From Geothrix sp. SG200 (GTDB lineage: Bacteria > Acidobacteriota > Holophagae > Holophagales > Holophagaceae): a DNA stretch of 64,000 nucleotides. The position numbers and the translations under genes are program-made. A model generated the notes under the pieces. That model made no database searches. It was not told the DNA's origin and saw only the letters and a list, made by a program, of their open reading frames with translations. Every line of letters begins with the position of its first letter. Positions within the stretch are counted from its first letter, which is position 1. Below are positions 1 through 64,000 of the stretch, one piece after another. The stretch spans positions 62,001-126,000 of the forward strand of contig NZ_JAKZFR010000005.1 in the NCBI RefSeq assembly GCF_022808935.1, given 5' to 3'.

Positions 1-141
1 GACCAGTTGATCTTCCAGGAGATCGACTACTCCAAGGTGGACAAGATGAAGGGCATGAACATCACCTTCGTGACCACCGCCAAGAACGACGCCGAAGCGC
101 GGGCCCTGCTGGCCCACCTCGGTATGCCCTTCCGCAAATAG
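1..141 (+). CDS. rplE: 50S ribosomal protein L5, C-terminal part
   Basis: The window opens inside this gene; only the last 46 codons are present. The readable C-terminus ([18 protein letters not shown] to HLGMPFRK) matches the end of L5, which binds 5S rRNA and contacts the P-site tRNA in the central protuberance. It lies 18 bp before rpsN, the standard spc-operon order, and is co-transcribed with everything downstream to rplQ. Confidence 0.93.
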
Positions 142-159
142 GCTAAGGAGATCATACCG

Positions 160-345
160 ATGGCCAAGATTTCCAAAATCGTCAAGGATTCGCGCAAGCC
201 GAAGTTCTCGACCCAGCACCGCAACCGCTGCAAGTGCTGCGGCCGGCCCCGGGGCTTCATGCGCAAGTTTGAACTCTGCCGTCTGTGCTTCCGCAAGTTC
301 GCCCTCAACGGCGAGCTGCCGGGCGTCCAGAAGTCCAGCTGGTAA
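160..345 (+). CDS. rpsN: 30S ribosomal protein S14, zinc-binding type Z
   Basis: A 61-residue short S14 that sits in the 30S head near the decoding region. Four cysteines (C24, C27, C40, C43) form the zinc ribbon of the C+ form; the zinc-free form is about 100 residues. The gene is between rplE and rpsH as in most spc operons, with an AAGGAG ribosome site just upstream. Confidence 0.95.
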
Positions 346-357
346 GGAGAGGGGACC

Positions 358-753
358 ATGCATACCGATCCCATCGCTGACTACCTCACCCGCATCCGCA
401 ACGGCATCATGGCCGGTCACGATGCCGTGGTGGTGCCCGCCTCCAAGATCAAGGCCGGCCTCTGCGGCATCCTGAAGCAGGAGGGCTACATCCATTCCTT
501 CAAGCAGGTGGAGCACGAGGGCCGCGCGTACCTCATCCTCAACCTCAAGTACGTGAAGGACAAGGAGAACGTGATCCACGGCCTGCGCCGCGTGTCCCGT
601 CCCGGCCTGCGCATCTACTCCGGCGCGCAGGAGATCCCCGAAGTCCATGGCGGCCTCGGCATCGCGATCCTGTCCACCCCGAAGGGTCTCCTGACGGGCA
701 AGGACGCCAAGAAGCAGAACGTCGGCGGCGAAGTCCTCGCCCACGTCTGGTAA
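358..753 (+). CDS. rpsH: 30S ribosomal protein S8
   Basis: 131 residues, the family's usual length, beginning [16 protein letters not shown], the conserved S8 start. It binds the central domain of 16S rRNA early in 30S assembly; in E. coli it also represses spc-operon translation. The C-terminal [18 protein letters not shown] segment is the conserved S8 RNA-binding end. The ribosome site GGAGAGG precedes the ATG. Confidence 0.96.
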
Positions 754-801
754 CCCATCCTGAAACGGGCGGCATCCCCGCCCTCATCTAAGGAATCAAC
801 C

Positions 802-1338
802 ATGTCTCGAATCGGAAAGAAGCCCGTGACGCTGCCCAAGGGCGTGAAGGTCACAGTCACCGGGTCCGAGGCCGTCGTCGAGGGCGCCAAGGGCAAGCTC
901 ACTTGCCCGATCCCCGCCGGGATCACCCTCGAAGTTCAGGCCGACTCCGTGAACCTCACCCGCGTCAACGATGAGCCCCAGACCCGTGCCTACCACGGCC
1001 TGACCCGCGCCCTGCTCGGCAACGCCGTCACCGGTGTGACCGAGGGCTGGAAGAAGGAGCTGGACATCGTCGGCGTCGGCTACAAGGCCGCCATGGACGG
1101 CGCCAAGCTCAACCTCGAGCTCGGCTACAGCCATCCCATCAAGTACGAGGCTCCCGCGGGCATCCAGATGGCCGTCGAGAAGGCCACCCACATCGTCGTG
1201 ACCGGCATCGACCGGCAGCTGGTGGGCCAGGTCGCCGCCGACATCCGGAAGTTCCGCAAGCCCGAGCCCTACAAGGGCAAGGGCGTCATGTACACCGGCG
1301 AAGTCATCCGCCGCAAGGCCGGCAAGACCGGGAAGTAA
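802..1338 (+). CDS. rplF: 50S ribosomal protein L6
   Basis: 178 residues starting MSRIGKKPVTLPKGV, a typical L6 N-terminus, and ending with the basic tail that contains the conserved EPYKGKGVMYTGEVIRRK motif. L6 lies near the sarcin-ricin loop at the elongation-factor site. The 48-bp gap after rpsH contains a small GC-rich inverted stretch but no clear terminator. Confidence 0.96.
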   Translation: MSRIGKKPVTLPKGVKVTVTGSEAVVEGAKGKLTCPIPAGITLEVQADSVNLTRVNDEPQTRAYHGLTRALLGNAVTGVTEGWKKELDIVGVGYKAAMDGAKLNLELGYSHPIKYEAPAGIQMAVEKATHIVVTGIDRQLVGQVAADIRKFRKPEPYKGKGVMYTGEVIRRKAGKTGK

Positions 1339-1347
1339 GGGGAACCC

Positions 1348-1710
1348 ATGGCGAACGATATCAACATTCGGCGTGACAAGACCAAGGCCCGCATCCGCGG
1401 CCGCGTGAGCGGCACGCCCGAGCGGCCCCGCCTCACCATCTACAAGAGCCTGAAGCGCATCTACGTGCAGGCGGTGGACGACAGCAAGGGCATCACCCTG
1501 GCCTCCGCCAGCAGCCTCGAGAAGGACCTGCGCGAGAAGCTCAAGAACGGCGCCAACATCGAGGCCGCCAAGGCCGTCGGCGCCAGCATCGCCGCCCGGC
1601 TGAAGGAGAAGGGCATCACCGCAGTGGTGTTCGACCGGAACGGTTACGTCTATCACGGCCGCGTCAAGGCGCTGGCTGACAGCGCCCGCGAAGCCGGGCT
1701 CCAGTTCTAG
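1348..1710 (+). CDS. rplR: 50S ribosomal protein L18
   Basis: 120 residues, normal length. The basic N-terminus, then [20 protein letters not shown], and the C-terminal [20 protein letters not shown] are conserved L18 blocks. The protein binds 5S rRNA together with L5. It is separated by 9 bp from both neighbours, consistent with a tightly packed operon. Confidence 0.96.
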
Positions 1711-1719
1711 GGGATCACC

Positions 1720-2247
1720 ATGGCGACTGCAGAGCTCAAGGACAACAAGGAAACCCGCAACAACCCCGAAGCCGGGGAATTCAAGGACCAGGTCATCTAC
1801 GTGGGCCGCGTCACCAAGGTGGTGAAGGGGGGCAAGAACTTCTCCTTCTCCGCGCTGGTGGTCGTGGGCGACGGCAACGGCAAGGTCGGCTTCGGTCTCG
1901 GCAAGGCCCTGGAAGTGCCCTCCGCCATCAAGAAGGGCATCGAGAGCGCCAAGCGCAACATGATCAAGGTCCCCCTCACCTCGAACGGCAGCCTGCCGCA
2001 CCCGGTGACCGGGATCTTCGGCTCCGGCAGCGTGCTGCTGAAGCCGGCCCCCGAGGGCACCGGCATCATCGCCGGCGCCGCGGTGCGCGCCATCATGGAG
2101 GCCGCCGGCGTCCACAACGTGCTGACGAAGAGCCTGGGCTCCTCCAACCCCCACAACGTGGTGCGTGCCACGTTCGAAGGGCTGAAGGACCTCATGGATC
2201 CCTACACGGTCCTGACCAACCGGGGCCTGGACCAGGCGGAGGTTTAA
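1720..2247 (+). CDS. rpsE: 30S ribosomal protein S5
   Basis: 175 residues with the double-stranded RNA-binding N-terminal domain ([20 protein letters not shown]) and the C-terminal S5 domain ([20 protein letters not shown]). S5 is part of the mRNA entrance and of the fidelity interface with S4. It carries a short acidic N-terminal extension ([15 protein letters not shown]). It is followed after one base by rpmD. Confidence 0.96.
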
Positions 2248-2248
2248 C

Positions 2249-2446
2249 ATGTCGCAGTTCATCGGCAAGCAGGTGGTGCTGACCCTCAAGCGCTCCATCA
2301 TCTGCACCACTCCCAAGCACCGGGCCTTCATGCAGACCCTCGGTCTGAAGCGCCCCGGCGATACCCGCGAATGCGAATACACCCCCAACGTCCACGGGAT
2401 GGTCAAGCTCGTCCCGCATCTCATCGACGTTCAGGTGAAGGGGTAG
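2249..2446 (+). CDS. rpmD: 50S ribosomal protein L30
   Basis: 65 residues, slightly longer than the roughly 60 of E. coli L30. The TLKRSIICTTPKHRAFMQTL and NVHGMVKLVPHLIDV blocks are the conserved L30 core. Its ATG begins one base after the rpsE stop, so translation is probably coupled. Confidence 0.93.
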   Translation: MSQFIGKQVVLTLKRSIICTTPKHRAFMQTLGLKRPGDTRECEYTPNVHGMVKLVPHLIDVQVKG

Positions 2447-2449
2447 GTC

Positions 2450-2911
2450 ATGAAGCTCAACGAACTCAAGCCCGCTGAGGGCGCCACCAAGACCCGCAAG
2501 CGCCTGGGCCGCGGCAAGGGCTCAGGCCTCGGCAAGACCTCCGGCCGCGGCGAGAAGGGCCAGAAGTCCCGGTCCGGCTACCGCAGCAAGCGCGGTTTCG
2601 AGGGCGGCCAGATGCCACTCGTCCGCCGTCTGCCCAAGCGCGGATTCACCAACATCTTCGCTCCCGAGACCAAGGAGATCACCCTCAGCCTCATCTCCAT
2701 CCACTTCAAGGATGGCGAGACGGTCTGCCTGGATGCCCTCCGGGACAAGAAGCTCGTCAACTCCCGCGTCGAGAAGATCGTGGTGCTGGCCAGCGGCGAG
2801 CTCACCGCCAAGGTGAACGTCGTCGCCGATCGCATCACCAAGGGCGCCCGTGAAGCCATCCTGGCCAAGGGTGGCACGATCCAGGAGCCCTGCGCGAAGT
2901 CTGCCGAGTAA
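2450..2911 (+). CDS. rplO: 50S ribosomal protein L15
   Basis: 153 residues. The glycine- and lysine-rich N-terminus (KRLGRGKGSGLGKTSGRGEK, about residues 18-37) threads into 23S rRNA, and a globular C-terminal domain follows. L15 is a late assembly protein. It starts 3 bp after rpmD and lies 6 bp before secY, the usual order. Confidence 0.96.
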   Translation: MKLNELKPAEGATKTRKRLGRGKGSGLGKTSGRGEKGQKSRSGYRSKRGFEGGQMPLVRRLPKRGFTNIFAPETKEITLSLISIHFKDGETVCLDALRDKKLVNSRVEKIVVLASGELTAKVNVVADRITKGAREAILAKGGTIQEPCAKSAE

Positions 2912-2917
2912 CGGCCG

Positions 2918-4269
<1,352 letters not shown>

Positions 4270-4273
<4 letters not shown>

Positions 4274-4929
4274 GTCTGACCGCGAACATCCTCCTCGGGG
4301 CCCCGGGCTCCGGGAAGGGCACCCAGGCCAAGCGCCTGGTGGAAACATTCTCTTTGACTCACCTCTCAACCGGTGACATTCTGAGAGATGCCGTCTCGAA
4401 AGGGACGGAGATCGGCCTGAGGGCGAAAGCCATCATGGCCGAGGGAAAACTGGTGGACGACGACACCGTCAATGGCCTTGTCTTCGCGCGGCTGCTGGAC
4501 GAGACCTCCGATGTGCTGTTCGACGGCTACCCACGCACCCTTCAGCAAGCTCAAGCCCTGGAAGACTTCCTCTCCTCCAAGGGCATGAAGACGGGTCACG
4601 TGGTGCTGGTCGATGTCCCCCAGGATGTGCTGGAAGCCCGCGTGGTGGGCCGGCGCGTCTGCAGCAACAACGCCTGCGGCGCCATCTACCACCTGGAATC
4701 CAAGCCTCCCAAGCAGGCCGGTGTCTGCGATGTGTGCGGAAGTCCCCTGAAGCACCGTTCCGACGACACCGCAGAAGCCTTCCGGAGCCGGATGGGCGAG
4801 TTCCACTCGACCTTCCAGCCGCTCCTGGGTTTCTACAAGCATCGGCCGACCTTCCGGAGCGTGGATGGCAATCGCGCCCCGGAGCTGGTGTTTGAATCGC
4901 TGCGTCACGTCTTCGGAGAACGCGCTTGA
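4270..4929 (+). CDS. adk: Adenylate kinase, zinc-LID type
   Basis: 219 residues; interconverts ATP + AMP and 2 ADP in the cytosol. The P-loop [10 protein letters not shown] is at residues 10-19, and FDGYPRT is the AMP-site motif. The LID carries four cysteines (CSNNAC and CDVC, starting near residue 131), the zinc-binding form found in Gram-positives and some other phyla. Codon choice in the first third is less GC-biased than in its neighbours. It overlaps secY upstream and infA downstream. Confidence 0.96.
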
Positions 4930-5144
4930 GCAAAGAAGAAGCCATTGAGCTCGAAGCCACAGTGGTCGAGGCCTTGCCCAACGCGGTATTCCGGGTCGAA
5001 CTGGAAAACAAGCACCAGGTGCTGGCGCACATCAGCGGGAAGATGCGCAAGAACTTCATCCGCATCCTCCCCGGCGACAGGGTCCTCGTCGAGGTCACCC
5101 CTTACGACCTGACCCGCGGCCGCATCATCTACCGATTCAAGTAA
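4926..5144 (+). CDS. infA: Translation initiation factor IF-1
   Basis: 72 residues, the standard length, an OB-fold that occupies the A site during initiation. Conserved blocks are [34 protein letters not shown] and [13 protein letters not shown]. The start is a TTG embedded in the adk stop (TTGA). No other in-frame start gives a full-length IF-1, so TTG is chosen. The methionine aminopeptidase gene that usually separates adk and infA is absent. Confidence 0.94.
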
Positions 5145-5162
5145 CCGAAACGAGAGGAAACC

Positions 5163-5279
5163 ATGAAAGTCCGGCCCTCCATCAAGAAGCTCTGCGAGCA
5201 CTGCAAAGTGGTGCGCCGCGAAGGCATCAACCGGGTCATCTGCAAGAAGAACCCGAAGCACAAGCAGCGTCAGGGTTAA
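5163..5279 (+). CDS. rpmJ: 50S ribosomal protein L36, zinc-binding
   Basis: A 38-residue gene beginning [15 protein letters not shown], with the complete zinc site C11, C14, C27 and H33 of the C+ form. L36 stabilises 23S rRNA close to the peptidyl-transferase side. GAGAGGAAACC precedes the ATG. It occupies the normal place between infA and rpsM. Confidence 0.96.
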
Positions 5280-5288
5280 GGAGACACG

Positions 5289-5657
5289 ATGGCACGCATC
5301 GCTGGCATTGATCTGCCCATCGGAAAGCGCATCGAGATCGCGCTCACCTACATTTACGGCATCGGCCGGGCCAAGGCTCACAGCATCCTGACCCGCGCGA
5401 AGGTCGACTTCGGCACCAAGGTGCGCGACCTGACCGAAGACGAGGTCGGCCGCATCCGCCGCGTCATCACCGCCGAGGAGACTGTGGAGGGCGACCTCCG
5501 CAAGAACATCGCCCTCGACATCAAGCGGCTCATGGACATCGGCTGCTACCGCGGCCTGCGCCACCGGAAGGGTCTACCCGTCCGTGGTCAGCGCACGCAC
5601 ACCAACGCCCGCACCCGCAAGGGCAAGCGGCGCACCGTGGCCGGCAAGAAGAAGTAA
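5289..5657 (+). CDS. rpsM: 30S ribosomal protein S13
   Basis: 122 residues. [20 protein letters not shown] is the conserved N-terminus, and the C-terminal tail [20 protein letters not shown] contacts P-site tRNA and the inter-subunit bridge. It is first of the alpha-operon genes rpsM-rpsK-rpsD-rpoA-rplQ, which here continue from spc without a visible terminator. Confidence 0.96.
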
Positions 5658-5669
5658 GGCGAGGAGACC

Positions 5670-6077
5670 ATGGCCAAGACTCAGACCCGGACCGCCGGCA
5701 AGAAGGTGGTCAAGAAGAAGGAAAAGAAGAACGTCCCCCACGGCGTGGCTCACGTCCAGGCGTCCTTCAACAACACCATCATCTCCATCTCCGATCCGAT
5801 GGGGAACATGCTCTGCTGGGCTTCCAGCGGCAACCAGAACTTCCGCGGCACCCGCAAGGGCACGCCCTTCGCAGCCCAGGTGGCCGCCGGCGTCTGCGCC
5901 GAGGCCGCCAAGGAGCAGGGCGTCCGCTCGGTGGACGTCCGCGTCAAGGGCCCCGGTGCGGGCCGTGAGAGCGCCATCCGCGCCCTCAACGCCGCCGGCA
6001 TCCAGGTGACCAGCATCCGCGACGTCACCCCCATCCCCCACAACGGCTGCCGGCCGCCCAAGCGGCGCCGGGTTTAA
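5670..6077 (+). CDS. rpsK: 30S ribosomal protein S11
   Basis: 135 residues. A lysine-rich N-terminal extension (residues 1-25) precedes the core beginning [16 protein letters not shown]; the C-terminal [16 protein letters not shown] is invariant in the family. S11 forms part of the 30S platform lining the Shine-Dalgarno helix cleft. Confidence 0.97.
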
Positions 6078-6092
6078 GAGAGGAGGAGAGAC

Positions 6093-6725
6093 ATGGCACG
6101 TTACACAGACGCCGTTTGCCGCCTCTGCCGCCGCGAGGGCATGAAGCTTTATCTCAAGGGCGAGCGCTGCTTCAAGGAGAAGTGCTCCTTCGAGACCCGC
6201 AAGGGCAAGATCCCCGGCCAGCACGGCGCGGGGAAGATCAAGAAGCCCACCGGCTACGCCCTGCAGCTCCGCGAGAAGCAGAAGGTGAAGCGCATCTACG
6301 GTGTGCTCGAAAAGCAGTTCCGCCACTACTTCGAGAAGGCCGACGCCAAGAAGGGCGTCACCGGCCACAACCTGCTCGGGTTCCTCGAGAGCCGCCTGGA
6401 CAACGTGGTCTACCGCCTGGGCTTCGCGCCCAGCCGCACCGCCGCGCGCCAGATGGTCATGCACGGCCACGTGCTGGTCAACGGCAAGCGGGTGGACATC
6501 CCCTCCTTCCAGGTCAAGCCTGGCCAGGCGGTGGAGCTGGGCAAGCGCGCCCGCGAGAACGACGGCGTCAAGACCTCCGTCGAAACCTCCACCGGCCGTG
6601 GCATTCCCAAGTGGCTTTCCCTGGACGCCGCCGCCTTCAAGGGCCAGGTGCTCGCCGCGCCGACCCGCGAGGACATCACCCTGGACATCAACGAGCAGCT
6701 GATCGTTGAACTGTATTCCAAGTAA
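6093..6725 (+). CDS. rpsD: 30S ribosomal protein S4, zinc-type
   Basis: 210 residues. The N-terminus holds four cysteines (C9, C12, C26, C31), the zinc-binding C+ version. The S4 RNA-binding domain follows (LESRLDNVVYRLGFAPSR onward). S4 nucleates 16S folding and is the usual translational regulator of the alpha operon. The ribosome site AGGAGGAG is unusually strong. Confidence 0.97.
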   Translation: MARYTDAVCRLCRREGMKLYLKGERCFKEKCSFETRKGKIPGQHGAGKIKKPTGYALQLREKQKVKRIYGVLEKQFRHYFEKADAKKGVTGHNLLGFLESRLDNVVYRLGFAPSRTAARQMVMHGHVLVNGKRVDIPSFQVKPGQAVELGKRARENDGVKTSVETSTGRGIPKWLSLDAAAFKGQVLAAPTREDITLDINEQLIVELYSK

Positions 6726-6734
6726 GGGGGCAGG

Positions 6735-7706
6735 ATGCTGAACCTCAGCGATTTCCAGAGGCCGCGATTCGCGGAGGTGACCCCCGGGTCCCTCACGGAC
6801 TCCTACGGAGAATTCGTGGCCTACCCCTTCGAGCGTGGTTTCGCCACGACCGTGGGGCACAGCCTCCGCCGGGTGCTGCTCAGCAGCATCCAGGGGGCGG
6901 CTGTCACCAACGTCCGCATCAAGGGCGTCATGCACGAGTTCACCACCCTTCCGGGCGTCTGGGAGGACATCACCCATGTCCTCCTGAACCTCAAGGAAGT
7001 GCCGTTCAAGCTGCACAGCCCCGAGCCCCAGACGGTGACCATCTCCGCCAAGGGCGAGGGCACGGTGACCTCGGCCGCCATCCGCTGCAACCAGAACGTG
7101 GAGGTCGTGGATCCCAACATCCACATCGCCACCCTGGGTGAAGAGGGCGAGCTGGAGATCGAGATGGTGGTGCGTCTGGGCCGCGGGTTCGTGACCGCGG
7201 ACCACAACCACGACGAGAGCCTGGGCCTGGGTTTCATCCCCATGGATGCCAACCACAGCCCCATCATCCGTGTGAACTACATCGTCGAACCCGCTCGCGT
7301 GGGCCAGAGCACCGACTACGAGAAGCTCACGCTCCAGGTCTGGACCAACGGCGCCGTCAACCCCAAGGAAGCCGTGTCCGACGCGGCCCTCATCCTGCGC
7401 GACCACTTCCTCGTGTTCGCCCGCCAGGACGAGGACTTCACCGAGATGGAGATGGGGGCTGCGACCCTCGGAGCCGAAGCCGCCAACACCTGGCTGGGCA
7501 AGTCCGTCGAGGAGCTCGAGCTCTCCGTCCGCGCCAACAACTGCCTCCGCAACGCCAACATCACCACCATCGGCGAGCTGGTCCAGCGGACCGAGGCTGA
7601 ACTGATGAAAACCAAGAACTTCGGCAAGAAGTCGCTCCAGGAGATCAAGGACGAGCTCGCTCGCATCGGCCTCTCCCTCGGCATGCGGCTCGAGCAGGAA
7701 GTGTAA
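6735..7706 (+). CDS. rpoA: DNA-directed RNA polymerase subunit alpha
   Basis: 323 residues. The N-terminal dimerisation/assembly domain (about 1-230) includes the conserved [20 protein letters not shown]. The C-terminal domain (about 250-310) includes [15 protein letters not shown] and LGMRLEQEV, and binds UP elements and activators. It lies 9 bp after rpsD and 9 bp before rplQ. Confidence 0.97.
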
Positions 7707-7715
7707 GGAGCCCCC

Positions 7716-8108
7716 ATGCGTCACAACGTTTCCGGCAAGCGCCTGGGCCGCACCACCAACCAGCGCAAGGCCCTCATGAAGAACCTCGCGACCGCCCTGA
7801 TCCAGAGCGAGCGCATCGAGACCACCCTGGTGAAGGCCAAGGAGCTTCGCAGCTTCGTGGAACCCTTCATCACCCTCGCGAAGACCGATTCGGTCGCCAA
7901 CCGCCGCCTGGCGATGGCCCGCCTCGGGAGCAAGGACGCCGTGCAGAAGCTCTTCGGCGCCGACTTCCGCAAGCGGTTCGAGAGCCGTCCCGGCGGCTAC
8001 ACCCGCATCCTCAAGATGGCCCATCGCCTCGGCGACGCGGCCGACATGGCCCTCATCGAGTTCGTGGACTACACCCTCCCCGAGCCGAAGGCCGAGGACG
8101 CCGAGTAG
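7716..8108 (+). CDS. rplQ: 50S ribosomal protein L17
   Basis: 130 residues. MRHNVSGKRLGRTTNQRKAL is the L17 start; the protein ends in an acidic tail. It is the last gene of the ribosomal run and is followed 14 bp later by a strong hairpin. Confidence 0.96.
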   Translation: MRHNVSGKRLGRTTNQRKALMKNLATALIQSERIETTLVKAKELRSFVEPFITLAKTDSVANRRLAMARLGSKDAVQKLFGADFRKRFESRPGGYTRILKMAHRLGDAADMALIEFVDYTLPEPKAEDAE

Positions 8109-8122
8109 GATTCTGCCGCAGC

Positions 8123-8158
8123 CATGGGAACGCCCCGGCCCGCCGGGGCGTTCCCATG
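8123..8158. terminator. Bidirectional hairpin terminator
   Basis: A perfect 16-bp stem (8123-8138 with 8143-8158) and a CCCG loop between convergent rplQ and the kinase gene. There is no U-run on either side, so termination may depend on stem strength or a factor. Confidence 0.8.
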
Positions 8159-8165
8159 TACGGCC

Positions 8166-9623
8166 TCAGCCCACGGTCCAGGTGCCCTCGCCCTTGTCCT
8201 CGGGTTCGTCCTTGAAGTCGGCCCCCCGCAGCCGCCGGGCCCGCACCACCGTCACGGTGCAGGGCGCCTGCGCGGCGACCTGGCTGGACACGCTGCCGAG
8301 GAGCGTCCGCCGCAGGGAGCTGGCGCGGGCGCCGATGACCACGTGGTCCACGTGGTTGGCGTTCACGTACTGGAGGATGGCCCCCGCGGGGTCCGGCGAC
8401 TGCAGGACGTGGAAGCTGATCCGCCCCTCTTCGAGGCCCAGGGGCTCCGCCCAGTGGCGCAGCTCCACGAGCCGCTGCAGGTGGCGGTTCCGGCCTTCGG
8501 CGTCCACCTGCTCGTCCAGGGTGATCCGCCCCAGCTTGAATACGTTCAGGCAGGCCACCCGCGCGCCGGGAAGGGCCGGGAGCATGTGGGCCACCATGCT
8601 GCGCAGGATGCCGGCGATGGGCGCCGCCTCCGGGGAGAGATCGACGGCCACGGCGAGAATCGGCGCATCGCCGTCGCTCCGGCTGGGCGTCTTCCCCCCG
8701 GGAAGCGCCAGCTCGCGATCGGCGAAGCGGCGCCGGAGCACGGTGGTGAAAGGGTCCTGCCGGAGCTTCTCCGAGCGCGCCGTGAGCTTCACCTGATCCG
8801 GATGGCGGAGGGCCAGGGCCAGGTGGGCCGCGGTGGGATACCGCCAGGCGGGGTGCACCTCCAGGCAGCGCAGGATGATTTCCTGGAGCCAGGGCGGGCA
8901 GTCCGGGCGGAGGCGGCGGGGCGGCACCGGATCGCGCCAGATCCGTCGCTTCAGGCCGGAGAGGCGCTGGGGGTCACCGAAGGGCCGCACCCCCGTGAGG
9001 AAGAAGTACAGGAGCACCCCCAGGGCGAACTGGTCGCTGCGAGGGTCGCGGCGCAGGCCGAGCACCTGCTCCGGGGCCATGTAGGGCGCCGTGCCGTAGG
9101 GAAGGCGGAACTCCTCGCCCATCAGGTCGGGCAGCTCCTCGTGGTGGGACAGCCCATAGTCGATGAGCACCATCTCCCCGGTGGGCCGCGTGAGGAGGTT
9201 GGAGGGCTTCACATCCAGGTGGACCACCCGCTGGCGATGCAGGTCGTCCAGCGCCGTGGCGATGCGGGCGCCCAGGGCCGCCACCTCCGGGCAGGCCAGG
9301 GGGAGCCGGGTCAGCATGGGCAGGAGGCTGGGACCGGGGATCCGCTCCATCACCAGGTAGGGCTGGAAGCCGGTGGACCCCGTGGCGATGAACCGGGGCA
9401 CGTGCGGGCCCGATAGGCGGGGAAGGATCATCTGCTCCATCTCGAAACCGACGATGGCGGCGGGATCCGTGCCTTCCGAAAGCACGGGCGCCTTGACCAG
9501 CAGGGGGAAGTCGAACCCGGGATGGGACGCGGTCCAGAGCGAGGCCATGCCGCCCTGGTGGATCCGCTCCCCAACGAGGAAACCGTCGAGGTTGGTTCCG
9601 GGGGCGATGGCCGTCTGCGGCAT
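8166..9623 (-). CDS. Serine/threonine protein kinase fused to a universal stress protein domain
   Basis: 485 residues from the ATG at 9623, which follows the upstream stop by two bases. Residues about 15-270 are a protein kinase: glycine loop IHQGGMASLW, lysine K44, catalytic loop HLDVKPSN (H135-N142, with Leu in place of the Arg of HRD), DYG at 155-157, then APEQ. Residues about 325-470 look like a UspA domain: PILAVAVDLSPEA at its start and GARASSLRRTLLGS, the G-x2-G-x9-G(S/T) type nucleotide motif, near its end. No membrane segment is visible. It may couple stress-nucleotide sensing to phosphorylation. Kinase calls are firm; activity is likely but not certain. Confidence 0.85.
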   Translation of the reverse strand: MPQTAIAPGTNLDGFLVGERIHQGGMASLWTASHPGFDFPLLVKAPVLSEGTDPAAIVGFEMEQMILPRLSGPHVPRFIATGSTGFQPYLVMERIPGPSLLPMLTRLPLACPEVAALGARIATALDDLHRQRVVHLDVKPSNLLTRPTGEMVLIDYGLSHHEELPDLMGEEFRLPYGTAPYMAPEQVLGLRRDPRSDQFALGVLLYFFLTGVRPFGDPQRLSGLKRRIWRDPVPPRRLRPDCPPWLQEIILRCLEVHPAWRYPTAAHLALALRHPDQVKLTARSEKLRQDPFTTVLRRRFADRELALPGGKTPSRSDGDAPILAVAVDLSPEAAPIAGILRSMVAHMLPALPGARVACLNVFKLGRITLDEQVDAEGRNRHLQRLVELRHWAEPLGLEEGRISFHVLQSPDPAGAILQYVNANHVDHVVIGARASSLRRTLLGSVSSQVAAQAPCTVTVVRARRLRGADFKDEPEDKGEGTWTVG

Positions 9624-9625
9624 GG

Positions 9626-10366
9626 TCAGAACCCTTTCCGGAGACGGGCTGCAAGGGCGCGCGGGAGGCCCGCTTGCAGGATGGAGGTCGCAGTGGCTTG
9701 GATATCGTAGGCCACCCGGAAATGGGTGAGCTCGGACGAGGCCGTGTCCAGCATGGCGTAGGCCGCCCCCGGATGGCCGTCGCGGGGCTGGCCCACCGAG
9801 CCGACCACGGTCAGCCAGCGGCGGTGGATCGGCAGGGGGATGGGCACGGCGGGGACGGGCTTGAAGGAGACCAGCTGGCCCGTGGCGGTGATGCCGTGCA
9901 GGGCGGGAACATGCGTGTGCCCGCAGAAGACCATCTGGGCCCGGCTGGCTTCCAGCGCCCGGCGTGCATCGCGGCCCTCGCGGATGTAGAGCCACGGGGG
10001 GTAGGTCTGCGGGCTGGCGTGCACGTAGAGGCGGGGGCCGTCCTCGAAGCGCAGGGGAAGGCTGGCCAGGAACTCCCGGGCCTCGCGGCCGAGCTGGCCG
10101 CGGGTCCAGGCCATGGCGGTCTCGGCGTCCGTGGTCATCGATTCCTGCTCATCGGCCACGGCCTGATCATGGTTGCCCGCCACCGCGATGGCGCCCCGGC
10201 TCACCTCGGCCTGGATGCGCTCCAGCACCTCGTTCGGCTGCGCACCGTAGCCCACGTAGTCGCCGAGAAAGACGAGCCGCTCCGCGCCGCGCGCCTGGGC
10301 GTGCTCCAGGCAGGCCTCCAGCGCGAGCCGGTTGGCATGGATATCCGCCAGAAGGGCGAGGCGCAT
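9626..10366 (-). CDS. Calcineurin-like metallophosphoesterase
   Basis: About 246 residues from the ATG at 10366 (MRLALLADIHAN); an upstream in-frame ATG at 10402 would add 12 residues unlike the family. Metal motifs are present: D8-I-H10, GDYVGYG, GNHDQ and CGHTHVP, the YfcE/MJ0936-like phosphodiesterase pattern. Its stop is 2 bp before the kinase start, so the pair is a two-gene operon. Substrate unknown; a protein phosphatase or cyclic-nucleotide role is possible. Confidence 0.85.
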   Translation of the reverse strand: MRLALLADIHANRLALEACLEHAQARGAERLVFLGDYVGYGAQPNEVLERIQAEVSRGAIAVAGNHDQAVADEQESMTTDAETAMAWTRGQLGREAREFLASLPLRFEDGPRLYVHASPQTYPPWLYIREGRDARRALEASRAQMVFCGHTHVPALHGITATGQLVSFKPVPAVPIPLPIHRRWLTVVGSVGQPRDGHPGAAYAMLDTASSELTHFRVAYDIQATATSILQAGLPRALAARLRKGF

Positions 10367-10900
10367 GGGGGCATCCGGAAGGAATAGAGGGTCAGGAACC
10401 ATGATAGGGGCTTGGACGCGTCAGAGTCCGGTTCTCTCGCCCCGCGGGTCCGTGCCGCGGCGCCGAGGTGCGGAGGCGCGGAATCTGACAACCCCTGTCG
10501 GCAGGGTCGCGACTGATGTCTTCCCCCGCACGCCGCGTGGTTTGAAGACGATCACAAGGTCACCTTAAGGCCGGACTTACGGCAAATTTTCCAGCCTAAA
10601 AAATATCGGTCTCCGGACATGGACTTGCTTGACCCGGAGGAAAGGAGTGCGTTAGCTAGTGGTCAGCCAACCCAATCCAACCTGTTCCGCGGGGCATGTC
10701 CACCGCGAACCCCATAACGATCCGTCGCTTTCGGGCCTGGAGCCATCCAGGCGTACTCAGACCACCATCCCGGCTCAGACCGGCCTCACGAAAGGGGATT
10801 TCGAAAGGTTCCGCACCTGAGCTGCCATCCGGCTCGACCACGAGAAGGACCACTGAACGCCCAGCTTCAACCGAAGGAACTTTCAAGGAGGCAACACAAC
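10367..10900. other. Divergent intergenic region, 534 bp
   Basis: Separates the - strand phosphoesterase from the + strand transporter. I see no credible gene. It contains an 11-bp palindrome AAGGTCACCTT (10555-10565), an AT-rich patch (about 10577-10610) and a TTGACC at about 10629 that could be a -35, with no good -10 at the right distance. The transporter has the ribosome site AAGGAGG at about 10885-10891. Confidence 0.5.
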
Positions 10901-12562
10901 ATGGCAATCGCAACCGAGCAAATCGCCACCAAGACCCCGCTCACCAAGGAAGAACGCATGGTGATCGTCGCCTCATCCGTGGGGACGGTGTTCGAGTGGT
11001 ACGACTTCTACCTCTACGCCACGCTGGCGCCGTTCTTCGCGCACCTCTTCTTCCCGAAGGGGAACGATACGGCCGCCCTGCTGTCCGCCTTCGCCGCCTA
11101 CGCGGCGGGCTTCCTGGTCCGCCCCTTCGGCGCCCTGGTGTTCGGGCGCATCGGCGACCTGATCGGGCGGAAGTACACGTTCCTCGTGACCATCATGGTC
11201 ATGGGCCTCTCCACCTTCGGCGTGGGCCTTCTGCCCACCTTCGAGACGGTGGGTTGGCTGGCGCCCATCATCATGGTCACGCTGCGCCTCCTGCAGGGCC
11301 TGGCCCTTGGCGGTGAGTACGGCGGCGCCGCAACCTACGTGGCGGAACACTCCGCCCACGACCGGCGCGGCTACAACACGAGCTGGATCCAGACCACGGC
11401 CACCGTGGGCTTCTTCCTCTGCCTCGGGGTCATCATGGCCTGCCGCGGCACCATGACCAAGGAAGCCTTCGCCAACTGGGGCTGGCGCATCCCCTTCCTC
11501 GTGTCCATCATCCTGCTCGGCGTGTCCGTCTGGATCCGCCTGAAGCTGCACGAGTCGCCGATCTTCACCAAGATGAAGGCGGAAGGCAAGACCTCCAAGG
11601 CCCCCCTCAGCGACAGCTTCCTGAAATACCCCAACAACAAGTACGCGCTGCTCGCCCTCCTCGGCGCCACCGCGGGCCAGGGTGTGGTGTGGTACACGGG
11701 CCAGTTCTACGCGCTCTTCTTCATGCAGATCACGCTGAAGCTGGACTACCAGACCACCTACATGCTCATCGGCGCGTCGCTGCTGCTCGGCACGCCCTTC
11801 TTCATCTTCTTCGGCTGGCTGTCGGACAAGATCGGCCGCCTGAAGATCATCCTGGCGGGCTGCCTCATCGCCGCCCTCACCTTCTTCCCCCTGTTCAAGC
11901 AGCTGACGCACTACGTGAACCCGGCCCTGGAGACCTTCCAGAACAGCACCGTGATCACGGTGGCCGGCAACCCCAAGGACGAGACCTTCAACCTCTTCGT
12001 CGGCCCCTGGAGCAAGTTCACAGAGCTGGACCGCGTGAACGACTTCTTCGGCAAGCAGGGCCTCAACTTCACCAAGGTGGCGCCTGAGGCCGGCAAGATG
12101 GTGGTCGCCACCATCCAGGGCAGGAACGCCACCACGGGCGAGGTCACCACCACCCGCGTGGAAGGCTGGAGCACAGCCTCGGAAGGCGCCCTCAAGAAGG
12201 CCCTGAACGACCTCGGCTATCCCAAGGAAGCCGACAAGTCCAAGGTCAACTACCCCATGACCCTCCTGATCCTGTTTGTCTTCCTCATCTACGTGACCAT
12301 GGTCTACGGGCCCATCGCCGCCTTCCTGGTGGAGCTCTTCCCCACGAACATCCGCTACACCTCCATGTCGCTGCCCTACCACATCGGCAACGGCTGGTTC
12401 GGCGGCATGCTGCCCCTCATCGCCACGGCCATCGTGGCCCTGAAGGGCAACATCTACTTCGGGCTTTGGTATCCCGTCGTCGTGGCCCTCATGACCGTGG
12501 TGATCGGGGCCCTCTTCCTGAAGGAGACCAAGGACCGCGACATCACCACCTACCAGCATTGA
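10901..12562 (+). CDS. MHS-family MFS transporter, probable carboxylate:H+ symporter
   Basis: 553 residues, inner membrane. FEWYDFYLY in the first helix and the loop FGRIGDLIGRK are signatures of the metabolite:H+ symporter (MHS) family, as are GGEYGGAATYVAEH and the C-terminal FPTNIRYTSMSLPYHIGNG. Between the eighth and ninth helices is a hydrophilic insert of about 110 residues (roughly 335-445) that ordinary 430-residue MHS proteins lack. It is followed by acs on the same strand, which suggests acetate or another short carboxylate as substrate. Confidence 0.85.
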   Translation: MAIATEQIATKTPLTKEERMVIVASSVGTVFEWYDFYLYATLAPFFAHLFFPKGNDTAALLSAFAAYAAGFLVRPFGALVFGRIGDLIGRKYTFLVTIMVMGLSTFGVGLLPTFETVGWLAPIIMVTLRLLQGLALGGEYGGAATYVAEHSAHDRRGYNTSWIQTTATVGFFLCLGVIMACRGTMTKEAFANWGWRIPFLVSIILLGVSVWIRLKLHESPIFTKMKAEGKTSKAPLSDSFLKYPNNKYALLALLGATAGQGVVWYTGQFYALFFMQITLKLDYQTTYMLIGASLLLGTPFFIFFGWLSDKIGRLKIILAGCLIAALTFFPLFKQLTHYVNPALETFQNSTVITVAGNPKDETFNLFVGPWSKFTELDRVNDFFGKQGLNFTKVAPEAGKMVVATIQGRNATTGEVTTTRVEGWSTASEGALKKALNDLGYPKEADKSKVNYPMTLLILFVFLIYVTMVYGPIAAFLVELFPTNIRYTSMSLPYHIGNGWFGGMLPLIATAIVALKGNIYFGLWYPVVVALMTVVIGALFLKETKDRDITTYQH

Positions 12563-12600
12563 TCGGACTTCCCGGCGGCTGGGCCGTCGGGAAGGCAGAA

Positions 12601-12632
12601 GGGGTCGGGCGGAGGGGACTTCGCCCGACCCC
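12601..12632 (+). terminator. Hairpin after the MHS transporter
   Basis: A 10-bp perfect stem (12601-12610 with 12623-12632) and a 12-nt loop. It is preceded by a weaker 7-bp stem at 12568-12594. The 285-bp gap before acs therefore probably separates two transcripts, or attenuates read-through. Confidence 0.55.
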
Positions 12633-12847
12633 ACCTCTTGGGTTCTGGGCACCTGACTGGAGGCTCTACCCGAGGTAACGAGTGCTGGACAAGGGGCGGG
12701 GCGGGCCGGAGAATGATCGCCTCCTCCCCCCTTCCAGTGTCTTTCACAGCCTGACGGACCTGCGTGGAGATCCAGGCCTCCACCGGCATCCACACGCTCC
12801 TCCGCCAATTCCCGCCTTCATCTCACCCTCTGGCACGGAGCCGACCC

Positions 12848-14794
<1,947 letters not shown>

Positions 14795-14809
14795 TGCCAT
14801 CCGGGGGTT

Positions 14810-14837
14810 CTCCCTGCCACGCGTGCGTGGCAGGGAG
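14810..14837. repeat. Perfect 13-bp inverted repeat downstream of acs
   Basis: Arms 14810-14822 and 14825-14837 (CTCCCTGCCACGC and complement) with a two-base centre. Followed by a GC-rich stretch with further short inverted pieces to about 14905. It could be a first terminator for acs or a repeat element. Confidence 0.5.
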
Positions 14838-14934
14838 CTCAGGGCTCGCTGCGCGCCTCCGCCTGACGCCACGCGGGGCGTGACTCGCACTCGCCTGACG
14901 GCTCGTGGAGACGGAGCCTCTTCCCAAGCCCCCG

Positions 14935-14965
14935 CGAAGAAGCCCGGCAAAGCCGGGCTTCTTCG
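14935..14965. terminator. Bidirectional terminator between acs and the purine phosphorylase
   Basis: A 14-bp perfect stem (14935-14948 with 14952-14965), AAA loop, flanked by A-rich and T-rich arm ends (GAAGAA / TTCTTC), between convergent genes. Confidence 0.8.
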
Positions 14966-14996
14966 TTCCCTTAACAGGGGGCTGGGTTCTAGGCCA

Positions 14997-15812
14997 CTAC
15001 AGCGGCAGATCTTTCGCGAACGCCCGCACCAGCGCCTCGAAGCGGCCCGCGGCGGCGGCGCCGGCCTCCAGCACTTCCTGGTGGGTGAGGGGCTGGGGCA
15101 GGATGCCGGCGGCCATGTTGCAGAGGCAGGAGATTCCCGCCACGCGCATGCCTTCGTGCCGGGCCACGATGGCTTCGGGCACGGTGCTCATGCCCACGGC
15201 GTCGGCGCCCATCACCCGGAAGGCCCGGATCTCCGCGGGGGTCTCGTAGCTGGGGCCCGTCAGGCCCAGGTACACGCCCTGGCGAAGGGTCTGGCCCAGG
15301 CGGGCGGCACAGGTGGCGAGGTGGGCCCGGAAGGCCGGGTCGTAGACGGCGGTCATGTCCGGGAAGCGCGGACCGGGCTCCACATTGGGGCCGATGAGGG
15401 GGTTCGTGCCGAAGAGGTTGATGTGGTCCGTCAGGGCCATCAGATCGCCCACGCCGAAGGCCGGGTTGAGGGCGCCGGCGGCGTTGGTGAGCAGCACGGC
15501 CTTCGCACCGAGTCGCCCGTAGAGGCGCATGGGCGTGACCACGAGGGGCATGGGATGGCCCTCGTAGAAGTGGAAGCGCCCCGCCTGGAGGACGATCTTC
15601 CGGCCCTCGAACTCGCAGAAGACCAGCTTGCCGCCGTGGCCGGCCACCGTGGGGGCCGGGAAGCCCGGGAGGTCCGTGAAGGGGACGGCCACGCCGGCCT
15701 TCGCCTCGGGGCTTTCCGCCAGGGCGCCCAGGCCTGAACCCAGGACGATGGCGAGATCCGGGACGAAGGGTGCCCGGGCCTGCAGGGCCTGGAGGGCGGA
15801 AGCGGCGGTCAT
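14997..15812 (-). CDS. Purine-nucleoside phosphorylase (trimeric, PNP-I)
   Basis: 271 residues starting MTAASALQALQARAPF. It cleaves purine (deoxy)nucleosides with phosphate to base and ribose-1-phosphate in purine salvage. Seen: VLGSGLGAL phosphate loop, AGRFHFYEGH, LLTNAAGALNP, LTGPSYETPAEIR and GADAVGMSTVPEAIVARH, all hallmarks of the roughly 270-residue trimeric PNP/MTAP family; the family also includes xanthosine phosphorylase (XapA) and MTA phosphorylase, so exact substrate is open. It is 20 bp downstream of the lipoprotein gene, on the same strand. Confidence 0.9.
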   Translation of the reverse strand: MTAASALQALQARAPFVPDLAIVLGSGLGALAESPEAKAGVAVPFTDLPGFPAPTVAGHGGKLVFCEFEGRKIVLQAGRFHFYEGHPMPLVVTPMRLYGRLGAKAVLLTNAAGALNPAFGVGDLMALTDHINLFGTNPLIGPNVEPGPRFPDMTAVYDPAFRAHLATCAARLGQTLRQGVYLGLTGPSYETPAEIRAFRVMGADAVGMSTVPEAIVARHEGMRVAGISCLCNMAAGILPQPLTHQEVLEAGAAAAGRFEALVRAFAKDLPL

Positions 15813-15832
15813 GGCGTCTCCTGGGCGGAGGA

Positions 15833-17767
15833 CTAGAGGCTGGGCGTGAAGCTCACGGTCACGATCACGTCGGGCTGGATGGCGCCCGGGCTCTTCAGCC
15901 GCACCCGCACCGGATGGTAGGCCGGAGGGGTCCGGTAGGCGGGGAGGGTGACGACATCCGTGGTTCCGCCGGCGCCGGTGAAGGCGAAGCTCCGGTCGAT
16001 GTAGGGCAGGTCCAGATCCACCTCGCTTCCGGCCGCCAGGGCCGGGGAGATGCTCACGCCGATCACGTAGCGCCGGTCGGCGCTGAGGTTGAAGCCGCTG
16101 TAGAACACTTCGCCTTCGGACTGGTTCGGATAGCTGCCCCCCACCTGGACGGCCTTGGCCATGCTGAGGGTGAAGGGGGCCAGCGGGGTGGTGAGCGCAT
16201 TGGGATCCGTGCCCCAGTTCACCACGAAGGAAGCCAGGGGCCCCGTGGTGGGCCGCGGCCACGGCATGCCGAAGGGAGTCGTGAGGGCGCCCAGGGTCGA
16301 GTCCGTGAAGATCGCTGCGAGATCGACCGGTTCGGCCGCGGTCTTGGACTCCTTGAGCCGGGCGACCTGGGAGTAGATGTTGAGCGGTTCTGAATCCCGG
16401 AGCCCGTCAGAGTTCGTCCTGCCGGGGGCCAGGAAGAGCCGGGCCGCGGCCAGGGGATCGATCTTGGCCCAATCGGTGGACGTCCCCGGGCTGGTGAGGC
16501 TGTTGGCCTTGAGGATGATCTCCCAGGCGAGGGCGCGGAGGGCGGGGGCGGCGTAGGGGGTGAGCTGGGCGGAGGTCAGCGTGCTCAGGTCCCGGATGTC
16601 GACGGCAGGCGCGGCCAGGCCGGTGCCCTGGGTGTCCGCCAGGTAGGGGGACTTCAGGACATCGGCGGCCATGGCCCCGGCCAGGCCTTCGATGCGCGCC
16701 ATGTCCGGACTCAGGTCCGCGAGGGCCGCGCCGACAGGGAACAGGGGGGCCCGGGGGATGGAGAAGGTCCGGCCGGATCCGCTGGCGTAGAGGGCGCCGC
16801 GGGCGATCAGGGGCAGGATGACGCCTTCGTCCCACGCATCGTCGTTGGTCGGGCCGCCCTGGATGGATCCGAAATAGTGGAAGGTCTGGCGGAGGTAGTC
16901 GAAGGCCAGGGGGTAGACGGAATGGTCGAATTCCACGAAGGAGCCGCGGGGTTCCGATACGCCCGGAGCATAGTGGAGGTCGAGGACGCCGCCCGGGGTG
17001 GCCGTCCCGAAGGTGTTCCGGTAGCTGGCGACGGTGTCGCCGATGGCGAGGACACGGCTTCCGGTGCCCGTGGTCCTGCCGGACAGGCTGGTCTCAAGGA
17101 TGGGGTGGGCCCCTTCGGGACCCATGAGGTAGCCGGAGATCAGGGTCGGATCGACCAGCCACCAGGCGTCCGAGAGCCCGACCGTGAAGTCGACGACGCT
17201 GTTTCCGGCCGGGAGGGCCGAGGGTGTCGGGTCTCCCGAGGGGGCGGTGCCATCCACGGCCTTGCGCATCGCGTAGCGGAGGCGGGTGGACTGGGGGACG
17301 GTGCTGTTGATGCCGGCCGGGTCGCCGATCAGGTTCACCGGGGTTCCGCCCCCGTCGAAGGAGCTCAGGAGCTCGACCATCAGGGGCTTGTCCTTGGCCA
17401 CCGTCACGGCGTAGGCCCCATTGGCGTCGGTGTAGGTCGAATCATCCTTGGATGAGACCAGGATCCAGGAGGTGGACTTGGTCACCCCGTCGGGGTTGAG
17501 CTGGTCGTTGCGCTGGTAGACCCGGATCTTGGCGTACCGGGCGGGCATCGACTTGAGGTTCGCCGCCACGGTGCTGTCCACCAGTCCGGTGGGCACGCCA
17601 TTAGCGTCCGTGGCAAGGGGCACCCGGCTGTAGGTGACGGTGCCCGAGACGGTGATGGTGGTGGCGGCGGCGGCGGTATCCCCGCTCTTCTTCCCCCCGC
17701 AGGCCAGCGCCGAGGCCAGAAGCACAACGGCCCCCAGGGCCCGAAGGGTAGCTCGGTACAACGGCAT
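15833..17767 (-). CDS. Large lipoprotein of unknown function
   Basis: 644 residues from the ATG at 17767, preceded by GAGGTGG; a GTG six bases earlier is possible. The signal peptide ends in a lipobox, LLASALAC, with C23 as the lipidated residue, followed by GGKKSGD. About residues 38-130 resemble a carboxypeptidase-like or Ig-like fold (VSGTVTYSRVPL to TDANGAYAVTV). The rest has no motif I recognise. Probably anchored in the outer or inner membrane facing the periplasm. Confidence 0.7.
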   Translation of the reverse strand: MPLYRATLRALGAVVLLASALACGGKKSGDTAAAATTITVSGTVTYSRVPLATDANGVPTGLVDSTVAANLKSMPARYAKIRVYQRNDQLNPDGVTKSTSWILVSSKDDSTYTDANGAYAVTVAKDKPLMVELLSSFDGGGTPVNLIGDPAGINSTVPQSTRLRYAMRKAVDGTAPSGDPTPSALPAGNSVVDFTVGLSDAWWLVDPTLISGYLMGPEGAHPILETSLSGRTTGTGSRVLAIGDTVASYRNTFGTATPGGVLDLHYAPGVSEPRGSFVEFDHSVYPLAFDYLRQTFHYFGSIQGGPTNDDAWDEGVILPLIARGALYASGSGRTFSIPRAPLFPVGAALADLSPDMARIEGLAGAMAADVLKSPYLADTQGTGLAAPAVDIRDLSTLTSAQLTPYAAPALRALAWEIILKANSLTSPGTSTDWAKIDPLAAARLFLAPGRTNSDGLRDSEPLNIYSQVARLKESKTAAEPVDLAAIFTDSTLGALTTPFGMPWPRPTTGPLASFVVNWGTDPNALTTPLAPFTLSMAKAVQVGGSYPNQSEGEVFYSGFNLSADRRYVIGVSISPALAAGSEVDLDLPYIDRSFAFTGAGGTTDVVTLPAYRTPPAYHPVRVRLKSPGAIQPDVIVTVSFTPSL

Positions 17768-17913
17768 GACCACCTCAGAACGGCGAAAGGATCAAGTCTA
17801 GCATGGCGTCCGCGGCCGGTCCCGCGCCGGGACACGGTGGGGCGCTTCCTTCCAGTGCCGCGGGTGGCGCGGAGGTTCAGCGTGCCTGGCACCTCCCTGA
17901 TGGGAGTCGCGGA

Positions 17914-18990
17914 TCAGCGCTTGGCGCCGGTCCCCAGCAGGGCGTTCTGGGCGGCGAGGTCGGCGGAGACCTCTTCCTCGTCGTTGAGGACCGGCAGGGG
18001 ATTCCGCTGGACGCCATCGATCTTGAGCTCGAAGTGGAGGTGCGGACCCGTGGCGTTGCCCGTGCGGCCCACCTCGGCGATCTTCTGGCCCCGGCGGACG
18101 ATGTCCCCCTCATGGACCAGGTTCAGCTGGTGGTGGGCGTAGAGGGTGGCCACGCCGTTCCCGTGATCCACCACCACGAAATTGCCGTACTGCCTGTGCT
18201 TCCCGGCCATCACCACCTGCCCGTCCATGGCCGCGAAGACGGCCGTGCCGGCGGGGGCGTTGAGGTCGATGCCGCGGTGCCGGCCCTTGTAGCGGACCCG
18301 CTTCTTGCGCTGGTTCTTCACCCGCACGGTCTTGGTGCGCATGCGGGGGCCCCAGGCGGAGCTGATGGTCCGGGTCTCCACGGGCCAGAGCAGGTCGAGA
18401 TGGCCCGGGTCGGCCGGCGTGAAGGTGGGCAGCAGGGCGTTCAGCTCGGCCTCGCTGACCGGCGGCATGACCGGCTGCATCCGGGCCAGGAGCTGGGAGG
18501 GGTTGTCGGGAGGCAGGTGCGCCTCGAGGTGGCCGGAGGTCGCGCCAGTCCGGGCCTCGGGGGTCACGGCGCGGACCTGGTAGGGCAGCAGACGCTCCAG
18601 GTGGGGCATGGGAGCCGGAGGCACGACGGCGGGCGCGGGCAGGGCGGCGAGGGCGGGCCGGGGCACGGCCGGGAGGGCCTGGACGGGCGCTTCGTCCGCA
18701 TCCGCGGCCGCGGCGCGCGCCGAGAGCGCCGATGGCTTGGACGCGCGCACCTTCAGGCGGGCGCCCAGGGACAGCTTGGACAGCTTCCGTCCGGGGTTCA
18801 GGGCGGCCAGGTCGGCCAGGCTCAGGCCATGGGCGCGGGCGATGGCAGCGGCGGTCTCGCCTTTGCGCACGATGTGGACGGCACCATCATCGGCGGGCCT
18901 GGAGGAGGTCTTCTTGGAGGTCCGCTTCGGGGCGGCCTGGAGGCCGAGGCTGAGGGACGCGAGAACAAGGGTCAAGACGGCATGACGCAT
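17914..18990 (-). CDS. LysM domain M23 peptidase
   Basis: 358 residues. A signal peptide (MRHAVLTLVLASLSLGLQA) precedes a LysM domain (about 38-83, HIVRKGETAAAIARAHGLSL), then a Pro/Ala linker and a C-terminal M23 domain. The zinc ligands are present: H238 and D242 in HRGIDLNAP, and H317/H319 in GPHLHFEL, so it should be an active peptidoglycan endopeptidase in the periplasm. It is monocistronic by spacing. Confidence 0.88.
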   Translation of the reverse strand: MRHAVLTLVLASLSLGLQAAPKRTSKKTSSRPADDGAVHIVRKGETAAAIARAHGLSLADLAALNPGRKLSKLSLGARLKVRASKPSALSARAAAADADEAPVQALPAVPRPALAALPAPAVVPPAPMPHLERLLPYQVRAVTPEARTGATSGHLEAHLPPDNPSQLLARMQPVMPPVSEAELNALLPTFTPADPGHLDLLWPVETRTISSAWGPRMRTKTVRVKNQRKKRVRYKGRHRGIDLNAPAGTAVFAAMDGQVVMAGKHRQYGNFVVVDHGNGVATLYAHHQLNLVHEGDIVRRGQKIAEVGRTGNATGPHLHFELKIDGVQRNPLPVLNDEEEVSADLAAQNALLGTGAKR

Positions 18991-19149
18991 GAAAAAACTC
19001 CCGGCTGGAACGGAAAAGCCTGCTTCGCTAGGCCTCCTTGGGGGGGTCGTGACCCCGGTCGCGATGGAATAAGGAACAGTCCAGTCCCCAATCCTAGCGG
19101 GGTCCTGGAACCTTGCATATGCAAATGTTTTCCAACTGGCGTGGCAGGC

Positions 19150-19650
19150 TCAGGGCGCCCAGGGGCACCCTTCCCAGGGCAGGGTCACGGTGCCCCGCCG
19201 CCCCCCCTCCTTGCGGAGGAGACGGGCCGGCCCGATGGCCATGCCGTGGCTCACGGCCTTGAGCATGTCGTAGAGCACCAGCAGGCCCACCGTCACGCCG
19301 GCCAGGGCCTCCATCTCGATGCCGGTCCGCCCCTCGCAGCTCACGGCCACCCGGAGCCAGGCCCGCCGCAGGTCCGGATCCCAGTGGTGGACCACATCCA
19401 CGGCCTCAATGGCCAGGGGGTGGGCCAGGGGGATCAGGTCCGAGGCCCGCTTCACGCCGCCCACCGCCCCGATCCGCGCCACGGACCAGGGATCGCCCTT
19501 GGGACCGCCGCCCTTCGACAGGGCCTCGGCCGCGGGCGCGTCCAGCTCCAGGTAGCCCGCGGCCACGGCCATGCGCCGCGTCACGGCCTTGGCCGACACG
19601 TCCACCATCTTGGGGCGGCCTTCGGGATCCAGGTGGGTCAGCTTGGCCAT
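19150..19650 (-). CDS. moaC: Cyclic pyranopterin monophosphate synthase
   Basis: 166 residues from the ATG at 19650. MoaC converts the MoaA product to cyclic pyranopterin monophosphate in molybdopterin synthesis. Conserved blocks: LTHLDPEGRPKMVDVS, KGDPWSVARIGAVGGVKRAS, LIPLAHPL, and TGIEMEALAGVTVGLLVLYD with the catalytic Asp. The usual IPLCHPL has Ala for Cys. No other moa gene is nearby. Confidence 0.9.
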   Translation of the reverse strand: MAKLTHLDPEGRPKMVDVSAKAVTRRMAVAAGYLELDAPAAEALSKGGGPKGDPWSVARIGAVGGVKRASDLIPLAHPLAIEAVDVVHHWDPDLRRAWLRVAVSCEGRTGIEMEALAGVTVGLLVLYDMLKAVSHGMAIGPARLLRKEGGRRGTVTLPWEGCPWAP

Positions 19651-19671
19651 GAGGTCTCCGAAGTGGGGGCT

Positions 19672-19694
19672 TTCAGCAGGCTCGGCCTGCTGAA
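19672..19694. terminator. Hairpin between the HAD gene and moaC
   Basis: A perfect 10-bp stem (19672-19681 with 19685-19694) with a TCG loop just upstream of moaC and downstream of the HAD gene on the - strand. No U-run. Confidence 0.5.
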
Positions 19695-19704
19695 GGCCCG
19701 GGGG

Positions 19705-19750
19705 TCCGGGGGGACATCGCGAACGACGTGAGCAGGCGGTCCCCCCCGGA
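19705..19750. repeat. Dispersed hairpin repeat A, copy 1
   Basis: 46 nt bounded by inverted TCCGGGGGG / CCCCCCGGA ends, with the core ACATCGCGA...GAGCAGGCGGT. A near-identical copy is at 20467-20515. It ends at the first base of the HAD stop codon region, so it lies directly downstream of that gene. Confidence 0.7.
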
Positions 19751-20398
19751 TCATAGATAGGCCAGGAGGATGTCCCGCAGCGCCGCCGTGTCCGGCGCGT
19801 AGGCCCGGGGGCCGCAGGCGGCCAGGGCCTCCTGGGAGTAGAAGCCGTGGCCCACGGCCACGCTGGGCACGCCGGCATCCCGGGCCATGTCCAGGTCGAA
19901 GGGGGTGTCGCCCACCATGAGGATCTCCTCCGGGGCCAGGCCGGTCAGGGCCTGCATCTTCTCCAGGCTCTCGGGGTGGGGCTTGCCATGGGTGACCTCG
20001 TCGGGGGTGATGATGGGGTCGAACCAGGCCTCCCAGCCCCAGCGGGCCATCTGGCGCAGCAGGGGGACCCGGCGCTTGGAGGTGGCCACCGCCATGCGCT
20101 GGCCGCGCCCCCGCAGCTCCTCCAGCAGCTCGGGGATGCCCTCGAAGGGCTGCATCAGGTGCTCGTGCTCCGCGTGGCCGAAGCTGCGGTAGGCCTTGAG
20201 CACCGTGTCGTAGTCCAGGCCCAGGGGGCCGAAGGTGTTGCGGATGCCCGCCTCCACGGGCAGGCCCACGTACTTCAGCCATTCGTGCATGACCGAGCGG
20301 GGCTGGCCCAGGGCGTCCAGGGCGTGGGCCATGCCGGCCTCGATGAGGGGGCGGCTGTCCACCAGCGTGCCGTCGAAGTCCCAGGCGATGAGTTTCAA
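19751..20398 (-). CDS. HAD-family phosphatase, phosphoglycolate phosphatase-like
   Basis: 215 residues starting at a TTG (20396-20398) with GGGAGG upstream; the second residue on reads KLIAWDFDGTLVDSR, so the nucleophile Asp is D7 and D9 the acid. VATSKR (motif II), the lysine in GKPHPESLEK (motif III) and GDTPFDLDMA (motif IV) complete a Gph/PGMB-type HAD with an alpha cap. It hydrolyses a small phosphate ester; phosphoglycolate is a guess. Confidence 0.85.
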   Translation of the reverse strand: MKLIAWDFDGTLVDSRPLIEAGMAHALDALGQPRSVMHEWLKYVGLPVEAGIRNTFGPLGLDYDTVLKAYRSFGHAEHEHLMQPFEGIPELLEELRGRGQRMAVATSKRRVPLLRQMARWGWEAWFDPIITPDEVTHGKPHPESLEKMQALTGLAPEEILMVGDTPFDLDMARDAGVPSVAVGHGFYSQEALAACGPRAYAPDTAALRDILLAYL

Positions 20399-20426
20399 AG
20401 AGGCCTCCCTACTTTCATGATGGCAG

Positions 20427-20459
20427 ACCGCATGGCAGGGCTTGGCCCTGCCATGCGGT
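20427..20459. terminator. Terminator downstream of serA
   Basis: A perfect 15-bp stem (20427-20441 with 20445-20459), TTG loop, containing CATGGCAGGG. It lies between serA and the HAD gene on the - strand. Confidence 0.7.
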
Positions 20460-20466
20460 GGGGGGC

Positions 20467-20515
20467 TCCGGGGGGGACATCGCGAGCGTCAGCGAGCAGG
20501 CGGTCCCCCCCCGGA
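20467..20515. repeat. Dispersed hairpin repeat A, copy 2
   Basis: 49 nt with the same TCCGGGGGG / CCCCCCGGA ends and ACATCGCGAGCGTCAGCGAG core as copy 1. It starts a few bases beyond the serA stop codon. Confidence 0.7.
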
Positions 20516-20520
20516 CAGCA

Positions 20521-22116
20521 TTATGCCGAGGGCAGGTGCAGGGCCCGGACGAAGGTGGCCTCCGTGGCCTGCTGGAGCTCGGCGACCACGGCGGGCGGCA
20601 CCGGCGAGTCCACCGAGAGCACCACCATGGCCTCGCCCTTCTTCTCGCGGCGGCCCAGGTTCATGAAGGCGATGTTGACGTCGTGCTGGCCGAGCAGCGT
20701 GCCGATCCGGCCGATCATGCCCGGGCGGTCCAGGTAGCTCAGGAGGAGCATGTGCTCCTCGGGCATGAAGTCCATGGCGTAGTCCCGCAGGCGGACGATG
20801 CGGGGGGTGCCTTCGAAGAGGGTGCCCGACAGCACGCGGGTCTTGCCGCTGCCCTCCAGGGTGAGGGTCACCAGGTTCGAGAAGGCGCCGCCGTCGGTGG
20901 ACTTGCGCTCCTCCACCACCAGGCCCATGCGCTCGGCCACCAGGTTGGCGTTGACCATGTTCACGGGCTGGTCCGTGGCCCGGTCCAGCAGGGCGGCCAG
21001 GCCGCTCACGGTGAGGGGCGAGCAGTCGTGGTGGGCGATGGCGCCGGAGAAGCCGAAGGTGACGCGGTCCAGGCTGCCCTTCACCAGCTGGAGGCCGAAC
21101 TCGCTGAGCACGGCCACGAGCTTGAAGTAGGGCCGCATCTGGTCCATCACGGCCGGATCGAAGCGCGGCAGGTTCACGGCGTTCTCCAGGGGCGTCCGGT
21201 CCAGGTAGTTGAGGATCTCCCGGGACACGTCGATGGCCACGTTCACCTGGGCCTCCTGGGTGTTGGCGCCCAGGTGGGGCGTGACCACCACCTTCTCGTG
21301 GCCGATGAGGCGCTTGAGCACCTCGGACTTGGGCGGCTCCTCGGACCACACGTCCACGGCCGCCAGGGCCACCTTGCCCGACTCCAGGGCCGCCAGCAGG
21401 GAGGGCTCGTCCAGGATGCCCCCCCGGGCCACGTTGAGGAGGATGACGCCCTCCTTCATCAGGGCCAGCTGGTCCGGGCCGATCATGCCGCGGGTCTCGT
21501 CGTTCAGGGGCGTGTGCACGGTGAGGATGTCGCAGGTGCGGCAGAGCTCGTCCAGGTCCGTGAGGCGCACGCCCAGGTCCTGGCCCCGCTTGGCGCTGAC
21601 GTAGGGATCGCAGCCCAGCACCTCGCACTCGAAGGCCTTCAGCCGCGTGGCCACCCGGCCGCCCACCTTGCCCAGGCCGATGACGCCGGCGGTCTTGCCC
21701 TTCAGCTCCACGCCCGTGAACTTGGCCCGCTTCCATTCCCCGGCCTTGAGGCTGGCGTCCGCCGCCGGCACGTGGCGGCAGGCGGAGAGCAGCAGGGCCA
21801 GGGTGTGCTCGGCGGCGCTGTTGGTGTTGCCGAAGGGCGCGTTCACCACGATGACGCCCTTGGAGCTGGCGTAGTCCACGTCCACGTTGTCGATGCCCAC
21901 GCCGGCCCGGGCGACGATCTTCAGGTTCGTGGCGGCGTCCAGCAGGGCCTTGTCCACCGTGGTGCCGCTGCGGGTGATGATGGCGTCGTAGCCACCGATG
22001 CAGGCGTGCAGCGCCTCCCGGGAGAGCCCCAGCTTCACGTCGAGCGTGACGCGCGGGTCGCGCTGGAGCAGGGCTAGGCCTTCGCCGGTCACCTCGTCGG
22101 TCACGATGATCTTCAT
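20521..22116 (-). CDS. serA: D-3-phosphoglycerate dehydrogenase
   Basis: 531 residues, the long form with substrate-binding, NAD-binding, intervening (ASB) and C-terminal ACT domains (ACT about 455-530, HMLLLSYLDRPGMIGRIG). It oxidises 3-phosphoglycerate to 3-phosphohydroxypyruvate, first step of serine synthesis. Seen: IVARAGVGIDNVD, GLGKVGGRVA Rossmann motif, NVARGGILDE and TPHLGANTQEAQ. The ACT domain is the usual serine-feedback site. Confidence 0.94.
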   Translation of the reverse strand: MKIIVTDEVTGEGLALLQRDPRVTLDVKLGLSREALHACIGGYDAIITRSGTTVDKALLDAATNLKIVARAGVGIDNVDVDYASSKGVIVVNAPFGNTNSAAEHTLALLLSACRHVPAADASLKAGEWKRAKFTGVELKGKTAGVIGLGKVGGRVATRLKAFECEVLGCDPYVSAKRGQDLGVRLTDLDELCRTCDILTVHTPLNDETRGMIGPDQLALMKEGVILLNVARGGILDEPSLLAALESGKVALAAVDVWSEEPPKSEVLKRLIGHEKVVVTPHLGANTQEAQVNVAIDVSREILNYLDRTPLENAVNLPRFDPAVMDQMRPYFKLVAVLSEFGLQLVKGSLDRVTFGFSGAIAHHDCSPLTVSGLAALLDRATDQPVNMVNANLVAERMGLVVEERKSTDGGAFSNLVTLTLEGSGKTRVLSGTLFEGTPRIVRLRDYAMDFMPEEHMLLLSYLDRPGMIGRIGTLLGQHDVNIAFMNLGRREKKGEAMVVLSVDSPVPPAVVAELQQATEATFVRALHLPSA

Positions 22117-22224
22117 GGAGCCCCCGGTCGGATCCTGATGCAGCGCCGCATTGGGAATCCACCAGGGTACCGGCGAAAGGCTTTCAAGACAAGGAATCGG
22201 GCGCCTACTCCCGGTAGACGATGA

Positions 22225-23562
22225 TCAGGCCTCCTGGTCCGGCAGCAGCTCCGGGTCCGTGCCGAAGACGCCCTCCCACCGGGCCACCACCACGCTGGCC
22301 AGTCCGTTGCCGATGACGTTCACCGTGGTGCGGGCCATGTCCATGATCTCGTCCACGGCCAGCAGCATGGCGATGCCCGCCTCGCCCGGCAGGCCGAAGC
22401 TGCCGCAGGTGCCGGCGATGATCACCAGCGTCGCCCTCGGCACGCCCGCCACGCCCTTGCTGGTGAGCATGAAGGTGAAGACCATGAGCAGCTGCTGGCC
22501 CAGGCTCATGTGGATGCCCGCCGCCTGGGCGATGGTGAGGCTGGCCAGCACCAGGTAGAGGGTGGAGCCGTCCAGGTTGAAGCTGTAGCCCGTGGGGATG
22601 ACGAAGCTGGCCACCTGGCGCGGTACGCCGAAGCGCACCACCTCCTCGAGCAGCTTGGGCAGGGCCGCCTCGCTGCTGGCGGTGCTGAAGGCCGTGAGCG
22701 CCGGATCCTTGATGGCCTTCACGAAGCCCAGGATGCGCACCCCCGCCATCCAGGCCACCGGCGCGAAGACCAGCACGAACAGCAGCGTCAGGGCCAGGTA
22801 GAGGCTGCCCACCAGCAGGCTGTACTGCTTGAGCAGGTGGAAGACGGCGGGCCAGCCCTTGATGAGGGTGCCGTTCACCGTGTGGCCGGCGGCCATGTGG
22901 CTCACGTTGTAGGCCATGGCGCCAAATACCCCCAGGGGCGTGAGGGTCATGACGAAGTCCGTGTACTTGAACATGGTCTGGGCCACGCCATCGAAGAAGG
23001 CCAGCACCGGCTGCCCCCGCTCGCCCACCTTGGTGAGGGCGATGCCGAAGATCGTCGCGAAGATCACCACCGGCAGAATGTCTCCGTCCGCCGCGTGCTG
23101 GATGAGGTTCGACGGGAACATGTGGAGGGCGATCTCCCAGCCGGTCTTGGCCTTGGCAGCGGCCACGGCCGTGTGGGCGCCCATGTCCATGGGCAGGTGG
23201 GCCCCGGGCTGCAGCCAGTTGGCCACGAAGAGCCCGATGAAGAGGGCCAGGGTGGTAATGACCTCGAAATAGAGGAGGGCCTTGGCGCCCATGCGGCCCA
23301 CGGCCCGGATGTCGCCGGTCTGGGCGATGCCCACGATGATGGTGGAGATCAGCAGCGGGACGATGAGGCCCTTGATGAGGCTGATGAAGGCCTTGGAGAG
23401 GAAGCGGAAGGTGTCGTAGGCCCAGGGGTACTGGTCCTGGGGCAGGGAGCCGCCCAGGATCACGCCCAGGATCAGGCCCATGAAGATCCAGAAGGTGCTG
23501 GAGCGGTACCAGGGTCGTTTGACGGTCACAGAAACCTCATGGGGGAAAAGCCAGTTTGGCAT
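22225..23562 (-). CDS. Dicarboxylate/glutamate:cation symporter (DAACS family)
   Basis: 445 residues, integral inner membrane. SFVIPTGYSFNLDGSTLYL, PGEAGIAMLLAVDEIMDM and ARTTVNVIGNGLASVVVARWEG-type blocks are diagnostic of the GltP/DctA family; the substrate could be glutamate, aspartate, or C4-dicarboxylates. It is divergent from the desaturase gene with only 55 bp between the two starts, which must hold both promoters. Confidence 0.9.
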   Translation of the reverse strand: MPNWLFPHEVSVTVKRPWYRSSTFWIFMGLILGVILGGSLPQDQYPWAYDTFRFLSKAFISLIKGLIVPLLISTIIVGIAQTGDIRAVGRMGAKALLYFEVITTLALFIGLFVANWLQPGAHLPMDMGAHTAVAAAKAKTGWEIALHMFPSNLIQHAADGDILPVVIFATIFGIALTKVGERGQPVLAFFDGVAQTMFKYTDFVMTLTPLGVFGAMAYNVSHMAAGHTVNGTLIKGWPAVFHLLKQYSLLVGSLYLALTLLFVLVFAPVAWMAGVRILGFVKAIKDPALTAFSTASSEAALPKLLEEVVRFGVPRQVASFVIPTGYSFNLDGSTLYLVLASLTIAQAAGIHMSLGQQLLMVFTFMLTSKGVAGVPRATLVIIAGTCGSFGLPGEAGIAMLLAVDEIMDMARTTVNVIGNGLASVVVARWEGVFGTDPELLPDQEA

Positions 23563-23617
23563 GGGGTTCCTGTGACAGTCCTCCGGTAGAATTGAGCTTC
23601 ATTTTGGAGTCTATGGA

Positions 23618-24769
23618 ATGAACCCATCCAAGCGCTGGAACCTGCTCAACACGCTCTTCCTCACGGGCACCCTGGCCCTGGCCCTGGTGCTGGTGCCCTG
23701 GCGGCTGGCCACCTCGGGCCTGCGGTGGAGCGAAGGGCTGGTGTTCCTGGCCATGATCACCGCCGTGGGCACCGCCATCAGCGGCGGCTACCACCGGCTC
23801 TTCAGCCACCGGGCCTACAAGGCCTCCTGGCCCGTGCGCTTCCTCTTCCTCTGCTTCGGCGCCGCCGCCTTCGAGAACTCGGCCCTCAAGTGGGCCAGCG
23901 ACCACCGGGTGCACCACCAGCACGTGGACACCGAGAAGGACCCCTACCAGATCGGCAAGGGCTTCTGGTACGCCCACTGGACCTGGGTGATGGAGGCCAA
24001 GGGCCTGCCCATCGCCGGCGTGGCCGACCTGGAGAAGGATCCCCTCGTGCGCTGGCAGCACCGGCACCACTTCCTCATCGGCGCCGTGGTGACCACCATC
24101 CCCCTCTGGATCGGCCTGGCCACGGGCAACGTCCTGGGCCACCTGGTCTTCGGCGTGGCGCTGCGCATCGTGATGACGCACCACACCACCTTCTTCATCA
24201 ACAGCGCCGCCCACATGTTCGGCAGCCGCCCCTACACCGACGCCAACACCGCCCGCGACAACTGGCTCCTGGCGCCCCTCACCTACGGCGAGGGCTACCA
24301 CAACTTCCACCACCTCTGGCAGTGGGACTACCGCAACGGCGCCCTCTGGTACCAGTGGGACACCACCAAGTGGGTGCTGAACGTCCTGGGCTGGTTCGGC
24401 CTGGTGGGCCAGTTCCGGCGCGTGTCCGCCGCCGCCATGACCCGGGCCCGCCTCCACATGGAGGAGAAGCGCCTGCGCGAGCGCCTGGCCCTGGCCAGCC
24501 CCGGCAGCGCCCACCCCATGCGCGACCGCCTGGCCGCCGCCCACCAGAAGCTGGACGCCGCCCTGGCCGCCCTGCACGACCGGCACGAGGCCTGGCAGGC
24601 CCGGAAGGCCGAGTGGAAGGCCAAGGGCCACGCCCGGGCCGAGGCCTGGCGCGAGGCCAAGGCCGAGCGCAAGGCCGCCCTGGCCCTGCACCGCGCCGAG
24701 CTGCGGGCCGCCTGGGCCGAGTGGAAGGCCGCCCGCCTCGAAGTGCGCTCGGCCCTGGTGTACGCCTGA
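23618..24769 (+). CDS. Acyl-CoA/fatty-acid desaturase (delta-9 type) with charged C-terminal tail
   Basis: 383 residues. Three histidine boxes bind the di-iron centre: HRLFSHR (59-65), HRVHH (96-100) and HNFHH (228-232). Hydrophobic segments flank the first box, so it is a membrane enzyme introducing a double bond into acyl chains using O2. After about residue 280 the sequence becomes a long Ala/Arg/Glu/Lys-rich helix, likely coiled coil, that the core family lacks. Confidence 0.88.
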   Translation: MNPSKRWNLLNTLFLTGTLALALVLVPWRLATSGLRWSEGLVFLAMITAVGTAISGGYHRLFSHRAYKASWPVRFLFLCFGAAAFENSALKWASDHRVHHQHVDTEKDPYQIGKGFWYAHWTWVMEAKGLPIAGVADLEKDPLVRWQHRHHFLIGAVVTTIPLWIGLATGNVLGHLVFGVALRIVMTHHTTFFINSAAHMFGSRPYTDANTARDNWLLAPLTYGEGYHNFHHLWQWDYRNGALWYQWDTTKWVLNVLGWFGLVGQFRRVSAAAMTRARLHMEEKRLRERLALASPGSAHPMRDRLAAAHQKLDAALAALHDRHEAWQARKAEWKAKGHARAEAWREAKAERKAALALHRAELRAAWAEWKAARLEVRSALVYA

Positions 24770-24800
24770 GACTTGGCGTACGCCTAACCCTGGAGGGACC

Positions 24801-25178
24801 ATGCGAGGCCATGCCAATGCCGCTTGCTGGTTTGAGATCTACGTCAAGGACATGCCCCGGGCCAAGGCCTTCTACGAGGGCGTGCTGGCCACCGAGCTGA
24901 CGCGCCTGGAGGCCCCCGGCATCGAGATGTGGACCTTCGGAGGGGACCCCGAGAAGCCCGGCTGCGGCGGGGCCCTGGTCCACCTGGAGGGCGTGCCCTG
25001 CGGGGGGAGCGGGACCCTGGTCTATTTCTCCTGCGAGGACTGCGCCGTGGAGGAATCCCGGGTGGCGGCCCACGGAGGCAGCATCCACCGGTCCAAGATG
25101 TCGATCGGCCCCTTCGGCTTCATCACCCTGGCCACGGACCCCGAGGGCAACCTGATCGGATTCCACTCCCTGAAATAG
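24801..25178 (+). CDS. VOC-family (glyoxalase-fold) protein
   Basis: 125 residues beginning MRGHANAACWFEIYVKDM, with the paired beta-alpha-beta modules of the vicinal oxygen chelate fold (RAKAFYEGVLATEL; FGFITLATDPEGNLIGFHS). Function cannot be set from sequence; many relatives are uncharacterised. GGAGGGACC precedes the ATG. Confidence 0.75.
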   Translation: MRGHANAACWFEIYVKDMPRAKAFYEGVLATELTRLEAPGIEMWTFGGDPEKPGCGGALVHLEGVPCGGSGTLVYFSCEDCAVEESRVAAHGGSIHRSKMSIGPFGFITLATDPEGNLIGFHSLK

Positions 25179-25289
25179 CCGGGATCCAGTCAGGGGCCGC
25201 TCCGGCGCCACCTCGGCGCCCCATCCATCGGCACAGACCGCCGGGACCGGCAGCTGTGGGATCATGAACCTTCGTTCTTTGGAGCATCC

Positions 25290-26693
25290 ATGGCTTCCTT
25301 CGACCTCCTCGTCATCGGCTCCGGCCCCGGCGGCTACATCGCCGCCATCCGTGGCGCCCAGCTGGGCCTCGCCACGGCCCTGGTGGAGAAGGATGCGGGC
25401 CTGGGGGGCACCTGCCTCCACCGCGGCTGCATCCCCGCCAAGACCTGGCTGGAGAGCGCCCACCGCTTCGAGCAGATGCAGGTGGCCGACGACTACGGCA
25501 TCGACGGCGTGGACGCCAAGAGCCTGAAGGCCAACCTCGCCACCATCGTCAAGCGCAAGGGCCGCATCGTCCTGAAGAACGCCAAGGGCATCGAGTTCCT
25601 CATGAAGAAGAACAAGGTGACCGTGCTCAAGGGCTTCGGCAAGCTGCTGGGCGGCGGGCGGGTGGACGTGGCCGGCGAAGTGCACGAGGCCAAGCGCATC
25701 ATCCTGGCCACGGGGTCGGCCCCCAAGCCCATCCCCGGCCTGGAAACGGATGGCGTCCGGGTGCTCAACAGCGACCACATCCTGGACCTCACCGAGCTGC
25801 CGAGCCACCTGGTCATCCTGGGCGCCGGCGCCATCGGCGTGGAGTTCGCCTCCGTCTTCAGCCGCCTGGGCTCCAAGGTGACCCTGGTGGAGTTCATGGA
25901 CACCATCCTGCCCCTCGAGGATGAGGAGATCGGCCTGGAGCTGGCCAAGATCTTCAAGAAGACCTACAAGATGGACGTGCGCACCAAGACCAAGATCACC
26001 CGCATCGAGAAGCGGGACGACGGCGTGGTGTGCTTCCTCGAAGGCGAGACCCCCGGCGAGGTGGTGGGCAGCCACCTGCTGGTGGCCGTGGGCCGCGCGC
26101 CCATGGTGGAGGGCATCGGCCTGGAGGCCACCAAGGCCCAGGTGGACCGCGGCTGCGTCGTCATCGACAAGTTCATGCAGACCGGCGAGCCCGGCCTCTA
26201 CGCCATCGGTGACATCGTGCGCACGCCCTGGCTGGCCCACGTGGCCAGCGACGAGGGCATCGTGGCCGCCGAGCACGCCGCGCAAAGCCTGGGCAAGGAC
26301 GTGCATCCCCACCCCGTGCGCTACGACCGCTTCCCCGCCTGCACCTACTGCGATCCCGAGGTGGGCACCATCGGCCTCAACGAGAAGGCCGCCAAGGCCA
26401 AGGGCTACGACGTGCAGGTGGGCACCTTCCCCTTCGCCCCCATGGCCAAGGCCAACATCGTGGGCGAGCCCCACGGCTTCATCAAGATCGTGGCCGACAA
26501 GAAGTACGGCGAGATCCTCGGCATCCACATCCTCGGCCCCAAGGCCACCGAGCTCGTGGCCTCCAGTGTGGCCCTCATGGGCGGCGAGTTCACCGTGGAC
26601 GAGCTCATCAACACCATGTATCCCCACCCCAGCCTGAACGAAGTGTTCCCCGAGGCGGCAAGGGCGGTGTATGGGCGGGCGTTGAATATGTAG
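25290..26693 (+). CDS. lpdA: Dihydrolipoyl dehydrogenase
   Basis: 467 residues. FAD site GSGPGGYIAAIRGAQLG, redox disulfide C42/C47 in GGTCLHRGCIPAKT, NAD site GAGAIGVEFAS, and the C-terminal dimer-interface HPHPSLNE-like YPHPSLNEVFPEA. It is the E3 of 2-oxo-acid dehydrogenase or glycine-cleavage complexes. No E1/E2 genes are adjacent, so it may serve several complexes. Confidence 0.94.
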   Translation: MASFDLLVIGSGPGGYIAAIRGAQLGLATALVEKDAGLGGTCLHRGCIPAKTWLESAHRFEQMQVADDYGIDGVDAKSLKANLATIVKRKGRIVLKNAKGIEFLMKKNKVTVLKGFGKLLGGGRVDVAGEVHEAKRIILATGSAPKPIPGLETDGVRVLNSDHILDLTELPSHLVILGAGAIGVEFASVFSRLGSKVTLVEFMDTILPLEDEEIGLELAKIFKKTYKMDVRTKTKITRIEKRDDGVVCFLEGETPGEVVGSHLLVAVGRAPMVEGIGLEATKAQVDRGCVVIDKFMQTGEPGLYAIGDIVRTPWLAHVASDEGIVAAEHAAQSLGKDVHPHPVRYDRFPACTYCDPEVGTIGLNEKAAKAKGYDVQVGTFPFAPMAKANIVGEPHGFIKIVADKKYGEILGIHILGPKATELVASSVALMGGEFTVDELINTMYPHPSLNEVFPEAARAVYGRALNM

Positions 26694-26733
26694 GTTTTTG
26701 ATTCATTAAGCGGGACACTAGGGCTTGAAAACG

Positions 26734-26764
26734 CGAAGAACCGCCCAACATGGGCGGTTCTTCG
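26734..26764. terminator. Terminator downstream of lpdA
   Basis: A 14-bp perfect stem (26734-26747 with 26751-26764), ACA loop; the right arm ends in GGTTCTTCG. It marks the edge of the ordinary chromosome before the AT-rich cassette island. Confidence 0.8.
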
Positions 26765-26779
26765 TATGTAGAAGGATTG

Positions 26780-26901
26780 GACTAACAAATGAAGCTAACC
26801 GGCCACGCCTGCGCCGAGTCTCTGAACGGAGCCGAGGAAGCGGGATATTGAGAGAGAACGCAAAGCAATGCAGGCGGGGCCTGGTTGAGCGCAGGCTAGG
26901 C
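26780..26901 (-). other. attC-like integron recombination site A
   Basis: A 122-bp imperfect inverted repeat. Read on the - strand it begins GCCTAGC (R''-like, one change from RYYYAAC), continues with GCTCAACC, and ends GGCCGGTTAGCTTC...GTTAGTC (R'-like with the GTT cleavage triplet). GCAGGC-type arms near 26805-26812 and 26870-26875 pair internally. It lies exactly 12 nt after the stop of the lipoprotein gene and shows high similarity, by eye, to site B over its full length. Inference: a cassette attC. Confidence 0.72.
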
Positions 26902-26913
26902 CAGAGATGGGTT

Positions 26914-27840
26914 TCACTTTAAATTTAAATATTTTAATAAATGATATTTACCGGTTTTCATGTCTTCGAGAGTGACGGTAGAAGGACGAGCTGAATAATT
27001 TGTTTCGTACCATTCTGGTGGATTTTTAAAACGTTCATACCGACGGGTGATGGGTCTATTTTTTGTAGCAATAATAGCTAAAGGTTGTTTTGACTGATTA
27101 ACAGAAATTTCTATACCAGCAGAGAACGGTATGGTTGCTGTATAGTCAAAGTCATTGCCGTGGTCGCTATAATTACCAAGATAAGTGGCATAATCCTTCC
27201 AGCGTGCAAATTCATATTGAAATTCGCCGATGATATTAATTGAATCGCCATTTACGCTACCGACATAAAGACCGGGTAGATTAGACCCTTTATCCTTGGA
27301 TGTTATAGCCATGTGCCCGACAAGTAAAATATTGTCCCTGCTAGGTCGTCGATAGTTGTGTTCGTGACCATAATCATTGAATGCCCAATAGTTTGTTAAC
27401 CCTAAGGATTTAATCTGCACTATCATTGATTCTGATTCGAAGCGAGAGTTGTCGTGAATAGCTTTGAAGCCAAGCCGTTTAATTCGTTCAGCTTCTTGGG
27501 CATCACGAATGAGTTTCTGTTCTAGGTTTTTAACCAAGACTTCGGCTTTGACCTTTTCCGGAGAAAGTGGATATTTTGACATCATATCCGCTAATAACTT
27601 TTTAGATTCCTGCAAATTTTGTTTCTTAATTTCGGATGAAATCGATTCAAGCAGGTTGGCTGGGGTTAATTTGAGATTAGCATTCTCAATTTCTAGGGCT
27701 GAAATTCTTTGTTTCAATTGATTAATCTCGGATTGAGAAATGCTGTTGTCCGAGGCTTTGTTGGAGCAGGCAACTGTAATTGCGATGCATAATGTTGGTA
27801 TAGCAAAATCTTGAATAGATTTGGATATGTAGGATGTCAT
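26914..27840 (-). CDS. Cassette-borne lipoprotein with coiled coil, unknown function
   Basis: 308 residues. N-terminal hydrophobic stretch with lipobox-like TVAC (C25), then a heptad-rich helix (about 35-60, INQLKQRISALEIENANLKL) and a second helical part to about 125. The C-terminal half (about 130-308) is a Trp/Tyr-rich globular region that I do not recognise. AGGAGAAATT is immediately upstream of the ATG. Base composition is far more AT-rich than the neighbours. It sits between sites B and A as a single-gene integron cassette. Confidence 0.75.
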   Translation of the reverse strand: MTSYISKSIQDFAIPTLCIAITVACSNKASDNSISQSEINQLKQRISALEIENANLKLTPANLLESISSEIKKQNLQESKKLLADMMSKYPLSPEKVKAEVLVKNLEQKLIRDAQEAERIKRLGFKAIHDNSRFESESMIVQIKSLGLTNYWAFNDYGHEHNYRRPSRDNILLVGHMAITSKDKGSNLPGLYVGSVNGDSINIIGEFQYEFARWKDYATYLGNYSDHGNDFDYTATIPFSAGIEISVNQSKQPLAIIATKNRPITRRYERFKNPPEWYETNYSARPSTVTLEDMKTGKYHLLKYLNLK

Positions 27841-27905
27841 AATTTCTCCTGATAGAAGTTGTAAGGTAAATATATTTGAGTTGAAGGTTTACTATTTTTT
27901 ATGAA

Positions 27906-28029
27906 GCCTGACGAATGAAGCTAATCGGCCCCGCCTGCACCGAGGCGAGGAGCGGAGCCGAGGAGGCAAGGAGTTGAGAGAGAGCGAAAGACAATGCAGG
28001 CAGGGTCCGAGTTGAGCGGAGGGTTAGGC
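27906..28029 (-). other. attC-like integron recombination site B
   Basis: A 124-bp imperfect inverted repeat. On the - strand it starts GCCTAAC (perfect RYYYAAC), spacer CCTCC, then GCTCAAC, and ends GGGGCCGATTAGCTTC...GTCAGGC (one change from GTTRRRY). It begins exactly 12 nt beyond the stop of the 132-residue gene. Read on the + strand the terminal GTTAGGC would be a perfect R', but gene orientation favours the - strand reading. Confidence 0.75.
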
Positions 28030-28041
28030 GCAAGCGAGTAT

Positions 28042-28440
28042 CTATAGCAATTTTGCTTTGTCGTTCAATGCTGGATATTCGAAAGGAAGTACTTCTACAT
28101 CAGGCTGCTCGACGATCTCGGAACCCAATAGTACAGACGCCCATTGGTTGGGTGTGCGTTTGATCGTTCTGATGGTTTTAGTGGTTCTATTCGATTTAAT
28201 GGTGGCAATTTTTTCTTGCAAATGAATGACGCTCCCTGTCCCTCTTAATATTTCAAGCCTACCGAGGTTTTCATTTGTTTCTGGGTCAAAAAGTTCTTCA
28301 GTTTCAAGAAAATATACTAAGAATTGATCGCCAATTTTCAATCCGTGATCACTACCTTTGTTGATAACAAGAGTGTATTCGTTGATGATTTTAACAATAG
28401 AGGCAATAAGTTGTCTTTTGGGGTTAACTTCATTAGACAT
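28042..28440 (-). CDS. Cassette-borne hypothetical protein
   Basis: 132 residues, no signal peptide or membrane helix. Residues about 10-45 (IVKIINEYTLVINKGSDHGL, then KIGDQFLVY) look like the small beta-barrel seen in FlgT C-terminal-like domains, a weak resemblance. GAAGGAGCTGTTA precedes the start. It overlaps the upstream 183-residue gene by 8 bp, so the two form one cassette operon. AT-rich. Confidence 0.7.
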   Translation of the reverse strand: MSNEVNPKRQLIASIVKIINEYTLVINKGSDHGLKIGDQFLVYFLETEELFDPETNENLGRLEILRGTGSVIHLQEKIATIKSNRTTKTIRTIKRTPNQWASVLLGSEIVEQPDVEVLPFEYPALNDKAKLL

Positions 28441-28984
28441 TAACAGCTCCTTCTATTATATAGTTTGGAACGGATGGTTTAATGATTAACTTTGATAGAT
28501 CATCGGAACGATTCTCATACAAGGCCTTCCATCTGTCTCCAAAATCGACATCAGAAATGACAGCTATTTGAATCTTTTTGTCTAATTGAATGTTAATCAC
28601 TCGCCCGATCCCTACAAGTCTTTCAAGTTCGGATTCAAGTATGTAAATGGAAACGAGACTGTCATAAGTCAAAAGTGGAGTTGGATTTAATAACAATAAA
28701 GCATGTGTGGTTTGGTACGCACCAAGGGGTTTTCTGGCTATTTTTATTTTAGGTAAAAAATTATTAGAATAATTATAAGAATCAATAAAAGCTCGTAACA
28801 ATACTAGGCATAGATATGCGAAAATCATAAAAATAACTATTACCCACCTTGCTTCATATTTGGTTTCTTTGGGGATTATAAATAATGATATTGTTGTAGC
28901 GAAAAACCCTAGCGCAGTGATTACCCCACCCCAGGATTTTATGGCTGCTGATAAAAGTATGTCTATCTGGGATTGTTCATGCAT
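28433..28984 (-). CDS. Cassette-borne two-helix membrane protein, unknown function
   Basis: 183 residues. Two hydrophobic segments (about 18-36 and 45-65), followed by a C-terminal soluble domain of about 115 residues with alternating beta-like segments (GIGRVINIQLDKKIQIAVIS). No recognised motif. CGAGGGTG precedes the ATG. Its overlap with the 132-residue gene suggests a membrane-anchored pair acting together. Confidence 0.7.
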   Translation of the reverse strand: MHEQSQIDILLSAAIKSWGGVITALGFFATTISLFIIPKETKYEARWVIVIFMIFAYLCLVLLRAFIDSYNYSNNFLPKIKIARKPLGAYQTTHALLLLNPTPLLTYDSLVSIYILESELERLVGIGRVINIQLDKKIQIAVISDVDFGDRWKALYENRSDDLSKLIIKPSVPNYIIEGAVNV

Positions 28985-29304
28985 TACACCCTCGGAAAAT
29001 GGAGGATTGGTTGGAATTGGGAACGATCTTCATGATAGTGCCTAATTAAGATTTGAACGAACAATAACAAGCAGGAATGAAAGTCGCCTAATCTGAGCTA
29101 CAGGGGCGTAACTGCTGATTGAATACTAAGGTGATCGGATTGGCGACACGCTAGGGCAACCGAAGAGAGAGGTTGCCTTAACACTCGACAGAGAGAAGGA
29201 CCTTAGGTGCTTCCCATGGAGACACACTGGTCTTGTATCTTCAAGAGAGATCGTTCAAACGGTCGAAACTCCGCCCCGAACGGTAGGGCCCTCCCGTCAA
29301 TGAC
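28985..29304. other. Intergenic region right of the cassette island
   Basis: 320 bp. Two GCCTAAT heptamers (29040-29046 and 29086-29092), i.e. ATTAGGC on the - strand, are one base from the GTTRRRY core and could be a decayed cassette boundary. A 7-bp hairpin is at 29155-29177 (GGCAACC, 9-nt loop). No gene and no intI is visible. GC content rises to normal by about 29270. Confidence 0.5.
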
Positions 29305-30627
<1,323 letters not shown>

Positions 30628-30776
30628 GGGGCTTCCGGGGATGAGGCTGCGAGGGGAATGCTTCCCTGGATTCTAGAGCGAAGGCGGGACCCATCCGAGC
30701 CGCCATCAGCGTCATCGGCGAAATCGGTGGCAGACACACCTTCCTGGCGATCAGCCTGATTCATCCAGAAAAGCTG
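30628..30776. other. Promoter-side gap of the receptor kinase
   Basis: About 150 bp between the kinase start and repeat C. I see no gene and no clear promoter; ribosome-site sequence for the kinase (CCGGAAGCCCC on the - strand) is weak. Confidence 0.4.
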
Positions 30777-30985
30777 GGAACCGCGAATGACGCGAATCGC
30801 CCTGCGGGCGCGCGAATGGCGAACGATCCTGCTTCCGCCTCCACACGCGGGGCGGGCATGTCAGCTCCTGAAGGCTGCCGGACCCGCCCCGCGTGTGGCC
30901 AGCCGCGCCTCGCGCGACTGGGGGCCGAAGGCCCAGGCGGTCCATCCCCGCCGCGATTCGCGCCCATTCGCGTCATTCGCGGTTT
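30777..30985. repeat. Dispersed inverted repeat C, copy 1, with nested palindrome
   Basis: Outer arms GGAACCGCGAATGACGCGAA... (30777-30822) and its complement ...ATTCGCGTCATTCGCGGTTT (30952-30985). Nested inside is a perfect 16-bp inverted repeat (30841-30856 with 30883-30898). A second element with the same outer arms is at 47146-47270. It lies between two - strand genes. Confidence 0.75.
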
Positions 30986-31011
30986 GATCTTTTAGGGCTG
31001 ACGCTCCCCGT

Positions 31012-31830
31012 TCAGCAGCGCGCGCAGAAGTGCGGCGGGGCGGGCAGGCGGGAGAGGCCTTCGAAGGCGAGCTCCCAGGCCCGGGCCGGGCCGCGGAAGG
31101 CCGTGGCCTCTGGCGTGAGCGCGCGCAGGGCGTGGAGGGGCGTGGGATCGCCGGGCAGGGGCAGGAAGGGGACGGGCTGGCCGGTGGCCTCGCGCAGGGC
31201 CGCGCGCAGGGCGTTCGTGAGGGCCGTGGCCTCGGGCAGCACCAGGGGCGGCACGCAAACCTCGGCGCCCTCGGGCAGGGGCACGCCGGGCCAGAGGTCC
31301 GTCTCGAAGCCGCCGTGCTGCTCGTGATCGGGGGCCTCTCGCCACTCGGGCCGGCGGAAGATCCGTTTGCGGTTCGCCTTGTCCCAGTCCGCCAGGAAGG
31401 CCTTCAGCTCCGCCTTCTCCAGGGGGCCCATGGGGGCTTTCTCCAGGGCCACGGGCAGGAGGCGCGCGATGCGGCCTGGCAGGCGCCGCACCAGCATGGG
31501 CTTCCCGTCCAGCCAGGGCAGGCCCGCGTCCAGGGCGCAGACCAGGGCGCCGAGGCGGCGGCGGTGCAGCTCCAGGGCGGCGGCCAGGTCGCAGCCGGGC
31601 GCGGGCACGAGGCCCAGCACGTTCAGGGGCAGGCCCCGGGCCTGGACGGCGTCGGCGGCGTCCAGGGGTTCGCGCAGGTCCTCCGCCGTCCGCCCCAGCA
31701 CCAGCACCTGGGGCAGGCCGTGGGCCTGGATGCGCTCCACGAGGATGAGGCTGCCGTCCCCGGAAGCGCCGGGCGCCGAGAGCACAGTCCCGCCCAGCTC
31801 CGCGGCCAGCCGCAGCGCCTCGGGGTTCAT
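31012..31830 (-). CDS. Hypothetical protein of the SPFH-ABC operon
   Basis: 272 residues from the ATG at 31830, which overlaps the permease stop (ATGA). Rich in Ala, Leu and Pro with no signal peptide or membrane helix. No motif recognised; C-terminus ends PHFCARC. The tight coupling to the permease implies a cytosolic partner of the transporter. Confidence 0.7.
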   Translation of the reverse strand: MNPEALRLAAELGGTVLSAPGASGDGSLILVERIQAHGLPQVLVLGRTAEDLREPLDAADAVQARGLPLNVLGLVPAPGCDLAAALELHRRRLGALVCALDAGLPWLDGKPMLVRRLPGRIARLLPVALEKAPMGPLEKAELKAFLADWDKANRKRIFRRPEWREAPDHEQHGGFETDLWPGVPLPEGAEVCVPPLVLPEATALTNALRAALREATGQPVPFLPLPGDPTPLHALRALTPEATAFRGPARAWELAFEGLSRLPAPPHFCARC

Positions 31831-33440
31831 CCGAGGGCCTCCACGAGCTTCTCCCGGCGGCGGTCCAGGGCCGCGGCCGCGGCGGGCAGCAGGAGCAGGT
31901 GGGCGGTGAGCACCAGCCCGAAGAGCAGCGCCATGCCCGGCACCAGCAGCCGCGGCGAGATCCAGGCCAGCAGTGCGTAGGCGCCGCCGAAGAGGCCGGC
32001 CCAGACGGCCGAAGTGCCCATGCTCAGCAGGCCCAGGGCGAAGGGCATGCTGTTGTTCTTGAGGCTGTCCATGGCCATGGGCCGGGGCGCCCAGGTGGAG
32101 GTCCACTGCCCCACGGCGGTCTGGGCCAGGAAGATGCAGCCCATGAGCAGGATGCCGCCCAGGAGGGGGATGGGGCCCGCGTGGTCCAGCAGCATCAGCA
32201 GGCCGGCCAGTACCAGCGCCTGGAGCCCCTGGTGGGCGGCCAGGCCCAGCAGCTTCCCCTTGAGCAGGTCCTCCGGCCCCACGGGCAGGAGCAGCAGGCC
32301 CTTCACGCCGTGCCGGTCCAGGCCGAACTGGTTGAACACGAAGTTGTTCGCCACCAGGGACAGGTAGGCGAAGGCCGCGGGCACGGTCCAGAGCGGGTTC
32401 GCCTTGAACTGGGCGAAGGGCCCCTTCAGCAGCACCACGGTCATGAGGGGCATGAGGAAGGCGAAGCGGCCCAGGTGGCTGCGCATGATCGTCTGGAAGT
32501 GGAGCCGGCCGAGGCCCTCCGCGGGATGGCGGAAGCTCCAGAGGCGGTGGGGCCCGCGGGTCTGCGGGGCGGCGGCGGTGCCGTTGGCCTCCCGCGCCAT
32601 TAGCCGGGCGCCCAGCACCATCACCAGGGCCAGCAGGGCCAGCGGGTAGAGGTGCAGGGCCAGGGCCGCGCCCCAGTGGCCCGTCCGCGCCTGGGCCAGG
32701 CTCCGGGCGGCGGCATCGGTCGGCAGGGCACCCAGCACCCGGGCCGCACCCCGGCCCAGGGCCTGGACCTTCTCGACCTGGGCGGCCTGGAGGGGACGGG
32801 CCGCAGGCCTGGCGGCGGCGCCCGGTCCGCGCTTCGACAGGCCCGGGGACATCAGGGTGGAGCCCAGCCACGCCAGGACGGCCAGCGCCGTGAGGGCCAC
32901 CCGGAGGCGCTTCACCAGGGCCGAGGCCAGGCCGCCCACGAGGAGCTGGAGGGCCAGCATCATCAGCAGCGTCTCGAGCAGGACGAGGGGCACCAGGAGC
33001 AGGGTGCGGGGCGCGGCCAGGCCGAGGCCCAGCAGCAGCCCGGTCAGGGCCAGGCCCATCGTCAGCGGCAGCATGTCCACCAGGCCCGCCGTCAGCTCCG
33101 CCAGGTAGAGGGTGCGCAGGCGCAGGGGGAAGCCGCGATAGGCCTCCCAGGCCAGCTCCCGGGCCCCGCCCAGCACGCCGCCGATGAGGCCGCCCCCGAA
33201 GCCGAAGAAGGCCAGCACGGCGCCGAGGATCGTCACAGCCACGGGCCGGTCCAGGCGGCCGCCCAGCAGCCAGCCCAGGGCCCCGCCGCCCAGGATCAGG
33301 CCCACGGCCGCGAAGGCGGCGAGGATCCCCACCACCAGGGCCAGGATCCAGGCGCCCTGCCGGCCCAGCTCCCGGGCCGAGCGGTTCCAGGTGGCCTGCC
33401 CATGGGCCGCCAGCAGCGCGCGGAAAGCCCCTACGACCAT
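31827..33440 (-). CDS. ABC-type membrane permease
   Basis: 537 residues from the ATG at 33440. The longer reading from 33515 would translate repeat B, so it is rejected. It has ten or more hydrophobic segments: paired helices near 25-85 and 130-190, and a C-terminal block at about 330-530. The arrangement resembles ABC-2 export permeases, with large size suggesting a fused pair. An ABC ATPase lies directly upstream. Substrate unknown. Confidence 0.75.
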   Translation of the reverse strand: MVVGAFRALLAAHGQATWNRSARELGRQGAWILALVVGILAAFAAVGLILGGGALGWLLGGRLDRPVAVTILGAVLAFFGFGGGLIGGVLGGARELAWEAYRGFPLRLRTLYLAELTAGLVDMLPLTMGLALTGLLLGLGLAAPRTLLLVPLVLLETLLMMLALQLLVGGLASALVKRLRVALTALAVLAWLGSTLMSPGLSKRGPGAAARPAARPLQAAQVEKVQALGRGAARVLGALPTDAAARSLAQARTGHWGAALALHLYPLALLALVMVLGARLMAREANGTAAAPQTRGPHRLWSFRHPAEGLGRLHFQTIMRSHLGRFAFLMPLMTVVLLKGPFAQFKANPLWTVPAAFAYLSLVANNFVFNQFGLDRHGVKGLLLLPVGPEDLLKGKLLGLAAHQGLQALVLAGLLMLLDHAGPIPLLGGILLMGCIFLAQTAVGQWTSTWAPRPMAMDSLKNNSMPFALGLLSMGTSAVWAGLFGGAYALLAWISPRLLVPGMALLFGLVLTAHLLLLPAAAAALDRRREKLVEALG

Positions 33441-33460
33441 GACACCACCCCGCCGCCCTT

Positions 33461-33526
33461 CCTGAGGACTGAGGCCTGAGGACTGACCGTAGATATCGGA
33501 CGGCGCATGCGCCATTCGATGAGGAC
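33461..33526. repeat. Dispersed repeat B, copy 1 (heptamer run plus palindrome)
   Basis: About four heptamers of the type ACTGAGG / CCTGAGG, then a conserved tail containing the perfect palindrome GGCGCATGCGCC-like core and GAGGACT. The same arrangement is at 46061-46133. It lies between the ABC ATPase stop and the permease start. Confidence 0.75.
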
Positions 33527-33531
33527 TGCCC

Positions 33532-34278
33532 TCACAACCACGAGAGCGCCCCCTTCTGCCCGCCGCCCACCAGATCGACGAAGAGCTGCTCCAGGCTCTC
33601 GCCGCCGCGGCGCAGCTCGTCCAGGGGGCCGAAGCCCTTGAGGCGGCCCTCGTCCAGGATGGCGATGAGGGGGCAGAGCTTCTCCACCACCTCGAGGATG
33701 TGGCTGGTGAGCACCAGCGTCACGCCGCGCTGCTGCAGGCTCTGGAGGATGTCCTTGATGGTGCGGCTGGTGACCGGATCGATGCCCTCGAAGGGCTCGT
33801 CGAGGAACACGACCTGGGGCCCGTGGATGAGCGCCGCGCAGAGGGCCACCTTCTTCTTCATGCCGAAGCTGTAGTCCGCGATGAGGGTCTTGGGGCCCGG
33901 CGCCAGGTCCAGGGCGTCGAACAGCTCCTCCCGGCGGCCGTCGATGAGGGCGTCCGGCATGCCGTACATCCGCCCCACGAAGCGCAGGTACTGGGGGCCC
34001 GTGAGCATGTCCAGCAGGGCCATGTCCTCGGGCATGGCGCCGATCTGGCGCTTCACGGCCAGGGGATCGGCCTCGAGATCCAGGCCCAGCACGCGGATGC
34101 GGCCCGACGTGGGCTTCAGCAGGCCCGTGACCATCTTCAGCGTCGTGCTCTTCCCGGCGCCGTTGCGGCCCAGCAGGCCCAGGAAGGCGCCGGGCTCCAG
34201 GGCGAGGTCGAGGCCGTCCACGGCGACCTTCTCGCCGAACTTTTTGGTGAGGGCTTCCAGGTGCAGGGCGGGGGTCAT
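33532..34278 (-). CDS. ABC transporter ATP-binding protein
   Basis: 248 residues. Walker A LLGRNGAGKSTT, Q-loop region IGAMPED, signature-like YSFGMKKKVALCAAL (replacing the canonical LSGGQ), Walker B VVFLDEPFEG and the switch histidine in LTSHILEVVE. It resembles the Nod/CcmA/DrrA export-type ATPases. It overlaps the small upstream gene by ATGA and precedes the permease in the same operon. Confidence 0.92.
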   Translation of the reverse strand: MTPALHLEALTKKFGEKVAVDGLDLALEPGAFLGLLGRNGAGKSTTLKMVTGLLKPTSGRIRVLGLDLEADPLAVKRQIGAMPEDMALLDMLTGPQYLRFVGRMYGMPDALIDGRREELFDALDLAPGPKTLIADYSFGMKKKVALCAALIHGPQVVFLDEPFEGIDPVTSRTIKDILQSLQQRGVTLVLTSHILEVVEKLCPLIAILDEGRLKGFGPLDELRRGGESLEQLFVDLVGGGQKGALSWL

Positions 34279-34454
34279 TCGGGTGGCTTCCGTTTCACAG
34301 GTGGGGGCTTGAGCCGGCCCTCGCGCTGGAGGGCCTGGCGCAGCAGGTACTCGATCTGGCCGTTGAGGCTGCGCAGCTCCTCGTCGGCCCAGCGCTGGAG
34401 GGCTTCCAGCAGCGCCGGGTCGGTGCGGAGGAGGAAGGGCTTGCGCTCGGCCAT
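34275..34454 (-). CDS. Small Arc/ribbon-helix-helix-like protein
   Basis: A 59-residue gene reading MAERKPFLLRTDPALLEALQ, then RWADEELRSLNGQIEYLLRQ, ending KRKPPE. The pattern (beta strand KPFLLR, two helices, SLNGQIEYLLRQAL) fits Arc-type ribbon-helix-helix DNA-binding proteins. Its stop overlaps the ABC ATPase start (ATGA), and its start is 6 bp from the SPFH gene stop. It may be the regulator of the operon. Confidence 0.75.
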   Translation of the reverse strand: MAERKPFLLRTDPALLEALQRWADEELRSLNGQIEYLLRQALQREGRLKPPPVKRKPPE

Positions 34455-34460
34455 GGAACC

Positions 34461-35342
34461 CTAATGGTACAGAGTGCCCGCATTCACGACGGGGTTGGCG
34501 GCGCGCTCGCTGCAGAGCACCACCAGGAGGTTGGAGACCATGGCCGCCTTGCGTTCCTCGTCCAGCTGCACGGTGTGCTTCTCGGCCAGCATCTCCAGTG
34601 CCATCTCCACCATGCCCACGGCACCCTCCACGATCTTCTGGCGGGCGGCGATGATGGCGCTGGCCTGCTGGCGCTGCAACATGGCCTGGGCGATCTCGGG
34701 GGCGTAGGCCAGGTGGCTGATGCGGGCGCCCTGCACCTCCACGCCGGCCTGGGCCAGCACGCGCTGGAGCTCGAGCTTGAGCTTGGCGGCCACCTCGTCC
34801 GTGCTGCCGCGCAGGGAGAGCTGGCCCGCTTCGTGGGCGTCGTAGGGGAAGTGGGAGGCCAGGGCCCGCAGGGCCGCCTCGCTCTGCACCGTCACGTATT
34901 TCTCGCAGTCCTCCACCTCGAAGAGGGCCTCGGCGGTGTCCACCACGCGCCACACGATGATGGCGGCGATCTCCACGGGGTTGCCGTCCTGGTCGTTCAC
35001 CTTCAGGCGCTGGCTCTCGAAGCTGCGGACCTTGGTGCTGATCTTCCGCTTGCTGAGGAAGGGGTTGGCCCAGGCCATGCCCTCCTGGCGCACGGTGCCG
35101 CGGTAGTCGCCGAAGAGCTGCAGCGCCACGGCCTCGTTGGGATTCACCACGAAGAGCCCCGTCAGGGTGAAGAGGCCCAGGACGATCACCGGCACGGTGA
35201 AGACCAGGCGGGAGGGCTCTTCGATGACGGCGGCGTGGATGGTGAGGCCGCCCGCCCCGAGAATGGCCAGCAGGGCCAGGAGCAGGACGGGCAGTCCGGG
35301 AAGGGCGAATGCGGTGCGTTCCTTGAGCACGGGAACCTCCAT
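34461..35342 (-). CDS. SPFH/band-7 domain protein
   Basis: 293 residues. Two N-terminal membrane helices (about 13-33 and 47-67) followed by a band-7 domain ([18 protein letters not shown] to about 220) and a helical tail with [22 protein letters not shown] proteins oligomerise at membrane microdomains. Heading the operon, it is likely the scaffold for the transporter encoded downstream. Confidence 0.85.
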
Positions 35343-35347
35343 TAGAA

Positions 35348-35369
35348 ATCAATGTGATATCACTTTGAT
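35348..35369. promoter_or_regulatory. Near-perfect palindrome upstream of the SPFH gene
   Basis: ATCAA-T-GTGATATCAC-T-TTGAT, 22 bp with one mismatched pair per arm, six bases before the SPFH start codon. A TTGACG (-35-like, - strand) is at 35379-35374. Candidate operator, possibly for the ribbon-helix-helix protein. Confidence 0.6.
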
Positions 35370-35441
35370 GTCGCGTCAAGCCCCTTCGGGCCCCGGGACC
35401 CGCCGGGGGTGGATCGCCTATGCTGGGGGCGGGAGGCGGCC

Positions 35442-36230
35442 ATGGATCTGGGCATTCACGGCAAGGTGGCGATGGTGGCGGCCGGCAGCAAGGGGCTGGG
35501 CCGGGCCGCGGCCCTGGCTCTGGCGGCCGAGGGCTGCGCCGTGTCGGTCTGCGGCCGGGGCGGCGAGGCCCTGGCGGCGGTGAAGGCCGAGCTGGAGGCC
35601 CTGGGCGTGCCCGCCCTGGCCCTGGTCGCGGATGTGGCCAAGGCCGAGGACCTGGCCCGCTGGCACCAGGCCACGGCCGTGGCCCTGGGTCCCGTGCAGA
35701 TCCTCGTGACCAACACGGGCGGGCCCAAGGCGGCCGGGTTCTCGGGGCTTTCCGATGACGACTGGGCCGCCGGGGTGGACTCCACGCTCATGAACGTGGT
35801 GCGCCTCTCGCGGCTCGTGCTGCCCGGCATGCGGGCGGCCCGGTGGGGGCGCATCGTCCACATCACCAGCCTGGTGGCCAAGCAGCCCACGCCCCTGCTC
35901 ACCATCAGCTCGACGCTCCGGGCCGGCCTCTCGGGCCTCACCCGCACCCTGGCCCAGGAGACCGCGGCGGACGGGATCACGGTGAACGCCGTCCTGCCCG
36001 GCCACGTGATGACCGACCGCCAGACCCACCTGGCCGAGGTGCGCTCCGCCGCCGAGGGCATCTCCATGGACGAGTACTACGCCCGCACCGCCGCCGCCAT
36101 CCCCGCCGCCCGTATTGGCGACCCCGGCGAGATCGGCGCCGTCATCGCCTTCCTGGCCAGCGCCCAGGCCAGCTACGTCACCGGCCAGAGCCTGCTGGTG
36201 GATGGGGGGCTGGTGCAGGGTACGTTCTGA
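35442..36230 (+). CDS. Short-chain dehydrogenase/reductase family protein, catalytic Tyr/Lys replaced
   Basis: 262 residues from the ATG at 35442 behind GGGAGGCGG. Rossmann glycine motif AAGSKGLGRA (13-22) and NTGGP are present, as is the C-terminal GQSLLVDGGL. The catalytic Ser is at S143, but the YxxxK positions read S156...R160. It belongs to a divergent SDR branch with related NTLRAG-type sequence; oxidoreductase activity by the classical mechanism is doubtful. Divergent from the SPFH operon. Confidence 0.8.
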   Translation: MDLGIHGKVAMVAAGSKGLGRAAALALAAEGCAVSVCGRGGEALAAVKAELEALGVPALALVADVAKAEDLARWHQATAVALGPVQILVTNTGGPKAAGFSGLSDDDWAAGVDSTLMNVVRLSRLVLPGMRAARWGRIVHITSLVAKQPTPLLTISSTLRAGLSGLTRTLAQETAADGITVNAVLPGHVMTDRQTHLAEVRSAAEGISMDEYYARTAAAIPAARIGDPGEIGAVIAFLASAQASYVTGQSLLVDGGLVQGTF

Positions 36231-36232
36231 CA

Positions 36233-36262
36233 AAAATCGCCGGCCCGATGACCGGCGATTTT
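36233..36262. terminator. Bidirectional terminator after the SDR gene
   Basis: An 11-bp stem (AAAATCGCCGG with complement, 36233-36243 / 36252-36262) with A-run and T-run ends. The same sequence type occurs at 37804-37832, including the trailing CGCAGG...ACAGCC. Confidence 0.82.
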
Positions 36263-36285
36263 CGCAGGCCACAGCCTTGAACGAT

Positions 36286-37632
36286 TTATGGTTCGAGGCG
36301 GGACATCCGGATCGCCAAGTCATCGGGGGCGACGAAGAGGAACGCACGCCCGTCCTTGATTTTCTCGAGGAGGCTGAGTTCTGCCAGCTGCAATAGGTCG
36401 GTCCGGGCGGTCTGGTAGACGATGCCATGCGCCTTCTGGTGGTCCTCGATGCGGTAGCCCACACCGGGGTGTTTCAGCGCATGGGTGAGCAGGGTCTTCT
36501 GGCGGTGGTTGAGCCTGATGCGCAGGGCGGGAGACTCGGCCAGCAGGCGCTCCATGCTTCGCTGTTCCTTCGCCTTCCGGGCGAGGTAGTCATGGAGGCT
36601 CTGGATGGCCTTCCGCATGGTGGCCAGCTGGTGGATCAGGAAGTAGGTGGTGTCCCCGCCGTCGGTTTCGGCGAAGAGGTAGGCCCGTCCATACTGGGCC
36701 GGCGCCTTGCGGAGGATGTGCGAGATGGAGATGAACTCGGCCAGCCAGTACCCGCTCCGGAGCATGGACCAGTAGAAGAGCGCCCGGGCGGTCCGGCCGT
36801 TCCCGTCCGCGAACGGGTGGTCATATCCGACCATGAAGTGCAGCAGGATGGCGCGCAGGACTGGATGCACGAAGGGGCGCTGGTCTTCGCCGGCATTGGC
36901 GAAAGCGCAGAGCCGCTCCAGGCGTTCCGGCAGCTCATGGTGGTCGGGCGGCTGGTGGAGGATGGTGCCGTCGTCGTTATCCACCACGTGGATGTCGTTG
37001 GACTGGCGCAGCCTGCCCACGTCCCGGGGGTCGTCCAGGGTGCGCTCGGACACCAGGCGGTGGATCTCCAGCAGCCGCGCCTGGGTCATGGGCTCGTTCC
37101 TGAAGCCCTGGATGGCGCGCATGGCCAGGAAGTTGTTGAAGATCATCTGCTCGCTTCGGTCCTTCGGAGCCCTGCCGGATCGGAGCATCTCGGCGGCCAC
37201 CCTCCGGGTGGTCGAAGCCCCTTCCAGCTGGCTCGAGGTGATGGCCTCCTCGATGACCGATTTGAGGAGGTACCTGTCCCGGGTGGCGGGCGTGGCGGTC
37301 TCGGTGGCGGACTTGATCTCGCCGGCCGCATCCTGGTCGATGTGGTGCAGGTCGATCTGGACAGGCTCCGGGGCGCCGAAGAAGAAGGGACGTCCCTCCT
37401 TGTCCAGCAGCGGAAGGGGCTTCAGGAGGGCCTGCCGGGCCCACTTGACACCCAGCCACCAAAGCTCGTGGTCCAGACCCTCCGGGGGATCCCGATGCCT
37501 CAATTCCTCCCAGTGGAGGTAGACGTCCTTGACCAGGGGGCCCGGCTGGTGCTCAAGGATCTTCTGGATATCTCCAGGTTCAATGACTGAAAGGAGGCTG
37601 GATATATCTGGAGGAGGGTGAGGGAGTTTCAT
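36286..37632 (-). CDS. Fic-family AMPylase-like protein with C-terminal winged helix
   Basis: 448 residues. Fic active-site motif HPFADGNGRTAR from H272, so the catalytic His and phosphate loop are complete. The inhibitory helix motif S133-SQL-E137-G138 lies before it, making this a class II, self-inhibited Fic. Residues about 370-440 form a helix-turn-helix domain (KTLLTHALKHPGVGYRIEDH). Such proteins transfer AMP to target proteins, usually themselves or an unknown partner. The winged helix suggests DNA binding and autoregulation. Confidence 0.88.
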   Translation of the reverse strand: MKLPHPPPDISSLLSVIEPGDIQKILEHQPGPLVKDVYLHWEELRHRDPPEGLDHELWWLGVKWARQALLKPLPLLDKEGRPFFFGAPEPVQIDLHHIDQDAAGEIKSATETATPATRDRYLLKSVIEEAITSSQLEGASTTRRVAAEMLRSGRAPKDRSEQMIFNNFLAMRAIQGFRNEPMTQARLLEIHRLVSERTLDDPRDVGRLRQSNDIHVVDNDDGTILHQPPDHHELPERLERLCAFANAGEDQRPFVHPVLRAILLHFMVGYDHPFADGNGRTARALFYWSMLRSGYWLAEFISISHILRKAPAQYGRAYLFAETDGGDTTYFLIHQLATMRKAIQSLHDYLARKAKEQRSMERLLAESPALRIRLNHRQKTLLTHALKHPGVGYRIEDHQKAHGIVYQTARTDLLQLAELSLLEKIKDGRAFLFVAPDDLAIRMSRLEP

Positions 37633-37636
37633 GGGT

Positions 37637-37732
37637 ACCTACTAATTGATAATCCAATTAGGAATTCGTTAGTAGGTTAGAGCGGGACGAGGTGAGTGTC
37701 CATGAAAAACTAAAACTGAAACCAATTAGTAG
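37637..37732. promoter_or_regulatory. Cluster of CTACTAATTG / CAATTAGTAG sites upstream of fic
   Basis: ACCTACTAATTG at 37637-37648, CCAATTAGG at 37654-37662, TTAGTAGGT at 37669-37677 (a 9-bp inverted pair with the first) and CAATTAGTAG at 37723-37732. Candidate operator array, possibly bound by the Fic winged-helix domain. Confidence 0.55.
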
Positions 37733-37803
37733 CAAATTGACACATCAAACAAACGTCTGGGGACGGTCCATCGGTGGTCGCTGATGCAGGGCCTTATTCA
37801 ACA

Positions 37804-37832
37804 AAAATCGCCGGCCATCGGCCGGCGATTTT
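37804..37832. terminator. Terminator downstream of the M20 peptidase
   Basis: A 13-bp stem (37804-37816 with 37820-37832), ATC loop, A-run and T-run ends. Twin of the terminator at 36233. Confidence 0.82.
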
Positions 37833-37847
37833 CGCAGGGAACAGCCC

Positions 37848-39224
37848 TCACCCCTTGAACGAACTCACCGTCTCGAAGTAGTGGGCGAAGGCGGCGATGC
37901 CGCCGCTGGCCTGCTCCCAGTCGTAGTTCTCGTTGGGGGCGTGGTAGCCGTGGCTGGGGAGGCTGAGGCCCAGGAAGAAGACCTCGCAGCCCAGGATGTC
38001 CTCCATGGTCTTCACGGCGCCGATGCTGCCGCCCTCGCGGGTGAAGGAGCAGGGGGCATTGAAGGCGAACTTGTACGCGTCCTTGATGGCCTCGGCGTAG
38101 GGGCCGGTCACGTGGCCCTTGAAGGGGGCCAGGCCGTGCTCTTCGTGGAACTGCACGTCGGGGAAGTGCTCGTTCACGAAGGCGCGGATGCGCTCGATGG
38201 TCTTCGCCTCGTCCATGTCGGGCACCAGGCGGCAGGAGAGCTTCACCTCGGCCCGGGGCGGCACGGCGCTCTTGATGCCGGGGCCCGTGTAGCCGCCCAC
38301 GACGCCGTGGACCTCCATGGTGGGCCGGCCCCACACGCGCTTCATGACCTTGATGGGATCCTCCGTGCGCATGCCGGTGATCATGTGGTCCTTCTTGAAG
38401 GTCTCCACGCTGAAGCCCGCGTGGGCCCACTCCTCCAGTTCCTGCTTGGAGGGCTTCACCACTTCGTCGTAGAAGCCGGGGATCTTCACCTTGCCGGTCT
38501 CGCCGTCCATCATGGCGGCGACCACCTTGATGAGCTCGGCCAGGGGGTTGCGCGCCGCGCCGCCCACCACGCCGCTGTGCAGGTCGTGGTCCGCCGTCTC
38601 CAACGTGAGGCGGAAGCCCTTGAGGCCGCGCAGCCCGGCGGGGGTGCTGGGCTTGCCGCGGGTGATCCAGACCGTATCGCTCACCACGATGGCGTCGGTC
38701 TTCAGGCGGTCCTTGTGGCGGTTCAGGCCGCCCTCGAAGCTGGGCGAGCCGATCTCCTCCTCGGTCTCCCACAGGAAGTGGATGTTGAGGGGCACGCCCG
38801 CCTTCCGGGCGGCCAGGGCGCCGAAGAAGGCCGTCACCGCCGGGCCCTTGTCGTCCGTGCTGCCGCGGCCCCGATAGGTATCGCCGTCCACCACGAAGGT
38901 GAAGGGCTCCGCCGTCCACTCGGGCTCGTTGGCGGGCTGCACGTCCATGTGGTTGTAGACCGTGATGGTCAAGCAGCTGGGATCCTCCCCGAACCAACCG
39001 TGGATGAGCGGGTTGCCGCTGGTCTCCAGGATCTCGGCCTTGCCCCCGTGCCGCTCGAAGAGCGCCCGCGCGGCCTCGGCCACGCGCCGCACATCGCCCT
39101 GCCGGGCCGGGTCGGCGCTGATGGAGGGGATCTCCACCAGGGTCTTCAGCTCCGCTTCGAAGGCCGCACGGCTCGCGCTGGCGAACTGCCCCAGGGCTTC
39201 ACGGGTGAGAAGGGACGGATTCAT
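37848..39224 (-). CDS. M20-family metallopeptidase (dipeptidase)
   Basis: 458 residues from the ATG at 39224 (MNPSLLTREAL), with CCGGAG upstream. M20 metal motifs are present: YNHMDVQP, RGSTDDKGP, ETEEEIGSPSF. A dimerisation domain lies in the middle (about 185-310). It resembles the CNDP/PepV-like dipeptidases rather than ArgE. A terminator and argC flank it; there is no sign that it belongs to the arginine operon. Confidence 0.88.
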   Translation of the reverse strand: MNPSLLTREALGQFASASRAAFEAELKTLVEIPSISADPARQGDVRRVAEAARALFERHGGKAEILETSGNPLIHGWFGEDPSCLTITVYNHMDVQPANEPEWTAEPFTFVVDGDTYRGRGSTDDKGPAVTAFFGALAARKAGVPLNIHFLWETEEEIGSPSFEGGLNRHKDRLKTDAIVVSDTVWITRGKPSTPAGLRGLKGFRLTLETADHDLHSGVVGGAARNPLAELIKVVAAMMDGETGKVKIPGFYDEVVKPSKQELEEWAHAGFSVETFKKDHMITGMRTEDPIKVMKRVWGRPTMEVHGVVGGYTGPGIKSAVPPRAEVKLSCRLVPDMDEAKTIERIRAFVNEHFPDVQFHEEHGLAPFKGHVTGPYAEAIKDAYKFAFNAPCSFTREGGSIGAVKTMEDILGCEVFFLGLSLPSHGYHAPNENYDWEQASGGIAAFAHYFETVSSFKG

Positions 39225-39303
39225 AGACGCTCCGGAAAGGGTCAATCATCATCCCACAACCGGAAGTCTTGTCTATTAAGGGATCTATGGGTCGCCCATC
39301 CCC

Positions 39304-40302
39304 TCAGCCCGGGTAGCCCCCCGCCACCTTCAGCCCGGTCCACTCCGGCAGTCCCAGGGCCAGGTTGAGGTTCTGCACGGCCTGGGCAGCCATGCCCTTG
39401 CCGAGGTTGTCCAGGGCCACCATCACGGCCCCGTGGCCACCCCTGGCCGCCACCGCGATGTCCGCGAAGGCGCTCCCCGTGGTGGCCGCCACCCGGGGCG
39501 ACCCATCCACCACCCGCACGAAGAAGCGGTCCTGGTAGAAGGCCTCGTAGCGGGCCCGCAGCGCCCCTGCGTCCACTCCGGCGGGCAGCGGGAATTGCGC
39601 GGTGGCGAAGATCCCCCGCACCATGGGCGCGCTCTGCGGAACGAAGCTGAGGGGCGCCTCCCAGCCTTCCGCCGCCAGGGTGCGCAGCACCTCGGCCTCG
39701 TGCTGGTGGCTGAGCATCTTGTAGGCGCGGAAGTCCGCGGCCCGCGTCGGATGGTGGGTGGTCTCGCTGGGCGCGGCGCCCGATCCCGAGGAGCCCGTGG
39801 CCGCCGTGACCGCCACGAAGGCGGGCTTCCACTGGGCCAGAGGTAGCAGGGCCAGCTGCAGGGCCGTGGCGAAACATCCCGGATTGGCGATGCGCCGGGC
39901 GCCCTTCATGCGCACGGGCTTCCAGTCCACCAGGCCGTAGACCCAGGCGGGATCCAGGCGGAAGTCCGTGGAGAGGTCGATGACGAGGAGGCGCTCCAGG
40001 AGGTCGTGATCCTTCCCCGCCGCCTCGATCTCCGGCCAGAGCTTCCCCAGCTCGCCGTGGGGCAGGGCCGAGAAGAGGACGGGGTTCGGGCTCTTCGCCA
40101 GGGCCGCCCAGTCCGGCGCGGCCTCGAAGCTGCCCTCCACCAGACCGCGCAGGTTGGGGTGCTGGGCGTGGAAGGGCTTGCCCGCGTGGCTGCGGGCCGT
40201 GCCGCGCAGGGAGGCCACCGCCGGATGGTTCGAGAGCCACCGCAGCAGCTCTCCCCCGCCGTAGCCCGACGCGCCGAGGATGAGGACATCGACTGAGGTC
40301 AT
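39304..40302 (-). CDS. argC: N-acetyl-gamma-glutamyl-phosphate reductase
   Basis: 332 residues from the ATG at 40302 (MTSVDVLILGASGYGGGELL). It reduces N-acyl-glutamyl phosphate to the semialdehyde with NADPH. The catalytic Cys is C143 in ANPGCFATAL. Located 115 bp after the P-loop gene with repeat D between. The acyl group may be acetyl or succinyl given the transcarbamylase in this cluster. Confidence 0.92.
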   Translation of the reverse strand: MTSVDVLILGASGYGGGELLRWLSNHPAVASLRGTARSHAGKPFHAQHPNLRGLVEGSFEAAPDWAALAKSPNPVLFSALPHGELGKLWPEIEAAGKDHDLLERLLVIDLSTDFRLDPAWVYGLVDWKPVRMKGARRIANPGCFATALQLALLPLAQWKPAFVAVTAATGSSGSGAAPSETTHHPTRAADFRAYKMLSHQHEAEVLRTLAAEGWEAPLSFVPQSAPMVRGIFATAQFPLPAGVDAGALRARYEAFYQDRFFVRVVDGSPRVAATTGSAFADIAVAARGGHGAVMVALDNLGKGMAAQAVQNLNLALGLPEWTGLKVAGGYPG

Positions 40303-40325
40303 GGGAGGTCCTGGGACAAGAAATC

Positions 40326-40410
40326 TAACCGCAGAGAACGCAGAGGGCGCAGAGAACTGCAACGAATGGCCTGTTCTTTCCCTCTGCGATCTCTGCGCTC
40401 TCTGCGGTTA
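40326..40410. repeat. Dispersed inverted repeat D
   Basis: Arms TAACCGCAGAGAACGCAGAG... (40326-40354) and the complement ...CTCTGCGCTCTCTGCGGTTA (40382-40410), 29 nt each with three mismatches and a 27-nt loop. It occupies most of the argC / P-loop gene gap. Only copy seen here. Confidence 0.75.
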
Positions 40411-40417
40411 ATGGTTT

Positions 40418-41470
40418 TCAGACCTTCGCCGAGATCTTGGGCTCGACGAGGCCGAGGACGAACTTGCCGAGGGCGTCGGCGTCGGCGCGGGCATTGCGGG
40501 CGGGGAGGCCGAGGGTGGCCACGAAGCGCTCGCCCACGCGGTTGTCCGTGGCGGGGCCGGCCACCAGGTCCGTCTGGATGCCGAAGGCGGACTTCAGGTA
40601 CTGCACGCCGCCCGCCGCGCCCACGGGGTCGTTGGCGCAGAGGAGGAAGGCGCCGCCCAGGGCCTTGAGATCCGGGTCCGCGAGGATGGCCTGGACCCCG
40701 TACTCGCCCATGATGCCGTCGCCCGTCTCGGCCACGATGACGTCCACGCCGTGGGTCGCCAGCTCTGAGAAGATGATGCGCGACATGGCGGCGGCGGAGC
40801 CGGCGTCCGTGCAGACGCTGCCGGCGTCCGTGAAGTCCAGGGCGACTTCGGCGCCGTAGTCCCGCATGGCCAGGGCGTCGCGCATGAGCGACACGCCCGT
40901 GAGCTTGCAGCCGCCCACGCGGTAGCCCGCCCGGCTGAGCACGCGAATGGCGGCGCAGGCGGCGGCCGTCTTGCCCGCGTTCATGCAGGTGCCGGCCACG
41001 TAGACCACGGGGCAGTGGGGCGAGAGGCTGGTGCCCTTGAGGGCGCCCATGCGGATGTGGGCGGGCTGGCCGGCGCGGGACTGGAACTCGGGGAAGACGA
41101 GCACCTGGCCCAGAACTTCCAGCTCGAAGGGCTTGCCCACGTCGGGATTGTGGGAGAGGCACTTGCCGAGCACGCCGCCCATGTTGAGCAGGTTCACCGT
41201 GTCGCCGGGCTTCAGGGACTCGGGCATGACGCCCTCGTAGCCCTGCAGCGCGTTGCGGTGGCCCAGGGCCCCCACGACGATGTCCCCGTCATGCAGGGTG
41301 CTCATGCGCCCGTGGGGATCCTCCAGCTGGTTGTAGGTGGTCTTCTCGCCGCGGATGCGGCAGGCGATGACCGAGCCCTCCTCCAGGAGGATCTCCGGCC
41401 CGAGGGTGAGGGTCCGGCCCAGCCGCAGGTTGCGGGTGACCGAGGCGAGCTTGTCGACGTGGATGCGCAT
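40418..41470 (-). CDS. P-loop NTPase-like protein in the arginine cluster, unknown function
   Basis: 350 residues. N-terminal beta-rich domain (about 1-145), then a P-loop, GTCMNAGKT at 160-168 with K167, of the dethiobiotin-synthetase/DUF1611 kind; VIVAETGDGIMGEYGVQAIL and LCANDPVGAAGG follow. No signal peptide. It lies between argC and argG, same strand (24 bp from argG), so an arginine-related role is inferred. No arginine step obviously needs it. Confidence 0.7.
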   Translation of the reverse strand: MRIHVDKLASVTRNLRLGRTLTLGPEILLEEGSVIACRIRGEKTTYNQLEDPHGRMSTLHDGDIVVGALGHRNALQGYEGVMPESLKPGDTVNLLNMGGVLGKCLSHNPDVGKPFELEVLGQVLVFPEFQSRAGQPAHIRMGALKGTSLSPHCPVVYVAGTCMNAGKTAAACAAIRVLSRAGYRVGGCKLTGVSLMRDALAMRDYGAEVALDFTDAGSVCTDAGSAAAMSRIIFSELATHGVDVIVAETGDGIMGEYGVQAILADPDLKALGGAFLLCANDPVGAAGGVQYLKSAFGIQTDLVAGPATDNRVGERFVATLGLPARNARADADALGKFVLGLVEPKISAKV

Positions 41471-41494
41471 GGGGACCTCTGATGAATCCGGGGA

Positions 41495-42682
41495 TCAGTT
41501 CGGCTTGGCCTTGAGGGTGAGGACCTGCTGGACGCCGAAGAGCTTGGCGAAGCCGGCGGCCTCGTCGCCGGTCCAGAGCTTGTTGGCCTCGCCGTAGGTG
41601 GCGATGCGGGGGTCCATCAGGGAGTAGGGCGACTGCACGCCTTCCACCACGAAGGCACGGGGGTGCAGGGTGAGGCGCACCTCCCCGCTCACGCGGTCCT
41701 GGCTGGACGCGAGGAAGGCCTCCAGGTCGCGGGCCAGGGGGTCGAAGAAGTGGCCTTCGTGGAGGAGGGAGCCGTAGAGGTTGCCCAGGCTCTCCTTCCA
41801 GAAGAGCTGCTTGCCGCTGAGCACGAGCTTCTCCAGCTCCCGGTGGGCGCCGATGAGCAGATGCGCGGCGGGGGCGTCGAAGCCCACGCGGCCCTTGATG
41901 CCCAGGATGGTGTCGCCCAGGTGAACGCCCCGGCCGATGCCGTAGGGGCGGCCCACGGCGTTGAGCTGGGCGATGAGGGTGACGGGGTCCATGCTGTTGC
42001 CGTCCAGGGAGACGGGCACGCCCTGCTCGAAGCCGATGACGAGCGACTTGGGGGCCAGGGTGCCGATGACGCCGCCGGGGAAGGCCGCCTCGGGCAGGGA
42101 GGTCCAGGGGTCGAGGGTCTCGCGGCCGCCCACGCTGGTGCCCCACATGCCCTCGTTGATGGAGTAGTCCTTCGTCTTCGGGGGGAAGATCACCCCCCGG
42201 TCGGCGCAGTAGGCCATCTCCTCGGCCCGGGAGAGGGCCAGGTCGCGGATGGGGGTGAGCAGGCCCAGCTCGGGTGCCAGGGCGCGGAAGGCCACGTCGA
42301 AGCGCACCTGGTCGTTGCCGGCGCCCGTGGAGCCGTGGGCGATGGCAGCGGCGCCCATGTCCTTGGCCAGCTCCGCCACGGCCTTGGCCTGGCAGACCCG
42401 CTCGGCGGAGACGGACAGCGGATACATCTGGCCCCGCAGCACGTTGCCGTAGACCAGGTAGCGCAGGTAGCCGTCGAAGAGCCCGGCCCGGGCATCCACC
42501 GTGGTGTGGCTCACGGCGCCGAGCTTGGGCGAGGCGGCCTCGATGCGGGCCAGCTCCTCGGGCGAGAAGCCGCCGGTGTTCACCGTGACCGTGGCCACGT
42601 CGTAGCCCTGCTCCTTGAGGTAGAGCACGCAGAAGGAGGTGTCGAGACCGCCCGAGAAGGCGAGAACGGCGAGCTGGCTCAT
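41495..42682 (-). CDS. argG: Argininosuccinate synthase
   Basis: 395 residues from the ATG at 42682. It joins citrulline and aspartate with ATP. The PP-loop AFSGGLDTSFC (8-18) and the HGSTGAGNDQVRFDVAF block are conserved. In an N-acyl route it acts after the acylcitrulline has been deacylated. 11 bp from argH. Confidence 0.95.
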   Translation of the reverse strand: MSQLAVLAFSGGLDTSFCVLYLKEQGYDVATVTVNTGGFSPEELARIEAASPKLGAVSHTTVDARAGLFDGYLRYLVYGNVLRGQMYPLSVSAERVCQAKAVAELAKDMGAAAIAHGSTGAGNDQVRFDVAFRALAPELGLLTPIRDLALSRAEEMAYCADRGVIFPPKTKDYSINEGMWGTSVGGRETLDPWTSLPEAAFPGGVIGTLAPKSLVIGFEQGVPVSLDGNSMDPVTLIAQLNAVGRPYGIGRGVHLGDTILGIKGRVGFDAPAAHLLIGAHRELEKLVLSGKQLFWKESLGNLYGSLLHEGHFFDPLARDLEAFLASSQDRVSGEVRLTLHPRAFVVEGVQSPYSLMDPRIATYGEANKLWTGDEAAGFAKLFGVQQVLTLKAKPN

Positions 42683-42693
42683 GGGGAATCCTT

Positions 42694-44052
42694 TCAGGCG
42701 GTCCAGAGGGCGGTTTCGGCGTCGGCGTGCTGCTTCTGCTTGGCTTCGATCCACCCTCGGGCGGCGGCCAGGTCGGCTTCGAGGGCGTCCAGGGCTAGGT
42801 TGCCGGCGCCGCCCAGGTGGGTGGCGGTGAGGGCGCTGCGGTCCGGGGCGAAGGTGCCGTCCTGGATCTGCTGCGCCACCTTGCGGTAGGCCTCGCGGAA
42901 GGGCAGGCCCCCCTGCACGAGGACATAGGCCTGGTGGGCGGCGTAGAGCTCGTCGCTGGAGGCGTCCGCGGCGGCCCCGGCCTTCACCTGGAGGGCGGGC
43001 AGCAGGGGCGTCAGCACGCCGAAGAGGTCGTCCGCGTGCCGGAGGGCGGTGATGAGCGGCTGCTTCAGCAGCTGGAAGTCCCGGTGGTAGCTGGAGGGCA
43101 GGCCCGAGGCCAGCTGCTCCACCAGCCCCGCGGCGCCCCGCAGCTCCCGGCAGCGGCCGCGCGCCAGCTCGACGACGTCCGGGTTCTTCTTCTGAGGCAT
43201 GATGCTCGAGCCCGTGGTGAAGGCGTCCGGCAGCTTGAGGAAGCCGAACTCCTGGGTGCTGTAGAGGGAGACGTCCCACAGGAACTTCTCCAGCACGCCG
43301 CCCACGGAGGCGGCCCACTGGAGCACGGCGGCCTCGTGGCGGCCCCGGCTGTTCTGCACATCGATGGGGCTGCGCTGCACCTTCGAGAAGCCCAGCAGCT
43401 TCGCCGTGAGCGCCCGGTCGATGGGCAGGGGCACGCCGAAGCCCGCGGCCGAGCCCAGGGGGCAGCGGTCCAGACGGCCGTACACGCCCTGCAGCGCCTC
43501 CAGCTCCTCCAGCAGGCCCTCGGCGAAGGCCGTGGCCCAGAGGCCGAAGGTGCTGGGCATGGCCCGCCGCAGGTGGGTGTAGCCCGGCAGGGGGATGTCC
43601 TGGTTCGCCTTCGCGAAGGCCAGGAAGCCCTCGGCCAGGTCCGCCACGCGCAGGCCCAGGCGCACCAGCTTGTCCCGGAGGTAGAGGCGCAGGGCCAGGA
43701 TCACCTGGTCGTTGCGGGAGCGGCCCAGGTGGATGCGGGCGCCGGCCGGGCCTAGGTGCCGGGTGAGGTCGGCCTCGATGGCGGTGTGGCCGTCCTCCAT
43801 GTGGGGCGGGATGGGGAAGGCCCCCTGCTTGGCGAGGTTGGCGATGCGCCGCAGGCCCCGCACCAGCGAGACGGCATCGGCCTCGGGGATGAGGCCCGTG
43901 GCGGCCAGCATCTTCGCGTGGGCGGCGCTGCCCAGGGCGTCCCAGGCCAGGAGGGCCAGGTCCGTCTCGGGATCCTCGCCCACGGTGAAGCGGTGGATGG
44001 CCGCGTCAAGGGGGACATCCTTGGCCCAGAGGGTGGTGGCTTCCGGCCTCAT
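42694..44052 (-). CDS. argH: Argininosuccinate lyase
   Basis: 452 residues from the ATG at 44052. It splits argininosuccinate to arginine and fumarate. The superfamily signature GSSIMPQKKNPD is intact, as are HLGRSRNDQV and GYTHLRRAMP. Its start overlaps the deacylase stop (ATGA). Confidence 0.95.
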   Translation of the reverse strand: MRPEATTLWAKDVPLDAAIHRFTVGEDPETDLALLAWDALGSAAHAKMLAATGLIPEADAVSLVRGLRRIANLAKQGAFPIPPHMEDGHTAIEADLTRHLGPAGARIHLGRSRNDQVILALRLYLRDKLVRLGLRVADLAEGFLAFAKANQDIPLPGYTHLRRAMPSTFGLWATAFAEGLLEELEALQGVYGRLDRCPLGSAAGFGVPLPIDRALTAKLLGFSKVQRSPIDVQNSRGRHEAAVLQWAASVGGVLEKFLWDVSLYSTQEFGFLKLPDAFTTGSSIMPQKKNPDVVELARGRCRELRGAAGLVEQLASGLPSSYHRDFQLLKQPLITALRHADDLFGVLTPLLPALQVKAGAAADASSDELYAAHQAYVLVQGGLPFREAYRKVAQQIQDGTFAPDRSALTATHLGGAGNLALDALEADLAAARGWIEAKQKQHADAETALWTA

Positions 44053-45110
44053 GGCTGCACCTGCATCTTGAAGAACGCGGGGACGAGCTTGGCATAGAAG
44101 TCCGCGCCGGCCTCGAGTTCCTGGATGGTCAGGTACTCGTTGGGGCTGTGGCTGCGGAAAGTGTCGCCGGGGCCGGCCTTCACCGCCGGGATGCCGCCAA
44201 GGAAGGCCCAGTCGGACGTGGTGCCGGAGCCCACGGGACCTGCCTTCTTCGCGGCCTGGAGGGCGGCGCGGACGATGGCGTGGCCCGGATCTGTGCCCTT
44301 GGGCAGGTAGCGCTTGGAGTGGATGGCGACTTCGCTCTCCAGCTGCCGCTGGAAGTCGGCGCACAAGGCGTCGTGGTCCTGGTCCGGGCCCGTGCGGAGG
44401 TCGATGAAGAACTCGCAGGCGTCGGGCACCTGGTTGCGGCGCAGGCCGCCGCTGATCTGGGTGACCTGGGCCTTCTGGCTGCCCAGCAGCGGATGGGCCG
44501 GGAAGTCCATGGCCGCGACCTTGGCGATGTCCCGGGCGGCCTTGTGGATGGCGTTCTCGGCGCCCAGCATCTGGGCGTTGGCCACGTGGCCGCTCTGGCC
44601 CCGGGCCGTGCACTTGAGCAGCAGCATGCCCCGCTGGGCGGCGCAGATCCGCAGCCCCGTGGGCTCGCCCACCACCGCACCCTCGAAGGGGCCGAGCGGG
44701 TCGAGGATGGTGGCGATCCCGTTCCCCCCGGTCTCCTCCTCGGCCGTGAGGGCCACCACCACCTCGCCGCCGAGATCCTGCTTCGACAGCTCGAAGGCCG
44801 AGAGCAGGATGGCGGCCACGCAGCCCTTGGCGTCGTTGGCGCCCAGGCCCTGGAGCCGCGAGCCGTGCCAGACGGGCGTGAAGGGGTCGCCCTCCCAGCC
44901 GGCGCTGGGGGGCACGGTGTCCAGGTGCGAATTGAGCAGCAGTCGGGCCCCGCCCTTCTTCCCGAAGGAGAACCAGAGGTTGTTCCCCTGGCGCCGGGCT
45001 TCGAAGCCCTGCGCGGAGACAAGGCTCTGCACCAGGTCCGCGAGGGGGCCCTCCTCGCCGGACACGCTCGGCGTGCCCACCAGGAGCGTGAGCAGCTCGG
45101 CGGGGCTCAT
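44049..45110 (-). CDS. ArgE-like M20 deacylase, probable N-acylcitrulline deacylase
   Basis: 353 residues from the ATG at 45110. M20 motifs LLNSHLDTVPP, GANDAKGC, LTAEEETGGNG and GEPTGL are present, with a dimerisation domain in the middle. Together with the transcarbamylase of the acetyl/succinyl-ornithine type, it probably removes the acyl group from N-acylcitrulline rather than from N-acetylornithine. Overlaps argH and argB by ATGA on both sides. Confidence 0.85.
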   Translation of the reverse strand: MSPAELLTLLVGTPSVSGEEGPLADLVQSLVSAQGFEARRQGNNLWFSFGKKGGARLLLNSHLDTVPPSAGWEGDPFTPVWHGSRLQGLGANDAKGCVAAILLSAFELSKQDLGGEVVVALTAEEETGGNGIATILDPLGPFEGAVVGEPTGLRICAAQRGMLLLKCTARGQSGHVANAQMLGAENAIHKAARDIAKVAAMDFPAHPLLGSQKAQVTQISGGLRRNQVPDACEFFIDLRTGPDQDHDALCADFQRQLESEVAIHSKRYLPKGTDPGHAIVRAALQAAKKAGPVGSGTTSDWAFLGGIPAVKAGPGDTFRSHSPNEYLTIQELEAGADFYAKLVPAFFKMQVQP

Positions 45111-46039
45111 GGCTTGGTCCCGGCCGGGGCGGCGCCGGAGGCGAACCCAGTTACGATCATCGTCCCGCTGCCCTCGTTGGTGAAGATCTCCGCCAGCAGG
45201 GCGTCCGGAGCGATCCCGCTCACCAGGTGGGCGCTGGAGACGCCGCCCTGGAGGGCCGCCTTCACGGCCGCGAGCTTGGGCCGCATGCCGCCGCTGATGA
45301 TGCCCTTGGCCTCGAAGGTTGCGAGTTCGTCCAGGGTGGCGTGGGGGATGAGGGACGAGGCCTTTTTGACGTCCTTCAGCAGGCCCGGCACGGAGAGCAG
45401 GAAGAACAGCTTCTCGGCGCCCAGGGCCGTGGCCAGGCTGGCGGCGATGGTGTCGGCGTTCGTGTTGTAGATGGCGCCGTCCTCCCCTCCGGAGAGGGGC
45501 GCCACCACCGGCACGAAGCCCCCTTCGAGCAGGTGGCTGAGCACGTGGGGATCCACGGCGTCGATGTCGCCCACCAGGCCGTAGTCCACCAGCTGGGGCT
45601 CGGTGGCGCCGTCGGGCACCACGGGCACGGGGGGCCGCCTGGTGGCCTTCAGCAGGCCGGCATCCAGCCCCGTGAGGCCCACGGCGGGCAGGCCGGCGGC
45701 CTGCAGCTCCGCCAGCAGGTCCATGTGCACCTGGCCCGCGAAGACCATCTTGGCGGCGTCCAGCACCTTGGGGCTTGTCACCCGCCGGCCCGCCACCTTC
45801 TGCACCGGGATGTCCATGGCCTCGCAGACGGCGTCCAGCTCCGCGCCGCCGCCATGCACCACCACCACCCGGATGGAGAAGGACCACAGCAGGGCGATCT
45901 GCTCGCAGAAGGCCTTGCGGATCTTGGGCTCGGCGAGGACCTCGCCGCCCACCTTCACCACGAAGGTCTTCCCGCGGAAGAGGCGGACGTAGCGGGAGGC
46001 TTCCTTGAGGGCGGCGTAGGGATTGGGGGAGAGCGGCAT
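45107..46039 (-). CDS. argB: N-acetyl(acyl)glutamate kinase
   Basis: 310 residues. Conserved FVVKVGGEVLAEPKI and VVVVHGGGAELD; Asn/Asp residues of NTNADTIAASLATALGAEKL and ISGGMRPKLAAVKAAL confirm the amino-acid kinase fold. It phosphorylates N-acylglutamate. The N-terminal helix (about 1-20) is the kind present in arginine-sensitive hexameric forms. Confidence 0.92.
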   Translation of the reverse strand: MPLSPNPYAALKEASRYVRLFRGKTFVVKVGGEVLAEPKIRKAFCEQIALLWSFSIRVVVVHGGGAELDAVCEAMDIPVQKVAGRRVTSPKVLDAAKMVFAGQVHMDLLAELQAAGLPAVGLTGLDAGLLKATRRPPVPVVPDGATEPQLVDYGLVGDIDAVDPHVLSHLLEGGFVPVVAPLSGGEDGAIYNTNADTIAASLATALGAEKLFFLLSVPGLLKDVKKASSLIPHATLDELATFEAKGIISGGMRPKLAAVKAALQGGVSSAHLVSGIAPDALLAEIFTNEGSGTMIVTGFASGAAPAGTKP

Positions 46040-46060
46040 CGCAAACCTCGGGATCGGGAA

Positions 46061-46133
46061 ACTGAGGACTGAGGACTGAGGACTGAGGACTGACCATAGA
46101 CACCGGGCGGCGCATGCGCCGATCGGTGAGGAC
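46061..46133. repeat. Dispersed repeat B, copy 2 (heptamer run plus palindrome)
   Basis: Five tandem heptamers ACTGAGG (last one ACTGACC) at 46061-46095, then ATAGACACCGGGCGGCGCAT, GCGCCGATCGGTGAGGACT. Its tail differs from copy 1 (33461-33526) at only a few bases. It lies between the transcarbamylase stop and argB start, as copy 1 lies between two - strand genes. Confidence 0.78.
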
Positions 46134-47126
46134 TCAGCGCTGCGACAGCAGCGCGTGGATGGTGGCCCGCTGCACGTGGAAGCGGTTCTCGGCCTCGTCC
46201 ACCACGCGGCTCCAGGGGCCGTCGAGGACGCTGTCGTGGACTTCCAGGTTCCGGCGCACGGGCAGGCAGTGGGTGAAGATGGCCTCCTTCGCGGCCTTCT
46301 GCATGTGGGCGGCGGTCGGCATCCAGGCCGAGAGGTCGGCCATGGGCGCGGCCTCCAGGCCCGAGGTGGTGGAGGGGCCCCAGGCCTTGGCGTAGACGGC
46401 GGCGCTGCCCTCCAGGGCGGCGTCCTGGTCCGTGGTGTAGACGATCTTCCCGCCGGTGGCCGCGGCGTACTTTTCGGCCTCGGCCCGCACCTCGGGCGCC
46501 AGCTCGTAGCCCTTGGGGTGGGCCACGCGGATCTCCGCCCCGCAGGCCGCGGCCGTCAGGAGGAAGGAGTTGGGCACGGCCTTGGGCAGGGGCTTCATGT
46601 GGGGCGCCCAGGTGAGGGTGACGGGCACCTTCGTGGTGCCGTGGGCCTCCTGGATGGTGAGGAGGTCGGCGAGGCCCTGGTGCGGGTGCTCCCGGGCGCT
46701 CTCCATGCTCAGCACGGGCACGGTGGAGAAGCGCCGGAAGGCGTTGATGACGGGATCCAGCTCATCGACGTCGTCGCCGTCGCCGTGGCTGAAGGTCCGC
46801 ACGGCCAGGGCGTCCGCGTACCGGCCCAGCACGGGCACGCCCTCGCGCACGTGCTCGGCCCGGTCCTGGTCCATGACGGTGCCGTCCCGGTCCTCCAGCT
46901 TCCAGGTGCCGGCTCCCACCTCGAGCACGATGGCGTGGCCGCCGTGCCGCAGCATGGCCGCCTCGAAGCTGGCCCGGGTCCGCAGGCTGGGGTTGAAGAA
47001 GACCATGCCCAGGATGCGGTCCGCGAAGATGGCGCCGGGGCGCTCCTTCTTCCAGGCCGCGGCGGTCTTGAGGATCTCCGCCACTCCGGCGGGACCCAGG
47101 TCGGCGATGCGGGTGAAGTGCTTCAT
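46134..47126 (-). CDS. N-acylornithine carbamoyltransferase (acetyl/succinyl-ornithine type)
   Basis: 330 residues. FFNPSLRTRASFE carbamoyl-phosphate loop, GTWKLEDRDGTVMDQD, SMESAREHPHQGLADL, LTWAPHMKPLPKAVPNSF and HCLPVRRNLEVHDSVLD match the Xanthomonas AOTCase/Bacteroides SOTCase branch, not ordinary ArgF. The residue that decides acyl choice (Glu92 in Xanthomonas, Pro in Bacteroides) is Ala at position 90 here (DQDRAEHVRE). It transfers the carbamoyl group to N-acylornithine. Confidence 0.88.
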   Translation of the reverse strand: MKHFTRIADLGPAGVAEILKTAAAWKKERPGAIFADRILGMVFFNPSLRTRASFEAAMLRHGGHAIVLEVGAGTWKLEDRDGTVMDQDRAEHVREGVPVLGRYADALAVRTFSHGDGDDVDELDPVINAFRRFSTVPVLSMESAREHPHQGLADLLTIQEAHGTTKVPVTLTWAPHMKPLPKAVPNSFLLTAAACGAEIRVAHPKGYELAPEVRAEAEKYAAATGGKIVYTTDQDAALEGSAAVYAKAWGPSTTSGLEAAPMADLSAWMPTAAHMQKAAKEAIFTHCLPVRRNLEVHDSVLDGPWSRVVDEAENRFHVQRATIHALLSQR

Positions 47127-47145
47127 AAGTACCTCGGGAAAGACT

Positions 47146-47270
47146 GGAACCGCGAATGGCGCGAATCGCCCTTCGGGCGCGCGAATGGGAAAGCGGAAGG
47201 AAAGGTTGGGTCAGGGAAGGGCAGCCGTCAGGCCATCATTTGCGAACATTCGCGTCATTCGTGGTTTCAA
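47146..47270. repeat. Dispersed inverted repeat C, copy 2
   Basis: Left arm GGAACCGCGAATGGCGCGAA... (47146-47189), right arm CATTCGCGTCATTCGTGGTT... (47237-47270), matching the outer arms of the element at 30777-30985 but with a shorter, unrelated centre. Its right end reaches the argD stop at 47267-47269. Confidence 0.75.
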
Positions 47271-48406
47271 GCCTTGAAGGACTTGATGGCGGCGATGAGG
47301 GCCTCGAGGGCTTCGCCGCTGACGTTGAGGGGCGGCATGAGGCGCAGCACCTGGGGATCGCCGGAGCCGCCCAGGAGGATGTTCTGGGCCATCAGGTGCT
47401 TCTTGAGGGCCGCGGCGTGAGGCGTGCGGAGGCCGAGGAGCAGCCCCTCGCCCTGGATGGCCTCGACCACAGATCCCTTCAATTCCTTCCGAAGCTGCTC
47501 GGCGGCTTCGGAAGCCCGCGCCATCAGCCCTTCCGCCTCGATGACGTCCACCGTGGCCAGCAGGGCCGCGCAGGCCAGGGGGCCGCCGCCGAAGGTGCTG
47601 CCCAGGTCGCCGCCCTTGAGCTTGGAGGCCACGGCGGCGGTCATGAGGAGCGCCCCCATGGGCACGCCGGAGGCCAGGCCCTTGGCGGAGGTCATGAGGT
47701 CGGGGCGCACGCCGTAGAACTGGGCGGCGAAGGGCGTGCCCATGCGGCCCATGCCGGTCTGGATCTCGTCGAAGATGAGCAGGGTTCCGGTGGCGTCACA
47801 CTTGGCGCGCAAGGCCTGGAACCACTCGGGGGAGGCGGTCTTGATGCCGGCCATGCTCTGGATGGGCTCGAGGATGACGCCGGCCACGTCCGAGAAGTCC
47901 GCCGTGTCGAGGGCCGCCAGATCGCCGAAGGGCAGGCGCAGGCAGGGGGTGAGGCTGTCCGCGAAGGGCTGGGTGATCTTGGGGTCGTCGGTCACCGAGA
48001 GGGCCAGGGTGGTCCGCCCGTGCCACCCGCCGTCGAAGGCGCCGAGCGTCTTGCGGCCCGTGAGCAGCAGCGCGACCTTCAGGGCGTTCTCGTTGGCCTC
48101 GGCGCCGCTGTTGCAGAAGAAGACCGAGTCCATGCCCGAGAAGGCGGTGATCTTCGCGGCGGCGGCGTCCCGCACGGGCAGGGCCGCGGCGGCGGAGTAG
48201 AAGAGCAGCGAGGCGGCCTGGTCGGCCACGGCCTGCACCACCTTGGGGTGGCTGTGGCCCGTGGCGCACACGCAGTGGCCGCCGTAGAAGTCCCACCAAG
48301 CCTGGCCCCGGTCGTCGAAGACCCGGTCGCCTTCGCCCTTCACCAGCGGGAAGGGGTAGGGGGCGTAGGTGGGGAGGAGGGCGGGGACGGCGGGGCTGGG
48401 CAGCAT
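47267..48406 (-). CDS. argD: Acetylornithine (acylornithine) aminotransferase
   Basis: 379 residues from the ATG at 48406, behind AGGATC; longer starts at 48433 or 48493 would translate the operator region. A class III PLP transaminase: FFCNSGAEANENALK, LIFDEIQTGMGRMG, SAKGLASGVPMGA with the PLP lysine, and STFGGGPLACAA. It converts the semialdehyde to N-acylornithine. First gene of the divergent arginine transcription unit facing argR. Confidence 0.92.
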   Translation of the reverse strand: MLPSPAVPALLPTYAPYPFPLVKGEGDRVFDDRGQAWWDFYGGHCVCATGHSHPKVVQAVADQAASLLFYSAAAALPVRDAAAAKITAFSGMDSVFFCNSGAEANENALKVALLLTGRKTLGAFDGGWHGRTTLALSVTDDPKITQPFADSLTPCLRLPFGDLAALDTADFSDVAGVILEPIQSMAGIKTASPEWFQALRAKCDATGTLLIFDEIQTGMGRMGTPFAAQFYGVRPDLMTSAKGLASGVPMGALLMTAAVASKLKGGDLGSTFGGGPLACAALLATVDVIEAEGLMARASEAAEQLRKELKGSVVEAIQGEGLLLGLRTPHAAALKKHLMAQNILLGGSGDPQVLRLMPPLNVSGEALEALIAAIKSFKA

Positions 48407-48414
48407 GCGGAGAT

Positions 48415-48471
48415 CCTGTGCATATGCGCGCATGGGGATGCATAACCATGCAATCAATTGCATAATATGCA
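48415..48471. promoter_or_regulatory. Candidate ArgR operator pair upstream of argD
   Basis: Two palindromes: ATGCATAACCATGCAAT (48438-48454) and TGCATAATATGCA (48459-48471), flanked by TGTGCATATG (48417-48426) so that CCTGTGCATAT and ATATGCACAGG form an outer inverted pair. Half-site TGCAT replaces the TGAAT of E. coli ARG boxes. They lie 32-65 bp upstream of the argD start. Confidence 0.6.
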
Positions 48472-48543
48472 CAGGGTGAATTCCGTGAAGCAAGAACTAT
48501 TTCAGGACTTTTGAGGGTAGCCCAGGTGAATTTCTTGCTATTC

Positions 48544-48560
48544 CATGCAATTTCATGCAA
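48544..48560. promoter_or_regulatory. Candidate ArgR operator upstream of argR
   Basis: CATGCAATTTCATGCAA, two TGCAA half-sites ten bases apart, directly before the argR start; consistent with autoregulation. Confidence 0.45.
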
Positions 48561-48569
48561 CATCCGTGC

Positions 48570-48974
48570 ATGGATCTGGATCAGCTCATCCTCCGGCTGC
48601 TGGAGGCCCACCCCATCGCGGACCAGACGGACCTGCTGGAGAAGCTGTCCGCCGAGGGCCACGAGCTCACCCAGTCCACCCTGTCCCGGCGCCTCAAGCG
48701 CCTGGGAGTTCAGAAGGTCCAGGGCCGCTACCGCCGGGTGGAGGCCGCCACCCAGGTGCTTCCGGACGTCACCCTGACCGAGGTTCCGCCCAACCTGCTG
48801 GTGCTGCGCACCGCGCCCGGATTCGCCCAGGCCCTGGGCCTCAGCCTCGACGCCGATCCCGTTCCCGGCCAGATGGGCACCCTCGCCGGTGACGACACGG
48901 TCTTCGTGGCCGTGCTGCCGGAGCGCCTGGCTGAGGTGAAGGCCCACCTCGCGCGGGTGGTGGCGGCGCGGTAG
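48570..48974 (+). CDS. argR: Arginine repressor
   Basis: 134 residues from the ATG at 48570 (MDLDQLILRLLEAHPIADQ); an in-frame ATG at 48555 would add five residues, and neither has a clear ribosome site. N-terminal winged helix with TQSTLSRRLKRLGVQKVQG; C-terminal arginine-binding/hexamer domain with GTLAGDDTVFVA. It faces argD divergently and probably represses both promoters. Confidence 0.92.
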   Translation: MDLDQLILRLLEAHPIADQTDLLEKLSAEGHELTQSTLSRRLKRLGVQKVQGRYRRVEAATQVLPDVTLTEVPPNLLVLRTAPGFAQALGLSLDADPVPGQMGTLAGDDTVFVAVLPERLAEVKAHLARVVAAR

Positions 48975-49019
48975 GGGCTTCAGCCGCTAGACTGACCTCC
49001 TGACCGTCGGGGAGTTCGC

Positions 49020-49760
49020 ATGGATCGTTTCGGAAGTTCGAAGCTGCGCATCGGCTGGACGCTGGCCTGCCTGTTCCTCGCGGGGCTGGTGTTCATGGCG
49101 ATCCGGGGCCAGCAGGGACCGGACGGGTCACAGGTGGTGGTCTTCGGCACGGCGGTCCCCCTGGGGGCGGACTCGCTGAAGGACTACGCGCTGGGCGGCC
49201 TGCAGGGCGTCATGTACTGGCTGGTGTCCCTGGTGGTGCTGCTGGGCGCCTTCGGTCCCGTGAGCCAGTGGACTGCGGCGGCCTCCCGCGGCGAACGGCT
49301 CAAGGGCTTCTTCGCGGGCACGGGCCTGGGCTTCGCCCACGGGCTGTTCCTCTCCCAGGTGGCGCTGCTCCCCGTGTGGGCCCTGAGCTGGCGGCTCATC
49401 GGCCAGGCCTGGCCGCCGGAGCTGCTGCGGGCGGACCTCCACGGCCTCCTGCTGGGCCTCCAGATGCTGCTGTGGGCGGTGCTCCTGTCGCGGCTCCTGA
49501 AGTCCAGCGCCGGCCTGGCCCTGCTGCTCACGCTGCTGCTCCGCGAGCTGGGTCCGCGCCTGAGCTTCTTCCTGGACTTCGGCCAGGACCTGGGCTGGAG
49601 CGCGGGCCAGGTGAAGGTGCTGGAGATCTTCGTGCGGCTGCTGCCCATGGCCCAGCTCCCCTCGGACCCCTTCTCGCCGCTGGCGCTGCCCCTGTCCATC
49701 GGCGGCCCGCTGGTGCTGGGCACGCTGGCCATGCTGCTGCCGGCCGGGGGGCGGAAGTAA
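49020..49760 (+). CDS. Polytopic membrane protein of unknown function
   Basis: 246 residues with about seven hydrophobic segments (starts near 12, 58, 97, 125, 150, 167 and 220) and short charged loops. No family recognised. Its stop is 4 bp before the next gene, with which it is co-transcribed. Confidence 0.75.
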   Translation: MDRFGSSKLRIGWTLACLFLAGLVFMAIRGQQGPDGSQVVVFGTAVPLGADSLKDYALGGLQGVMYWLVSLVVLLGAFGPVSQWTAAASRGERLKGFFAGTGLGFAHGLFLSQVALLPVWALSWRLIGQAWPPELLRADLHGLLLGLQMLLWAVLLSRLLKSSAGLALLLTLLLRELGPRLSFFLDFGQDLGWSAGQVKVLEIFVRLLPMAQLPSDPFSPLALPLSIGGPLVLGTLAMLLPAGGRK

Positions 49761-49764
49761 GCGG

Positions 49765-50907
49765 ATGCGCCCCGCCGTCGGATTGATGCTCCTGCCGCCG
49801 GTGCTGGCGGCCCAGGGGACCCAGAATCCGGCGGAGCTGCGCCAGAAGCTGGCGGCCATCCAGGGGCGCCTGGGCCAGGTGGACCAGCAGCTGGAGGCCT
49901 TGAAGAAGCGGCGCAAGGGCGTGCTGGTGGAGATGCAGGGCATCGCGCTCCAGCGCGACCGGGCCAAGGCCCAGGTGGACGGCGCGCGGCTGCGCCGGGA
50001 CCAGGCCCAGAGCGAAGTCCAGATCATCGGTCGCGAGCAGGCCCGCATCCAGGGCGAGGTGCTGAAGCTCCAGGGCGACCTCCGCAAGCAGGTGCGCTGG
50101 ATGCAGGCGCTGGGGCCCCTGGGCGATCTGGGGGTCTACACCACCTTCAAGGACCCCGACGCCTGGCTGGAGCGCGGCCGCCTCCTGGCCTGGGCGCGGC
50201 TGCAGGAGCGCAAGCGCCTGGACCAGATCCACCGCCTGCAGGGCGACCTCGCCGCCAAGGAGAAGTCCCTCAGGGAGGTGCTCGCGCGGCTGGCCCGGGA
50301 GGAGCAGGAGGCCGCCCAGCTCCAGGCGGCGCTGCGCCTGCAGGAGGACAAGCTCAACAGCTTCCTCGACGGCCTGCAGAGGGACGAGACGGCCCAGCGG
50401 CAGGTCCAGGCGGAGCTGGCGGAGGAGGCCATCCAGCTGGAGCGCCTGCTGGCGGGCCTGCTGGCCAAGCCCAAGGGCGAGGTCTTCGAATCCGCCGTGG
50501 CCTTCGCCTCCCTGCACGGCAGCCTGCCCCAGCCCGTGGAGGGCTCCCTGGCCCAGAGCTTCGGTGAGCACCTGCATCCCCGCTTCCACACCAAGACCGT
50601 GCAGAGCGGCCTGCTCATCGCGGCGGCCAGCGGCGCCCCGGTGGCGGCGGTGGCCGACGGCAAGGTGGTCTACGCGGACTACTACCAGAGCTACGGCCCC
50701 ATGGTGATCCTCGAGCACGGCGGCGGCTGGTTCACCCTCTACACCCACCTCCAGGGCCTCCAGGTGGCCAAGGATCAGGTGCTCAAGGCCGGCGAGCGGG
50801 TGGGCGCCGTGGGCGAAACCGTGGACGGCCCCCGCCTGGGCTTCGAGATCCGCCACCAGGCGCAGCCCCAGGATCCGCAGAAGTGGCTGAAGCAGAGGTA
50901 TCGATAG
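49765..50907 (+). CDS. EnvC-like murein hydrolase activator with degenerate M23 domain
   Basis: 380 residues. Signal peptide (to about A17), long coiled coil (about 20-240, beginning ELRQKLAAIQGRLGQVDQQL), C-terminal LytM/M23 fold (about 265-375, SGLLIAAASGAPVAAVADGK and GGGWFTLYTHLQGL). Zinc ligands are missing: HxxxD is absent and HxH is replaced by RLGFEI. Such proteins activate amidases at the divisome instead of cutting peptidoglycan. Confidence 0.85.
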   Translation: MRPAVGLMLLPPVLAAQGTQNPAELRQKLAAIQGRLGQVDQQLEALKKRRKGVLVEMQGIALQRDRAKAQVDGARLRRDQAQSEVQIIGREQARIQGEVLKLQGDLRKQVRWMQALGPLGDLGVYTTFKDPDAWLERGRLLAWARLQERKRLDQIHRLQGDLAAKEKSLREVLARLAREEQEAAQLQAALRLQEDKLNSFLDGLQRDETAQRQVQAELAEEAIQLERLLAGLLAKPKGEVFESAVAFASLHGSLPQPVEGSLAQSFGEHLHPRFHTKTVQSGLLIAAASGAPVAAVADGKVVYADYYQSYGPMVILEHGGGWFTLYTHLQGLQVAKDQVLKAGERVGAVGETVDGPRLGFEIRHQAQPQDPQKWLKQRYR

Positions 50908-50925
50908 CGGGTCGGGACTGCAGTC

Positions 50926-52581
50926 CTATCTCGGGCTCGCTGTACGGGCGCCTGCGGGGGGACGGATCAGGTCCTCGAGGGGGGCCAGGGATCCGTCGGG
51001 GCGGACTCGACCCCTGGCCAGGGGGTATCCGGCTGCTTCCGCCTTCTGGTACCAGACCTTCGCCTGTTCCAGGTCCTTCTTGACCCCGATCCCCTGGTGG
51101 TGGATCAGGCCGAGATGGAACATCGCCGGGGCCCACCCCAGGTCCGCGGCGGCCGTGAAGAGGTTTAGGGCTTTCGAGGGGGATCGGGGGACCACTTCGC
51201 CGTTCTGGTACAGAAGGCCCAGTTCAAACGTACCCTCCGGATGATGTTGATCCTTCAGTGCCTCAAGGATATGGAGGGCCTGCGTCCGTTCGGCAGAGGA
51301 ACCGTGGGCCAGGGTCTTGGCCCACTCGAGCTTCGCCCCTGGCCCACCCTGTTCAGCAGCCTTGGACAGGAGGTCGGATCCCACTGCGATGTACTGCTTT
51401 CCCAGCACGCCGCCGCTCAGAAGGCGAAGGGTCATGGGAAGCAGGGGACTCGGGGACTGGGATCCCTGTTCCTCGGCGACCAGGGCCCGGATCCGTGCCG
51501 GATCGGCAGGGGAGTCCCCACGGCGGATCAGCAGCAGCGCCAGGGGCAGGCGGAACCGGCCCCGCCCGGCCGCGAGGTCCTTCTCCATCCATCCGGCCAC
51601 GCTGTCGGCCTCCTGGAGGGTGGGCCGGTAGCCGGTGACCAGGACACGGACCAGCCCGTCGATGGACGCGTCCCATCCCTGGGCGGCCCCGAGCGAGTGG
51701 TAATGGAAAGCCAGACCGAGGTCCCGCTCCACCCCATGGAAGCCCTCATAGACCTGGCCCAGATGCTCCTGGGACAGGTGGTCGCCGGCATCGGCGGAGA
51801 GCTTGAACCACCGCAGGGCGGTGGCCATGTTCTTCGGGACCCCGAGGCCATTCTGGTAGAGGTAGCCGAGGTTGCCGTCCGCCCGGGCCCAGCCGAGCGA
51901 GGAGGCGGACTCGAACAGCCGCCGGGCTGTGCCGTAGTCCTTCTGGAGCCCGCCCATCCCCTCGACGAAGAACCACCCGAGGTTGGTCATTGCCATCGCG
52001 TTCCCACTGCGGGCGGCCACGGCGTACATCTGGGCGGCCGCCGCCTCGTTCTTCGGAACCCCCCGGCCCGATTGGGTGAGCCAGCCGAGGGAGGCCAGGG
52101 AGTCCATGTCCCCCAGCTTGGAGGCCTTCTCATGCCATTCGGCGGCCAACCGGTCGTCCTGCTCGATCCCGCGGCCCAGCTCGTACATCCAGCCGAGCAT
52201 GTGGGTGGCGTAGCGGTGGCCTTGCTTCGCGGCCTGCTGGAAGCAGGTGAACGCCTTCGCCTCATCCACCGGGAGCCCACCCAGTCCCTTCATGTAGAAC
52301 CAGCCCAGGTCGGCCTGGGCATCGGCGAAGCCCTTGGCCGCGGCCTGCTGGTACAGGGCGGCGGCCTTCGTCTCGTCCTTGGGCAAGCCCATGCGCCCTT
52401 CGGCGTACCGCTCGCCGAGCTGGTGCGCGGCCGCGGCATCCCCCTGGGAGGCCGCTTTCTGGAGGGCCTCGTTCGATGGGGGCTGGAGGGGCCCTGCGGT
52501 GGCTGGGGTCTGGCCCCCGGCATCGGGATGCATACCCGCCAGGGGAAGGGCCAAGAGACACAGGGTGGCGAGAAAGGCCAT
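50926..52581 (-). CDS. Sel1-repeat exported protein
   Basis: 551 residues. Signal peptide (about 1-20, LATLCLLALPLAGM), then about ten 36-residue Sel1-like repeats with the A-x-x-x-L-G-x-x-Y/F-x-x-G pattern (ADAQADLGWFYMKGLGGLP, ADGNLGYLYQNGLGVPKN). A spacer of about 170 residues without repeats lies at 305-440. Probably a periplasmic scaffold. Convergent with the EnvC-like gene. Confidence 0.85.
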   Translation of the reverse strand: MAFLATLCLLALPLAGMHPDAGGQTPATAGPLQPPSNEALQKAASQGDAAAAHQLGERYAEGRMGLPKDETKAAALYQQAAAKGFADAQADLGWFYMKGLGGLPVDEAKAFTCFQQAAKQGHRYATHMLGWMYELGRGIEQDDRLAAEWHEKASKLGDMDSLASLGWLTQSGRGVPKNEAAAAQMYAVAARSGNAMAMTNLGWFFVEGMGGLQKDYGTARRLFESASSLGWARADGNLGYLYQNGLGVPKNMATALRWFKLSADAGDHLSQEHLGQVYEGFHGVERDLGLAFHYHSLGAAQGWDASIDGLVRVLVTGYRPTLQEADSVAGWMEKDLAAGRGRFRLPLALLLIRRGDSPADPARIRALVAEEQGSQSPSPLLPMTLRLLSGGVLGKQYIAVGSDLLSKAAEQGGPGAKLEWAKTLAHGSSAERTQALHILEALKDQHHPEGTFELGLLYQNGEVVPRSPSKALNLFTAAADLGWAPAMFHLGLIHHQGIGVKKDLEQAKVWYQKAEAAGYPLARGRVRPDGSLAPLEDLIRPPAGARTASPR

Positions 52582-52601
52582 GTGGCCCCCGGGGACAAGG
52601 C

Positions 52602-53789
52602 CTACCGCACCACGTTGCTGGCGTTGAACAGCGGCACGTAGATGGCCAGCAGGAGGGCGAGGACGACGACGCCCATGAAGAGGATGAGCACGGGGCCGAT
52701 GAGGCTGGTGACGGCGGTGGTGGCCTTCTCCACTTCCTGGTCGAAGAAGTCGGCCACGTGGTCGAGCATCTCGGGCAGGGCGCTGCTCTGCTCGCCCACG
52801 CGCACCATCTCCACGGCCAGGGGGTCCAGGATCTTCGCCTGCTCCAGGGCCAGGTGCAGGCTGCTGCCGGCGCGCACCTTCTCGGTGACCACGGCCAGGC
52901 CCCCCTTCAGGCGCTCGCTGGGGCTGGTGCGCTGGACGACCTCCAGGGCCTGCACCACCGGCAGGCCGCCGGAGAGCAGCACGCCCAGGGTGCGCGAGAA
53001 CACGCTGGAGTGGTACATGCGGTAGAGGGTGCCGACCTTGGGCAGCATCAGCAGCAGCCGCTCCGCCAGCTTGCGCCCGGCCTCCGAGGCCGCCATCCAG
53101 CGGATGAGCACCGCGAGCCCCGCGAGGAGGATGCCCTGGAGCCAGAGCGTGGAGCTGATCACCTTGCCCATGCCCAGCAGGATCCTCGTGAAGAAGGGCA
53201 TCTCGATGTCGCCCCCCGCGTAGAACTCCGCGAAGCGCGGCAGCACCACGTTGAAGATCACGCCCAGGGCCAGGATGAGCACCAGCACCAGGAAGGCGGG
53301 ATAGAAGAGGGCCTCGATGATGCGCCGGCGGCTGCTCTGCGCGAACTTCTGGAAGGACAGCCAGCGGGCCAGAACCTCCGGCAGGGTGCCGCTGCGCTCG
53401 CCCGCCACCACGTTGCTGCGGTAGACCGGCGGGAAGGCCCCGGCCTGCTCCAGGGCGTCGGAGAAGGACATGCCCTCCCGCACCAGCTCCACCACGTGGG
53501 CCAGGGCGCGGCGCAGCTGGGGATCCTTGCCGTGGCCCACCAGCAGCTCCAGCGACTGCAGGAGGGGGATGCCGGCCTTCAGCAGGGCCAGCAGCTCCTG
53601 GTTGAAGAGCACCAGGGATTCGGTCTTGAGCTGGGTGCGGCTGCGGAAGGCGGTGTCCGTGCGGGTGATCTCAAGGGGGAAGCCGCCTTCGGCCAGCACG
53701 CGGGTCCGCAGCGCCTCGACGCTCTCCGCCTCGAAGTCCCGCACGAGGACGTCGCCATTGGAATGCGTGAGCCGGACCGTGAATCGCAT
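52602..53789 (-). CDS. Type II secretion/type IV pilus inner-membrane platform protein (GspF/PilC family)
   Basis: 395 residues from the ATG at 53789 (MRFTVRLTHSNGDVLV). Two GspF domains (about 65-190 and 265-390) and three hydrophobic segments; FNQELLALLKAGIPLLQSL, VVAGERSGTLPEVL and MVRVGEQSSALPEML are the repeated signature. No gspE or pseudopilin is adjacent, so the partner genes are elsewhere. Confidence 0.9.
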   Translation of the reverse strand: MRFTVRLTHSNGDVLVRDFEAESVEALRTRVLAEGGFPLEITRTDTAFRSRTQLKTESLVLFNQELLALLKAGIPLLQSLELLVGHGKDPQLRRALAHVVELVREGMSFSDALEQAGAFPPVYRSNVVAGERSGTLPEVLARWLSFQKFAQSSRRRIIEALFYPAFLVLVLILALGVIFNVVLPRFAEFYAGGDIEMPFFTRILLGMGKVISSTLWLQGILLAGLAVLIRWMAASEAGRKLAERLLLMLPKVGTLYRMYHSSVFSRTLGVLLSGGLPVVQALEVVQRTSPSERLKGGLAVVTEKVRAGSSLHLALEQAKILDPLAVEMVRVGEQSSALPEMLDHVADFFDQEVEKATTAVTSLIGPVLILFMGVVVLALLLAIYVPLFNASNVVR

Positions 53790-53886
53790 GGGCACCTGGG
53801 AGCTTTGAGGATAGCGGGAAAGGAAGCCCGGAGTCTGGAGGCTCCGCCCCCGACCGGATAGCCTCATGGAATCCTCCGGAGGCCTC

Positions 53887-56376
53887 GTGCCGTTTCGCCC
53901 GCTTCTTGCGCTGCCCGTCCTGACCTTCACCCTGGCAGCCCAGGCGCCGGCCTCGGCGCCCCTGCGCACGGGTGTGGCGGAACCGGCGATCCTGGATCTG
54001 CGCGCCGTGGACGGGTCGCTCCTGGTGCCCCGGGACAACCGGGACGCGACCCAGGTGGAGGCGGCCCGGCAGCGCTGGACCGCCCTGGTGGCGGGCCTGA
54101 AGGAGGCCTCCGCCGTGCGGCTGCGCCTGCCCTCCGGTGAAGGGCGGCTTCCCCTCCTGCTGGCGGCGGCCCAGGCCCTCAAGGCCCAGTCGCCGACCCA
54201 GCGCCTCTACGTGGCCTTCGATCCCGAGGCCGCGCCTCTTCTGGACGAGACCGCCTGGGGGGCCGTCGATGGCGGCGCCCTGGTGCCCGCGGACCTGAAC
54301 CTGGACCCGGCGAAGTGGCGGGCGCAGCTCACCCGGGCCCAGGACAGCTTCCCGGGCCGGCCCTGGACCCTCTGGCTGCCCTCGGACCCCGGCGCCCTGG
54401 TGTCCGTCCTCATGGGCGACGGGGGGCGGGTGGTGGTGCCCGCCGGCGGCCCCGGGGCCCGGCTGGCGGAGACGCTGCCCGCGGGCTTCACGGACGTGGA
54501 GGGCGGGCTCGGGGACCTCACCCTGCGGAACCGCGCCGGGGCCATGCGCCGCTGGACCTTCGCGGGCGGCGCCTGGTCGTCGGTGCCCCTGCCCAAGGAC
54601 CGCACGGAGGTGGCCGTCAGCGCCGCCGAGGCCTACGACGTGGGGGCCCTGCTGGCCAAGGTGCGGGCGGCCCAGCTCCGGTCCCGCGCCATGGCGCGGA
54701 CCGTCCAGGCCAAGGCGGAGCTGGACCTGCACCTCCAGACGCCCTCCGGGCGGGGCGGAGACCTGGGCTTCAGCTTCGGCTACTTCGAGCAGGCCGGAGA
54801 ATGGCCGGAGCTGCTCCAGAAGGCCGTCCGCTTCAACGGCGTCACCGCCAAGCTCGACGGCGAGGTGCAGCTGCCCCTCATCGAAAGCCGCCAGTCCATG
54901 TCCCTGCCCGTGGCCCTCGGCATGACCGAGCGCTACCGCTACCGGGACGGCGGCGCCGCGGGCCCTGGTCGGAGGCGGCTGCGCTTCGAGCCGGTGGACG
55001 CGGATCCCCTGCTGTATGCCGGGGACCTGGAGGTGGAGGAGGCCACCGGGCGGATCCTCGTGGAGCGGCGGGAGCGCACGGACCTGCCGGGCACCGTGAA
55101 GAGCGAGCGGGAGATCCTCACCTACGGCGAGGCGGCGCCGGGCCTGTGGCGGCCCGTCTCGGTGCAGACCTTCGAGCGCTGGGTGAGCGCCGGCGGCGTG
55201 GTGCAGGTGCAGCGCCGCTTCACCTACCGCGACTTCCAGGTGAACGGCGAGGGCTTCGAGGCGGCGCGCGCCGCGGCTCGGGCCTCGGGAGCCACCATGC
55301 TCAAGGTGACGCCGGAGGGCGCCCGTTATTTCACGAAGCAGGGCGACGGCACGCGGAAGATCGAGGAGAAGCCCAAGAGCAGCGGCCGCGCCCTGGCCGC
55401 GGTGGTGCTCGCGGATCCCGGTCTCACGCCGCCGGTGGCGCCCCTGGGCGGCCTCCTCTACTTCGACTACAACGCCTTTGGGAAGGGCGTGCAGCTCAAC
55501 GCCCTCACGGCGATCCTCTTCAACACCGCCAGCCTGGCCATCCCCCGGGGCCTGGGCAGCTTCGACGTGAGCGCCGACGCCACGGCCCTGCTCCTCAAGG
55601 GCACGGAGCGACCCGTGGTGAACGGGCGGCTCTCGGACCGGGACGGCGTGGGCCGCCGCTTCGGGAAGATGGGCCTGGAGCTGGGGCGGGACCTGGGCCT
55701 GGGCTTCCGCCTGGAGGGCCGCGGCGACTTCGAGTACGACGACTTCAGCGAGGGGGACAGCAAGTACCGCACGCCGGGCTACCAGCTGCCGCCCTCGGGC
55801 CTGACCCGCATCGGCACCCTCCAGGGCTCCTGGCTCTTCCGGGGTTTCCAGGTGCGGGCCTACCACGGCTGGGGCCGCCGTCCCGACGGAACCTACGGCC
55901 TGGCCGCGGATCTCCAGGAGGTTCCCGACGGGGGCGATTTCCGCCGCTGGGGCGGCAGCCTGGGCCTGGATCGCGAGTTGTCGCCCGGGCTCTGGTTTCA
56001 CGGCGAGGCCGGGTGGGCCTCGGGTCGCGCCTTCGATCGCTTCAAGGCGCTGGATGTGGGCGGTCTGGGCGGCGTGGTTCGCATCGCGGGCATCCGGGCC
56101 AACGCCATCACGGCGGACCGGCTCTCCTACGCCAAGACGGCCCTCGCCATCCCCACGGGGCCCAACCTGCGCCTGTCCCTCAGCCTCGAGTACGCCCGGG
56201 CCCGCAGCCTCGACGACCAGAAGACCTACGGCATGGGCGGGGTCGGCGTCACAGGGGACCTGCCGGGCTTCTGGCTCTTCACCGCCGTGCGCGTGGATCT
56301 GGGCGTGGGTGTTCAGAGCGACATCGCGGGCGTCCGCACCGTGAACGGGTACGTGGCTCTGCTCAGGGTGTTCTAA
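53887..56376 (+). CDS. Large exported protein with predicted C-terminal beta-barrel
   Basis: 829 residues from the GTG at 53887, chosen because GGAGG precedes it; an ATG at 53866 lacks a ribosome site and would extend the signal peptide. Signal peptide ends LPVLTFTLAAQA. About 30-500 is mixed alpha/beta with no recognised motif. From about 580 the sequence alternates in short amphipathic strands (LGFRLEGRGDFEYDDF, WLFTAVRVDLGVGVQ) and ends in Phe, the outer-membrane barrel signature. Role unknown. Confidence 0.72.
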   Translation: MPFRPLLALPVLTFTLAAQAPASAPLRTGVAEPAILDLRAVDGSLLVPRDNRDATQVEAARQRWTALVAGLKEASAVRLRLPSGEGRLPLLLAAAQALKAQSPTQRLYVAFDPEAAPLLDETAWGAVDGGALVPADLNLDPAKWRAQLTRAQDSFPGRPWTLWLPSDPGALVSVLMGDGGRVVVPAGGPGARLAETLPAGFTDVEGGLGDLTLRNRAGAMRRWTFAGGAWSSVPLPKDRTEVAVSAAEAYDVGALLAKVRAAQLRSRAMARTVQAKAELDLHLQTPSGRGGDLGFSFGYFEQAGEWPELLQKAVRFNGVTAKLDGEVQLPLIESRQSMSLPVALGMTERYRYRDGGAAGPGRRRLRFEPVDADPLLYAGDLEVEEATGRILVERRERTDLPGTVKSEREILTYGEAAPGLWRPVSVQTFERWVSAGGVVQVQRRFTYRDFQVNGEGFEAARAAARASGATMLKVTPEGARYFTKQGDGTRKIEEKPKSSGRALAAVVLADPGLTPPVAPLGGLLYFDYNAFGKGVQLNALTAILFNTASLAIPRGLGSFDVSADATALLLKGTERPVVNGRLSDRDGVGRRFGKMGLELGRDLGLGFRLEGRGDFEYDDFSEGDSKYRTPGYQLPPSGLTRIGTLQGSWLFRGFQVRAYHGWGRRPDGTYGLAADLQEVPDGGDFRRWGGSLGLDRELSPGLWFHGEAGWASGRAFDRFKALDVGGLGGVVRIAGIRANAITADRLSYAKTALAIPTGPNLRLSLSLEYARARSLDDQKTYGMGGVGVTGDLPGFWLFTAVRVDLGVGVQSDIAGVRTVNGYVALLRVF

Positions 56377-56407
56377 GAAAGTTAGACCAAAAGATCTATA
56401 TCTTTAT

Positions 56408-56437
56408 TTGATTGACCTTAAATCTTGTTTTTTAAAT
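56408..56437 (+). promoter_or_regulatory. Candidate sigma-70-type promoter for the DUF4382 lipoprotein
   Basis: TTGATT (56408-56413), 18-bp spacer, TTAAAT (56432-56437), inside the only AT-rich patch of this region. The gene start is 74 bp beyond. Confidence 0.45.
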
Positions 56438-56510
56438 TGCGGGTCACCTCCTCCGGGACCATGATGGCTGTCCTGATGTCCTTATCCGGGGCATGAGATC
56501 GGAGGTGACC

Positions 56511-57674
56511 ATGCTGAAATGGCGCGCAACCTTCCTGACGCTGGCCGGTCTGGGCCTCGCCTTCCTGCTGGCGTGCAGCAGCTCTGGCTCGGGCAGCGGC
56601 GGCAATGTCGCCAGCGGAAGCATGAACGTGCATCTGGTGGACGGACCCATCTCCGGCTACCAGGAGATCAACGTCAACATCCAGTCCGTGGAGATCAACA
56701 GCAACGGCACCTGGATCACCCTGGGCACGCCCAACAAGACCATCAACCTGCTGGGCCTCGTGGGCGGCGTGGAGGAGACGCTGGTCACCGGCGCGACCCT
56801 GCCCGCGGGCCACTACGGCCAGATGCGGCTGGTGCTCGGCTCCGGCAACACCGTCAAGCTGGCCGACGGATCCGTCCAGCCCCTGAAGGTGCCTTCGGGC
56901 ATGCAGAGCGGCATCAAGCTGATCGTGAACTTCGATGTGGCGGCCGGGACCACGAAGGACGTCTGGATCGATTTCGACGCCGCCCACTCCATCCAGGTGG
57001 TGCAGGCCGGGATGTCCGGCCAGTACATCCTGCGTCCCACCATCTGGGCCTTCGACAAGATCGCCACGGGCTCCATCCAGGGCACCTTGACGGACGCCGC
57101 CACCTCCACGGGCCTGCCCGGCGTGACGGTCTATGCCGAGACCCTGGACGGCTCCGGGAACGCCCGGATCGCCCGCAGCACCGTGACGGACGCCAATGGC
57201 GCCTACGCCCTGGACCTGCTGCCGGTGGGCACGACCTACTACGTGGTGAGCCACCCGCTGGTGGGGACCACGACCCTGCAGGCCTATGACGCCAAGGCCA
57301 GCGAGGCCTTCGCCCTGACGGCCTCGACCCCCGTGTTCACCTACAGCGCGGCCTTCACCGCGAACGCCTCCACGGGCACCGTGTCCGGCGGCCTCACGCC
57401 GCTGGCCACCAGCAGCCAGAGCGACCAGGTGAACCTGCTCCAGTCGCTAGTGACGTCCTCGGGCAGCTTCAGCTTCATCGTGCGCACCACCATGGCCGTC
57501 GTGGGCACCTCCACGGAGACCTACGACTTCACCACCGTTCCGGTCGGGGCCTACAGTGTCCAGGCCGTGCGGAACACCTTGAACCTGGATGGCACCACCA
57601 CCACGACCACCTCGACCGTGCAGCCGGCCACCGTGACCGCGAGCACGACGACGACGGTGAACCTGGGGCTCTGA
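56511..57674 (+). CDS. DUF4382 lipoprotein
   Basis: 387 residues from the ATG at 56511, with GGAGGTGACC directly upstream. Lipobox FLLAC with C22, then a Ser/Gly linker. About 40-190 is a DUF4382-like domain (MNVHLVDGPISGYQEINVNI). About 195-270 is a carboxypeptidase-regulatory-like domain (GSIQGTLTDAATSTGLPGVT) and 280-387 is Thr/Ser-rich, ending in a Thr-repeat. A cell-surface or periplasmic protein of unknown role. Confidence 0.8.
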   Translation: MLKWRATFLTLAGLGLAFLLACSSSGSGSGGNVASGSMNVHLVDGPISGYQEINVNIQSVEINSNGTWITLGTPNKTINLLGLVGGVEETLVTGATLPAGHYGQMRLVLGSGNTVKLADGSVQPLKVPSGMQSGIKLIVNFDVAAGTTKDVWIDFDAAHSIQVVQAGMSGQYILRPTIWAFDKIATGSIQGTLTDAATSTGLPGVTVYAETLDGSGNARIARSTVTDANGAYALDLLPVGTTYYVVSHPLVGTTTLQAYDAKASEAFALTASTPVFTYSAAFTANASTGTVSGGLTPLATSSQSDQVNLLQSLVTSSGSFSFIVRTTMAVVGTSTETYDFTTVPVGAYSVQAVRNTLNLDGTTTTTTSTVQPATVTASTTTTVNLGL

Positions 57675-57686
57675 TCCCCCCGCCTC

Positions 57687-57725
57687 AAGGCCCGGAGGCC
57701 CGCGGACACGGGGTCTCCGGGCCTT
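57687..57725 (+). terminator. Weak hairpin after the DUF4382 gene
   Basis: An 11-bp stem (57687-57697 with 57715-57725) and 17-nt loop, T-rich after it only partly. Confidence 0.4.
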
Positions 57726-57894
57726 GCCTTGCCCGCGGGTGGGGGGCATGGGCCGCATCGGTTTTGAAGACACGCCCGGCTTGGGAGTAGCATGGGCCCA
57801 ACCGACCCCGGCCCATCTGATGACGAGCCCCCATCCGGGTGCCCCAGCCAAAACCTGAGCCGCCGGGCTCGTTTCCTGAACCCGGAGCGTGCAG

Positions 57895-59865
57895 ATGCTG
57901 GATGTGGCCTTGGTCCTCGCGTCCACCGGGTGCTGGTTCGCGGGGGCCCTGATCTCGGCCGTGCCGCGCGCGCCGGAACGCCTGGCCACGGGCCTCGGCC
58001 TACTGGGAAGCCTCCTGGCCCTGGGCGCGGCGCTCCACCTCCTGCTCGGGGGGGCGGTCTCGGGTCTGGACTTCCGGGTCTGGGGCTTCCCGGCCCGCCT
58101 GGAGCTGGATGCCCTGTCCGCGGCCTTCCTGCTGCCCCTCCACCTGGTGGGTGGGCTGGGCCTGATCTATGGGCAGCGCTACTGGCCGTTGCAGCTGGCC
58201 TGGGGCTCGGGCCGCTCCCTGCGCTTCTTCTACGGCCTGCTGGTGGCGGCCATGACCCTGCTCTTCCTGGCCCGCCACGGCCTGGTGTTCCTGGTGGCCT
58301 GGGAGCTGATGGCCGTGTCCGCCTTCTTCCTGGTGGGCACCGAGCACGAGAAGCCGGAGGTCCGCCGCGCCAGCTGGGTCTACCTGGCCTGCACCCACAC
58401 GGGCACCCTGCTCCTGACCGCGATGGTGATCCTGATGGCCCAGCGTTCCGGCGGGCTGCTGTGGACGGTGCTCCCCACCGCCACCTCGCCCTGGTTCGAA
58501 GGCGGCATCCTCCTGCTGGCGGTGGCGGGCTTCGGGTTCAAGATGGGCGTGCTGCCCCTGCATTTCTGGCTGCCTTCGGCCCATGCCAGCGCCCCCAGCC
58601 ACGTCTCCGCGATCCTTTCGGCGGTGATGCTCAAGACGGGCATCTACGGCATTCTCCGCGTGTCGAGCCTGCTGCCGGACATCCCCCGGGGCGTGGGCGG
58701 GATGCTCCTGGCCCTGGGCGCCCTCACCGCCCTCTACGGGGTGGGCAACGCGCTGGCCCAGCGCGACTACAAGCGGCTGCTGGCCTACTCCAGCATCGAG
58801 AACCTGGGGATCATCGCCATGGGCGTGGGCCTGGGCTGGACGGGCCGGGCCACCCACGATCCCTGGCTCATGGCCCTGGGTTTCGGCGGGGCGGTCTTCC
58901 ACGTGTGGAACCATGCGGTGTTCAAGAGCCTCCTCTTCTACGGAGCCGGGGCCCTGCTGCACGCCACGGGCACCCGGGACATGGAGGCGCTGGGCGGCCT
59001 GGCGCGGCGGATGCCCCGCACGGCCCTGACCGTCTTCCCGGCCGTGCTGGCGGTGGCGGCCCTGCCACCCTTCAATGCCTTCCTCAGCGAGTGGTTCCTC
59101 TACCGGGGCCTCTTCGCCTCCCTGGGCCGGGGCTATCCCTGGTCCTCAGCCCTGGGCCTGGTGGCCCTGGCCCTGGTGGGAGGGATGGCGGCCGTGGCCT
59201 TCGCCCGGTTCTTCGGCACCCTGTTCCTGGGCTCGCCCCGGAGTGGGCTCGTGGATCACGCCCACGACCCCGCCGCCTCCATGCTGCTGCCCATGGCCGT
59301 CCTGGCGGGGCTCTGCCTGGCCGTGGGCCTGGGGGCCTTCCTGCTGCTGCCCCTGCTGGACCGGGTGATCGCCGCGATGGCGCCCGGGACACCCTGGCCG
59401 CCGGCGCTGCTGGCCGTGGGCCTCCGCGTGGACCTCCGCCTGCTGGCCGGGGTGGAGCTGGGGCTTCTGGCCCTCGTCGGGGTGGGCCTCGCCTGGCTCC
59501 ACCGACAGGCCGACGCGCCGGAGGCGGACCTTCCCACGTGGGACTGCGGCTATGCCGCGCCCGTGGCAAGGGCCCAGTACACCGGCAGTTCCTTCGCGGA
59601 TGCCTGGGCCCCGGTCCAGCCGGGCCTGCGCGCGCGGAGGCCGCGCTTCCGGGGGCTGTTCCCCGGCGGGGCCTCCTTCCGCCAGGCCTTCCGGGACCCG
59701 GTGGGCGAGGTGTTCCTGGAACCGCGGGTGGTCCGGGTGGCGGAGCGCCTGCTCCGGTTTCGGCGCTTCCAGCAGGGTCACCTCCCGGTCTACCTCCTCT
59801 ACGTGCTGCTGACCCTCCTGGGAACCTTCCTCTGGATGCTGCTGAGGGGGAGGCTGCTGGGATGA
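57895..59865 (+). CDS. Hyf/complex-I-like antiporter subunit, first copy (HyfB/NuoL type)
   Basis: 656 residues from the ATG at 57895 with GGAG upstream. About 14 hydrophobic segments. Ion-translocation residues are present: Glu in LVAWELMAVSAF, Lys in GFGFKMGVLPLHFWLP and in HAVFKSLLFYGA. The C-terminal part ends in the HyfB-type PTWDCGYAAPVARAQYTGSS tail and one more helix. Part of a membrane-bound, ion-pumping hydrogenase-4 or related complex. The stop overlaps the next gene (ATGA). Confidence 0.88.
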   Translation: MLDVALVLASTGCWFAGALISAVPRAPERLATGLGLLGSLLALGAALHLLLGGAVSGLDFRVWGFPARLELDALSAAFLLPLHLVGGLGLIYGQRYWPLQLAWGSGRSLRFFYGLLVAAMTLLFLARHGLVFLVAWELMAVSAFFLVGTEHEKPEVRRASWVYLACTHTGTLLLTAMVILMAQRSGGLLWTVLPTATSPWFEGGILLLAVAGFGFKMGVLPLHFWLPSAHASAPSHVSAILSAVMLKTGIYGILRVSSLLPDIPRGVGGMLLALGALTALYGVGNALAQRDYKRLLAYSSIENLGIIAMGVGLGWTGRATHDPWLMALGFGGAVFHVWNHAVFKSLLFYGAGALLHATGTRDMEALGGLARRMPRTALTVFPAVLAVAALPPFNAFLSEWFLYRGLFASLGRGYPWSSALGLVALALVGGMAAVAFARFFGTLFLGSPRSGLVDHAHDPAASMLLPMAVLAGLCLAVGLGAFLLLPLLDRVIAAMAPGTPWPPALLAVGLRVDLRLLAGVELGLLALVGVGLAWLHRQADAPEADLPTWDCGYAAPVARAQYTGSSFADAWAPVQPGLRARRPRFRGLFPGGASFRQAFRDPVGEVFLEPRVVRVAERLLRFRRFQQGHLPVYLLYVLLTLLGTFLWMLLRGRLLG

Positions 59866-61817
59866 GCCTCTGCCTCCTCGCCCTGCTGGTCGCGGCGGTC
59901 TCCGGCGTGCCGGGGCTGTTCCTGCGGCGGCAGGGCGGGGAGGCGGCCGCGGGCCTGCTGGGCCTGGCGGCGGTCCTGGGCCTGACGGCCGCCCTGCCCG
60001 TGCTCGCCGGCGGGACCGGCGGGACCCTCCTGCTCCGCACGGCCGCGCTGGGATCGCCGGGGCTCCTGGCGCTGGATCCGCTCGCGGCCTTCTTCTCCAT
60101 TCCGGTGCTGCTGCTCTCGTTCTGCGGAGGGCTCTACAGCCTGGGCTACTGGGAGGGCCACCGCGGCCACACGCCGATCCTGCGCCTGGTCTACGGGCTC
60201 CTGACGGCCTCGCTGCTGATGCTGGTGATGGCGTCCCACGCCCTGACCTTCCTGCTGGCCTGGGAGGGCATGGCCCTCGCCGCCTTCGTGCTGGTGATGG
60301 CCGAAGACCGCGAGCCCGAGACCCGCCGGGCGGGCTGGATCTACCTGGCCGCCACCCATACGGGCACCCTGCTCCTGTTCGCGGCCTTCGCGCTGCTGGC
60401 CAAGGTCCAGGGTCATTCGGCCTTCGCCGCGCTTCCGGCGGGACTGGCGGCCACCCGCGGGGGCACGGCCCTCTTCGCGCTGTTCCTGCTGGGTTTCGGC
60501 TTCAAGACGGGCGTCCTGCCGCTGCATTTCTGGCTGCCGCCGGCCCACGCCGCCGCCCCCAGCCACGTCTCCGCGCTGATGTCGGGCGTGCTGCTCAAGA
60601 TGGGCATCCTGGGGATCGTGCGCTTCCTCTCCTGGGTGCCGGATCCGCCGCCTTGGTGGGGCGGGACGCTGGTGGCGCTGGGCGCCCTGTCCGGCATCCT
60701 CGGGGTGGCCTTCGCCCTTGGCCAGCACGACCTGAAGCGCCTGCTGGCCTACCACTCCATCGAGAACATCGGGATCATCCTGCTGGGCCTGGGGCTGGGC
60801 ACCCTGGGCAAGGCCACGGGTCATCCCGCGATGCAGACCCTGGGCTATGCCGGGGCCCTGCTCCACGTGGTGAACCACAGCCTGTTCAAGGGCCTGCTGT
60901 TCCTGTCGGCGGGATCCGTGCTGCGCGCCACGGGCACCCGAGACCTGGAGCGCCTGGGCGGCCTGGGGCGGACGATGCCCTGGACGTCCGCCGCGTTCCT
61001 GGCCGGGTCCTGGGCCATCTGCGGGCTGCCGCCCCTCAACGGCTTCGTCAGCGAGTGGCTGATCTACCTGGGGGCCTTCCGGGGGCTCGGACTCCCGCTC
61101 GGGCTGGGCCGGCAGACCTGGCCGCTGGTGATCCTCGTGTCCCTGGCCCTCATCGGGGCCCTGGCCCTGGCCTGCTTCGCCAAAGCCTTCGGGGCGGTCT
61201 TCCTGGGGCTGCCGCGGACCCGGACGGTGGCACAGGCGGCGGAAGCGCCACGCACCATGCTCCTGCCCATGGGCCTGCTGGCCTTGGCCTGCCTGGCCAT
61301 CGGGGCGGCGCCCGCCCTCTTCGCACCCGCCCTCGGGCGGGTGGCCGATTCGATGGGTGGGAGTCTGGGTGGCGGCGAGGCCCTCCGCGCGCTGGTCCCC
61401 CTGCGCATGCTCACCTGGGCGGCCGTGATCCTGGGGCTCCTGGCCCTCCTGCTCGGGCGCTGGCTCCGCCTGGTGCCGCAGGGAAGGGACCTTCCCACCT
61501 GGGACTGCGGCTATGCGGCAGCGGACGCGCGGATGCAGTACACCGCCTCCTCCTTCGCGGACGGCCTGACCCGGGGTCTCCGCTGGGCCCTGCGCCCCGT
61601 GGCGCACCTGCCCCGCATCGCGGGCTGGTTCCCTCGGCTGGCGCGGTACGAAAGCCATGTGCCGGATCCGGTCCTGGATCGCACGGCCTCGCCCGCGCTC
61701 CAGCTCATCGTGCGGAGCGCCGGCCTCCTCCGCGTGGCCCAGGGCGGGGCACTGCCCGTCTACCTGCTCTACGTCCTGCTCACCCTGCTCGCGCTCCTGG
61801 TCTGGATGGTGGCCTGA
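59862..61817 (+). CDS. Hyf/complex-I-like antiporter subunit, second copy (HyfB/NuoL type)
   Basis: 651 residues from the ATG at 59862, a paralogue of the gene before it. It shares the Glu (LLAWEGMALAAF), Lys (GFGFKTGVLPLHFWLP; HSLFKGLLFLSA) and the LPTWDCGYAA C-terminal motif. The last helix is followed directly by the HyfC-like gene after one base. Two such subunits in tandem would give extra ion-pumping modules. Confidence 0.88.
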   Translation: MSLCLLALLVAAVSGVPGLFLRRQGGEAAAGLLGLAAVLGLTAALPVLAGGTGGTLLLRTAALGSPGLLALDPLAAFFSIPVLLLSFCGGLYSLGYWEGHRGHTPILRLVYGLLTASLLMLVMASHALTFLLAWEGMALAAFVLVMAEDREPETRRAGWIYLAATHTGTLLLFAAFALLAKVQGHSAFAALPAGLAATRGGTALFALFLLGFGFKTGVLPLHFWLPPAHAAAPSHVSALMSGVLLKMGILGIVRFLSWVPDPPPWWGGTLVALGALSGILGVAFALGQHDLKRLLAYHSIENIGIILLGLGLGTLGKATGHPAMQTLGYAGALLHVVNHSLFKGLLFLSAGSVLRATGTRDLERLGGLGRTMPWTSAAFLAGSWAICGLPPLNGFVSEWLIYLGAFRGLGLPLGLGRQTWPLVILVSLALIGALALACFAKAFGAVFLGLPRTRTVAQAAEAPRTMLLPMGLLALACLAIGAAPALFAPALGRVADSMGGSLGGGEALRALVPLRMLTWAAVILGLLALLLGRWLRLVPQGRDLPTWDCGYAAADARMQYTASSFADGLTRGLRWALRPVAHLPRIAGWFPRLARYESHVPDPVLDRTASPALQLIVRSAGLLRVAQGGALPVYLLYVLLTLLALLVWMVA

Positions 61818-61818
61818 C

Positions 61819-62745
61819 ATGCTCCGATCCCTTCTTCCGACGATGCTCCAGTTCCTGCTGCACGGGCTCACCGTGCTGCTGCTGCCGCCCCTGCTGCCCG
61901 GCCTCATCGCCAAGACCAAGGCCCTGATGGCCGGCCGGCAGGGGCCACCGGTGCTCCAGCTCTACTACGACCTGGCCAAGCTCGCCCGCAAGCAGGCTGT
62001 CTTCAGCCGCACCACCACGTGGGTGTTCCTCGCCGGTCCCGTGGGGGGCGTGGCCGCGGGCCTGGTGGCCTCCTGCCTCGTCCCCTTCGGCCACACACCC
62101 GCGCCGGTCTCCTTCGAGGGCGACGTCATCCTCTTCGCCTACCTCTTCGGGCTGGCCCGCTTCCTCACGATCCTCTCGGCCCTGGACACGGGCTCCAGCT
62201 TCGAGGGCATGGGCGCGGCCCGGGAGGCGACCTTCTCGGCCCTGGCGGAACCCGCGCTCTTCCTGGGCTTCGCCGCCCTGGCCAAGGCGACGTCCAGCCT
62301 CTCGCTGAGCACCATGCTGGCCTTCCCGGGCAGCCTCACGGCGCGGTTCACGGGGCCCCTGATCCTCATCCTCGCGGGCTGGGTGATCGTCTACCTGGCT
62401 GAGAATTCGCGCATCCCCGTGGACGATCCCAACACCCACCTGGAGCTCACCATGATCCACGAGGTGATGGTGCTCGACCACTCGGGTCGGCCCTTCGCCC
62501 TGGTGCTCTACGGCGCCAGCCTCAAGCTCCTGGTGCTGGGCACCCTCATCCTCACGCCGGCCCTTCCTCGGGCGCCCCACGCCTGGCAGAACTGGCTGGC
62601 GTTCTATGCGGCCCTGGCGGGCCTGGCCGTGGCCGTGGGCGTGGTGGAGAGCTCCATGGCCCGCTTCCGCATGACGAAAGTCCCCCAGTTCCTCGTGGCC
62701 GGCGTGCTGGCCACCGCCTTCGCCTTCCTCCTGATGCTGGTGTAG
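61819..62745 (+). CDS. Hydrogenase-4/complex-I membrane subunit HyfC (NuoH-like)
   Basis: 308 residues from the ATG at 61819. About eight membrane helices; the conserved PGLIAKTKALMAGRQGPPVL and AENSRIPVDDPNTHLELTMI loops are the NuoH/HycD/HyfC signature, forming the junction with the hydrophilic arm. Starts one base after the second HyfB-like stop. Confidence 0.9.
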   Translation: MLRSLLPTMLQFLLHGLTVLLLPPLLPGLIAKTKALMAGRQGPPVLQLYYDLAKLARKQAVFSRTTTWVFLAGPVGGVAAGLVASCLVPFGHTPAPVSFEGDVILFAYLFGLARFLTILSALDTGSSFEGMGAAREATFSALAEPALFLGFAALAKATSSLSLSTMLAFPGSLTARFTGPLILILAGWVIVYLAENSRIPVDDPNTHLELTMIHEVMVLDHSGRPFALVLYGASLKLLVLGTLILTPALPRAPHAWQNWLAFYAALAGLAVAVGVVESSMARFRMTKVPQFLVAGVLATAFAFLLMLV

Positions 62746-62747
62746 TC

Positions 62748-63383
62748 ATGCTGCCCGACCTGCTCATCGCCCTCACCATGCTGTCCAACTTCAGCCTCGT
62801 GGCCACCAGCCGCGTGGCCAAGGCCATCCAGTTCGCCGTGCTCCAGGGCGTGCTGCTGGGCCTGATGCCGCTGGCCATGGGCCTGGGCCGCCACTTCCAC
62901 ATCGTCCTGCTCGCCGTCGCGGCGGTCACGGTGAAGGGCTGGCTCATTCCCTTCCTGTTCCGCCGCGCCCTGAAGCAGGTGCAGATCAAGCGCGAGGTGG
63001 ATCCCACCGTCGGCTACACGGTCTCGCTCATGCTGTGCGCGCTGGGCACGGGCCTCAGCCTGCTCCTGGCCCACAACCTGCCGCTCAAGCCGGGTACGGA
63101 GTACGTGCTGATGGTGCCGGCCTCGCTGGCGACGCTGTTCACGGGCTTCCTGCTGCTGGTGTCGCGACGGAAGGCCCTCATGCAGGTGGTGGGCTACCTG
63201 GTGCTGGAGAACGGCATCTACCTCTTCGGCCTCCTGCTGGTGGAGGACATGCCGGCCCTGGTGGAGGCGGGGATCCTGCTCGACCTCTTCGTGGGCATCT
63301 TCGTGATGGGCATCGTCATCAACCACATCCGCGTGGCCTTCGATTCCACGGATACCCGGCACCTGGCCGAGCTGAAGGACTGA
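62748..63383 (+). CDS. Hydrogenase-4 membrane subunit HyfE-like
   Basis: 211 residues, about six hydrophobic segments. The C-terminal AGILLDLFVGIFVMGIVINH is characteristic of HyfE/MrpC-NuoK-like subunits fused with a small N-terminal part. Two bases after HyfC. Confidence 0.82.
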   Translation: MLPDLLIALTMLSNFSLVATSRVAKAIQFAVLQGVLLGLMPLAMGLGRHFHIVLLAVAAVTVKGWLIPFLFRRALKQVQIKREVDPTVGYTVSLMLCALGTGLSLLLAHNLPLKPGTEYVLMVPASLATLFTGFLLLVSRRKALMQVVGYLVLENGIYLFGLLLVEDMPALVEAGILLDLFVGIFVMGIVINHIRVAFDSTDTRHLAELKD

Positions 63384-63386
63384 CCC

Positions 63387-64000
63387 ATGGCCTGGCTGCT
63401 CATCCTCGTCCCCCTCCTGGCCGCGGCCCTGGCCTTCGCCGTGTCGTCTCCCGCCCTCCGCGCCTGGATCCTGCCGGCCGTGGGCGTCCTCCACCTAGGC
63501 ATCCTGCTTCTGGCGCTGGCGGGGTGGCGGGCCCTGCCGGCCACCGCCTGGTTCGGCCTCGACGCCCTGGGCGGCTGGGTGCTGCTGGTCATCAGCCTCC
63601 TCTTCTGCATCTGCGCCTTCTACGCCCCGGCCTACCTGGCCCTGCGCCCGGACCGCGACCACCGCGTGCTCTCCACCTGCCTCCTGGGGTTCCTGGGCCT
63701 GGCTTCGCTGCTGGCCCAGGCCCGCCACCCGGGCATCGCCTGGGTGGCCATGGAGACCACCACCCTGGTCACCGCACCCCTCATCTACTTCAACCAGAAC
63801 CGGCGCTCGCTGGAAGCCACCTGGAAGTACCTGGTCATCGGCTCCGTGGGCATCGCCCTGGCCCTGCTGGGCACCCTGTTCATCGCCTACGCGGCCCACA
63901 TGGGCGGGCTGGAGGAGCCGCTGCGCTACACGCGGCTCGTGGAGAACGCCTCGCTCCTGTCGCGGCCCTGGCTGCGGGCGGGCTTCGTGCTGACGCTGGT
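63387..64000 (+). CDS. Hydrogenase-4 antiporter subunit HyfF-like, N-terminal part
   Basis: 204 codons are visible and the gene runs off the window. Starts MAWLLILVPLLAAALAFAV, with at least six hydrophobic segments; the fifth-helix Glu (VAMETTTLVTAPLI) is present. This would be a third antiporter-like subunit of the complex. Catalytic hydrogenase subunits, if any, lie beyond the window. Confidence 0.82.
   Translation, partial: MAWLLILVPLLAAALAFAVSSPALRAWILPAVGVLHLGILLLALAGWRALPATAWFGLDALGGWVLLVISLLFCICAFYAPAYLALRPDRDHRVLSTCLLGFLGLASLLAQARHPGIAWVAMETTTLVTAPLIYFNQNRRSLEATWKYLVIGSVGIALALLGTLFIAYAAHMGGLEEPLRYTRLVENASLLSRPWLRAGFVLTL

Follow-up and report, generated by a model that had tools for sequence, protein, structure and literature searches.

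The window analysed here, a 64,000-nucleotide stretch of Geothrix sp. SG200 DNA on contig C6 of the assembly, carries a short array of integron cassettes between two host genes. The features of the locus are, in window coordinates:

25290-26693, plus strand: lpdA (dihydrolipoamide dehydrogenase; function named from sequence), a host gene forming the left border and syntenic in relatives
26734-26764, no strand assigned: terminator-like inverted repeat after lpdA (a self-inverted match); the array stops just beside it
26780-26901, minus strand: attC #1, 122 nt, the distal end of the array; boxes R' 26780-26786 GTTAGTC and R'' 26895-26901 GCCTAGC (core AAC to AGC, degraded)
26914-27840, minus strand: ORF C, gene of cassette 2, 308 aa, no family match over cut-off, possible lipoprotein
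27906-28029, minus strand: attC #2, 124 nt; boxes R' 27906-27912 GTCAGGC (core GTT to GTC, degraded) and R'' 28023-28029 GCCTAAC
28042-28440, minus strand: ORF B, second gene of cassette 1, 132 aa, resembling FlgT_C weakly (20 bits; the cut-off is 27)
28433-28984, minus strand: ORF A, first gene of cassette 1, 183 aa, no family, overlapping ORF B
29040-29145, minus strand: decayed attI, with the expected cut between 29046 and 29045 separating ...CGTTCAAATCTTAA from TTAGGC; core G to A at 29046
29146-29304, minus strand: leader separating the attI from the adjacent gene, conserved in sister species
29305-30627, minus strand: protein-kinase-like host gene (function named from sequence), the right border, syntenic in relatives

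Read along the minus strand, the order is the decayed attI with its leader, the ORF A/ORF B cassette with attC #2 and the ORF C cassette with attC #1, with the lpdA terminator nearby. An earlier note on this DNA had described two alike elements of 122 and 124 nt as attC sites and had placed them correctly, their ends at 26901 and 28029 lying 12 nt from the minus-strand ORF stops at 26914 and 28042. The AT-richness that it reported between them also holds, the cassette ORFs having 36–38% G+C against 68–72% in the flanks.

By their sequence and inferred fold, both elements are attC sites. A profile HMM trained on 68 attC copies from elsewhere in the same genome, with both window copies left out, detects attC #1 with E = 8.1e-29 (98 bits) and attC #2 with E = 1.1e-36 (124 bits), and finds no third copy in the 64-kb window. 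A genome search with element 1 returned 40 scored matches, the relatives being 81–86% identical and grouped in single orientation on contigs C4, C5, C10 and C3, and closer scanning of the array contigs gave 70 attC copies, including large arrays. The copies lie in same-orientation arrays, the suggested likeness to a sedentary chromosomal integron is supported, and instead of a scatter in random orientation we found no wrong-strand attC in 60 flanks examined. The 70-copy alignment has the box consensus GCCTAAC...GTTAGGC, in agreement with the proposed RYYYAAC...GTTRRRY ends, but in each window copy one core box is degraded.

The attC hairpin consists of R''/R' and L''/L' arms, the L'' arm having two extra bases. 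Across 54 copies 94.5% of cells are paired and eight pairs show double changes, a level reached by none of 500 shuffles; this covariation is stronger structural support than folding the single window copies, whose plus strands give modest z-scores of only -2.3 and -1.5. Two further sites in one Geothrix locus (L031:12591-12724 and L031:15044-15179) are attC with standard outer arms; their inner stem differs yet remains self-complementary. A scan of the window against Rfam gave no match, and we know of no Rfam family for attC. The earlier note proposed folding the minus strand, but integrases use the attC bottom strand (PMC11023631), which here is the plus strand of the window.

At the head of the array stands a decayed attI with its leader, so the locus is more than a pair of attC sites, a point that the earlier note did not reach. 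At intI loci the attI consensus reads about CGTCCAATTCAAAG up to the cut, followed by TTAGGC, and in the integrase-bearing integron intI lies on the leader side of attI at about the distance spanned by the window leader. With plain blastn the window head gave no significant match to intI loci or within its own genome, and the site is detectable only with profiles and sister-species heads. An extended attI profile built without the window has its best match in the 64 kb at 29040-29145, stopping exactly where the first cassette starts, at a score (9.7 bits, E 0.16) that is not significant alone. The identity of the head comes from homology, since its leader is homologous to those found in sister species between the same two host genes, where the attI core can still be recognised. 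A profile made only from attI sites at intI loci matches the lpdA-kinase locus of G010 (4.5e-9), G. fermentans (G007, 9.3e-6) and G. oryzisoli (G006, 1.4e-5). A leader profile, built from the window, G. paludis, G. campi and G. terrae leaders, matches array heads in G014 (2e-34), G. oryzisoli (3e-28) and G. fuzhouensis (G060, 3e-26), and these matches end at or close to independently found attI cores. The change of core G to A at 29046 suggests that attI function has been lost in the window.

Three core changes are common to the window and G. paludis, namely A for G at the attI cut, AGC in R'' of attC #1 and GTC in R' of attC #2. Between the two, the cassette genes show 12 changes at 410 synonymous sites and 7 at 1459 nonsynonymous sites (p about 1e-4), and in ORF C alone by 9 synonymous and 2 nonsynonymous changes (p 3e-5). 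Compared with its G. paludis copy, ORF C is under purifying selection by this measure. The window array has probably been immobilised while selection keeps its genes; we read it as immobile because its attI and both attC sites have damaged core bases, and those of G. paludis likewise.

Of the cassette genes, ORF A apparently has two membrane helices (judged by eye), ORF B has only weak partial matches beyond G. paludis, and ORF C has no relative among 247 genomes of the phylum save in G. paludis. A defence-system search of the cassette genes gave nothing. A promoter scan of the array found 11 sites where 6.5 +/- 2.4 are expected, and we therefore claim no promoter.

A CALIN is, reportedly after Cury et al. 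(IntegronFinder), a cluster of attC sites lacking an integron integrase. The window locus resembles one in having at least two attC sites, no adjacent intI and a single cassette orientation. Its two attC sites have boxes and a foldable hairpin, though one core box per copy is degraded, and its cassette genes all lie on the minus strand with attC at their 3' ends and stop codons 12 nt before them. The arrangement of a complete integron, intI adjoining attI, is not found here. The earlier description of a CALIN without intI accordingly stands for the window, a two-cassette CALIN, but not for the genome, which has one full-length intI on contig C8.

This integrase, of 342 aa and near the contig end, scores 468.6 bits against a TIGR02249 cut-off of 265 and is the only one in the genome above it. 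Its closest solved structure is 2a3v, an integron integrase (3.7e-83), and the catalytic tyrosine region and IntI-specific segment are present by eye. Among 20 fetched intI loci, intI adjoins the same metallopeptidase-like gene in 13 and lies beside lpdA or the kinase gene in none. Three Geothrix genomes (G012, G019 and G011) have two integron integrases over the cut-off.

The position between lpdA and the kinase gene is occupied well beyond SG200. About ten species carry attC, attI or remnants there, with intI absent from the locus in all of them, and host flanks match across species. The first cassettes are common only to the window and G. paludis, 'different' being judged by blastn alone, so that diverged homologues could be missed. 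This sharing of one locus with different cassettes is, again, a finding beyond the earlier note. One genome, G018 (L075, G018:C15), has only a short interval between lpdA and the kinase gene, with neither cassette nor attI. In a tree of the single gene lpdA, G018 nests with G. rubra (G001) and G010, in which an array or remnants are present, and because it thus falls inside the platform-bearing clade the cassette-free junction looks like a loss.

By host flank, another four platforms are shared as orthologues by three to five genomes, and their first cassettes differ in every pair although intI is absent from all four. At the C7 platform, SG200 and its G. paludis counterpart differ over ~1.7 kb, after which the following sequence matches at 93% over 3.2 kb.

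Arrays of this kind occur throughout the genus. Across 47 Geothrix genomes, an attI core pattern derived from the same genus occurs 88 times, compared with 21 times for its reversed control; in the SG200 genome the corresponding numbers are 7 and 0. Of 41 attI-like sites located away from intI and with enough sequence behind them, 36 by hand count have an attC on the same strand within the next 1.4 kb (binomial tail about 8e-42 with a chance rate of 5%, a rough upper guess), and none of the 41 has a wrong-strand attC or a nearby intI. In SG200 itself the other attI-core sites without intI are C3:2732, C3:499445, C6:188815, C7:144806 and C9:123, four of which head attC arrays, the other being at the end of a contig. 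At C3:499445 the first cassette of the array (L134) encodes a protein that starts KRFQVFVSSTFLDLQKER and is reminiscent of DUF4062 proteins. Core matches at G021:C299 and G069:C29 (L191, L192) have downstream DNA 90% similar and no attC; they are probably chance matches at an unrelated orthologous site.

Several of the genomes are fragmented, and the satellite pattern also holds in near-complete ones. The single-contig assembly of G032 contains one intI above the cut-off but three attI-headed arrays, located at 581,288 (beside intI), 1,546,870 and 2,640,104. Similar cassettes are found in intI arrays and in satellites, even within one genome; in G. rubra, the first cassettes of the intI array and of a satellite are alike (93% over 230 bp). 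The genome of G. fermentans DSM 14018, a cultured isolate, has satellite attI sites with an intact core, as does that of G. oryzisoli.

Many bacterial genomes contain CALINs, and off-target insertion, intI loss and rearrangement are competing accounts of how they arise. Our reading, to which we give a probability of roughly 0.7, is that the window holds a two-cassette CALIN, one of several attI-headed satellites served in trans by one IntI, and that it is now probably immobile. The C8 integrase would most likely have served the satellite platforms in trans, none having an integrase of its own. IntI would insert circular cassettes at the attI of each array (attI x attC) and would excise them by attC x attC recombination; later, all three window sites would have lost core bases, the genes being kept by selection. 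Mobilisation of CALINs in trans by a functional IntI is accepted (PMC12444791). Recombination by IntI at the Geothrix satellites is suggested by cassette turnover at platforms without intI, since turnover at loci that lack intI in every species is difficult to account for in another way, be it that intI disappeared before these species diverged or had never been present. The cassette differences could stem in part from homologous recombination or from loss out of once longer arrays.

A degraded integron is the origin commonly proposed for a CALIN (PMC9024848), and intI, attI and cassettes may once have lain together between lpdA and the kinase gene, with intI since lost and no activity in trans needed. 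The window attI is separated from the next gene by about as much DNA as an attI-intI leader normally has, so an intI could have been cleanly cut out, and the few Geothrix genomes with two intI genes would agree with such a past. We nevertheless think this origin unlikely, as none of the roughly ten species has intI at the locus and yet their cassettes differ, the same being true of the four other orthologous platforms, and as, even had intI been lost before these species diverged, cassettes would have had to turn over in trans afterwards.

The reading that we considered at the outset, and dropped once the attI head was found, was simple off-target insertion, in which IntI would have put main-array cassettes into a secondary chromosomal site of the attG type, with no attI. 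The process is established in other bacteria, going by the citation of Loot et al. 2024 in PMC11023631, and both the distance of the array from intI and the cassette-free lpdA-kinase junction of G018 would suit it; however, the array has an attI at its head with a ~260-nt conserved leader common to sister species, and the empty G018 site, lying within the platform-bearing clade of the single-gene tree, looks like loss, leaving insertion of this kind improbable. It is less probable still that the elements are ordinary dispersed hairpin repeats, REP-like and unrelated to integrons, which the array architecture contradicts. The elements are numerous imperfect palindromes and the window copies fold only modestly better than shuffles, as such repeats might, but the R boxes, the tandem cassette spacing, the single orientation, the intI and attI of the same genome and the two extra arm bases all argue for attC.

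A second attI type (CGTCCAAGTCTAG) was found at 13 sites, and at most of these a unit of ~215 bp ends in its own attI. The unit immediately follows an attC cut in seven cases and a head attI in three others and at the C8 locus of SG200; it occurs in several Geothrix species, at L035:9349-9563 (G000:C8, the SG200 genome), L144, L157, L158, L163, L168 and L174. The window leader family matches these units weakly (E 0.001-0.25), at the right position. The unit has no obvious gene and is positioned as a cassette would be that had attI for its recombination site. It resembles the Delta-attI cassettes of class 1 and class 2 integrons (PMC12901181) in being bounded by an attI-derived site instead of attC, and differs from them in its ~215-bp length, in its full attI with leader, in lacking an obvious gene and in its occurrence in several species. 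It is conceivable, at odds that we would put somewhat short of even, that Geothrix has a distributed integron in which one integrase acts on several attI-headed arrays and the mobile ~215-bp attI unit distributes docking sites inside arrays and may also found new platforms.

Integrons are known to occur in Acidobacteriota (PMC8618304), and acidobacterial attCs are part of an existing model set with 51–505 attCs per taxon model (PMC8352920). Integrons in the phylum are thus not new, since their attCs had already been collected, and the earlier description of its cassettes as little studied needs that qualification. The Geothrix arrays are like the Vibrio-type superintegron in their many cassettes with similar attC and a conserved intI locus (contig C8), and unlike it in that the cassettes are distributed over several attI-headed arrays, not one. 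From the usual CALIN they differ in carrying attI and leader at the head, and in being several per genome at fixed loci. The only precedent that we found is a Shewanella prophage CALIN, which is attI-headed and shares its genome with a complete integron; that is one case inside a prophage, whereas the Geothrix arrangement is genus-wide, with several arrays per genome that are orthologous between species. We found no literature on Geothrix integrons or on several attI-headed arrays per genome, most subscription papers being outside the search. CALINs are usually treated as degraded integrons, and IntegronFinder detects no attI outside class 1 (PMC9024848); with attI outside class 1 not annotated, attI-headed arrays would therefore look like plain CALINs.

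With acidobacterial integrons, CALINs and one attI-headed CALIN (that of the Shewanella prophage) already known, the novelty probably lies in the genus-wide arrangement, the window alone being a well-supported, probably immobile attI-headed CALIN. If the Geothrix satellites are active in trans, one enzyme could fill several docking positions, and if Geothrix does have a distributed integron, its CALINs would be working satellites and not wreckage.

Follow-up and report, generated by a model that had tools for sequence, protein, structure and literature searches.

A predicted succinyl-type arginine operon in Geothrix sp. SG200 and a P-loop protein as candidate for its missing first enzyme

The window analysed here, a stretch of 64,000 nucleotides from Geothrix sp. 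SG200, carries an arginine operon whose N-acylornithine transcarbamylase has the marker residues of a succinylornithine transcarbamylase (SOTCase) instead of those of an acetylornithine transcarbamylase (AOTCase), and in which an uncharacterised P-loop protein, here called gene X (P0003), is encoded between argG and argC. Taken as a whole, a succinyl-type pathway with gene X as its first enzyme appears to us a fairly probable explanation of this locus. In such a pathway, gene X would acylate glutamate, argB, argC and argD would turn the acylglutamate into N-acylornithine, the transcarbamylase would add the carbamoyl group to N-acylornithine, the M20 deacylase would take off the acyl group, and argG and argH would complete arginine synthesis.

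The operon and its transcarbamylase

Among the best 80 of the 494 relatives found in a scan of GTDB genomes, the named ones nearest to the window belong to Geothrix, and the operon is of the Geothrix type. On the minus strand it reads argD-SOTCase-argB-argE-argH-argG-X-argC-dipeptidase, with argR divergent:

48555-48974, plus strand: argR, divergent arginine repressor
47267-48406, minus strand: argD-like N-acylornithine aminotransferase
46134-47126, minus strand: N-acylornithine transcarbamylase of the SOTCase type, 330 amino acids (from the ORF, PDB and NCBIfam matches, and alignment)
46857-46859, minus strand: codon of Ala90 of the transcarbamylase (Glu92 in Xanthomonas campestris, Pro90 in Bacteroides fragilis; from the alignment)
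46584-46586, minus strand: codon of Pro181 (Asn185 in X. campestris, Pro in SOTCases; from the alignment)
46242-46244, minus strand: codon of Glu295 (Lys302 in X. campestris, V/I/E in SOTCases; from the alignment)
45107-46039, minus strand: argB-like N-acylglutamate kinase, without a GNAT domain
44049-45110, minus strand: argE/dapE-like deacylase of the M20 family, its start overlapping the argB stop
42694-44052, minus strand: argH, argininosuccinate lyase, its start overlapping the deacylase stop
41495-42682, minus strand: argG, argininosuccinate synthase
40418-41470, minus strand: gene X (P0003), uncharacterised P-loop protein of 350 amino acids, between argG and argC
40967-40993, minus strand: P-loop GTCMNAGKT, residues 160-168 of gene X
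39304-40302, minus strand: argC, N-acyl-gamma-glutamyl-phosphate reductase
37848-39224, minus strand: M20 dipeptidase, end of the cluster

Elsewhere in the window, a minus-strand ORF at 50926-52581 contains repeats that, judged by eye, resemble the Sel1 type.

A preliminary description of this DNA had placed a protein of the AOTCase/SOTCase branch at 46134-47126 without giving the strand. The ORF is on the minus strand, with an ATG start and a TGA stop, and no transcarbamylase gene was found on the plus strand of this interval. Membership of the branch was borne out: the NCBIfam model NF003384, N-acetylornithine carbamoyltransferase, matched with 395 bits (cut-off 288), and in the PDB the sequence was most similar to X. 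campestris AOTCase, both wild type and mutant, and to B. fragilis SOTCase. The motifs SxRT, HPxQ (here HPHQ) and HCLP and the Arg typical of the branch are all present, the carbamoyl-phosphate residues being S47, R49, T50, W75, R110, H147, Q150, C287, L288 and R315, and for the second substrate E142 and K247 are retained. The blocks GTWKLE and TWAPHMKPLPKAVPNSF, which had been taken to bring the protein closer to its Bacteroides counterpart, were both found. That closeness held for residues 30-200 (149 bits for B. fragilis against 128 for X. campestris) and in an unrooted FastTree phylogeny of about 154 columns, where the B. fragilis enzyme clusters with the clade of the window enzyme (support 0.963), but not in the full-length phmmer search, which gave 215-219 bits for the X. 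campestris entries and 209-212 for those of B. fragilis. Over the fragment that the aligned B. fragilis sequence covers, the window enzyme is about equally close to both, with identities of 46.7% to X. campestris and 47.7% to B. fragilis. The enzyme seems to be an unremarkable representative of a known succinyl-type group in arginine synthesis. Two more carbamoyltransferase-like genes occur in the same genome, at G000:C5:6872-7813 (L002) and G000:C1:381712-382611 (L003), with 29 and 28% identity, respectively, to the window transcarbamylase.

Acyl specificity of the transcarbamylase

In the available part of PMC4581275, the two activities are told apart by positions 92, 185 and 302 of the X. 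campestris enzyme, with A/S/P/V/Q, P and V/I/E, respectively, in SOTCases, and Glu92, Asn185 and Lys302 in AOTCases. By the rule as given there, the window enzyme, with A90, P181 and E295, is of the SOTCase type at all three positions; the AOTCase triad was not found in it. The alignment confirmed the Ala reported earlier at the switch position: Ala90, and no other residue, falls on X. campestris Glu92 and B. fragilis Pro90. The implied oddity of this Ala did not survive the wider comparison, in which some genomes are common to the two sets used. The residue at position 92 is T in 22, A in 11, S in 5, P in 4, and V and I in one each of 44 additional homologues from Acidobacteriota, and among 66 loci of named genomes it is A in 52, P in 10 and Q in 3, with one gap; Glu occurs in none of the 44 and in none of the 65 readable sequences of the second set. 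Ala90 as an unusual feature is thus ruled out, a residue other than Glu being the rule across the acidobacterial and myxococcal group. Position 185 is P in 44/44 and in 64 of the 66 (one A, one gap); at position 302, 42 of the 44 have E, V or I and the other two have K, and all of the 66 have E.

With A90, P181 and E295 all of the SOTCase type, the succinylated pathway predicted in the preliminary description is strengthened, and we consider a succinylated rather than an acetylated pathway likely. A small residue at position 90 instead of Glu would leave space for the succinyl carboxylate beside H176, K178 and R291, which stand in the window enzyme for the succinyl binders H176, R178 and R278 of B. 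fragilis. The rule itself is founded on few assayed enzymes, and the Thr of 22 and the Ile of one of the 44 acidobacterial homologues at position 92 are absent from its list of SOTCase residues. The transcarbamylase might instead act on N-acetylornithine, or on both substrates, in an acetylated pathway, Ala90 being drift within the AOTCase family. This would agree with the name of NF003384, with K178, which is also Lys in the X. campestris AOTCase, and with the accessible text of PMC1865377 and PMC1382215, where Myxococcus xanthus, which has an operon like this one, is treated as having an acetylated linear pathway. We nevertheless hold it to be unlikely, as the three published marker positions are all of the SOTCase type and are conserved in the group, and NF003384 may fail to distinguish one activity from the other: according to the portion of PMC7311316 (GapMind) at hand, a SOTCase was misannotated as AOTCase in Swiss-Prot.

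The missing first step and gene X

No match to ArgJ was found in the genome of the window, and its sole match to TIGR01890, the model of two-domain ArgA, at E <= 1e-30 was the kinase domain of argB, below the cut-off. ArgA scored over the cut-off in 5/297 acidobacterial genomes, all five of which also have ArgJ. According to the available text of PMC11561045, Acidiparvus is scored as complete for arginine and other Holophagaceae as lacking N-acetylglutamate synthase, the first enzyme. Two genomes of about 1.2 Mb (L136, L137), perhaps the Acidiparvus of that study, retain an arg operon like that of the window, gene X and dipeptidase included; if they are, Acidiparvus and the other Holophagaceae were scored differently there despite the same gene order.

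Strong homologues of gene X and ArgJ were never found together in the genomes compared. With strong matches defined as E <= 1e-40 for X and E <= 1e-60 for the SOTCase branch, X was detected in 78 of the 297 acidobacterial genomes (85 at E <= 0.001) and ArgJ in 115, with an overlap of zero between the 78 and the 115. The phylum set of M. xanthus (156 genomes) contains 58 genomes with strong X, 66 with ArgJ and none with both. Genome-level p-values for this exclusion are inflated by relatedness within shared clades; by family labels (n = 78), X is present in 18 and ArgJ in 26, again with no overlap (p = 3.4e-4). At E <= 0.001, ArgJ occurs in 4 of the 85 acidobacterial and 1 of the 59 X-positive genomes of the M. 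xanthus phylum. Weak homologues (E 1e-17 to 1e-28, in seven acidobacterial genomes and G364) were left out of the X counts; four of these seven genomes, and G364, have ArgJ. Outside the Acidobacteriota, neither ArgJ nor ArgA over the cut-off was found in any of 37 named X-bearing genomes, which account for 37 of the 48 loci L126-L173. Six loci with weak homologues (L074-L079; 29-34% identity) have no arg gene nearby, and three of the six genomes (G018, G136, G250) have ArgJ, so that these distant homologues are likely a paralogous family with another role.

Strong X is closely linked to arginine genes, being near them in 123/124 loci of Acidobacteriota, Myxococcaceae and gammaproteobacterial MAGs. 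An arg gene lies within 3 kb of it in 43/44 acidobacterial regions, 32/32 Geothrix-like loci and 48/48 other named loci, and argC is directly downstream in 42/44 (L033-L093), 31/32 and 46/48 of them, respectively, some genomes belonging to more than one of these sets. The M. xanthus homologue of X, in L173, has 67% identity. The exceptions to this adjacency are L082, L119 and L152, where no further gene was matched (contig ends or fragments), and L044 and L135, where the gaps are longer. A strong SOTCase match was present in 74/297 acidobacterial genomes, 66 of them with strong X, and 12 genomes have strong X without a strong SOTCase match, including four (G088, G185, G207, G239) that may be assembly fragments. 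In six loci (L047, L048, L060, L061, L068, L069) X stands beside argC-argD-argB without SOTCase, suggesting that X tracks the acylated steps from glutamate. Conversely, X was absent at E <= 0.001 from seven genomes with a SOTCase operon (G116, G125, G133, G157, G165, G188, G211), and no convincing replacement first enzyme was seen among the ORFs of these seven loci, judged by eye; in an eighth such genome, G072, the locus stops at a contig edge. Also judged by eye, a GNAT-like ORF lies in L054, flanked by genes resembling thiE and queA. The locus L166, from a record titled Comamonas sp. KCTC 72670, has the Myxococcus-type arg order with identities similar to those of Myxococcus loci; the genome, of 9.0 Mb, is one of those in the phylum set of M. 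xanthus, and the name of the record looks wrong.

Because neither ArgJ nor ArgA was found over the cut-off, the linkage of X to arg genes is conserved, and strong X and ArgJ exclude each other, gene X is a candidate for the synthase; that it forms N-acylglutamate, and so supplies the missing first step, seems to us reasonably probable from these genomic patterns. A different division of labour, which we find not very likely, would have a stand-alone GNAT elsewhere in the genome make N-acylglutamate; X would then be an accessory P-loop protein of the operon that serves, for instance, in metal delivery or in nucleotide-dependent maturation. The P-loop domain of X does also resemble MeaB, HypB and MobB, and GNAT synthases of the BT3761/Cabys_1732 type, described as another type of first-step enzyme in the consulted part of PMC7311316, lie outside the synthase models searched. 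The short GNAT synthase PRK07922, however, gave no match in the genome of the window and scored over the cut-off in 0/25 genomes, and two ArgA-like GNAT matches that were scanned, in M. xanthus (L194) and in a gammaproteobacterial MAG (L196), were rejected, both being ArsN2 over the cut-off. Moreover, exclusion between X and ArgJ in two phyla would be unexpected of an accessory factor, and X is present in operons without SOTCase as well as in operons without the M20 deacylase. The latter are five loci of gammaproteobacterial MAGs (L142, L143, L150, L154, L155), which have X and SOTCase but lack an M20 deacylase gene in the argB-argH interval; they must encode the deacylating enzyme at another place or use a different one. 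The M. xanthus ArsN2-type acetyltransferase (L194:685-1529) adjoins an arsenate-reductase-like gene, and its weak score as an ArgA GNAT domain could mislead annotation.

Gene X might also supply carbamoyl phosphate to the transcarbamylase, with which it shares an operon, and enzymes of the BioD fold handle carbamates with ATP. Such a role is very improbable and was set aside: the genome of the window has a full CarB (TIGR01369, 1417 bits, cut-off 1027), and X is found in argC-argD-argB clusters without a transcarbamylase.

As to the protein itself, gene X matched no Pfam family at E <= 0.001, and NCBIfam gave only a weak cobQ match; text searches in a partial coverage of the literature found no paper that, judged by its title and the opening of its abstract, describes it. 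K167, T168, K189 and E248 are invariant in 34/34 members of the family, and D215 is kept in at least 90%. An AlphaFold2 model from the 34-row alignment had a pLDDT of 95.3 and a pTM of 0.92. Its P-loop domain was closest to the DUF1611 structure 2g0t (Z 17.1 over 174 residues, rmsd 2.7), followed by CTP synthase (Z about 16), 2obn (15.2), dethiobiotin synthetase BioD (about 15) and DgcN (7xrj, 14.7), where values within 1 Z unit count as tied; in the model, the domain is BioD/DUF1611-like. In sequence, hhalign against 12 DgcN/DUF1611-like proteins aligned the P-loop domain only (E 6.7e-6, probability 84.7), PF07755 (DUF1611) reached 13.7 bits on X (cut-off 25), and NF041892 (DgcN, cut-off 480 bits) was reported for 1/34 members with a best E of 0.01 and had no match in the genome of the window at E <= 1e-20. 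BioD gave an ungapped match over the P-loop and the next strand (E 0.025), placing Lys189 of X on Lys37 of BioD. The N-terminal domain is beta-rich in the model (pLDDT 93.1 when modelled alone) and, searched alone, had no clear PDB match (best Foldseek E 0.33, best VIA Z 3.1 among the PDB chains aligned), which does not imply a new fold.

DgcN, a member of DUF1611, is named N-acetyltransferase in PDB entry 7xrj and in NCBIfam. By analogy, the likeness of X to these proteins allows either acyl-CoA transfer, in keeping with the name of DgcN, or, as for BioD, a ligation driven by ATP. There is perhaps an even chance that X is the founding member of a class of synthases that make N-acylglutamate (probably N-succinylglutamate) and are unrelated to GNAT and ArgJ, combining a BioD-like P-loop domain with a beta-rich N-domain of its own and possibly joining succinate and glutamate at the expense of ATP.

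Implications and comparison with known systems

Succinylated arginine synthesis is described for Bacteroidetes in the part of PMC7311316 available to us, and its prediction now extends to Acidobacteriota and Myxococcaceae. If X does make N-acylglutamate, the gap reported for Holophagaceae, as the accessible text of PMC11561045 has it, would be filled, a family below the Pfam and NCBIfam cut-offs would gain a function, and predictions in which these bacteria come out without the first step to arginine would be corrected; in Holophagaceae and many other Acidobacteriota, and also in Myxococcaceae such as M. xanthus, X would then catalyse the opening step of arginine synthesis.

The window transcarbamylase resembles the B. 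fragilis SOTCase (PDB 1js1, 2fg6) in its SOTCase-type markers and in the conserved W75, E142, H147, Q150 and H176, and differs from it in overall sequence (47.7% identity over 153 columns), in A90 for P90 and in K178 for R178. With the X. campestris AOTCase (PDB 3kzc; mutants such as 3l02) it shares 39% identity and all the carbamoyl-phosphate residues of the review, whereas E92, N185 and K302 of that enzyme are replaced by A90, P181 and E295. As to the first step, X. campestris has a bifunctional NAGS-K, as far as the available part of PMC1865377 goes, whereas argB of the window has no GNAT domain; the succinylated pathway of Bacteroidetes begins with an enzyme of the BT3761 type, and the operon of the window contains the P-loop gene. 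Gene X is like DUF1611/DgcN (7xrj, 2g0t, 2obn) in the fold of the P-loop domain (Z 14.7-17.1), with weak profile homology. In place of the GKT and the invariant Lys189 of X, most of the DgcN-like proteins carry GKK or GKR together with a GTGQT segment. Their families also differ from X in the N-domain, which is Rossmann-like in DUF1611 and beta-rich without a clear PDB match in X, and X scores below the Pfam and NCBIfam cut-offs. DgcN acts on D-glutamate. With BioD, X has in common the P-loop and the next strand, Lys189 in the place of Lys37, and a structural similarity of Z about 15, and it is set apart from BioD by the low sequence similarity (E 0.025), the extra N-domain and the context of an arg operon.
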